This document shows positions 1 to 27,872 of a stretch of 27,872 nt of DNA, one piece after another. This DNA is from a virus. The notes beneath the pieces are model-generated. The model was given only the letters and a program-made list of their open reading frames with translations, was not told the origin of the DNA and did not search any database. Position 1 is the stretch's first letter, and each line of letters opens with the position of its first letter. A program made the translations under genes and the position numbers. Where the stretch lies: positions 1 through 27,872 of the IMG/VR virus record IMGVR_UViG_3300021197_000896. One strand, written 5' to 3'.

Positions 1-2256
1 AAGGCATCAAGCGGAGCAAATGAGAAGTTTGTCTTCAACTTTGACGATACCGATCAAAGATTCATTCGTAAGGTATTCAACACCAACCCACAACTTGTGT
101 CAAGTGGTGACTTCTACGATTCAACCCTAGAGCGCAACTACTGGCTCGGTGGAACATTTGAGCAGGAACTAAGAGATGGCGGTCGTAACAGCCTAACTGG
201 TAGTTCAACCTCACTTGTTACTTCTAAGATGCTCGGTGTTATTCTTCCAATCGAAAAGGGTGGTGTCGGTCCTGGCGATATGCAGGTTAGCACCCAGGAA
301 GCCCAGACTGGTTGGTTTATCGGTCAGGATCTTGGAGCCGCTGGAAGCTACCTTCCAGAAGAAGCACTTAAGCTATTCAAGCTTAAGGGGCGCGGACATG
401 GTGAGTGGCTAAACAAGAATGTCAAGATTTCTATTGAGAAGATTAGATATTCTAACACACAAACAAGCGACTACGGTTCGTTCTCGGTTGTTCTAAGAAC
501 ACTAACCGATACTGATACCAACCCAGTTATTCTTGAAAGGTTCGATAACCTAAGTCTAGATTCAAGATCACCAGATTACATCTCTAGAAGAATCGGTGAT
601 AAGCACTTACAGTGGAGCGAGACTGAAAGAAGGTTAAGAGAGTATGGTGAATACCCCAACCAGTCTAAGTTTGTATATGTCAGCGACATAAACGAGGGCA
701 ACATTCAAAACGCCAACTCTCTAATTCCATTCGGTTACTATGGTCCTCCAAACTTTGCTCCTGTTACTTCTTGGAGTGGTTCTTTGGAAACTGGTGATGC
801 CAATGGTGTTTCTACAAAATACATTTCTACTGGAAATACTTTTGCAACTGGCTCCGTTGCCGAACACTTTCTTTCAGGTGCTGCACAAAATCTTACTGCA
901 TCTCTTCAGTGGCCAATAGTTCGCCTTCGTCACTCCGCTTCTGATGGCGGAATGTCCGACCAGACTGATGCTTACTTCGGTATGCAGACCACAAGAGACG
1001 TAAGTTCAACCCGTGGCGCTCAGTCGGTAAAAGATTACCACAGACTTTGGCTACAAAGTGGCTGGGGCGGAACCGGTGTTGGTTTAGTTGCTCAGTCTTA
1101 CGTGTTCACCATGGATGATGTTATTGCCTCTAGCGCTGCTGCTTCATTCGAAAGCGGCTCCAGAACTGGTGGCTACAGCTATACAGCACAAAGCGGTAAG
1201 TCCTACAAGGATCTAATTGACCTTGGTTACGATAAATTTACCGCACCTATGTGGGGCGGCTTTGACGGCTTCGACATTACTAAACCAGACCCATTGTACA
1301 ACACTGGTATTTCTGATACAGCAACCGACAAAAACAGCTACATTTACAACACCTATAAGCGTGCCATTGACAGTGTTGCTGACCCAGAGTTTGTAGATAT
1401 GAACCTCTTAATTGCCCCTGGGCTAACTAAGGACGGACTAACAACTCATATGGTTGATGTCTGCGAGGCGAGAGCAGATGCGCTAGCTCTTATCGATCTA
1501 CCAAATGTGTATCTTCCATCACACGAAGCATATTACCCTGACATCAAAGACAGACAGGCATCTGCTCCGTCTGATGCAGCTAACAAACTTCGCCAGCGCC
1601 AAATTGATTCATCATATGGTGCCACTTTCTACCCTTGGGTACAGACCGTAGACGAAGGCACCGGTCAGGCTCTCTGGGTTCCCCCCACTGTTGCAATGAT
1701 GGGTGTCCTTGCGTCTTCCGAACGTAGCTCAAAGATCTGGTTTGCGCCCGCAGGCTTTAATCGCGGTGGACTCTCAGACGGTGCCGCAGGTATTCCTGTC
1801 ACCAGCGTCTCACGCAGACTGACTTCCAAGGAGCGTGATGTTCTTTACGAAGCACGCATTAACCCAATTGCTAGTTTCCCAAGTACCGGTATTGTTGTCT
1901 TCGGACAGAAGACCCTACAAGAGAGACCATCTGCGGTTGATAGAATTAATGTGCGTCGTCTGGTTATTTTCCTTAAGAAGCAGATTTCCATACTTTCTAC
2001 TCAGATTCTTTTTGAGCAGAATGTTCAGGCAACTTGGAGCCGCTTCAAGGGTCTTATCGAGCCATTCCTTGCAAATGTCAAGGTTGATTTCGGTATCACC
2101 GATTACAAACTCATCCTAGACGAGAGCACTACAACGCCTGACCTTATCGACCAGAATGTTGTTTACGCAAAGATTATGATTAAGCCCGCAAGAGCAATTG
2201 AGTACATCGCTATCGACTTCATTGTTGCTTCTACCGGCGCATCATTTGACGACTGA
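1..2256 (+). CDS. Contractile tail sheath protein (T4 gp18-like), 5' end outside the window
   Basis: The frame is open from base 1, so the gene starts upstream; an internal GTG at 97 is not a credible start. At least 751 residues are visible, longer than T4 gp18 (659 aa). The last ~110 residues carry the conserved sheath C-terminal pattern: an RINVRRLVIFLKK helix, the LFEQN turn, then a PFL..V..DFGITDYKL strand, a DQNVVYAKIMIKP segment and an IEYIAIDF strand. In T4 this domain forms the inner layer of the sheath around the tube and holds the extended arms that link subunits. Residues before it are rich in Ser/Gly/Thr, as expected of the variable outer domains. The tail tube gene follows 61 nt later, the usual sheath-tube order. 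Family assignment is firm from the C-terminus; the rest is family knowledge. Confidence 0.94.
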   Translation, partial: KASSGANEKFVFNFDDTDQRFIRKVFNTNPQLVSSGDFYDSTLERNYWLGGTFEQELRDGGRNSLTGSSTSLVTSKMLGVILPIEKGGVGPGDMQVSTQEAQTGWFIGQDLGAAGSYLPEEALKLFKLKGRGHGEWLNKNVKISIEKIRYSNTQTSDYGSFSVVLRTLTDTDTNPVILERFDNLSLDSRSPDYISRRIGDKHLQWSETERRLREYGEYPNQSKFVYVSDINEGNIQNANSLIPFGYYGPPNFAPVTSWSGSLETGDANGVSTKYISTGNTFATGSVAEHFLSGAAQNLTASLQWPIVRLRHSASDGGMSDQTDAYFGMQTTRDVSSTRGAQSVKDYHRLWLQSGWGGTGVGLVAQSYVFTMDDVIASSAAASFESGSRTGGYSYTAQSGKSYKDLIDLGYDKFTAPMWGGFDGFDITKPDPLYNTGISDTATDKNSYIYNTYKRAIDSVADPEFVDMNLLIAPGLTKDGLTTHMVDVCEARADALALIDLPNVYLPSHEAYYPDIKDRQASAPSDAANKLRQRQIDSSYGATFYPWVQTVDEGTGQALWVPPTVAMMGVLASSERSSKIWFAPAGFNRGGLSDGAAGIPVTSVSRRLTSKERDVLYEARINPIASFPSTGIVVFGQKTLQERPSAVDRINVRRLVIFLKKQISILSTQILFEQNVQATWSRFKGLIEPFLANVKVDFGITDYKLILDESTTTPDLIDQNVVYAKIMIKPARAIEYIAIDFIVASTGASFDD

Positions 2257-2262
2257 TAACCT

Positions 2263-2278
2263 GGGGGCTTTTGCCCCC
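2263..2278 (+). other. Strong GC hairpin after the sheath gene, no U-tract
   Basis: GGGGGC TTTT GCCCCC forms a 6-bp all-GC stem with a four-base loop, starting 7 nt after the sheath stop. The following bases are GCCCACTACTT, so it lacks the T-run of an intrinsic terminator. It may pause polymerase or protect the sheath mRNA 3' end while letting transcription continue into the tube gene. Confidence 0.6.
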
Positions 2279-2317
2279 GCCCACTACTTACTTATGAATT
2301 ACAGGAGAACCTAACAA

Positions 2318-2905
2318 ATGCCATTCTGGTCAACTAACTTTGGTGAGGACACTACCCTCAAAGATCCAAAACGTAACTTTAGATTTATCGTTGAATTTAA
2401 CGGTATCAACGCTACCCCCGGTGGTGCTCTTGCTTGGTATGCCAAGTCTGCACAGAAGCCTTCATTCGCTGTAGCCAGCGCAGAACACAAGTATCTTAAC
2501 CATACCTTCTATTACCCAGGCTCGGTTACTTGGAATCCAATTTCCATTACCATGGTCGATCCGGTTGAGCCAGACATGACTGCTACATTCGCTGACATTC
2601 TTGTTCAGAGTGGCTACTCTCCACCAACCGACACTACGTCTCTTGGTACTATTTCCAAGGCAAAGGCAGCAGGTGCTCTCGGTATCGTTACTATCACCCA
2701 GATTGACTCAGACGGCAATCCGCTTGAAACTTGGACTCTTTGGAACTCTTTTGTTGAAGATGTTAAGTTTGGCGATTCACTCTCATACGGTGATGATGAG
2801 CTTACCGAAGTCTCTGTGACCCTCAAGTACGACTGGGCAAGAGTAGAGACCACCACAGACTCTTCAGCAGTAAGTGGCGGCGGTCGCGAGTTCTTCAAGG
2901 TATAA
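2318..2905 (+). CDS. Tail tube protein (T4 gp19-like)
   Basis: This 195-aa protein matches the gp19 tail tube family, whose hexameric rings stack to form the inner tube of the contractile tail. Visible family features are an early FRFIVEFNG strand (about residues 22-30), an aromatic-rich HTFYYPGSVTWNPISITMVDP region (about 62-84) and a late acidic LSYGDDELTEVSVTLKYDWA region (about 150-170), which form the strands of the tube barrel in this fold. The length is close to T4 gp19 (163 aa) with a modest extension. The start is ATG with AGGAG about ten bases upstream. Position directly after the sheath gene supports the call. Confidence 0.93.
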   Translation: MPFWSTNFGEDTTLKDPKRNFRFIVEFNGINATPGGALAWYAKSAQKPSFAVASAEHKYLNHTFYYPGSVTWNPISITMVDPVEPDMTATFADILVQSGYSPPTDTTSLGTISKAKAAGALGIVTITQIDSDGNPLETWTLWNSFVEDVKFGDSLSYGDDELTEVSVTLKYDWARVETTTDSSAVSGGGREFFKV

Positions 2906-2934
2906 TTTAGACAATATAAAACGCGAGGTGTAAA

Positions 2935-3756
2935 TTGTCAAGAAACAAGAATCGTGTTGGAAACACAGTCCAGCACGACACAAGCCCCCCAGCAGACAAT
3001 GGCGGTGGCTTTTCATTTGTGGTTCCAACAGAGTTTGTGGACCTTCCTTCTCAGGGTCGTTTTTATCCAGAAGGGCACCCACTACATAATCAGACTTCTA
3101 TTGAAATCAAGCAGATGACTGCCAAAGAAGAGGACATTCTTACTTCAAGATCTCTTCTTAAAAAGGGCGTTGCCATTGATAGACTAATTCAGAGTCTAAT
3201 AGTCAACAGAGGAATCGATCCTTCATCGTTGTTAACAGGAGATCGAAACGCTATTGTTATTGCTGCCAGAGTTTCTGGTTATGGTAACGATTATGAAACA
3301 AACGTGCAGTGCCCTGCTTGTGGTGCTAAACAGAATTACTCTTTTGATTTGAATTCTGCGAATCTTATTCACGGAGTTGCGAGAGAAGATTTGGGAGTCA
3401 CTGATAATGGTGATGGAACAATCACTTGTATTCTCCCGAAAACAGAAGTTGAAGTTGTTGCCAGATTGCTTACAGGCAGAGATGAGGGCGCCGTTACCAC
3501 TTTGGCAAAATCAAATAATTTGGTTACGCAGCAGCTTGAAAGAATTATTGTGAGTGTAAATGGGGATAGTTCTACACAGGCGATACAATATGTATCGCAA
3601 AACTTGCCTTCATTTGATTCTCGTCATCTTCGTATGGCTATTAAAAAAGCTACCCCAAACATCGATCTAACCCAAGAATTTTCCTGTACCGAATGCGGTC
3701 ATGAGCAGGAAATGGAGGTGCCGTTGACAGCGGACTTTTTTTGGCCTGACCGATGA
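2935..3756 (+). CDS. gp26-like baseplate hub / tail assembly protein with zinc fingers (TTG start)
   Basis: A 273-aa protein of the T4 baseplate gp26-like family (PF12322 type, recognised by pattern). Landmarks are LPSQGRFYPEGHPL at 37-50, MTAKEEDILTSRSLLKKG at 61-78, and GDRNAIVIAARVSGYG at 102-117. Two CxxC pairs follow, C126/C129 and C251/C254, which could form one zinc site. It starts at TTG: GAGGTG lies at 2925-2930, four bases upstream, and no ATG or GTG fits better. A 6-bp inverted repeat (2910-2915 with 2934-2939) overlaps the start. The gene ends at a TGA six codons after a run of seven T (3736-3742), where another frame continues for 80 codons. It lies between the tube and tape measure genes, the position of tail assembly chaperones in many phages. 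Confidence 0.83.
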   Translation: MSRNKNRVGNTVQHDTSPPADNGGGFSFVVPTEFVDLPSQGRFYPEGHPLHNQTSIEIKQMTAKEEDILTSRSLLKKGVAIDRLIQSLIVNRGIDPSSLLTGDRNAIVIAARVSGYGNDYETNVQCPACGAKQNYSFDLNSANLIHGVAREDLGVTDNGDGTITCILPKTEVEVVARLLTGRDEGAVTTLAKSNNLVTQQLERIIVSVNGDSSTQAIQYVSQNLPSFDSRHLRMAIKKATPNIDLTQEFSCTECGHEQEMEVPLTADFFWPDR

Positions 3757-3982
3757 ATACAACGAGGGTCTGTACGAACAGATTTTCTTTCTAAAGTATT
3801 CGGGTGGGTGGAGTTTTGCTGAAGCGTATAGCCTGCCTGTAGGGCTTAGAAACTGGTTTGTTAAGCGCACCATCAAACAACTTGAGATGGAAGCAGAATC
3901 AGTTAAAAATGCCTCCAAGGGCGGTGGCAAGTCTCAAGAACTGACACCCTTTAATCAGCCAACAATGCCAAAAACCTTCTAA
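3746..3982 (+). CDS. Small tail-assembly ORF downstream of gp26-like gene; start unknown, possible frameshift product
   Basis: This reading frame is open from 3728 to the TAA at 3980-3982 and encodes about 80 residues that look like real protein: a YEQIFFLKYSGGWSF segment, AYSLPVGLRNWF and an acidic/basic helix, ending in NQPTMPKTF. It has no ATG, GTG or TTG start before residue ~45; the first near-cognate codon is CTG at 3746, with no good Shine-Dalgarno. The ATG at 3753, which overlaps the upstream stop, is in another frame and ends after 13 codons. The frame is +1 (equivalently -2) relative to the gp26-like gene, and the two overlap at TTTTTTT (3736-3742). Expression as a frameshift extension of the upstream protein, CTG initiation, or a homopolymer sequencing error would each explain this. 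Function is inferred only from context. Confidence 0.6.
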   Translation: MTDEYNEGLYEQIFFLKYSGGWSFAEAYSLPVGLRNWFVKRTIKQLEMEAESVKNASKGGGKSQELTPFNQPTMPKTF

Positions 3983-3985
3983 TGT

Positions 3986-4014
3986 AAGCGCTCTTCGGGG
4001 CGCTTTTCTTTTTT
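3986..4014 (+). terminator. Intrinsic terminator with UUCG tetraloop
   Basis: AAGCGCTC pairs with GGGCGCTT around a TTCG loop closed by C-G (3986-4005, one T-G wobble), followed by TTCTTTTTT. This is a textbook rho-independent terminator. It separates the tube/gp26-like unit from the tape measure unit. Confidence 0.9.
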
Positions 4015-4046
4015 ATCCAAGATCTATTTATTGGTGAGGTATCTTT

Positions 4047-6257
4047 ATGGCGATCACACCCGAAGAATTACAAGATCTAATAAAAGCTGGCGCTTCTGTT
4101 ACAAAGATCAGAGATGAGCTTGAGGGGATGTCTAGGGGCGCGATGAGAGAACTATCAACGGCTTTTCAAGACCTCGTCGGCGATACTGATGGATTAGTAA
4201 AGAAACTCAACGATGCCGTCGCAGCCCAGGAAAGAAGCTATGATCGCAGCATTAAATCAATAAAAGCCGCTAAAGAAGAAGCACAGCAAGCCTTAAATAA
4301 CGCTTCTAATAAACAAAAAGCAGCAGAATTACAGATAGAGTTAGAACAAAAGCAACTAGAACTTCTAAAAGAGCAAAAAAAACAAGGCGAAGATGTTGCT
4401 GACCAAATACAAAAACAAATAAAAACGTTAGAGGGTTTGGGACAGGAACTCAATCAGGCAAAAAAAGCTGTTGATAGTCTTAGTAGCGGTTTTGGAGATC
4501 TTTTAAAAGGCAATCTAACTTCTGGTTTAAAGTCTGTGGGTAAGGGACTCGGAGAGCTAACCAAAAAGGCAGGACTAGACCCCATTGCCAAATTTAAAGA
4601 TGAGCTTTTTGGACTAGCCACAAAAGCAATCGGCGGTAGCGGCGGCGCTATAGCGGCGTTAGGTGGGCTGTCTGCGGCATTTGTAGCAGTTGGTATTGCC
4701 GCATTTGTCTGGAAAAAGATATTTAAACTAGCAATAGAAGTGATGGATGCCCAAAGTGCCTTTATGAAGGCAACCGGCGCATCAAGAGAGTTTGCTAGTT
4801 CGCTTAATGAAGTTACCGAAGACGTGCGAAGGTTTGGAGCATCAGCAAAAGAGGCTGGTGAATCATTTCAAGCTTTGTTTACTGGAGTTTCTGACTTCAC
4901 AATGATGTCTGTTGGGGCACGAGAAGAAATAACAAAGAGCGCGGTCGCACTTTCAAAACTTGGCGTCAGCAATCAAGACTTTGCTCGTGGATCACAAATA
5001 GCAATCAAAGCTATGGGACAAACTGGTGTGCAAGCCGCTGCCACACAAAGAGAGATCGCTGCTCTCGGCATGGACATAGGCGTTGCGCCATCCAAGATGG
5101 CTGCCGACTTTGCCGAAGCAGGACCACAACTGGCTAAGTTTGGCTCTGATGGTGTTCGGGCATTCAAAGACTTGGCTGTTGCTGCAAAGGTAACAGGAAT
5201 TGAAGTGGGCAGGCTTATGAGTATTACAGGACAGTTTGATACTTTTGAAGGCGCTGCCACAGCAGCCGGCAAATTGAATGCTGCCCTTGGTGGCAACTTT
5301 GTTAATGCGATGGAGTTAGTTACTGCGACAGATCCAGTAGAAAGGTTCAAGATGATAAGGGACTCCATACTTGATGCTGGGTTATCTTTTGATGAAATGT
5401 CGTATTATCAAAGAAAATTCTTTGCCGAATCAGCGGGTCTTGAGGGCGAGGCAGAACTGGCAGCACTTATGTCTGGGAACATGGATTCTCTCGCTGGAAA
5501 CATAGGCAAAACATCAGATCAGTATGCCAACATGGCAGAGCAAGCAGCAAAGGCGCAAAGTTTTCAAGAAAAAATCGATACCTTGTTTATGTCTCTTATA
5601 CCAGTAATGGAGCCTTTAATAGAATCATTGGTATCATTATCTGATTGGATGATGGAAAACCTAGATGTTGTCAAGCTTGGCTTCAAAGCGATGCTTATTG
5701 GTGTTGGCGCACTAACAGTGGCTATGACTGCTCTTGGGGTTTCTACACTGATAGCAACAGCACCGGTTTGGGCTATCCCTGTCGCTATAGGGGCTGCTAT
5801 CGCTGCAATAGCGGCATTAGCCTCGCTATTATTTGTTGATAGCTATGCTTCTTCTTTCCTTGAAGGTCTTCACAAAATAGGAGATGGATTTGCATTTATA
5901 GCAGAAATGGCAGCATTTGCCGGCAGCCCCATCAGCAAGCTCATAGGTGAAATGGGAGAACTTGGTGGTGAGATGTTTACAGGTGACAAAAACATACTCG
6001 TGGGCACAAAGATGACCGGTGATGGACTGGCGGGTGTTGGTACTGGCGCACAGATGGCAGCCAATGCTTCCGGCAACCTAATCACCGCACAAAAAGAAAC
6101 AATGAGAGAAGTCACGCGAGAGACAAACAACAACTATAGCGGAAATAGCAGCGATACCAAAGTTAACATCAACTTTGCCAATAAGAGATTCAAAGACTTC
6201 TTTGATGTCGAGGTCGAAAACTCTATTGGCAGAGCAGCAAGAAAGGCGGTAATCTAA
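4047..6257 (+). CDS. Tail tape measure protein
   Basis: The 736-aa protein has the architecture of a tape measure. It has a charged alpha-helical N-terminal part with a Lys/Glu/Gln-rich coiled coil at about 50-145. A Gly/Ala-rich hydrophobic segment lies at about 195-225 (GGAIAALGGLSAAFVAVGIAAF), and the middle is long and helical. A long membrane-active stretch at about 545-597 is rich in Ala, Ile and Val. The last 60 residues are rich in Asn and end near a basic RAARKAVI tail. Tape measures fill the tube, set tail length and can help DNA cross the inner membrane. At roughly 0.15 nm per residue the helical length would be about 110 nm, a family rule of thumb. The start has GGTGAGG upstream and follows a terminator. 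Confidence 0.85.
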   Translation: MAITPEELQDLIKAGASVTKIRDELEGMSRGAMRELSTAFQDLVGDTDGLVKKLNDAVAAQERSYDRSIKSIKAAKEEAQQALNNASNKQKAAELQIELEQKQLELLKEQKKQGEDVADQIQKQIKTLEGLGQELNQAKKAVDSLSSGFGDLLKGNLTSGLKSVGKGLGELTKKAGLDPIAKFKDELFGLATKAIGGSGGAIAALGGLSAAFVAVGIAAFVWKKIFKLAIEVMDAQSAFMKATGASREFASSLNEVTEDVRRFGASAKEAGESFQALFTGVSDFTMMSVGAREEITKSAVALSKLGVSNQDFARGSQIAIKAMGQTGVQAAATQREIAALGMDIGVAPSKMAADFAEAGPQLAKFGSDGVRAFKDLAVAAKVTGIEVGRLMSITGQFDTFEGAATAAGKLNAALGGNFVNAMELVTATDPVERFKMIRDSILDAGLSFDEMSYYQRKFFAESAGLEGEAELAALMSGNMDSLAGNIGKTSDQYANMAEQAAKAQSFQEKIDTLFMSLIPVMEPLIESLVSLSDWMMENLDVVKLGFKAMLIGVGALTVAMTALGVSTLIATAPVWAIPVAIGAAIAAIAALASLLFVDSYASSFLEGLHKIGDGFAFIAEMAAFAGSPISKLIGEMGELGGEMFTGDKNILVGTKMTGDGLAGVGTGAQMAANASGNLITAQKETMREVTRETNNNYSGNSSDTKVNINFANKRFKDFFDVEVENSIGRAARKAVI

Positions 6258-6258
6258 A

Positions 6259-7320
6259 ATGGCTCTTGAATTTGACATAAGAAAGTATAACCCAGAAGAC
6301 AACACTCTTGTTGATGGATCTGATGCTCTCGCAAACCAGCGAGATCAGGTTATCTCTTTTCAAAATATACGCAATCAAGAGTCTGTATTCTTCAAGGCTT
6401 TTATCACAGCGTTCAGCGATACATATTCTCCAAACTTTAATAGCGTAGAAGTATTCGGTAGAACTGACCCGATACAACAGTACAAGGGAACCAACAGAAG
6501 CATCACGCTTGCTTTTAAGGTCCCTGCTGCTTCCGAGAGTGAGGCGTTTGAAAACCTTGGCAGAGCAGGAAAACTTATCCAAATGCTTTATCCTAGTTAT
6601 GCAAGCGTCTCCAATGCCCTCACTCTTTCAGAGGCTCCGCTTGTTCGCTTAAAAGTTATGAACTTGTTGAGCAAAGTTGAAACAGACCTAGCCTATACCT
6701 TGGGTCCATCAGAACGGGGAGTTAGTGGTGTAGGCAGAGACATACATGGGCGTCGTTCTTATGAACAGTTTTATTCTGATTACAAATCAACAGCAGCGCC
6801 AAATCAAGGTATCCTTGGTGCGATAACCTCTTGCACTGTAAACCATGGACTTGAAAGCGAAGGCGCATTTTCAAAAATAGACGAAGCGGGGGGACAGCCA
6901 ACCGCAGTTCATAATACAATACTTCCAAAATTAATAGAAATAAATGTTAGTTTTACTCCGATACACGAAGAGACCATTGGATTTGAGGGCGAAGCAAATA
7001 ATACACCCTCATTTCCTTATGGTGTTTTTTTAAAACCAGGGGAAGATAGGGTCTCTCAAGGTGTGCCTCCAAGCGAAAGAGGAAAGCAGAAAACCTTAGA
7101 AGAAACAAGGCAAGCTAAAGATAGCGCACAACAAAGAGAAGACTTGGCAAAAGCAAAGCTTCAAAAAACACAAAGTAAGATGAATCGTATGCATATAACC
7201 AAAAAACAACAAAAAAGAAGAAACGAGGCAAGATTAGAAGCACAACAAAATTATGATACTGCAAAAGAAAGAACTATTGATGCCAAAATTGAATATATTT
7301 TGTTCTCTGATATAACATAG
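6259..7320 (+). CDS. Virion structural protein, probably tail tube/baseplate interface
   Basis: A 353-aa protein starting two bases after the tape measure gene. The first ~240 residues are beta-rich, with VFFKAFITAFSDTYSPNF at about 43-60, FGRTDPIQQYKGTNRSITLAFKVPA at about 68-92 and LIQMLYPSY near 110. This arrangement (a GRTDPI..Y motif, then paired strands, then a LYP motif) recurs in tail-tube-like and baseplate proteins of marine myoviruses, as I remember that family; I cannot place it as gp48 or gp54. Residues 265-340 form a Lys/Gln/Arg-rich, probably coiled-coil tail, unusual for a baseplate protein and possibly a later addition. No membrane segments are seen. Confidence 0.6.
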   Translation: MALEFDIRKYNPEDNTLVDGSDALANQRDQVISFQNIRNQESVFFKAFITAFSDTYSPNFNSVEVFGRTDPIQQYKGTNRSITLAFKVPAASESEAFENLGRAGKLIQMLYPSYASVSNALTLSEAPLVRLKVMNLLSKVETDLAYTLGPSERGVSGVGRDIHGRRSYEQFYSDYKSTAAPNQGILGAITSCTVNHGLESEGAFSKIDEAGGQPTAVHNTILPKLIEINVSFTPIHEETIGFEGEANNTPSFPYGVFLKPGEDRVSQGVPPSERGKQKTLEETRQAKDSAQQREDLAKAKLQKTQSKMNRMHITKKQQKRRNEARLEAQQNYDTAKERTIDAKIEYILFSDIT

Positions 7321-7329
7321 GATTAACAA

Positions 7330-7668
7330 ATGGCTAACGTAAGAAACAACGAAAGAATAGTAGACAACAACATAGACCACTACAAAGACCTTGTGGGCAA
7401 GAGAGGCAAGAAAAGCATAAGGCATTACACAACGCCTACTATGCGACACCCCACTGTATCCGAGAGAGCAGGCACCCCAACCACAGGTCATCTATGGACT
7501 GTTGGAGATCGTTTCTATAAGTTAGCACACCAGTATTATGGTGATGTAAACTTCTGGTGGGTTATCGCTTGGTGGAATGGTTATCCAACCGAAGGTCATA
7601 TCAAGACGGGCGATTACCTTGACATACCTTTGGACCTTCCTGCTGCGCTAGAAGTGTTGGGGGTGTAA
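7330..7668 (+). CDS. gp53-like baseplate wedge protein with LysM-type domain
   Basis: The 112-aa protein has a variable basic N-terminus and a C-terminal LysM-like fold. The motif GDRFYKLAHQYYGD at about 59-72 is followed by FWWVIAWWNG and by IKTGDYLDIPLDL near 96-108, the strand-helix-helix-strand order of LysM. T4 gp53, a baseplate wedge subunit, has such a domain, and small stand-alone LysM baseplate proteins are common in myoviruses. Position among structural genes, away from the endolysin, favours a baseplate role over a cell-wall hydrolase role. It ends one base before the next gene's start, so translation is probably coupled. Confidence 0.8.
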   Translation: MANVRNNERIVDNNIDHYKDLVGKRGKKSIRHYTTPTMRHPTVSERAGTPTTGHLWTVGDRFYKLAHQYYGDVNFWWVIAWWNGYPTEGHIKTGDYLDIPLDLPAALEVLGV

Positions 7669-7669
7669 A

Positions 7670-10600
7670 ATGGCGGAAGAAACTAAGCCGTGGTGTTTCA
7701 CGAAGGACATGGCGCTCGAACAACTTGATGGTGTTAAGCAAGCGTATCTAGATAAACTACAAGAAGTTCATAGTCAGATTTCTGACGAAGAGTGGAAAGG
7801 TATTGTAGAGCCTTTTAAACTGGGTAGCCATAAACTTGGAAATTACAATGAGAAGCCCTCTAGTCCTGTTTATAAATCGAATTGGTGGAATTTAGAAGAT
7901 CCTGATTGCTGGAAAGCACATAGAGAATACGCATCCGATAATCTTGAAGTTGACAATCCTTTAAATAATATTTCTATATCTTTACAAGATTTTTGGCTCT
8001 CAGAAATCTATACCAGAGGTTCTGCCGTTAACCCGCTGATACTTCAACAACAACGCTTTAAAGACATAGAATCAACAACCGGATTATTAATAACAGACAA
8101 GTTTTCAACAGTAGAAGGTCTAAAAGTCTATAACATCAAAGAATTGAAAGAAGAAATTTATTCTGTTTTGGGGGCGCTGGTCGATGTCCTTATTCTATTT
8201 GAAAAAGAGCCTGCCTATCCTTCAATGGCAGCAAATTTTTCTACACTTTGTTTAAAAGTAGAAAGTTCTTTAACTCAAATAGAGGAAATAGTAAATACTT
8301 ATTCTGCTTTTTGTCCTACAAATGAAGGATTTAAAGACTATTATCTTGATGCTGTTATTAAATTAGGCGAAGATCAAATTAAATTGGATGTAGCCACAGC
8401 AGCCGCCAGTGCCGCAGTAGATGATGGGGGTGCATTAATAGAGGGACCGGCAGGGATGACTCGTGGTTTCAGAAATGCCCAAGATGCTCTAGAATACACA
8501 AAGGCAATAGAAGATGCTCGTATCAAGGCTAGAGAAAGGCTTGAAAAAGCAATTGAGCAAGCCTTTGAAGAAGCCTTCGCAGACAACCTTGCTTATTCCG
8601 AACAATGTATGCTTCTCACTTTCCTACCAGAACTATTGGTTTCAAACAATTCAAATGGTATACCTTATGTAAACCCACAAGACAGCAACTATCCACTAAA
8701 AGTAGATGGAGATGCTTTTGGTTTTGTAAATCGACTTGTTGTTGATCCAAGTCAAAAAGAATTGTTTGAATTAAAGCCAAGCGTTGTATCGCAGCTTATA
8801 CCATATATACGACTTTACAAGGTTGAGAAAGATGAGGATGGCGTTGATCGAGAGACGCGCATAACTTTTGATACAAATATAACAAATGACCTTGGAGGCT
8901 CTGGTTCCTCTCTTCGTAGGCAACGCGGATATGGTGTGGGTATGAATAGTTTCACCTTTTCCTACGATGGTACAGACCCATTCTCTGCGAAAAAAGCAAT
9001 CAGTGCAAGATTGAGTATCTTTGCTTCTACATTCGATGACCTGCTCCGAGAAAGAGATGGCTTCAAATACGCAGACTTGGCTCTAAAGACCGGTGGTATA
9101 GCGGAGAGTAAGAAAAGAACCCTGAGCGATATAGAGAAAGAAAACGCTGAAAAGTTAAACTTTCGTCTCAAAGCAACTGTTGGCTGGAATGTGCCAAGAG
9201 AAACATTTGTTGGGTTCTCAGAAGATATTAGAAATGCTATGTATAATTCTTACATTACAATTTATCTTACCCCAACAATACATTCATTTGACTTTGACGA
9301 AACTGGTGCAGTTACTTTCGATATTGAATATCTTGCTTATATTGAAGACGCTATGGCACAGAGATCCTTTAACATATTTTCTAATCTTGCTAAAGAGCAG
9401 CTTGCTATGGAATCTATTGTAGATTCTTTAAAAGAAATGGGGTGCGAAGAGAGCGGAGAAGAGTTTAAGAAAATAAATAAAGCAAACGAAGAGTTTGTAT
9501 CTCAAACAAACCTGATGGCTTATTCTAGTCTTGTTTCAAAGTTAGCCGGCAAAGACAAGATTTACTACCTCAACATGACTTATGATGATGTATCGAGAAT
9601 ACTACAAAACCCTGATGATGAAGATATCGTGTTTCCAAAGCCATACACAAACTCGATGGTTTCTCAGACAACACCTGAGGCGATTAATAAAGCGGCGGAT
9701 TTGACTACTGATGAAGATGGCAGTAATGGACAAAACATTCTAAGCGTAGCCGCAGTATCTCAAGATAATGAATCAATCCCTTACTTCTATCTAGAAGACA
9801 TGGTTGCCATTGCTATGGAAAATGTCGAACAAACACTAAGAACAGGCGCACAGGATTTGTCAAGCGCAAAGTATTTCGAGTTTTTGAGAAAAAAAGAGAT
9901 AGCCTCAATTAACTTATCAAGAGCAAAAAAGCAAATAAAAAACAAACAAGTAGAACTTAAAAATAGCCTCCAACAGTTTCAACAGATGCGAGTGATGCTT
10001 GGTCCAATAGAAGTATATTCACCATCAAGAAACAAGGCTTCCATCAAAACGACATTAGCAAATATACCAATTTCTTTAAATTACTTTTTTGAGTTTATGT
10101 CAAAAAAGGTTTTATCAAAAGAGATACTAAATTACCCAATAAACAAATTTATCAAAGATCTTGTAAATGATCTTATCAAGAACTTTTTAAATTCAAGCGA
10201 TTGCACAAGGGTCGATAATAGTCAGAAACTAAATATCAATAGCACTGCGATAACAGCTTATAACAGAACAAGAAGCAGAAGTGAATGGAAAGCAGGCAAG
10301 CCTTCGATAGATGACATCTCCTACTTCCTAACTGATCCTAAAGCGGAGCGTGATGGTCCGGTCCTACTTTTAAGTGGTAAAAGAGACGCTCCAGTATCTA
10401 CACCAATAGGGGGTATGATAAATTACTATGTTTTTTCGGCAGGTCGCAAATACCCTGTTGACAATTATGTCGGTGATAGAACAGCAGATGAAAATGTTGG
10501 CATATTCCATTATATTCTTGGCAGAGATAAGGGCATAATAAAGAATATCAGTCTTGAAAAAACCACCACAACTGGTCTAAAAGAGGTCAGGTTTGAACAA

Positions 10601-11071
10601 GAAGGCTACAACGGCTTAGAGCAGCTAAGAGAAGTCTACAATGTTAAGGTGGATTCTTTCTTAAACGTCCAAACATTTCCGGGTACTTATATTTATGTTG
10701 AGCCAAGAGGGTTTTCTCCCAATACTACTGAAGATCTAACTCGATATGGCATAGGCGGCTACCACATGATTACGAAGACTACACACAGGATTGCACCCGG
10801 CGATGCGTCTACAACTATTCAGGCAGCTTGGGTAGCAAGCAAAGAAGGTAAACCGACTAAGGCGGGAGGCGGCGGTAGTGGAACAAAAAAGCGTACTCCA
10901 GAGAGCAATGAAAAAATAAATAAATGTGTTGTCGGTGTTATCGACCTTGGTAGGCTTATAACCGGCAGAGACGGACGAGACTTGACTCCAAGAGAGCGTG
11001 GTCAGTTAGGGCAGGAACTATATGAAGCCGCAGAAGAGGCTGGCACGCACAAAGGGATTTATACAGTATAA
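7670..11071 (+). CDS. Very large baseplate structural protein with hub-like C-terminal domain
   Basis: This is the largest gene in the window (1133 aa). I recognise no single family over its full length. Residues 1-350 are mostly helical, with an Ala/Glu-rich coiled section near 240-310. A beta-rich module starts near residue 375 (YIRLYKVEKDEDG, then RGYGVGMNSFTFSYDG near 417). A Lys/Gln-rich helix is near 740-775. A C-terminal module of about 910-1060 has NYYVFSAGRK, FEQEGYNGLEQLREVYNV, FPGTYIYVEPRGF and GIGGYHMITKTTHRI followed by TIQAAWV. That last pattern, a barrel strand, a position-fixing loop and a closing strand, resembles gp27/gpD-type hub barrels. The hub role is therefore inferred; a virion role is well supported by context. 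It overlaps the next start by one base (TAATG). Confidence 0.6.
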   Translation: MAEETKPWCFTKDMALEQLDGVKQAYLDKLQEVHSQISDEEWKGIVEPFKLGSHKLGNYNEKPSSPVYKSNWWNLEDPDCWKAHREYASDNLEVDNPLNNISISLQDFWLSEIYTRGSAVNPLILQQQRFKDIESTTGLLITDKFSTVEGLKVYNIKELKEEIYSVLGALVDVLILFEKEPAYPSMAANFSTLCLKVESSLTQIEEIVNTYSAFCPTNEGFKDYYLDAVIKLGEDQIKLDVATAAASAAVDDGGALIEGPAGMTRGFRNAQDALEYTKAIEDARIKARERLEKAIEQAFEEAFADNLAYSEQCMLLTFLPELLVSNNSNGIPYVNPQDSNYPLKVDGDAFGFVNRLVVDPSQKELFELKPSVVSQLIPYIRLYKVEKDEDGVDRETRITFDTNITNDLGGSGSSLRRQRGYGVGMNSFTFSYDGTDPFSAKKAISARLSIFASTFDDLLRERDGFKYADLALKTGGIAESKKRTLSDIEKENAEKLNFRLKATVGWNVPRETFVGFSEDIRNAMYNSYITIYLTPTIHSFDFDETGAVTFDIEYLAYIEDAMAQRSFNIFSNLAKEQLAMESIVDSLKEMGCEESGEEFKKINKANEEFVSQTNLMAYSSLVSKLAGKDKIYYLNMTYDDVSRILQNPDDEDIVFPKPYTNSMVSQTTPEAINKAADLTTDEDGSNGQNILSVAAVSQDNESIPYFYLEDMVAIAMENVEQTLRTGAQDLSSAKYFEFLRKKEIASINLSRAKKQIKNKQVELKNSLQQFQQMRVMLGPIEVYSPSRNKASIKTTLANIPISLNYFFEFMSKKVLSKEILNYPINKFIKDLVNDLIKNFLNSSDCTRVDNSQKLNINSTAITAYNRTRSRSEWKAGKPSIDDISYFLTDPKAERDGPVLLLSGKRDAPVSTPIGGMINYYVFSAGRKYPVDNYVGDRTADENVGIFHYILGRDKGIIKNISLEKTTTTGLKEVRFEQEGYNGLEQLREVYNVKVDSFLNVQTFPGTYIYVEPRGFSPNTTEDLTRYGIGGYHMITKTTHRIAPGDASTTIQAAWVASKEGKPTKAGGGGSGTKKRTPESNEKINKCVVGVIDLGRLITGRDGRDLTPRERGQLGQELYEAAEEAGTHKGIYTV

Positions 11072-12267
11072 TGGGTATCTTCTATAAAGAATCAAATGAA
11101 GAAGGGTCGAGAGATCTATTCAATAAGTCTGTTATCTACAAAGGAGAAATGTTAGAGTTTTCTGAAACATACTCCAATGTTGTAGATTTTAACTTTGGAG
11201 AAAAATATTTATTTGGCAGAGTAAACCGAAACTACATTAGCATACAACCCAATGAAATACTGACTACTTTTACTCGTGTAAACAATCAAAGAAGCAGGGA
11301 TTCTGTAAAAGTATTTAATTTTGTGGCAGATGGATTTCAGGAACTATCGAGACAATTTAAAAAAGCAGCACAAATAGGCAAAATAGATAAAAACGATGAC
11401 TATCTTACAAACCTAATAGCATATGACGGCTACAAGAGTGTCGACAGTCTCTACGGCATCTATATTTCAGACATGGTGTCAGCTATAAGGGGCAAACTCA
11501 CAGATGACAATATTATTATAAAAGACTTTGATGGTTTCGTCCAGTATCTTTTGAGTTTTATCCATGCAGCAGGGCAAACTTTCCCTATTACCAAGACCGG
11601 TTTTGTTCGTAGTCGTCACTGTTCTCCGCTTATTAGCGGCTTGACGATCGAGATTGCAGATCTCACATACACCAACGATCAGCAGAAGATTAATCTGTTT
11701 AAGAACAGTAGAAATTTTGAATATTACCTTAATGCTTGCAACAGCTTTGGTTTCATGGTAGACTCTTCCATCCCTTGGAGGATTACTCTTGATATTGGGA
11801 GTGATGATGTGGTTGAAGGTCTGCTAAAACCTCGTGGATTCACTTCCACTGATTCACTTTTGCTTGTTGGTTATAAACAAACACATATATCTTATTATAA
11901 TTCTTTTAGATCTCAATTGCTAGGAATATACAATCAAGTTGTAAGATCAAATCATATTGAATATGATGATTGTAATGGAAAAACTAAAATTATAAACAGA
12001 ACAGAATATACATTAGATAAAATCAATAATATTTATAATGAAGATTATTTTATTAAATTATATTGTATGTTTAGATTTATAGAAGAAGAGAACAAACATT
12101 CAAAAGCAGAACAGGATCATAATATAACAGACTTCATAAATCTGTCAAGGACGAGCGGTGTAAATTATGCGATAGGATCCTTTGAAAGATTTATCTCGCA
12201 ACCATTTGACTATCGCGGCTCGCTGAGTTATCTTATAAGAGAACAAGAGAAACGAGAGGATGTATGA
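11071..12267 (+). CDS. Virion structural protein of unknown role with AT-rich 3' part
   Basis: A 398-aa protein that I do not recognise beyond a general likeness to structural proteins of marine myoviruses. A notable segment is FPITKTGFVRSRHCSPLISGLTIEIADLTY near residues 171-200. The first ~270 residues look globular and mixed alpha/beta. The 3' part from about 11880 to 12110 is strikingly AT-rich (about 19% G+C over 11881-12060, against roughly 40% nearby) and encodes Tyr/Asn/Ile-rich sequence. Its start shares a base with the stop of the preceding gene, and its stop overlaps the DNA polymerase start by four bases, so one mRNA links virion and replication genes here. Confidence 0.6.
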   Translation: MGIFYKESNEEGSRDLFNKSVIYKGEMLEFSETYSNVVDFNFGEKYLFGRVNRNYISIQPNEILTTFTRVNNQRSRDSVKVFNFVADGFQELSRQFKKAAQIGKIDKNDDYLTNLIAYDGYKSVDSLYGIYISDMVSAIRGKLTDDNIIIKDFDGFVQYLLSFIHAAGQTFPITKTGFVRSRHCSPLISGLTIEIADLTYTNDQQKINLFKNSRNFEYYLNACNSFGFMVDSSIPWRITLDIGSDDVVEGLLKPRGFTSTDSLLLVGYKQTHISYYNSFRSQLLGIYNQVVRSNHIEYDDCNGKTKIINRTEYTLDKINNIYNEDYFIKLYCMFRFIEEENKHSKAEQDHNITDFINLSRTSGVNYAIGSFERFISQPFDYRGSLSYLIREQEKREDV

Positions 12268-13454
12268 TCTTCCAAACACTGGACGACAAAACAGAGTGTG
12301 TCGGTGTCTACGTTGATGGTAAACTACACTTCGACCATATCCCCGATGGACTAACAAGAACATGGAAATACACAGGATCCGTTCAAGATCCCGATGTTGA
12401 GTTTGCTTGGTTATATTGCGGAGGTAAAAAATTAGAAGAAGTATGCCCAGAAGATTTAAAAGCGGAACTTACCGAGCTTCAAAAGACCTTCAAAGCCTAC
12501 CTTCTGTCACTTTCAATAGGCAAGATCAACCTACACGACAATTGTTTTTTCGATCTCGTGCCAAGTGACTTCTTGCTTCAGTTTTGTGAGGTCAGAAACA
12601 AGATCACAGAGCACGTTTTTAATAACCACTCTCGTCCTGAAAACTACGTTCACCTTGATCGTACTTACAAGCTTCTCCATAAGATCAAATATCAGAAGTT
12701 GAATATCAATGTGGATGGGTGCCGTCACCTAATGACCACCACAAGCGACCGAGAAGACATCAGAATGCTTGTAAAAAACAAGTCCCACTATGTGGACTAC
12801 AATCTTTTTGGAACCGTCACAGGGCGCCTCGCGACCAAGAGAGTAAGCAATCCTATTCTCACAATGAAGTCAAGATTTCGTTCTCTAATCAAGCCAACAA
12901 ATGACTGGCTTGTGTCGTTTGATTATAACGGAGCAGAGGTAAGAACCTTCTTAGCACTCTCGGGTATTGAACAGCCAGAAGAAGACATTCACGAATGGAA
13001 TATGAAACACCTTTACGGAGATCACCCTATTGATCGGGAAGAAGCAAAGGTTAGATTTTTCTCTTCGTTCTATAATCACAACGACAATTCTCTCAAAAAT
13101 TCTGTTTACAGTAGGGATCGGGTTACTGGTGATTATTTTTATGGGAATCGCATCGTAACGCCGCTTAGGCGGACTATCAAAGTAGATGAGAAAAAGGCTT
13201 TCAGCTACATTATCCAAAGTACGACAGCAGATCTTACAATCGACAGGGCTATTGAGCTTGATAAGGTGCTTGAGGGCACAAAATCAAAAGTGGCTTTCAT
13301 TGTACACGATGAAGTTGTGCTTGACATTCACGAAGAAGACAGATATAGGATACCAGAGTTAAAGGAGGTGTTCCAAAACAACAAACTTGGATCGTTTAGA
13401 GTAAATGTAAAGGCAGGCAAAAGTTACGGAGACCTGAAGGAGTTGAAGTTGTGA
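12264..13454 (+). CDS. Compact family A DNA polymerase without exonuclease domain
   Basis: At 396 aa this is roughly half the size of T7 or E. coli Pol I-type enzymes. The polymerase motifs are intact: TGRLA at 186-190; motif A DYNGAEVRTF at 220-229, with catalytic D220 and E225; motif B with R258, K262, F266 and Y270 in the exact R-x3-K-x3-F-x3-Y spacing (the usual YG is YN); QSTTADL at 318-324; and motif C HDE at 348-350. Phe at the 266 position predicts discrimination against dideoxynucleotides. No 3'-5' exonuclease motifs are seen in the N-terminal ~130 residues, and distances between motifs are short, implying reduced fingers. It overlaps the upstream structural gene by ATGA and the downstream gene by GTGA. 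It is likely the replicative polymerase, with proofreading absent or supplied in trans. Confidence 0.88.
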   Translation: MIFQTLDDKTECVGVYVDGKLHFDHIPDGLTRTWKYTGSVQDPDVEFAWLYCGGKKLEEVCPEDLKAELTELQKTFKAYLLSLSIGKINLHDNCFFDLVPSDFLLQFCEVRNKITEHVFNNHSRPENYVHLDRTYKLLHKIKYQKLNINVDGCRHLMTTTSDREDIRMLVKNKSHYVDYNLFGTVTGRLATKRVSNPILTMKSRFRSLIKPTNDWLVSFDYNGAEVRTFLALSGIEQPEEDIHEWNMKHLYGDHPIDREEAKVRFFSSFYNHNDNSLKNSVYSRDRVTGDYFYGNRIVTPLRRTIKVDEKKAFSYIIQSTTADLTIDRAIELDKVLEGTKSKVAFIVHDEVVLDIHEEDRYRIPELKEVFQNNKLGSFRVNVKAGKSYGDLKELKL

Positions 13455-14314
13455 TTTCGCTAATAGGCATAGGCGAAGCAGGCTGTAATGTGGTTTCTTT
13501 ATTCCAAGACCACAAGGAATATAATTGTTTCTTGTTCTCGGAAGGTCAGGAGAACACCAAATGGACAAGAAATCTCCCAAAAATGGCAAAAGCAGAGGAT
13601 TGCGAGGATAACGCACCAAAACTTTCATCGTACAAGACTCTACAAGCAGTTCAGGGCAGGGTTCAAGTGTTTATTTGCGGGTCATCTTTCTCGGCAAACT
13701 ACACATTGGCAATACTACAACAAATAAAGGACCGAGCCCTTGAGATCTTCTACATCAAGCCAGATGTAGACCTACTGATCGGCGATGTCAAATTACAAGA
13801 GAGGGCAATCTTTGGGATTTTACAAGAATACGCAAGATCTGGACTATTCAGTAGCTTTACAATCTTGTCAAATCCAGCAATCGAGAAGACAATAGGCGAG
13901 ATCCCAATAAAAAAATACTTTGAAGTAATCAACAAGAGTATCTACTACGCTGTTCATTATCTAAATGTTTTTGATCACACAGAACCAATTGTTGGTAACC
14001 TTTCAAAGCCTTCAGAGGTGCAAAGAATCCGCTCTGTTGGTATCATTTCGGTAGATAAACTTTCTGAACAATGGTACTATAATTTAGAGGAAGATCGCGA
14101 CGTAGCATACTACTTATGTATAGCAGAGAAGCGCCTTGAGACCGATGGAAAGCTACATTCAAAGGTAGTCCAGAGTTTGAAGAAGAAACCCCGAAACGCA
14201 TTCAAAAATGTGACTTATGCCATCTATGAATCGCCCTACGAAACGGACTTTGGATTCTGCGTGGCGCACACAAATTTCATTCAAGGACAATCAATGCTTG
14301 ACAGCAGAGACTGA
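13451..14314 (+). CDS. Degenerate tubulin/FtsZ-like protein
   Basis: A 287-aa protein starting at GTG inside the polymerase stop (GTGA). Its N-terminus, ISLIGIGEAGCNVVSLF, matches the T1 nucleotide loop of FtsZ (VIGVGGGGCNAV). The expected T4 signature GGGTGSG is replaced by CGSSFSAN at 76-83, but the following helix and strand (LAILQQIKDRALEIFYIKP) fit FtsZ, as do the ILSNP strand near 142 and a long helix before VGNLSKPSEVQRIRSVGIIS. That region matches the FtsZ T7/strand pattern, but the catalytic NxDxxD acidic residues are missing. The fold assignment is inferred from pattern and order. GTP hydrolysis is doubtful; it may be a scaffold or a subunit that caps or inhibits filaments. The gene's last codons contain the first SSB promoter. 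Confidence 0.62.
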   Translation: MISLIGIGEAGCNVVSLFQDHKEYNCFLFSEGQENTKWTRNLPKMAKAEDCEDNAPKLSSYKTLQAVQGRVQVFICGSSFSANYTLAILQQIKDRALEIFYIKPDVDLLIGDVKLQERAIFGILQEYARSGLFSSFTILSNPAIEKTIGEIPIKKYFEVINKSIYYAVHYLNVFDHTEPIVGNLSKPSEVQRIRSVGIISVDKLSEQWYYNLEEDRDVAYYLCIAEKRLETDGKLHSKVVQSLKKKPRNAFKNVTYAIYESPYETDFGFCVAHTNFIQGQSMLDSRD

Positions 14315-14326
14315 GCAAGCTATAAT
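14298..14326 (+). promoter_or_regulatory. Promoter P1 upstream of SSB gene
   Basis: TTGACA (14298-14303), a 17-bp spacer and TATAAT (14321-14326) make a perfect sigma70 consensus. The -35 lies inside the end of the preceding gene. A short inverted repeat, GAGCA-N6-TGCTC (14333-14348), lies just downstream of the expected start and could be an operator. Confidence 0.87.
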
Positions 14327-14373
14327 AGAGATGAGCAAGGGAATGCTCCAAACATAACCCAAAACAAATACGC

Positions 14374-14402
14374 TTGACAGGACTTGGACGGCGTGTTACT
14401 TT
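14374..14402 (+). promoter_or_regulatory. Promoter P2 upstream of SSB gene (extended -10)
   Basis: TTGACA (14374-14379), a 17-bp spacer and TACTTT (14397-14402), preceded by TGT. The weak -10 hexamer is offset by the TGn extension shared with the other promoters downstream. It gives the SSB gene tandem start sites. Confidence 0.65.
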
Positions 14403-14453
14403 AAGATGGTAAGGAACGCTTACTATACTATACCCAACAACAAGGAGATTATT

Positions 14454-15221
14454 ATGGGAATCAATATGGAACTGATGCGGAAGAAGCTTTCCGCACTTCG
14501 TGGGAACGGAAAGAATGATAAATCAAGTGTCTGGTTTAAGCCAGATGAAGGCGATACAGATGTGCGTATCGTCCCAACTGCTGATGGGGATCCTTTAAAG
14601 GAGGTTCACTTTCACTACAACATTGAAGGGCACAAAGGCGGTGTTATGTGTCCAAAACGAAACTTTGGTGAGCAGTGCCCGATCTGCGAGTTTGCTTCAC
14701 AGCTATGGCGAGATGGGACTGATAACAACGATGAAGAGACAAAGAAGCTTGCAAAGTCTCTCTTCGCACGCAACCGCTATTTCTCGCCTGTGGTTGTTCG
14801 GGGTCTTGAGTCAGAAGGTGTCAAGGTCTATGGATACGGCAAGACGGCATATGAATTGCTCCTTGGTTATATCCTTGATCCAGAGTACGGCGACATCACT
14901 GATCCCGAAGACGGCACCGATATTACAATTACATACACGAAGCCGAAGAAGCCGGGCGCATATCCTCAAACCAATATGAAGATGCGCCGGAACACCAGTA
15001 CACTCCTAAAGGATGAGGATGCAATCCCAGGGCTGCTCCAGAACATGCCTGACATTGATGCCCTATTCACTCGATATTCTCCAGAAGAAGTGGATGCTAT
15101 CTTGAATAACATGCTGTCAGGTGACAAGTCTGCCGAGTCTCGGTCTCGCGAGATCAAGCAATATAACAACAACAAGAAGTCAAGTGTTGATAAGGCATTT
15201 GATGAACTGATGACTGGCTAG
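14454..15221 (+). CDS. Single-stranded DNA-binding protein, T4 gp32-like
   Basis: The 255-aa protein has the gp32 layout. The N-terminal LMRKKLSAL basic stretch resembles the cooperative B-domain. The zinc-binding core is H52/H54, C66, C75 and C78, with C-x8-C-x2-C spacing identical to T4 gp32 (C77, C87, C90). The C-terminus is acidic and ends in KAFDELMTG, comparable to the tail gp32 uses to recruit other replication proteins. The start chosen is ATG at 14454 with AAGGAG six bases upstream; an in-frame ATG at 14406 lies inside promoter P2's start region and lacks a ribosome site. A strong terminator follows the gene, so it is largely transcribed alone, fitting the high dose needed for SSB. 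Confidence 0.92.
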   Translation: MGINMELMRKKLSALRGNGKNDKSSVWFKPDEGDTDVRIVPTADGDPLKEVHFHYNIEGHKGGVMCPKRNFGEQCPICEFASQLWRDGTDNNDEETKKLAKSLFARNRYFSPVVVRGLESEGVKVYGYGKTAYELLLGYILDPEYGDITDPEDGTDITITYTKPKKPGAYPQTNMKMRRNTSTLLKDEDAIPGLLQNMPDIDALFTRYSPEEVDAILNNMLSGDKSAESRSREIKQYNNNKKSSVDKAFDELMTG

Positions 15222-15244
15222 TAAAAGCGTTTCTGTTTCAGTTG

Positions 15245-15274
15245 CCCCCACCCGTAAAAAGGTGGGGGTTTTTT
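15245..15274 (+). terminator. Intrinsic terminator after SSB gene
   Basis: CCCCCACC (15245-15252) pairs perfectly with GGTGGGGG (15261-15268) around an 8-base loop, then six T. It ends the SSB transcript just before the recombinase promoter. Confidence 0.93.
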
Positions 15275-15275
15275 G

Positions 15276-15304
15276 TTGCTCCTTTAGTTGCTCTGTGTTA
15301 TAAT
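15276..15304 (+). promoter_or_regulatory. Recombinase promoter (extended -10)
   Basis: TTGCTC (15276-15281), a 17-bp spacer and a perfect TATAAT (15299-15304) preceded by TGT. The -35 is weak, compensated by the TGn extension. It sits directly behind the SSB terminator. Confidence 0.75.
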
Positions 15305-15345
15305 ATATATGAACATAGAGGTTCAAAAACAAAGGAAGAAATTTA

Positions 15346-16476
15346 ATGGCTAAGAAGAAAGCAAAGAAAGAAGTTAAAGCCGGTCGCATAGACATGAGTG
15401 CGATGAGGGCAATGATAAATAAGAAGGCTGGGCTTAATGTTGCTCATGATCTAAGAGAAGATAATCCAACAGCAGTAAAACAGTGGATTCCGACAGGATC
15501 GCGTTGGCTTGACTCAATTATTTGCAAGGGAAAATATGCAGGTATCCCTGTTAGTAAGATTACAGAGATAGCAGGTCTTGAAGCAACAGGAAAATCTTTC
15601 ATTGCTGCCCAGGTTGCTGCAAACGCCCAGAAAATAGGGATTACTCCAATCTACTTTGATTCTGAGTCTGCGATTGATCCATCTTTCTTGGAAAAAGCTG
15701 GGTGTGATCTTGGCTCAATGATGTATGTCCAGGCACAGTCGGTAGAATTTGTACTTGAAACTATAGAGGAATTGTTAGGAGCAACAGATGACCAGTTATT
15801 ATTTATTTGGGATTCTCTAGCATTTACTCCTGCTGTTTCTGACGTTGAGGGAGATTTCAACCCTCAATCTTCAATGGCTGTAAAGGCTCGTATTCTTGCG
15901 AAGGGAATGTCAAAATTGGTCATCCCACTTGCGGACAAGAAGGCTACCTTCCTTGTCCTTAATCAGCTGAAGACCAACATCCCACAGGGACCGATGGCAA
16001 GACAGATTGCTATGACAACACCCTTCACCACTCCAGGCGGAAAGGCTATGCATTATGCCTATTCTCTTCGTATCTGGCTTAAAGGTCGCAAGAGCAAAGC
16101 AGCCTATGTGCTTGATGACAATGGCTTTCGCATTGGTTCAGAGGTTAAAGTCAAGCTTGAGAAGTCTCGCTTTGGAACACAAGGTAGAACTTGTGCGTTT
16201 CGTATCTTGTGGGGAACTGACCCAATTGGTGTGCAGTGTACGGAAAGTTTATTTGAGGCTCTTAAGAATTTTATGTCTGTTGCTGGCTCTTGGTATACAT
16301 TTGAACATAACGGCTATACCAAGAAATTCCAACCCAGCAAGTGGGTTGAGGTAATGGATTCTGACCCGGAGTTTAGACAGCATGTTTATGATTTTATGGA
16401 TGAAGTCGTGATTCAAAAGTTCGACAAGCGAGAAGGTGAAGCATCAGACTTCTATGAGGTAGACAAAACGTCTTGA
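15346..16476 (+). CDS. uvsX: RecA/UvsX-type recombinase
   Basis: This 376-aa protein forms filaments on single-stranded DNA and catalyses strand exchange for recombination-dependent replication. Visible motifs are Walker A GLEATGKS at 77-84, YFDSESAIDP near 103-112 (the E/D pair that senses ATP), Walker B LLFIWDS at 151-157, the VLNQLKTNI segment that ends in the Gln/Asn switch, and a MTTPFTTPGGKAMHYAYSLRIWLK segment corresponding to loop L2 and the following strand. A basic Lys-rich N-terminus precedes the core. Length and divergence from RecA (352 aa) fit phage UvsX (391 aa). The start ATG has AAGGAAG upstream. Whether it works with a UvsY-like loader cannot be seen here. Confidence 0.9.
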   Translation: MAKKKAKKEVKAGRIDMSAMRAMINKKAGLNVAHDLREDNPTAVKQWIPTGSRWLDSIICKGKYAGIPVSKITEIAGLEATGKSFIAAQVAANAQKIGITPIYFDSESAIDPSFLEKAGCDLGSMMYVQAQSVEFVLETIEELLGATDDQLLFIWDSLAFTPAVSDVEGDFNPQSSMAVKARILAKGMSKLVIPLADKKATFLVLNQLKTNIPQGPMARQIAMTTPFTTPGGKAMHYAYSLRIWLKGRKSKAAYVLDDNGFRIGSEVKVKLEKSRFGTQGRTCAFRILWGTDPIGVQCTESLFEALKNFMSVAGSWYTFEHNGYTKKFQPSKWVEVMDSDPEFRQHVYDFMDEVVIQKFDKREGEASDFYEVDKTS

Positions 16477-16501
16477 CAGACAGCTTCCTCCCTGTTATGT
16501 T
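16473..16501 (+). promoter_or_regulatory. 5' nuclease promoter (extended -10, very short leader)
   Basis: TTGACA (16473-16478, overlapping the recombinase stop), a 17-bp spacer and TATGTT (16496-16501) preceded by TGT. The expected start near 16508 would place GGAGG (16509-16513) at the very 5' end of the mRNA, only about 12 bases before the ATG. Confidence 0.83.
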
Positions 16502-16519
16502 ATGGGGTGGAGGTAATTT

Positions 16520-17485
16520 ATGAAGCGTGTACTCATCATCGACGCCCTCAATATGTTTTTGAGGGCGTTTATTGTTGATCCCAGTCTGTCTAATCACGGA
16601 CAACCAATAGGTGGAATCAAGGGATCTATCAAAATTCTACAAAAACTTGTAAGAATGACAAAGCCAAACGAGATTGTAATTTGTTGGGATGGACCGAACG
16701 GATCTCAAAAACGAAAGGCTCTGAACTCTGGTTATAAAGAGGGTCGCAAGCCGCTGCGCCTGAATCGTTCTGTTCACAACTTAACTGAGAACGAAGAACT
16801 ACAAAACAAAGTTTGGCAACAGATGCAAGTATTTGAATATTTAAATCAAATGCCAATCATTCAGCTTATTCTTGAGAGGGTCGAGGCAGATGACATTATT
16901 TCTTATGTATGTAATTCTCGTCACTACGATGGCTGGCAGAAGGTGATTGTCTCAAATGACAAGGACTTCCTACAGCTTTGTGACGACGAGACGGTTGTGT
17001 ATCGACCGACCACAGACAAGATCGAAACTAAGAATACAGTAATAGAGTCCCTTGGGGTTCACCCTACAAACATGGCTCTTGCTCGTGCCATGGATGGTGA
17101 CGCCAGCGACAATCTTCCTGGCGTTAGTCGAGTCGGAATGAAGACGATCGCTACCAAGCTTCCATTCATGAAAGAAGACCGAACTGTGACGATTGATGAA
17201 CTACTCGAATACTGCGAGAACATAGACTCAAAACTGAAAGTTTATAAAAACATTACAGAGTCAAAAGCACTTATCGAACACAACTATAAGATGATGCAGT
17301 TGTACTCTCCACTTATCTCAGTTCAGGGAAAGCAGATAATTGATCATGCACTTGAAAATTTTGAATGTGACTTCAACAAAACTGAACTTCTACGGCTTAT
17401 GATGAACGATGGTTTTGGCGAGTTGAATTGGGAAGAACTAAAAACATTCCTAAACAAGATCTCAAGGGAATGTAATGAAAAATGA
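16520..17485 (+). CDS. 5'-3' exonuclease / RNase H of the FEN family
   Basis: A 321-aa metal-dependent 5' nuclease comparable to T4 RNase H (305 aa), which removes primers and adjoining DNA from lagging-strand fragments. The acidic metal ligands are all visible: D8 (LIIDALNMF), D57 (CWDGPNG), E122, D124 and D125 (VEADDI), D147 and D149 (SNDKDF) and D192/D194/D197 (MDGDASDNLPGV). The helix-hairpin-helix DNA clamp GVSRVGMKTI follows at about 201-210. A 10-bp hairpin lies within the first 16 codons (16542-16568). GGAGG is seven bases upstream of the ATG. It lies between recombinase and accessory genes under its own promoter. Confidence 0.92.
   Translation: MKRVLIIDALNMFLRAFIVDPSLSNHGQPIGGIKGSIKILQKLVRMTKPNEIVICWDGPNGSQKRKALNSGYKEGRKPLRLNRSVHNLTENEELQNKVWQQMQVFEYLNQMPIIQLILERVEADDIISYVCNSRHYDGWQKVIVSNDKDFLQLCDDETVVYRPTTDKIETKNTVIESLGVHPTNMALARAMDGDASDNLPGVSRVGMKTIATKLPFMKEDRTVTIDELLEYCENIDSKLKVYKNITESKALIEHNYKMMQLYSPLISVQGKQIIDHALENFECDFNKTELLRLMMNDGFGELNWEELKTFLNKISRECNEK
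16542..16568 (+). other. Intragenic 10-bp hairpin near the start of the 5' nuclease gene
   Basis: ACGCCCTCAA pairs perfectly with TTGAGGGCGT around a 7-base loop (16552-16558), and TT and ATTGTTG follow. It lies about 35 bases after the predicted transcription start, where it could act as an attenuator, an RNase site or a brake on translation elongation. The encoded residues belong to the conserved catalytic motif, so part of the pairing could be accidental. Confidence 0.5.
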
Positions 17486-17487
17486 CA

Positions 17488-17515
17488 CTATTTACTACCG
17501 AGGTGTAGTAAATGG
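17488..17515 (+). promoter_or_regulatory. Hairpin sequestering the start codon, Shine-Dalgarno in the loop
   Basis: CTATTTACTAC (17488-17498) pairs with GTAGTAAATGG (17505-17515), 11 bp with one T-G wobble, around the loop CGAGGT. The loop holds most of the Shine-Dalgarno GAGGTG (17500-17505), while the ATG (17512-17514) lies wholly in the stem. This predicts translational control of the next gene. Confidence 0.65.
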
Positions 17516-18135
17516 AAGAACTCTACGAAATTGATGAAGACTTTCTTGGCGAAGAAAACAAGACAGAAAAAGAAGGCGGCATTTGCGCCGCTGGCGAGGC
17601 AGCAGCAAAGCGCAAGGGCTATAAGTGGCCATCTGCCTATGCCTCTATGTACGGAAGTCGCTGGTGCAAGGACAAGGATTTTGATCGTGGCAAGAAAAAG
17701 AACGAATCTATTGATGAAGGCGGCGAACTTAAAAAGTGGCGCGATGAAAACTGGGTTCAGTCTGATGGCACACCTTGTGGAGAAAAAAAGGCACAATCCG
17801 CACCAAGACGCTGCAAACCAAAGGCAAAGTGGGCAACGATGTCTGATGCCGAGAAGAAAGCGGACAACGCTAAAAAGAAAGAAGGTGGTCGTAAAGGCAA
17901 GCAGTTTGTATCAGCAACCAAAAAAGGCAAAGTCAAGGGCTATAGCGAACATCTAGAAAAAATCATTAGAGAAGAGTATAAAGCTGTCATGGATGAGAGG
18001 AAAAAGAAATGCTCACCTTGTGGGCGCAGCGGTGGAGAAAAAAGATCAAAATATCCTTCGTGCAGACCTACACCCGGCGCTTGCGGTGAGAGAGGCAAGT
18101 GGGGCAAGAAATCAAAATCTGGAAAAGAGGGATGA
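17512..18135 (+). CDS. Basic cysteine-rich protein with DUF5872-like modules and a KIIREEYK peptide
   Basis: A 207-aa very basic protein (Lys/Arg/Gly-rich) with eight cysteines at 25, 52, 89, 101, 167, 170, 184 and 191. The first module (22-55, ICAAGEAAAKRKGY..PSAYASMYGSRWC) and the second (74-140, KKWRDENWV..GTPCG, then ..RRCKPKAKW) resemble short cysteine-paired modules found in marine phage and large-virus proteins, the second like DUF5872. A linker peptide LEKIIREEYK (148-157) leads to a third Cys module with KYPSCRPTPGAC. Function is unknown; the composition suggests nucleic-acid binding, possibly a packaged internal protein. It begins in a hairpin and ends by ATGA overlap with the next gene. 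Confidence 0.72.
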   Translation: MEELYEIDEDFLGEENKTEKEGGICAAGEAAAKRKGYKWPSAYASMYGSRWCKDKDFDRGKKKNESIDEGGELKKWRDENWVQSDGTPCGEKKAQSAPRRCKPKAKWATMSDAEKKADNAKKKEGGRKGKQFVSATKKGKVKGYSEHLEKIIREEYKAVMDERKKKCSPCGRSGGEKRSKYPSCRPTPGACGERGKWGKKSKSGKEG

Positions 18136-20765
18136 ATCTTAAAAAGATCATAGCGGAAGAATACAAGCTATTTATCGAAGGTAAGACAGAGGACTTAATT
18201 CAAAAGTTTCCTGAACTGCAACCTGCTTATGACGCAGGTATCAAAAACGTTCAGTATCTTAATTGGATTCGCAAACGTCGTGCGGGAGAGCCGGTTGAAG
18301 ATATTGTAGGAGTTGTCATTGCTTTTGACAAACAAAAGCAGAGATTAAAAGCAAAAGGAAAGTCTCCTGATATTTATGCATACAAAACACCCGCTATTCT
18401 ACGACAAACAATAGAAGAACTTGGTGCCTCCAAATCCAGTGAACAGCGTCGTATTAAAGATGAGGAAATAACTTATCTCGGAACCTTTGGTGACTGGATT
18501 GTGGCGATGCCGCATACCACACAAGCTTCTTGCAAGCTTGGCGCAGGCACCACTTGGTGTACTGCCGCGACAAAAACTCAAAACCTTTTTCTTTCCTATG
18601 TTGCGAGAGACGAAGAAAATATCATATTATATTATTTGATTAAAAAAGCAACCGATCCTCGTGAAGATCCAACCGCAAAGATTAGTGTTGGCTTTGTTAA
18701 TGGAGAGCCATATTTGGAAGGGTCTCACGGTCACATAACTGTTGATGCTGCTAACAAGGGATACACAGCGAGTGATCTACAGTCAGTTTTGGGTGGTCAA
18801 TATGAGCCCATAATGGGTGCAATGAAAGAACATGCTGCCAAGGTTGCTGGAAAACACCCCGCAAAACAACAATTTTTAGATATAGCTCAGTCCGACGATC
18901 CAAGCAAATTTGATAATGCCGTTAGGGGCATGGAGGGATTGGAACTAGAAGATTTTATGAAACGTATCTTGTCTTCAAATCCAAGCGCACAAGTTTTAGA
19001 TAGAATGTATGAAATTACGGATCAGAGAATTGAAGCAAAGTTTCAAATGTATGGCGAGGAAGGTAACTGGGCTATACAACAGAGTTTTTTTAGAGACATA
19101 ATAAATAGCCCTGCCCTTTCTGATGCCACCTTTATTAAAGCCTTAGAGAAATTTGGCAAGTTTAGATCCTTTAGCCTTGCGATGGCTTCAAGAGTATCTT
19201 CTGGAGAGGCATCAGGGTTTCAAATTAAAAAATATCTTGATTTTCTTGAAAAAAGCGGCAGACTCCATTACTACGATTATAGTGAATTCATTAAAAATAC
19301 AGCAGATTTAAAAACCACATCACCAGAAGTCTTAAACTTTATTTATAAAAACTTCTCTGATGAATCAGAAGATTGGGGGGTTGATAATGATCCCATTTTG
19401 GTTAATGTCGGCGCCAACCCGAACACCCCTTTCGAAACTTTAAATAAAATATTGAGAATTGAGCCTGATGGTGAATCAGAAGATAGACCACATGAGGGAG
19501 TAGTTTACAATAAAGTATTTTCAAACGAAAATTTACAAAATTGGTTTAAAGAAAACGAAGAGGAGAATAAATTAAAATTTATTAAAGCTATGAGGGGTGC
19601 CCCATCTGAAATTGATGAGATGCGTTACCCTCTCATAAAAAAACTTGCTGAAGATCCGTCTAGCGATGTGCGAGAAGCAGTGGCTGGACTTATTCTTGAT
19701 GAACTTTCTGAATATACTAAAGACTGGTATGGACCCGGCGGCGTTTTGGAGAAACTTATTTTTGATAAAGACTACGGTGTTGGCTATAAGGCGATAAAAA
19801 GAGTAAAAGATGATTTAAACTTTCTAAATTATATCATTAAAAAGTCCCTACAAAATCCAGAAAAATATAATTTTAAGCCTATTTTTGGTCTTTTAATAAA
19901 AGAAAAAAATCCAAGAACCCCTCTTCCACCAGAGGTTATAAGACAAATATATAACGCTGATTTTTATAAATTATGGAATATATCTGAGGATGATCCTGAT
20001 AAGCAAGAACTTATTAACTCTGTCCGCGCGATACTAGAGACATACCTTGTAAACTTTTCCACCACACCGATTGATGTTCTTGAAAAGATATTTATAAGAA
20101 ATATGCAAAAAGAAACAAAATTTACAAAATCTATTATTGAAGATCTTGCGTTCGAGTGGTCGCACAAGTTGCATAAAGCCCGAGCACCCTATTCTCAAGG
20201 CGGCAGGATTCTGATGCCCGAACCGGAAGTTACGAAGTTGCGGCAGAAAATTTTTGATGGTATCAAAGACAAAGAAGAATTTCAGGATGAAGCTGAAGAG
20301 TTGAAAAACCACATGAATAGAGTTGCCCGCCGCAAGAGAGCTAAAGAGCGACAGGCTGTTATGGATCGCCGCAAAGCAGACGGCGGGACGGTCTGGTACG
20401 AAGACGGTAGCAGAAAGAAAAATTCTAAGACTAATTATAACGAGGGAAATATCATGGATTTTACAGAAGACTATGTTAAAAAGATAATTAAAGAAGAATA
20501 TAAAGCCATTATACGTGAGAAGAAAAAGAAAGCCTGTAAGCCTACCAAGGGCAAGCGCTTTGCAAAACGCGTAGATGGTAAATGTCGCTCTTATGGACAA
20601 TCAGGTCAAGCTAAGAGTGGCGGTGATCGAATAAGACCCGGCACAGCCAAGGGTGATGCTTACTGCGCACGATCCGCAAAGATCAAAAAATGTAAGAATC
20701 CACCCTGCGCCAATGCGCTATCCAGAAAGAAGTGGAAGTGCCGTGGTTCCAAGTCAATGAAATAG
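18132..20765 (+). CDS. Large multidomain protein: KIIAEEYK N-terminus, TWCT domain, LRV/HEAT-like repeats, basic Cys-rich C-terminus
   Basis: 877 aa. The start is the ATG at 18132 overlapping the previous stop (ATGA); an in-frame ATG at 18099 would overlap more deeply without a ribosome site. Residues 3-12 read LKKIIAEEYK. About 100-245 is a domain centred on GTTWCTAATKTQN at 139-151, followed by a LYYLIKK strand and TAKISVGF; such a W-C-T pattern reminds me of PcfJ-like domains of polyvalent phage proteins, but this is weak. About 400-640 is repetitive and helical, with LRV/HEAT-like units (VNVGANPNTPFETLNKIL; LAEDPSSDVREAVAGL). Residues 775-877 begin with a second VKKIIKEEYK and form a basic Cys-rich domain with GDAYCARSAKIKKC and LSRKKWKCRG. 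An enzyme activity cannot be assigned. Confidence 0.68.
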   Translation: MNLKKIIAEEYKLFIEGKTEDLIQKFPELQPAYDAGIKNVQYLNWIRKRRAGEPVEDIVGVVIAFDKQKQRLKAKGKSPDIYAYKTPAILRQTIEELGASKSSEQRRIKDEEITYLGTFGDWIVAMPHTTQASCKLGAGTTWCTAATKTQNLFLSYVARDEENIILYYLIKKATDPREDPTAKISVGFVNGEPYLEGSHGHITVDAANKGYTASDLQSVLGGQYEPIMGAMKEHAAKVAGKHPAKQQFLDIAQSDDPSKFDNAVRGMEGLELEDFMKRILSSNPSAQVLDRMYEITDQRIEAKFQMYGEEGNWAIQQSFFRDIINSPALSDATFIKALEKFGKFRSFSLAMASRVSSGEASGFQIKKYLDFLEKSGRLHYYDYSEFIKNTADLKTTSPEVLNFIYKNFSDESEDWGVDNDPILVNVGANPNTPFETLNKILRIEPDGESEDRPHEGVVYNKVFSNENLQNWFKENEEENKLKFIKAMRGAPSEIDEMRYPLIKKLAEDPSSDVREAVAGLILDELSEYTKDWYGPGGVLEKLIFDKDYGVGYKAIKRVKDDLNFLNYIIKKSLQNPEKYNFKPIFGLLIKEKNPRTPLPPEVIRQIYNADFYKLWNISEDDPDKQELINSVRAILETYLVNFSTTPIDVLEKIFIRNMQKETKFTKSIIEDLAFEWSHKLHKARAPYSQGGRILMPEPEVTKLRQKIFDGIKDKEEFQDEAEELKNHMNRVARRKRAKERQAVMDRRKADGGTVWYEDGSRKKNSKTNYNEGNIMDFTEDYVKKIIKEEYKAIIREKKKKACKPTKGKRFAKRVDGKCRSYGQSGQAKSGGDRIRPGTAKGDAYCARSAKIKKCKNPPCANALSRKKWKCRGSKSMK
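20454..20765 (+). CDS. Possible separately translated 103-aa basic Cys-rich protein (internal start)
   Basis: Inside the large gene and in the same frame, CGAGGG (20441-20446) stands seven bases before an ATG at 20454, an ideal ribosome binding site. The product would begin MDFTEDYVKKIIKEEYK and contain KGKRFAKRVDGKCRSYGQSG, the DRIRPGTAKGDAYCARS segment and a C-terminal LSRKKWKCRG. Stand-alone proteins with YCARS and LSRKKWKC motifs are, as I recall, frequent in marine phages. It may be an originally separate gene whose upstream stop was lost, giving both a fusion and a free form. Five cysteines and a strong positive charge suggest nucleic-acid binding. Confidence 0.5.
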   Translation: MDFTEDYVKKIIKEEYKAIIREKKKKACKPTKGKRFAKRVDGKCRSYGQSGQAKSGGDRIRPGTAKGDAYCARSAKIKKCKNPPCANALSRKKWKCRGSKSMK

Positions 20766-20804
20766 TTAGGCATCGTCAAGAGCAAAAAAAAGTTCCAACT
20801 CGCC

Positions 20805-20832
20805 TTGACGTTTGACCTAGGTGTGTTATAAT
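20805..20832 (+). promoter_or_regulatory. Helicase-RNR operon promoter (extended -10)
   Basis: TTGACG (20805-20810), a 16-bp spacer and a perfect TATAAT (20827-20832) preceded by TGT. CTTGACG (20804-20810) overlapping the -35 is the inverted complement of CGTCAAG at 20774-20780, which could be an operator half-site pair. The leader is about 19 bases. Confidence 0.83.
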
Positions 20833-20857
20833 TAGTATTGTAAAACGTAGGAGTGGC

Positions 20858-22255
20858 ATGCTTAAACACAAGGCAGACTTTGGGAGGTACGGCAAGTCCT
20901 TCCAAGAGGGGCTCGTTCAACTCATATTTGAGGACCGCCCATTCGCAGATCAAATAACGGAGGTTCTGAACGTCGAGTTCTTGGAACTTGAATATCTTCG
21001 TGTATTTGTGGCAAAGATAGTAGAGTATAGAACAAAGTATGGCAAGCACCCATCCACAAATGCTATGATCTCTGTTGTCAGAACAGAACTAGATCGAGAG
21101 TCGGAAGTAACACAGAAGCAGGTGCGTGATTACTATGCGAGAGTCCATACGAACGAGATGTCTGATGACATAGACTACATCAAAGAGACCTCTCTTGACT
21201 TCTGCCGAAAGCAAAAGTTAAAAGAAGCAATGATGAAGTCTGTCAACCTTCTACAGACCTGTTCTTTCGATGAGATCTCAAAGGTAATCAACGACGCCCT
21301 TAAATTAGGTTCAGAAAACAACTTTGGATATGATTTCATTGCAGACTTTGAAGAGAGGTATAAACCAAAGTTTAGACTCCCGGTCTCAACTGGTTGGAAA
21401 GAGATTGATACCATCACGAGTGGTGGGCTTGGTAGAAACGAGCTTGGTGTCGTTATCGCCCCTACTGGAGCAGGCAAGTCTATGGCTCTTGTTCACCTTG
21501 GCTCACAGGCGATCAAAGAAGGCAAAACTGTAATCCATTACACTCTAGAATTACAGGACACAGTTGTGGCTTGTCGCTATGATTCTTGCATTACACAGTA
21601 TCCTCTTTCAGATCTTACAAATTTCAAGGATGAAATCTATGAAGAAATTAAGGATCTTGACGGAACTCTAATCGTCAAAGAATACCCAACCAAGTCTGCC
21701 TCGACTAACACTATCAAGGCGCACCTTGCCCGTCTAATAAAGAGGGGCATAACGCCCGGTCTAATCATCGTAGACTACGCAGATTTGTTAAGACCCGTCG
21801 TAGTACGGAAAGAAAAAAGAACGGAACTGGAGTCAATCTACGAGGAACTAAGAGGTCTATCTAATGAGATGAACTGTCCTGTCTGGACAGCCTCACAAAC
21901 CAACCGCTCTGGTCTAAATGCAGAAGTTGTGACCATGGAGCAGATCTCTGAGGCATTCAACAAGTGCTTCGTCGCTGACTTCATCTGTACTTTGTCTCGC
22001 ACGATTGAAGACAAACAAAATAATAGAGCGAAGATGTTTATTGCTAAGAATCGTAATGGTCCCGATGGCATTGTTTACGATCTCTTTATGGACACTTCTA
22101 GCGTTAACATCAAAATGTTGCCCAAGGCAATTGTTCCTGCTGGCGCAGCAACAAGCATTTCAGCCTCCCCTGTGGTCGCTGGACCGAAAGAACAAAAAGA
22201 AATTCTAAAAAACAAGTACGATAAATTCAAAAAATTAAGGAGAAAGATTAGATGA
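20858..22255 (+). CDS. Replicative DNA helicase, DnaB/gp41 type
   Basis: The 465-aa RecA-fold helicase would unwind duplex ahead of the polymerase as a hexamer on the lagging strand. Walker A is APTGAGKS at 201-208. HYTLELQD near 228-235 carries the catalytic Glu, Walker B is LIIVDYADLL near 301-310, TASQTNRSG near 346 is the H3 sensor, and AKNRNGPDG near 390 is the DnaB-type arginine region. The first ~150 residues are helical, as in the N-terminal collar domain. No primase (TOPRIM or zinc) domain is fused. The ATG has TAGGAG upstream, and the stop overlaps the RNR start by ATGA. Confidence 0.92.
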   Translation: MLKHKADFGRYGKSFQEGLVQLIFEDRPFADQITEVLNVEFLELEYLRVFVAKIVEYRTKYGKHPSTNAMISVVRTELDRESEVTQKQVRDYYARVHTNEMSDDIDYIKETSLDFCRKQKLKEAMMKSVNLLQTCSFDEISKVINDALKLGSENNFGYDFIADFEERYKPKFRLPVSTGWKEIDTITSGGLGRNELGVVIAPTGAGKSMALVHLGSQAIKEGKTVIHYTLELQDTVVACRYDSCITQYPLSDLTNFKDEIYEEIKDLDGTLIVKEYPTKSASTNTIKAHLARLIKRGITPGLIIVDYADLLRPVVVRKEKRTELESIYEELRGLSNEMNCPVWTASQTNRSGLNAEVVTMEQISEAFNKCFVADFICTLSRTIEDKQNNRAKMFIAKNRNGPDGIVYDLFMDTSSVNIKMLPKAIVPAGAATSISASPVVAGPKEQKEILKNKYDKFKKLRRKIR

Positions 22256-24213
22256 GAACACATATTCGTAGATTTAAACTATCAGATACATTCATAGATC
22301 AATACAGAGAACGCGAGGTCCCCTGGGGTCCACTCGGTTATATAACATTCAAGCGCACCTACGCCCGTCGCTTGAGTGAGTTTGATGAGGAAGCAACTGG
22401 CACCGAAGAATGGCACCAGACGTGTCGCCGCGTCATTGAGGGCATGTTTGACATGCAGAAGCAGCATGTCTACAAGCTCGGTCTTGAGTGGAATGACCAG
22501 AAAGCACAGCGCACCGCTAAGGATGCGTTTGATCGCCTCTTTAATCTTAAGTGGACGCCGCCCGGTCGTGGCTTATGGATGATGGGAACGAAGTTCGTTA
22601 ACACCCGCACAGCAGCAGGTCTGTTCAATTGTGCATTTCGTTCTACCCGAGAACTAAACACCAAAGGAGGTTACCTCTTTGCCTGGATGATGGATGCCCT
22701 CATGCTGGGCATTGGCGTTGGCTTTGATACTCTCGGCGCTGGTACACTTACAGTTCGTGAGCCAGAATTTACAAATGAAACACACGTCATTCCAGACTCT
22801 CGTGAGGGATGGGTTGATTCTGTAAAGATATTGGTGAACGGATTCTTGTTTGGTTCAAAGGTTCCTAAATTTGATTACTCTGCTATACGTCCCTACGGAG
22901 CACCTATCCATGGTTTCGGTGGCACATCAAGCGGCTCTGGTCCCCTTGAAGAACTACACAAGGATTTGGCAGAACTCTACACTGCGAGAGTTGGCGAAGA
23001 AATAACATCCGTAGACATTGTGGACACCGAGAACTTGATCGGTCGCTGCGTTGTTGCTGGCAATGTTCGTCGTTCTGCTGCGTTGGCTCTTGGCAACCAC
23101 GAAGACCGTGAATACCTACAGATGAAGAACGATTCCGAGAAGCTTGCCCACCATCGTTGGGGTTCTAACAACTCCTTCCACGCTCTTGTTGGTCAGGATT
23201 ACACTTGGCACGCAGAGCAGTCACAAAAAAACGGAGAGCCAGGATACATTTGGCTTGACAATGCAAGAACTCGTGGTCGCTTTGCTGATCCTCCGAGAGA
23301 TGATGACAAAAATGTTATGGGGTTCAACCCCTGTGTCGAGCAGCAGCTAGAAGATGCGGAATTATGTTGCTTGGTAGAGACTTTCCCAGCAAAGCACGAA
23401 ACTTACGAGGATTACCTTGAGACTCTCAAAATTGCCTATCTTTACGGCAAGACTGTAACCCTTGCAAACACCCATTGGGCTGAAACCAACGCAAAGATGC
23501 TTAAAAACCGTCGCATCGGTCTTTCACAGTCTGGTGTTGTCCAAGCTTTCAACAAGTTTGGTCGCCGTGAGTTACTACAATGGTGTGATAGCGCTTACGA
23601 ACACGTAAAGGAGTTAGATGCAGAATACTCTGATTGGCTTTGTATTCCAAAGTCAGTAAGAATGACAAGCATCAAGCCTTCTGGCACAGTTTCGCTTCTC
23701 AATGGTTCTACCCCCGGTATCCATTACCCAGAAGATGAATACTATATTCGTCGCATTCGTTTTGCGGCAGACAGTGACATGCTTCCAGCGCTTGCGACTG
23801 CTGGCTATGTAATCGAGCCCGACCACTACTCCCCCAATACAATGTGTGTCGAGTTTCCTGTTCACGAAGAACATTTCGTCAAGGGCAAGAGAGAGATCAC
23901 AATGTGGGAACAACTTGAGATTGCGGCGCAATACCAACACTACTGGGCTGACAATTCTGTGTCTATCACTGTGACCTTTAAGCCAGAAGAGGCAGCAGAT
24001 ATCAAGACCGCTCTTGAAATGTATGAGACTCGTCTCAAGGCTGTATCTTTTCTTCGTTACGAAGAGACGGGATATGTCCAGGCTCCTTACGAGCCTATAA
24101 CACGAGAAGACTATGAACAAATGTCGAAGGGCATTGTGCCGGTCCAGCGATTCTCAACTGAAGAAGGTGGCGCAGGCACAAAATTCTGTGATTCAGATCA
24201 TTGTGAACTATAG
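22252..24213 (+). CDS. nrdJ: Class II (adenosylcobalamin-dependent) ribonucleoside-triphosphate reductase
   Basis: A 653-aa monomeric-type B12-dependent reductase, related to the Lactobacillus leichmannii enzyme (739 aa), that makes deoxynucleotides for phage replication. The thiyl-radical site is NPCVE at 359-363 (C361). The substrate-reducing pair is C127 (LFNCAFRS) and C372, the latter 11 residues after C361 as in the Lactobacillus enzyme. The C-terminal shuttle pair is C646 and C651 (CDSDHCEL), C-x4-C as in that enzyme. KPSGTVSLLNGSTPGIHYP near 478-496 is the conserved phosphate-binding finger loop. It needs no small subunit or oxygen, but the host must make or import cobalamin. It is in an operon with the helicase. 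Confidence 0.95.
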   Translation: MRTHIRRFKLSDTFIDQYREREVPWGPLGYITFKRTYARRLSEFDEEATGTEEWHQTCRRVIEGMFDMQKQHVYKLGLEWNDQKAQRTAKDAFDRLFNLKWTPPGRGLWMMGTKFVNTRTAAGLFNCAFRSTRELNTKGGYLFAWMMDALMLGIGVGFDTLGAGTLTVREPEFTNETHVIPDSREGWVDSVKILVNGFLFGSKVPKFDYSAIRPYGAPIHGFGGTSSGSGPLEELHKDLAELYTARVGEEITSVDIVDTENLIGRCVVAGNVRRSAALALGNHEDREYLQMKNDSEKLAHHRWGSNNSFHALVGQDYTWHAEQSQKNGEPGYIWLDNARTRGRFADPPRDDDKNVMGFNPCVEQQLEDAELCCLVETFPAKHETYEDYLETLKIAYLYGKTVTLANTHWAETNAKMLKNRRIGLSQSGVVQAFNKFGRRELLQWCDSAYEHVKELDAEYSDWLCIPKSVRMTSIKPSGTVSLLNGSTPGIHYPEDEYYIRRIRFAADSDMLPALATAGYVIEPDHYSPNTMCVEFPVHEEHFVKGKREITMWEQLEIAAQYQHYWADNSVSITVTFKPEEAADIKTALEMYETRLKAVSFLRYEETGYVQAPYEPITREDYEQMSKGIVPVQRFSTEEGGAGTKFCDSDHCEL

Positions 24214-24221
24214 GAGGAAAG

Positions 24222-24461
24222 ATGAACTTTAATCACCTGTTCGATGACAAGGAATTACGACTTGCTAATAAAAATAGTAAGTGTAGTCATTGTTATTGGC
24301 TACCAGCGTCGGAAGGACAAGCAAGTGCAGCTAACAATATAGCAGTTAAAATGTATTGTAAGAACTGCAACAGCAGGACGCATATTTTTATGCCACTTAA
24401 TGAATACAACAAACACCAAAAGGTTATAACCCAGGAGGTAAACCGTGTTAAGACCAGTTAA
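24222..24461 (+). CDS. Small zinc-ribbon protein of unknown function
   Basis: A 79-aa protein with two CxxC knuckles, C21/C24 (KCSHC) and C46/C49 (YCKNC), 21 residues apart, the geometry of a zinc ribbon. The remainder is polar with a Lys-rich C-terminus. AGGAGG lies a few bases upstream of the ATG, a strong ribosome site. Its last 17 bases overlap the next gene's GTG start, and its own C-terminal codons contain the AGGAGG used by that gene. It is not recognisable as a redoxin (no CxxC-cis-Pro pattern), so a nucleic-acid or protein adaptor role is more likely, but this is a guess. Confidence 0.75.
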   Translation: MNFNHLFDDKELRLANKNSKCSHCYWLPASEGQASAANNIAVKMYCKNCNSRTHIFMPLNEYNKHQKVITQEVNRVKTS

Positions 24462-24714
24462 TCGACACATTCTTGTAGATTATTCTCCACCACAGGAGAA
24501 CGCAGACTCAGGAATTTTACTACCCGATGACTACAAACCCCCTACAGAGGACTATGTAGTTGTGGATGTTTTAGCAGTTTCTGAAGACGTATCTATACGT
24601 TGTAGCGATGATGACCAAATAGTTATTGACAAAAAGATGTTACAAGAAATTAGTGTAAATCATTCTATTTACTATCTGATACTAGAGAATTATGTAATAG
24701 GAGTAATTGAATAG
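24445..24714 (+). CDS. GroES/gp31-like co-chaperonin
   Basis: The 89-aa protein fits the Cpn10 family (GroES 97 aa, T4 gp31 111 aa). It begins LRPVNRHILVDY, the first barrel strand, followed by a mobile loop at about 16-33 with SGILLPDD, in which ILL matches the GroEL-binding IVL tripeptide of GroES. The strand VVVDVLAVSEDV follows and the C-terminus ends with YYLILENYVIGVIE. The roof loop is short. It probably caps the host GroEL to fold phage capsid or other proteins. The start is GTG with AGGAGG (24433-24438) six bases upstream. It ends immediately before the endolysin ATG (TAGATG). Confidence 0.87.
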   Translation: MLRPVNRHILVDYSPPQENADSGILLPDDYKPPTEDYVVVDVLAVSEDVSIRCSDDDQIVIDKKMLQEISVNHSIYYLILENYVIGVIE

Positions 24715-25608
24715 ATGGATAAAGACTTTTACAACAAATCATCAGCGCAAAGCCTTGGCTGGGATCCGACTTGGTTTGGTGAAAAGTATTATGACGACAA
24801 ACTTGTGAGAGCAATCAAACGCTTTCAAAAGTCTTACGGCTTAAAGGGTGACGGACTCTGTGGACCTACCACGTTCCGTCGCCTTTGGACCGAGAGACAA
24901 GAAAACATAGATGATTACGAACCACAAGACCCACACTATTCAAATTACATTGTTTACAATGGCAACTTTACCCCAATCAAATGGGATAAGTTTGTTCTAT
25001 GGTCAGAGCGAGGCGGTCTTGCTGCCCGCTCTGGCACCTACTATGACTACACAGGTAGACCAAAGAGAGACGTAAAACTATTCGTCAACCATTGGGATGT
25101 TTGTTTGTCCTCAACACAATGCCAGAAGGTTTTAGACAAGCGTGGCATAAGTGTACACTTTCTTATCGACAATGATGGCACAATCTATCAGACTCTCGAC
25201 TTACAGCACGCAGCGTTCCACGCCGGCAAAGTTAATCGCAAGTCTGTTGGTGTTGAGATCTCAAACGCTTACTATCCAAAGTATCAAAGCACCTATGTCC
25301 GTAAAGGCTTTGGAGAAAGACCCGTAATTGAGGGCAAGAGAGTTCATTTCAGCGAGCTTGATCCTTTCTTGGGTTTCTATCCAGCACAGATAGATGCTCT
25401 AAAGGCTCTATGGTCAGCAGTCCATAACGCTTGCGACGTTCCATTGGAGACCCCACTAAACCAGTTCGACAATACATCAACAGTCTACGAACAAAAGTGG
25501 GCTTACGGAAGCGAACGAGGCTTCGTCAGCCACTACCATGTTGACAAGCGCAAGATTGACTGCGCAGGGCTAGACATAAAAACTTTGCTCTCTGAGCTTG
25601 ACGACTGA
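24715..25608 (+). CDS. Endolysin: peptidoglycan-binding domain plus N-acetylmuramoyl-L-alanine amidase
   Basis: A 297-aa enzyme that cleaves the bond between N-acetylmuramic acid and L-Ala. Residues ~15-60 are a PG_binding_1-like domain (KLVRAIKRFQKSYGLKGDGLCGPTTFRRL). Residues ~115-290 are an Amidase_2 domain. Zinc ligands are likely H126 (FVNHWDV), H275 (SHYHVDK) and C283 (KIDCAG), the His/His/Cys set of T7 lysozyme; Y158 and H169 are further conserved positions. No signal peptide or membrane segment is seen, so release needs a holin or another route. N-terminal binding domain plus C-terminal catalytic domain is the order often seen in phages of Gram-negative hosts. Confidence 0.93.
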   Translation: MDKDFYNKSSAQSLGWDPTWFGEKYYDDKLVRAIKRFQKSYGLKGDGLCGPTTFRRLWTERQENIDDYEPQDPHYSNYIVYNGNFTPIKWDKFVLWSERGGLAARSGTYYDYTGRPKRDVKLFVNHWDVCLSSTQCQKVLDKRGISVHFLIDNDGTIYQTLDLQHAAFHAGKVNRKSVGVEISNAYYPKYQSTYVRKGFGERPVIEGKRVHFSELDPFLGFYPAQIDALKALWSAVHNACDVPLETPLNQFDNTSTVYEQKWAYGSERGFVSHYHVDKRKIDCAGLDIKTLLSELDD

Positions 25609-25626
25609 CCTGCGCCCTGTTATGTT
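25598..25626 (+). promoter_or_regulatory. thyX promoter with operator-like palindrome
   Basis: TTGACG (25598-25603), a 17-bp spacer and TATGTT (25621-25626) preceded by TGT, nearly identical around the -10 to the 5' nuclease promoter. A perfect inverted repeat GTTATGT-N5-ACATAAC (25619-25637) spans the -10 and the expected start, a good operator position. Confidence 0.8.
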
Positions 25627-25646
25627 ATAGACATAACGGAGAGCAA

Positions 25647-26297
25647 ATGAATAACGAAGTCGAATTAATGGGAACCTACGGGAGTGACGAAACGCACGCA
25701 CTCTCGGCTTGGACTAGCACAAGCAGACAGATCGGGCCAAAGAAACTCGCAAGAGTTGGGAAATTGCTCAAGATGCTCGCAACTGAGGGTCATATGACGC
25801 CGTTCGAGAAGTCGTCTCTTCACTTTCTCGTAACGACCGACATCGCTACACACATCCATCTACTCAAGCACAGGATTGGCGTAAACATCAACGCAGAGTC
25901 GGCGCGCTACAAGGAGTTCAAGGTTGATAAGTATCACCTGCCTGTTGATTGGGACGAAGAAGAGCGCGGCGAACTAGAAACCTTCATCAAGGACGCCTAC
26001 GACCGCTATCATAAGTGCATTGCTCGCCTTGAGGAGAAGGGCTATGATCGTGAGCGCGCCAAGGAGAGCGCGAGATTCTACCTACCCTACGGCATTCAGA
26101 TCACTTGCGACATTATGTTCAACTGGCGTTCTTTCGCCCACTTCCAGAAACTACGAAATGACGAGCACGCCCAGTTGGAGGTTCGCGAGGTCGCAGCAGA
26201 GATGCTACGACTTGTAGAAGAGCAAGGCGACTTCCCTAAGACGATCGAAGCTATGACCGCAGCAGGAATGCTTCCAGTCAAGGAGAACGAAAAATGA
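25647..26297 (+). CDS. thyX: Flavin-dependent thymidylate synthase
   Basis: A 216-aa ThyX, which methylates dUMP to dTMP using FAD, NADPH and methylene-tetrahydrofolate. The signature RHRx(7-8)S is present as K74-H75-R76, eight residues, S85, with ARY at 86-88 directly after; the first position is Lys rather than Arg. HMTPFEKSSLHFLV at 49-62 is the conserved substrate/FAD-binding segment, and FNWRSFAHFQKLRNDEHAQLEVREVA near 158-183 is the C-terminal signature helix. The gene has its own promoter and a leader of about 14 bases with CGGAGAG. Its end carries the first copy of the GGAGAACGAAxAATGA junction that links the small genes downstream. Confidence 0.95.
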   Translation: MNNEVELMGTYGSDETHALSAWTSTSRQIGPKKLARVGKLLKMLATEGHMTPFEKSSLHFLVTTDIATHIHLLKHRIGVNINAESARYKEFKVDKYHLPVDWDEEERGELETFIKDAYDRYHKCIARLEEKGYDRERAKESARFYLPYGIQITCDIMFNWRSFAHFQKLRNDEHAQLEVREVAAEMLRLVEEQGDFPKTIEAMTAAGMLPVKENEK

Positions 26298-26434
26298 AGA
26301 TGCCTCCAACAATGCCTAAACTCAACAAAGAACAAAAAGCATATCAAGCCTCTAGAGATTGGTGGCATGTTTTTGCTGGATTTGTAATAGGCGCTATCCC
26401 GGCTTTTATCATCGGATTTGAGTTGGCGAAATAA
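26294..26434 (+). CDS. 46-aa single-span membrane protein
   Basis: The ORF starts at the ATG within the thyX stop (ATGA) and encodes 46 residues: a polar basic N-terminus (MKMPPTMPKLNKEQKAYQ) and one hydrophobic segment at about 25-43 (HVFAGFVIGAIPAFIIGFEL) with a short LAK end. The GGAGAACG ribosome site stands directly upstream. Topology is probably N-in. Function is unknown; the position after endolysin and thyX permits a lysis role, but a single short span with no charged C-terminus is not diagnostic. Confidence 0.75.
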   Translation: MKMPPTMPKLNKEQKAYQASRDWWHVFAGFVIGAIPAFIIGFELAK

Positions 26435-26446
26435 GGAGAACGAAGA

Positions 26447-26860
26447 ATGAGCAAGTTTAAAGTCCACGATCTAGTCTATCTTAACCTTCCTGCGGCTGAT
26501 CAAGGAGATCACGTTGATGGTTTTATTGCTGATGTTATAGAGCCGGGAAAATATTTGGTCTGGTGGTTTGAAAAATGTAAATCCTGGGTGGAAACTGATC
26601 AATTTCTTGAACCAAAAGAGCCTAATCGTAAATTCAAAAAGGGTGACTATGTCGTCAATGAGGGTATGCCGCATGAAGGCGGTTTTGGATTTGTTGAATA
26701 TGCTTATCCTCAAGGCTGGTATTTGATTCGCCCTATTACCGGAGGTCGCGAGGACCTTCGTGAATCCGGCAAATACCTTTGGTTTTATAGGCAGGCAAGA
26801 CCTGACTCGGGAAGATACTGGACATTACACGAAAAAAAGAAAGAGGAGAACAAAGAATGA
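26447..26860 (+). CDS. Protein with two tandem SH3/KOW-like barrels
   Basis: 137 aa. Residues 4-55 (KVHDLVYL, ADVIEPGKYLVWWFE, DQFLEPKE) and 62-110 (KKGDYVV, GFGFVEYAYPQGWYLIRPI, DLRESGKY) each follow the pattern of a small five-strand barrel: an entry strand with a GD/HD turn, a Gly then V/I strand, and a W/Y strand. This is like KOW or hypothetical phage SH3 proteins. The C-terminus is Lys/Glu-rich (EKKKEENKE), partly encoded by the shared junction module. Such barrels bind RNA, DNA or protein; no specific function can be assigned. Confidence 0.6.
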   Translation: MSKFKVHDLVYLNLPAADQGDHVDGFIADVIEPGKYLVWWFEKCKSWVETDQFLEPKEPNRKFKKGDYVVNEGMPHEGGFGFVEYAYPQGWYLIRPITGGREDLRESGKYLWFYRQARPDSGRYWTLHEKKKEENKE

Positions 26861-27081
26861 AAGTGGGTGATAAGGTTCAGTATTGTGGCTATGACACTCT
26901 CGGCGCAACAGGCGAGATCATAAGAGAAAAAGAAAAAACTCTTTACTATAGTAAGTGGGAACGCGAAGGTGACGATAGGTATTGTGTGTGTTATCTTGTA
27001 AGATACACAATACCAAACGGCAAGACTATCAACAATGTTGCGCGACCAGAAGACCTAAAACTATTGGAGAACGAAGAATGA
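26857..27081 (+). CDS. Small SH3/KOW-like protein ending in LENEE
   Basis: 74 aa, starting MKVGDKVQYCGY, with a GEII strand, a long YCVCYLVRYTIPNGK hairpin and RPEDLKLLENEE at the end. It matches the barrel pattern of its neighbours at 26447 and 27555, so the three may be diverged paralogs. Start and stop both lie in copies of the junction module. Function is unknown. Confidence 0.65.
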   Translation: MKVGDKVQYCGYDTLGATGEIIREKEKTLYYSKWEREGDDRYCVCYLVRYTIPNGKTINNVARPEDLKLLENEE

Positions 27082-27335
27082 AACTTGAACAATTGCTTGC
27101 TATATTTTCACTGACACTGTACTTACTATCTTTTTTAGCGTCTTTCGGGTTTTTGGCATACCTGCTTTACATGGTATTTGTGCTCAACCTCACTGAACAA
27201 GCGCAAATCTTGATAGGTTTGCTTGTCGCCAATAAGCTATTCGAAGAATTCGCTAATGCAATCATCAAAACTCTGAAAGAGGCTAAACAGTCTCGTAAAA
27301 AATCAGATGTTAAACCACTGGAGAACGAAGAATGA
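27078..27335 (+). CDS. Small membrane protein, candidate holin
   Basis: 85 aa from the ATG at 27078, which overlaps the previous stop; a longer frame from 26982 is rejected because it lacks the junction ribosome site. Residues 5-38 are strongly hydrophobic (one long or two tight spans, LLAIFSLTLYLLSFLASFGFL and following), then comes an amphipathic helix with EQAQILIGLLVANKLF near 41-56, and a basic tail (KEAKQSRKKSDVK). Hydrophobic N-terminus with a charged C-terminus is holin-like. There is no sequence-specific evidence, and the endolysin is about 1.5 kb upstream. Confidence 0.65.
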   Translation: MKLEQLLAIFSLTLYLLSFLASFGFLAYLLYMVFVLNLTEQAQILIGLLVANKLFEEFANAIIKTLKEAKQSRKKSDVKPLENEE

Positions 27336-27568
27336 TGAAGTACCAAAAAACTATTCAGTGGTACGTTAAGTTTGATACACGAATAGCTTTAATCACAAAC
27401 CACTACCCTTCTAAAACACATTATTGGGAAATAAAAACTCGCACCCTAGATTTAGGATGGGGAGATAATTGGGAGTGGACAACTCTTGAAGAGGGAGAAG
27501 AAAAGACACTTGCCGCAGCTAAACGAGCTATCAAAAAAGCAAGGAGAACGAAGAATGAAAGTCGGTGA
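27332..27568 (+). CDS. 78-aa hypothetical protein
   Basis: Starts at ATG 27332 in the junction module (a second ATG follows at once). The sequence is aromatic-rich: IQWYVKFDTRIAL, THYWEIKTRTLDLGWGDNWEWTTLEEGEE. It ends in a helix with LAAAKRAIKKARRTK. This mixed beta-beta-alpha layout is common in small phage regulators, but I cannot name a family. Unlike its neighbours it does not stop in the following module: its frame runs through it (RRTKNESR) and stops at 27568, 14 bases into the next gene. Confidence 0.65.
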   Translation: MMKYQKTIQWYVKFDTRIALITNHYPSKTHYWEIKTRTLDLGWGDNWEWTTLEEGEEKTLAAAKRAIKKARRTKNESR

Positions 27569-27761
27569 TAAAGTTCGTCTTGCTCATTTCCACGGCTCTA
27601 CCGGAGATCAAATCTTGGCTGAAAGCGGAGCCGCAGGAGTAATCAAGAGCATTGAAGAAGAACCTGAACCAAATGTTCTTACACGATGTGTAGAAGTTCA
27701 GTGGAACGACGGCATCAGTTGGCACTTTCGGCATAGACTTATATTGGAGAACGAAGAATGA
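27555..27761 (+). CDS. Small SH3/KOW-like protein ending in LENEE
   Basis: 68 aa from the ATG at 27555 in the junction module; an upstream in-frame ATG at 27486 has no ribosome site. It begins MKVGDKVRLAHF, very like the MKVGDKVQYCGY of the protein at 26857, followed by AAGVIKSIEEE, an RCVEVQWNDGISWHF hairpin and RLILENEE. The KVGDKV...GxI...VxW spacing supports a small barrel. Probably a paralog of its neighbours; function unknown. Confidence 0.65.
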   Translation: MKVGDKVRLAHFHGSTGDQILAESGAAGVIKSIEEEPEPNVLTRCVEVQWNDGISWHFRHRLILENEE

Positions 27762-27859
27762 TTGAATACCACCAGTTTGCATACTTTATTGCAGCAATAT
27801 GGACCTTTTGTATGGTCACTTTCTTTTGGTTTATATCAAGACTAGGACCAAAGGAGTGA
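27758..27859 (+). CDS. 33-aa single-span membrane peptide
   Basis: ATG within the last junction module; encodes 33 residues with one aromatic-rich hydrophobic segment (FAYFIAAIWTFCMVTFFWFI, about 7-26) and a short basic tail (SRLGPKE). Too short to assign. Its final codons, AAGGAGTGA, provide a Shine-Dalgarno for whatever follows, so the gene train probably continues past the window. Confidence 0.65.
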   Translation: MIEYHQFAYFIAAIWTFCMVTFFWFISRLGPKE

Positions 27860-27872
27860 CTATTTATACTCG

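Follow-up and report, generated by a model that had tools for sequence, protein, structure and literature searches.

A tail assembly chaperone gene of a viral genome fragment appears to be decoded by +1 programmed ribosomal frameshifting, which would give a short (TAC-N) and a long (TAC-NC) form; judged from sequence, we put the probability of this reading at roughly nine in ten. The gene lies in the window, an IMG/VR fragment of 27,872 bases (Table 1). A frameshift-encoded chaperone had been proposed in an earlier note made from the bare letters, and the fixed phase of the two frames, the lack of a conserved start, selection in the +1 frame only, a constrained slip site, the genomic position and a single gp26 copy all argue for it. 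The chaperone function is proposed by homology and position.

Table 1. Features of the putative chaperone locus and its flanking genes in the window
Feature	Position	Strand	Remarks
Tail sheath gene (context)	97-2256		
Tail tube gene (context)	2318-2905	+	PHROG 4542 tail tube, E 1.4e-24
Putative gp26-like short chaperone (TAC-N)	2935-3756	+	273 aa, zero frame; TTG start, stop TGA 3754-3756
Predicted fused long chaperone (TAC-NC) via +1 shift	2935-3982	+	348 aa, translation skipping one base; putative expression
Frozen synonymous block (candidate cis signal)	3714-3754	+	Homozygosity per codon exceeds background by up to 8 SD
GGAGGT, Shine-Dalgarno-like	3714-3719	+	19 nt 5' of the P-site codon; 100% of 79 loci
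Predicted 5' hairpin CCGUUGACAGCGG	3721-3733	+	In the fold, GGAGGU also pairs with ACUUUU and lengthens the hairpin (3714-3739)
Slippery run TTTTTTT	3736-3742	+	Second UUU and UGG kept in 79/79 nonredundant unbiased loci
+1-frame extension (TAC-C)	3743-3982	+	79 aa, no start of its own; predicted three-helix domain
Tape measure gene (context)	4047-6257	+	PHROG 1272 tail length tape measure, E 1.8e-9

Gene order in the window is tail sheath, tail tube, gp26-like gene, extension and tape measure. The pair thus sits between tail tube and tape measure, as tail assembly chaperone pairs of the G/GT type do, and the PHROG matches on both flanks confirm the placement that had been claimed for it. The last codons of the gp26-like ORF are GCG GAC TTT TTT TGG CCT GAC CGA TGA, and its zero frame ends four codons past the slip, as had been noted. 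If one T is skipped, the reading continues as GGC CTG ACC GAT GAA and stays open for 79 codons until TAA at 3980-3982, with a translation that begins GLTDEYNEGLYEQIFFLKYSGGWSFAEAYSLPVGLRNWFVKR. The +1 frame has a stop 15 nt 5' of the junction, and between that stop and the junction no ATG, GTG or TTG was found in this frame in the window, which bears out the description of a startless frame overlapping the gp26-like gene at seven T. TTY TTT TGG occurs in frame only once among the window's 8,533 codons, at this slip site.

Alongside the T4-type tail genes, the window contains a family A DNA polymerase match (PF00476, E 2e-13; 12264-13454), whose neighbour (11071-12267) gave no Pfam match. Genes for a phage-encoded B12-dependent ribonucleotide reductase (22252-24213) and a GroES-like (Cpn10) protein (24445-24714) are also present.

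The gp26-like ORF belongs to Pfam PF12322, T4_baseplate (E 3.3e-18; 66.6 bits versus a curated cut-off of 24.5), and matches PHROG 150, baseplate hub (E 1e-19). An AlphaFold2 model of TAC-N (pLDDT 84) has the HK97 tail assembly chaperone 2ob9 as its best PDB match, which is a weak one (E 0.38). The extension was modelled as a three-helix domain (pLDDT 84) for which the structural search gave no significant match, and a sequence search for solved relatives of either part found none. In T4, gp51 is a gp26 paralogue (E 2e-6) carrying a C-terminal addition, giving two PF12322 copies per genome (gp26 and gp51), compared with at most one in the +1 phages (16 records, three of them below threshold). 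A weak hhalign match between the extension and the C-terminus of T4 gp51 (P 8e-4, probability 24%) is only suggestive of homology, and the full-length gp51 profile gave no match. The extension, at 3743-3982, also bears a weak likeness to DUF6760 (PF20546), a family of unknown function, scoring 17.8 bits in the window and 22.6 in the best relative, both near but below the cut-off of 27.

Scans of IMG/VR returned at least 534 sequences related to the first gene and at least 594 related to the extension, and the best 80 of each were taken. The extension lies +1 to gp26 in 89 distinct junctions and then in 182/182 distinct marine-clade loci, which are related, so that locus counts are not independent. 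When a pattern tolerating zero to four free bases at the T run was applied, only the in-phase length matched (167/167 distinct contexts). A wider set of 91 relatives, reaching down to 42% identity, has the +1 arrangement in 86 cases and separate genes in two, and in the other three the contig stops too early; relatives in GTDB contigs show the +1 continuation in nine of nine cases. The arrangement recurs in the distant public phages Microcystis Mel-JY01, Flavobacterium immuto, LR756508, Bacillus SP-15, Listeria LIS04 and Streptococcus GXN1, as well as in Streptomyces phage BRock. The zero-frame stop falls 8-17 nt past the slip in 182/182 loci. One locus with a gp26-like gene and extension, 45% identical, is found in a contig labelled as a WOR-3 bacterial chromosome (L396; CP070664.1, 2763407-2770264) and represents a prophage or an assembly join.

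Homopolymers are generally prone to sequencing and assembly error, and the real gene might on that account be an in-frame fusion. This explanation is already refuted by the sequences of the relatives and is given a negligible chance: 182/182 distinct loci from many assemblies concur, the same phase occurs in separately sequenced isolates and in variants lacking the homopolymer, and the in-frame fusion named in the earlier note as a sign of error was found in no relative. An ATG-started separate ORF had been named there as counter-evidence too, and such ORFs do exist, among the 91 wider relatives in L296 and L301 only. In these two sister-lineage contigs, the extension has its own ATG, located 3' of the gp26 stop; the slip motif is lost in L296 and CTT TGG is retained in L301. 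We read both as lineage switches because the +1 arrangement occurs on their near as well as their far sides.

Coding selection was assessed in 79 nonredundant loci picked without reference to the junction. The pN/pS of the extension is 0.21 in the +1 frame and about 1 or 2 in the others, and the other two frames, −1 included, contain stops in 79/79 loci; the extension thus evolves as a protein in that frame alone. A point against the frameshift is that 59/79 loci have an upstream start codon in the same +1 frame, though at positions that are not conserved, and the window has none; 20/79 loci have no start upstream of the slip, 14/79 have none at all to +33, and CTG at +3 is replaced by CTA or TTA in 13/79. 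This lack of a conserved start, together with the changes at +3, speaks against a separate protein made by reinitiation past the gp26 stop or from a non-ATG start, which would also leave the invariant YTT TGG and the fixed +1 phase across separate lineages unexplained. Although GGAGGT is present upstream, and ATG-started or annotated separate ORFs occur in L296, L301, Rhizobium phage Y68 and cyanophages, we regard a separate protein as very improbable.

The junction reads TTY TTT TGG in 182/182 loci, all of them +1, and the frame relation is conserved in the comparison of relatives that the earlier note had suggested. A full T7 run (TTT TTT TGG) is present in 175/182 loci and would permit UUU-to-UUU re-pairing two bases back, that is, a −2 slip as in phage Mu, which the earlier note had left standing beside +1. 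However, TTC TTT TGG is found with phase kept in seven loci of this set and in 10 of the 91 wider relatives, and TTT CTT TGG in three of the 91 and in immuto; on both, the P-site tRNA may re-pair +1 on UUU, not −2. A −2 slip in the TTC TTT TGG loci would place tRNA-Phe on UCU, a codon it is unable to pair with, and the TTT CTT TGG, UUU CUA and UUU CGU variants likewise disfavour a −2 slip, again with phase kept. Of the two shifts, +1 was therefore retained and −2 has only a slim chance. Equally slim is that of RNA polymerase slippage, by which the homopolymer of seven would yield some six-U mRNA and a fusion without any ribosomal shift: the frame relation is unchanged in lineages with only four or three consecutive T, and such slippage requires neither a hairpin nor frozen codons as far as 29 nt upstream. 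As variants without T7 keep the phase, the shift would be +1 and not −2, sequencing error or transcript slippage.

Ribosomal +1 slippage at YUU-U/C would fit all variants, unlike homopolymer transcript slippage. The distant +1 contexts are TTT TTT CAC (SP-15), TTC TTT CGT (GXN1), TTT CTA (LR756508), TTT TTT AGT (LIS04) and TTT CGC (BRock), and in LIS04 and LR756508 the YUU-U/C slip fits at the first of the two codons. UUU CGU in GXN1 (L282:4707-4715) and UUU CGC in BRock (L414, end of the 1357-2226 gene) resemble the influenza PA-X +1 site. UGG in the A site is not a stop codon, and at 12.7 per 1000 codons in the window it is not rare either; it gives no ready reason for a pause, which counts against the +1 model.

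Codon choice at conserved residues was tested against a background from the same genes, with coordinates relative to the first +1 base. The freeze of synonymous sites is limited to about −29 to +11, running from GAG (−28) to GAT (+9), and at +12 codon choice is again at background level. The conserved signal starts about 22 nt 5' of the T run (3714) and so extends beyond the seven T to which the earlier note had pointed. The frozen codons include CCG (77/79), GCG (72/79), GGC (70/79) and CTG (66/79), and rare codons of the window are among them (CCG 4.8 and CTG 4.7 per 1000). The GAG codon of GGAGGT is found in 79/79 loci versus an expected homozygosity of 0.57, and GGAGGT (−29 to −24) never varies in the near clade but is displaced or missing in more distant lineages.

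The hairpin fold of the window has −8.2 kcal/mol (z −2.0). Across 74 loci, the 21 nt preceding the slip have a mean of −6.7 kcal/mol, 5.7 below synonymous shuffles, and the hairpin segment falls in the lowest tenth of shuffles in 74/74 loci versus 8-9% at control segments (in 58 more varied loci, 72% versus 7-10%); the related loci are not independent, and G+C-rich codon choice explains part of the excess. The excess stability is confined to the segment just before the slip. Stems vary in sequence and register by lineage, such as GGTTCC-TTTC-GGAACC and CTGCCG-TTTA-CGGCAG, and are weak in phages related to Flavobacterium immuto and Microcystis Mel-JY01. Covariation in the marine alignment is uninformative, as the stem hardly varies and the register shifts between lineages, and synonymous shuffles were therefore used. 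It is speculation that the hairpin, if formed, would place GGAGGT about 6 nt from the P site. Two other stimulators were rejected. An RF2-like Shine-Dalgarno does not agree with GGAGGT lying 19 nt from the P site, which is not the RF2 spacing, and for a downstream stimulatory pseudoknot the consensus fold contained weak downstream pairs without covariation, and the downstream excess stability of the marine set resembles that of a control segment.

Most ribosomes would pass UUU UUU UGG and terminate four codons on, releasing the gp26-like TAC-N. In a minority, the P-site tRNA-Phe would re-pair from UUU (3739-3741) to the overlapping UUU (3740-3742) with UGG (3742-3744) in the A site, and the slipped ribosomes would then decode GGC CUG ACC and onwards into a 348-aa TAC-NC ending in a small helical C-terminal domain. 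The analogy with lambda gpG/gpGT and T4 gp26/gp51 suggests a coat of TAC-N on the tape measure protein, with the less abundant TAC-NC helping to bring in tube protein as the tail is built. Refolding of the hairpin right behind the decoding site, with GGAGGU nearby, probably promotes the forward movement.

Tail assembly chaperone pairs of the lambda, P2 and HK97 type shift −1, and that of Mu shifts −2. Like these (lambda gpG/gpGT and the Mu/P2/HK97-type pairs), the present locus lies between tube and tape measure and has a second frame without a start, a slip site late in the first gene and predicted short and long isoforms, but its shift would be +1 and would combine a 5' hairpin with a sense codon in the A site. 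The −1 (or Mu −2) direction, usual but not the sole one recorded for these chaperones, was not found here, and thus the mode differs and not the layout. T4 gp26/gp51 belong to the same family, and the layout of gp51 is equivalent to that of TAC-NC; T4 uses two genes, whereas the relatives of the window would use one gene and a +1 slip.

As cited in PMC12846349 and PMC10885494, Vladimirov, Gautam and Davidson (2022, Virology 566:9) assigned the role of tail assembly chaperones to T4 gp26/gp51. PMC12846349 states −1 poly-T signals in T4-like TAC-N genes as known and places −1 shifting TAC-N genes in T4-like, Vandenendeviridae and Andersonviridae phages. These resemble the present locus in having a poly-T slip at the end of TAC-N and an extension frame unbroken in relatives, but they shift −1 at GTTTTT or U UUU UUY heptamers, and here the other frame is used; the −1 product frame expected of an X XXY YYZ heptamer is stopped in 79/79 loci. 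Forward-shifted chaperones of actinobacteriophages in SEA-PHAGES (350 forward versus 2368 backward training cases; PMC10885494) share the +1 direction but are annotation calls, not shown there for the gp26 family. The searchable literature yielded no account of a +1 shift in this family. The novelty that the earlier note saw in a T4 gp26-type protein holds in part: that T4-like gp26/gp51 are chaperones, some with −1 shifts, is already published, but no description was found of the +1 mode, of how widely it occurs, of the 5' hairpin or of the changes from one mode to another.

The RF2 shift involves an A-site stop codon and a Shine-Dalgarno located 3 nt upstream. As in RF2 and influenza PA-X, a P-site YUU followed by U or C would allow +1 re-pairing, the sites being CUU U in immuto, UUU CGU in GXN1 and UUU CGC in BRock. 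Of the RF2-type features, YUU and the following U are present and the A-site stop and the 3-nt Shine-Dalgarno are absent; unlike in RF2, the A-site codon is UGG and GGAGGT is 19 nt upstream with a hairpin between. RF2 +1 frameshifting is covered in PMC10885494.

A −1 extension frame with U UUU UUY/G heptamers occurs in cyanophages, Caulobacter Cr30, Stenotrophomonas Yut3, Rhizobium Y68, RaK2, PA5oct, Atu_ph07 and huge phage LR756511, and some of these also carry an ATG for it. Records with U UUU UUY in this frame are L407, L415, L408, L409, L411, L412, L413 and L279. Some −1-frame loci have a GGAGGGA-like sequence about 8-12 nt upstream of the heptamer, and public records of these phages mostly annotate separate genes, or nothing. 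The gp26 gene family thus appears to be used in at least four ways to make two isoforms. We lean, with some reserve, towards a broader reading in which a T4-superfamily division (the uncultured marine clade and the Flavobacterium, Microcystis, Bacillus, Listeria, Streptococcus and Streptomyces phages) makes the long chaperone by +1 on YUU-U/C, with the shift driven by a 5' hairpin beside GGAGGU in the marine clade at least. As the same gene would have switched among +1, −1 (at U UUU UUY, as cyanophages and jumbo phages do), separate genes and gene duplication, what is conserved would be the making of two forms and not the decoding mode.

In bacteria, −1 frameshifting is better understood than the forward kind, whose main worked example, RF2, relies on a stop codon. 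Here, a large natural alignment combines a +1 site at a sense codon with a 40-nt frozen signal and a 5' hairpin whose sequence varies, and this variation lets the role of each element be read and tested in a small reporter. If true, forward shifting that pairs a sense codon in the A site with a 5' hairpin would represent an unusual class of stimulator. The finding would correct annotation in many genomes, where the extension is now missing, truncated or hypothetical, and it offers an answer to how phages with a single gp26 copy obtain a long chaperone, for which T4 has a second gene. In a large, mostly marine group of T4-like phages, a few copies of this helper protein appear to carry an extra end by means of a forward skip.

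Follow-up and report, generated by a model that had tools for sequence, protein, structure and literature searches.

Phage T4 injects a small number of internal proteins, which inhibit restriction enzymes of the host. The ipIII record starts with MKTYQEFIAEA; genes 67 and 68 adjoin gene 21, and gp67 is acidic. In passages of PMC9026906 and PMC3012670, capsid-targeting sequences (CTSs) are the element conserved across a diverse set of internal proteins, and a passage of PMC12373910 has T-even ip genes found through their N-terminal signal. In SPN3US and phiKZ, according to a section of PMC5694885, a gp21-related protease removes N-terminal peptides from head proteins, one of these peptides being identical in two paralogues.

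Three KIIxEEYK copies in two adjacent genes

The window, by which we mean the whole 27,872-nucleotide stretch of viral DNA analysed, contains two adjacent genes of 207 and 877 codons that are situated in the replication module, among replication genes and with no protease adjacent. The initial annotation had noticed three copies of a (L/V)(E/K)KIIxEEYK peptide in their products, which are organized as follows:

17512–18135, + strand: 207-aa gene, several small Cys modules in a row plus an internal tag (ORF; aligned with sisters and immuto gp084)
17512–17556, + strand: N-terminal peptide MEELYEIDEDFLGEE, with several (L/I)xE motifs (at E6, E9 and E14)
17581–17706, + strand: PSAY module (phrog_27331, residues 24-65, E 1.8e-13)
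17725–17925, + strand: WRDENW Cys module (phrog_14910, residues 72-138, E 5.9e-8)
17953–17982, + strand: internal tag LEKIIREEYK, then AVMDE (residues 148-157 of the 207-aa protein)
17998–18132, + strand: basic C-terminal module with Cys residues (CGRxxGEKRSKYPSCRPTP), a predicted release product (the 45 aa that follow AVMDE; pI 10.3, 4 Cys)
18132–20765, + strand: 877-aa gene, with tag, WCTA domain, helical repeats, second tag and Cys module
18138–18167, + strand: N-terminal tag LKKIIAEEYK (residues 3-12 of the 877-aa protein; helix 2-25 in an AlphaFold2 model)
18189–18911, + strand: WCTA domain, residues 20-260 (phrog_28193; homologue of PA5oct EST35_0205)
18849–20471, + strand: helical, HEAT-like repeat region, residues 240-780 (AlphaFold2 model, partly of low confidence; weak HEAT matches)
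20475–20504, + strand: internal tag VKKIIKEEYK, then AIIRE (residues 782-791 of the 877-aa protein; helix 779-799 in the AlphaFold2 model)
20520–20762, + strand: C-terminal basic Cys module, predicted to be released (the 81 aa after AIIRE; pI 10.6, 6 Cys)

The three copies were confirmed at these positions, differ in their codons and exceed chance. Indeed, in the six-frame translation of the window, LKKIIKEEYK is matched at 8 or more of its 10 positions solely by these three 10-mers, the runner-up reaching 6, and the chance expectation for KIIxEEYK across both proteins (1,084 residues) is 2.4e-5. Synonymous sites vary among the DNA sequences of the copies, which indicates that the peptide was kept rather than the DNA. 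Only one of the three is N-terminal, the other two being internal. When we aligned the sister 207-aa proteins, we found LLQIIKEEYQAVLSE and LRQIIQEEYQAVVSE at the same tag position, and in L318 IRQVIKEEYEALLDE occupies the position equivalent to VKKIIKEEYK of the 877-aa protein.

The alignment also showed that close sisters of the 207-aa protein swap modules around the tag, and that the C-terminal Cys module is conserved in gp084 (KNV73_gp084) of the cultured Flavobacterium phage immuto (host Flavobacterium sp. LMO8), which resembles the window protein in carrying the tag, a PSAY module and the Cys module; the WRDENW Cys module is a free-standing gene in L027 and L028. The sisters have MEELYEFDEDSLNEE as the N-terminal counterpart of MEELYEIDEDFLGEE, which from its sequence is possibly a second N-terminal tag. 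The 877-aa protein is read from the ATG at 18132, which overlaps the stop of the 207-aa gene, the longest ORF starting at GTG 18099 and giving 888 aa. Its C-terminal Cys module matches free-standing proteins of two Vibrio phages at 74-78%, and a PDB fold search with the 877-aa model returned weak helical-repeat matches at most (best E 0.037). The tagged domains had been described as basic and Cys-rich, which holds for the two small modules of the window and fails for the 877-aa protein over residues 1-781 (pI 5.8, 2 Cys).

A wider family of tags

The initial pattern, KKIIxEEYK, led to 17 stretches. These stand at protein starts in L019, L022 and, if the second ATG is taken, L010; some of the others belong to the sister protein and the remainder lie within unrelated proteins. 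The window copies have their core in common with a wider tag, MKITKxQLKQIIKEEL, which numerous small, mutually unrelated proteins of uncultured T4-like phages carry at the N-terminus. In the 80 listed stretches, from a total of at least 120, we counted 119 occurrences of this MKIT tag, 103 of them without an upstream in-frame ATG. A tag HMM gave 29 and 26 matches in two contigs (29 being the maximum per contig), located far from head genes in most contigs; it had no matches in 19 random large contigs or in T4, and E 0.05 was not reached in the window itself. A tblastn search of cultured phages with the 25-aa MKIT tag gave no match, and a literature search of open-licence PMC papers found no description of the tag. 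Scans seeded with the 207-aa protein, with UvsX or with the WCTA pair had outcomes that hinged on the peptides chosen, and the WCTA scan recovered near-identical sisters alone.

The tag is a short peptide common to otherwise unrelated proteins, as in T4-type CTSs. Of 84 full-length tagged proteins with a length of 85 aa or more, 83 were included in the alignment compared with Pfam and PHROGs; one of the 83 matched the former and three the latter. The cargo behind the tag has a median pI of 4.9 and is acidic in 58 of 84 proteins (pI above 8 in 20), so the basic character does not extend to the family and basic charge was dropped as a hallmark of the tag.

A second tag, RMxKLAGI, repeats the C-terminus of the scaffold itself. 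None of 106 full-length MKIT-tagged proteins, from all collected loci except those of cultured phages and bacterial genomes, combined the MKIT tag with a LAGI C-terminus, and tblastn with the 29-aa RMQKLAGI tag against cultured phages matched four immuto records alone. Immuto encodes two RMQ(K/F)LAGIITE proteins.

The WCTA domain offers a view of the N-terminus that starts from the domain. It occurs in at least 120 stretches of viral contigs, and our survey of its N-termini rests on the 79 that were listed. With the domain picked without regard to the tag, an xE-ending start precedes it in 61 of 70 cases, related sequences being at full weight. The peptides found there are lineage-specific and common to neighbour genes, some resembling T4 CTSs (related sequences again at full weight). 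The homologue PA5oct EST35_0205, which shows 31% identity over ~120 residues of the domain, is annotated in its record as a structural protein (ESI-MS/MS); unlike the window protein, it begins MKLFEVFTLYEDK rather than with a KIIxEE tag and has no Cys module.

Putative cleavage site and head loci

An [LIVM]xE motif falls within residues 16-32 in 91 of 115 tags, compared with 48.6 (maximum 63) in shuffles, related sequences being at full weight. At the sequence level, the (L/I)xE site that ends T4-type CTSs is present and enriched here, V and M also being allowed. In five relatives, the propeptide of the capsid protein has an (L/I/V)xE end, like the tag.

With gene calls taken as the longest ATG/GTG/TTG frames, and with patterns for the kinds of tag that were drawn up after part of the loci had been viewed, tag-like starts were found in 8 of 60 genes lying at most two genes from the protease versus 3/220 (15 loci, one tag definition). 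A stricter definition gave 6/60 near the protease versus 1/876 in neutral loci. In G031, the closest relative that includes head genes (86% UvsX), the protease sits between two tagged genes. The gp21-like protease that the initial annotation wished to see located is present in relatives G031 and G003, yet this is uninformative. Proteases of this S77 type occurred in 15/22 and 16/36 of the contigs examined, and their presence proves nothing because random large viral contigs, picked by an arbitrary 14-mer (n=19), have one about as often (9/19); it was consequently dropped as support. A PHROGs scan named no S77 protease among 20 ORFs of the window, which is a genome fragment.

Probable capsid targeting, its alternatives and known systems

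The data directly support a tag family that is mostly N-terminal and common to unrelated proteins, an excess of xE sites at the tag end, and a concentration of tag-like genes next to the protease. Of the readings considered, the capsid-targeting tag with gp21-like processing that had been suggested at the outset fits best, given the protease adjacency, the xE site, the lineage-specific WCTA tags and the homologue annotated by mass spectrometry. We consider that the peptide probably represents a new class of CTS whose internal copies would release basic, Cys-rich modules. The tag would be an amphipathic helix, short and built on an LxxIIxEE core, in most cases N-terminal as MKITKxQLKQIIKEEL, that may bind the prohead core or shell and bring its protein into the head ahead of DNA packaging; a gp21-like protease would then remove it at the (L/I/V/M)xE site with which it ends, and the cargo would be delivered to the host. 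In the window lineage, two proteins also have the tag at internal positions; cutting there would free small modules, basic and rich in Cys, from their precursors.

It is rather unlikely that the tagged proteins instead form the prohead core or assist assembly, as T4 gp67 and gp68 do, with the tag attaching them to the scaffold, and are then chopped at maturation and mostly exit the head with no delivery. The tag-like genes do lie beside the protease, the location of genes 67 and 68 in T4, and MKIT-tagged proteins are mostly small and acidic like gp67, but up to 29 matches per contig, mostly away from the head cluster and with very diverse cargo, are many for such a role; moreover, the window modules are basic and Cys-rich and a WCTA homologue is annotated in mature virions. 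We regard as improbable a docking helix for a non-head machine, whether baseplate or tail assembly, a replication complex or a host factor. The clustering beside the protease in head loci, the xE site, the scaffold-like second tag and the MS-annotated virion homologue all argue against it, even though the window genes have replication genes around them, the tag by itself reveals no binding partner and S77 protease presence is uninformative. Less credible still is the reading of the tag as just a generic amphipathic helix, serving as a linker or for dimerisation, that recombination spread among small genes: close sisters do exchange modules around a tag that is predicted helical, but its side chains are invariant at the N-terminus of unrelated proteins while silent sites vary, and it is specific to one phage group. 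Chance similarity in proteins rich in K and E can be dismissed, since shuffles, the reversed pattern, mid-protein stretches and random contigs gave far fewer tag occurrences or none.

Under the capsid-targeting reading, the tag could point to proteins delivered into bacteria by uncultured T4-like phages. If it is their matching signal, a motif search would list, for each genome, tens of candidates for head packaging, almost none with a known family, and would provide a testable link between scaffold sequence and cargo loading. We would put forward more tentatively that these phages use interchangeable address peptides (LxxIIxEE, ENWRKFLxE, MRxxEFLIEY and RMQxLAGIxxE, the last copying the scaffold C-terminus) on tens of proteins per virion, part of them as precursors whose internal tags would be cut in the head, yielding small basic, Cys-rich proteins; if so, the tags would reveal which proteins are delivered by phages that have never been grown.

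Among known systems, the T4 prohead core proteins gp67 and gp68 are likewise small and encoded in the same place beside the protease (8 tag-like genes in 15 loci), but tagged genes are numerous and lie elsewhere for the most part, those of the window being in a replication module, and no common tag is seen in T4. The propeptides of the giant phages SPN3US and phiKZ, likened here by description, are also N-terminal, although common to paralogues rather than to unrelated proteins. The tag differs from T4 CTSs in its LxxIIxEE core, its tens of matches per contig, its mostly acidic cargo and the internal position of two of the three window copies. Compared by eye with ipIII and ipI, it showed no similarity to the T4 CTS (MKTYQEFIAEA), and the basic cargo of T4 internal proteins was found in the window's small modules alone and not across the family. 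With the gp21-cut CTSs of T4, it nevertheless has in common that a short peptide, N-terminal in most of the MKIT family, stands on otherwise unrelated proteins, with an (L/I)xE site.

Tagged proteins of the window and their lineage

The initial annotation had described three copies of a (L/V)(E/K)KIIxEEYK peptide, here called the tag, and all three were present as described and above chance: only three 10-mers in the six-frame translation of the window matched LKKIIKEEYK at eight or more of ten positions (next best, six), while KIIxEEYK would be expected 2.4e-5 times in the 207-aa and 877-aa proteins. Since the DNA of the three copies varies at silent positions, the conserved unit is the peptide. 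Two of the copies are internal in their proteins, which are built as follows.

207-aa protein, module PSAY (phrog_27331)
207-aa protein, module WRDENW (phrog_14910)
207-aa protein, module CGRxxGEKRSKYPxCRPTP, behind the internal tag
877-aa protein, in order: N-terminal tag, WCTA domain (residues 20-260), helical repeats, second tag, basic Cys module

The 207-aa protein is a chain of small Cys modules, and whole modules differ between the window gene (17512-18135) and that of a sister contig, L025 (3486-4037), whose UvsX is 98% identical, so that modules have been exchanged around the tag. Both in L025 and in G001, a further contig, other modules stand ahead of the tag than in the window, and a tag remains. 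PSAY and WRDENW occur as free neighbouring genes in L027, and the last module of the 877-aa protein is a free small untagged protein in Vibrio and Roseobacter phages. Instead of the 877-aa protein, L030 has one of 166 aa with MILNKTKLENLVREVLEE at its start and this Cys module at its end; L331 has the same build as the window and L318 has two WCTA motifs. Ahead of the last modules we found an xE site followed by lysines (AIIRE-KKKK, ALLDE-KKKK, AVLDE-KKKK, AVLAE-KKK, AVMDE-RKKK). The internal tags would mark the 207-aa and 877-aa proteins as precursors.

The window is an entire IMG/VR virus record (27,872 bases) from a T4-like myovirus. Its tail module comprises sheath, tube, hub, tape measure and wedge, and its replication module comprises a polymerase fragment, ssDNA-binding protein, UvsX, exonuclease, DnaB-type helicase, ribonucleotide reductase and ThyX; the two genes sit between those of the exonuclease and the helicase. 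The lineage looks uncultured, since among cultured phages Microcystis phage Mel-JY01 matches its UvsX best, at only 30%. Within a 396-aa ORF (12264-13454), which adjoins an unrecognised 287-aa ORF, only about 100 residues correspond to the end of a DNA polymerase family, suggesting a polymerase in pieces or diverged. A row of three small overlapping-frame genes, each encoding a protein with a LENEE end, lies at 26857-27761.

Extent of the tag family

A search of viral contigs with a DNA pattern for M-K-I-T-x3-L-x2-I-I-x-E-E gave at least 120 stretches with this wider form (the MKIT tag). The 80 loci listed contain 119 occurrences, and in 103 of these the tag is the protein start, as no in-frame ATG lies upstream; for the 106 tagged frames that include a stop, the median length is about 105 aa. 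Known families are rare among tagged proteins (1/83 in Pfam, 3/83 in PHROGs). The 22 contigs of 62-289 kb that were chosen for having one copy or more contain the pattern 65 times, whereas its reversed control gave no match in them. The pattern was rare across 84,980 bacterial and archaeal genomes, with only 16 stretches, several of which share a contig. Nine tags each are present in the listed stretches of contigs assigned to Methylococcaceae and Halobacteriovorax bins (305 kb and 101 kb; L228, L230, L232, L234, L236), which may be phage contigs.

An HMM built from 46 tags matched 29, 26, 12 and 11 places in G023, G028, G018 and G021, 6-8 in six further contigs, three in G003 and one each in G002, G006 and G007. 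Matches were weak in Flavobacterium phage immuto (two) and Mel-JY01 (one), and there were none in T4, S-RSM4, R11Z, PA5oct, three small phages or 19 random large contigs. On the window itself an E of 0.05 was not reached; we place its copies in the family because of the shared core LxxIIxEE, a match in the sister G002, and G031, which carries MKIT tags together with a window-like tagged WCTA gene.

Sharing within genomes was concentrated at protein starts, as seen from pairs scoring at least 40 at N-termini, mid-protein and C-termini in G003 (12, 0, 1) and immuto (11, 1, 1, the N-terminal pairs being partly signal peptides), and from pairs in G031 (7, 1, 3). Mel-JY01 did not show this concentration (5, 1, 13). 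A PSSM with seven seeds, all from outside G003, gave five N-terminal matches in G003 vs 0.2 in shuffles.

A cleavage-like site and the head genes

At residues 16-32, [LIVM]xE occurs in 91 of 115 distinct tagged N-termini (shuffles: mean 48.6, maximum 63), and in the next two windows in 23/109 and 26/103; sites whose E falls at position 21 or 22 number 60, vs 34 expected under independent columns. The protease of these phages probably takes L, I or V before xE, because aligned capsid propeptides of five relatives end in LKE-A, LRE-S, VVE-S, VSE-A and ISE-A; T4 gp23 reads FLTE-A there.

A gp21-like (S77) protease, whose presence in relatives was a proposed check, did exceed the Pfam cut-off in 15 of the 22 large contigs with tags and in 16 of the 36 large ones with WCTA, but its mere presence was rejected as evidence, since 9 of 19 neutral large contigs have it too. 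The evidence of a head link is the position of tag-like genes beside the protease: in the same 15 loci, tag-like N-termini were found in 8/60 genes at most two genes from it vs 3/220 others (Fisher p = 2.8e-4), a place that genes 67 and 68 occupy in T4. The closest relative in which head genes are present is G031, whose UvsX shares 86% identity with that of the window; there the protease is flanked by a MKVIMERWDRYVLEE gene, from which one untagged gene separates it, and a MNKSDLEKILLEEIETVINEE gene. Very basic genes of 75-82 aa also lie close to the protease (L214 3147-3395, L218 2895-3143, L240 22183-22410); the one near that of Mel-JY01 carries the annotation RpsU (ribosomal protein S21).

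The WCTA domain, searched through its own motif independently of the tag, is present in the listed loci in 76 distinct proteins, of which 70 have an uncut N-terminus. Residues 4-25 contain [LIVMF]xE in 61 of these 70 (shuffles: mean 36.5, maximum 48), the next three windows in 15, 26 and 22. The N-terminal peptides vary by lineage: KIIAEELKLFLEG-like in that of the window, elsewhere MRAREFLIEY-like, ENWRKHLNEE-like, or GYTEFLNES or NYRDFLSLNES, comparable with the starts of T4 ipIII (MKTYQEFIAEA) and ipI (MKTFKEFTST). Unrelated neighbour genes bear the same label: in L301, five starts are ENWRKFLxE-like and, by eye, another five KIIxEE-like (two by pattern count), L344 has four of each kind, L271 has six that are ENWNKFLxE-like, and in L507 an MRAREFISEN gene (1-591; kinase-like by eye only) adjoins a WCTA gene with MRAIEFLIEY. 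Relative to neutral loci, ENWRKF-type (24/767 vs 2/876 genes, p = 1e-6) and KIIxEE-type starts (9/767 vs 1/876, p = 0.006) were enriched in WCTA loci; T4-like starts were not significantly so (4/767 vs 1/876, p = 0.15). A PA5oct homologue of the domain, with 31% identity across about 140 aligned columns, ranks second among the fold matches to viral models (E 4e-7) and is a structural protein by ESI-MS/MS according to its record annotation. The jumbo Salicola phage SCTP-2 has several WCTA-matching places (seven in one search), which look like a local expansion.

R(M/W)xxLAG(I/L) is the conserved C-terminal end of the scaffold in these phages (e.g. L080 2776-4149, L085 7905-9179, L250-L264), with YWKKLAGIK as a variant in G026; the G038 scaffold is cut off. 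It occurs 28 times in 2,192 locus proteins, 24 times C-terminally and three times in the first 30 residues; five C-terminal bearers were judged non-scaffold, e.g. protease neighbours in G030, G022 and G039. Two immuto proteins start with RMQ(K/F)LAGIITES, and L019 and L022 carry RMQKLAGIQINE near the N-terminus, directly behind KKIILEEYK. Such a copy of the scaffold end followed by an ITE site is the form expected of a core-targeting label. None of 106 MKIT-tagged proteins had the tag and LAG(I/L) at opposite ends.

A putative capsid-targeting tag

We consider a putative capsid-targeting, protease-processed tag the best explanation of the KIIxEE peptides, and a reasonably probable one. The basic cargo first proposed was not borne out for the MKIT family, where, behind the tag, 58 of 84 proteins are acidic and 20 are basic (pI >8), with a median pI of 4.9. 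Acidic cargo suits prohead core proteins, such as the acidic T4 gp67, better than T4 internal proteins; that the tagged proteins are core proteins is nevertheless unlikely as a general account, although some may be scaffold-like and never delivered. Of the steps in the original idea, delivery to the host cell has the least support. Given the place of tag-like genes beside the protease, a docking element for something other than the head seems improbable.

The capsid-tag reading is testable in immuto, because this phage can be grown and its head genes form a T4-like cluster in which a prohead protease is annotated. In its gp084, a tag (AYIENIIKEILSE) is followed by PSAY, then by another tag-like helix and finally by CGRxxGEKRSKYPxCRPTP. 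The putative tag would work similarly to the capsid targeting sequences of T4 internal proteins, but those have no internal copies, whereas two of the three in the window are internal. Since the sequence also differs, and packaging and cutting are predicted only, we do not equate the tag with the T4 sequences and regard it instead as a variant of that kind of signal.
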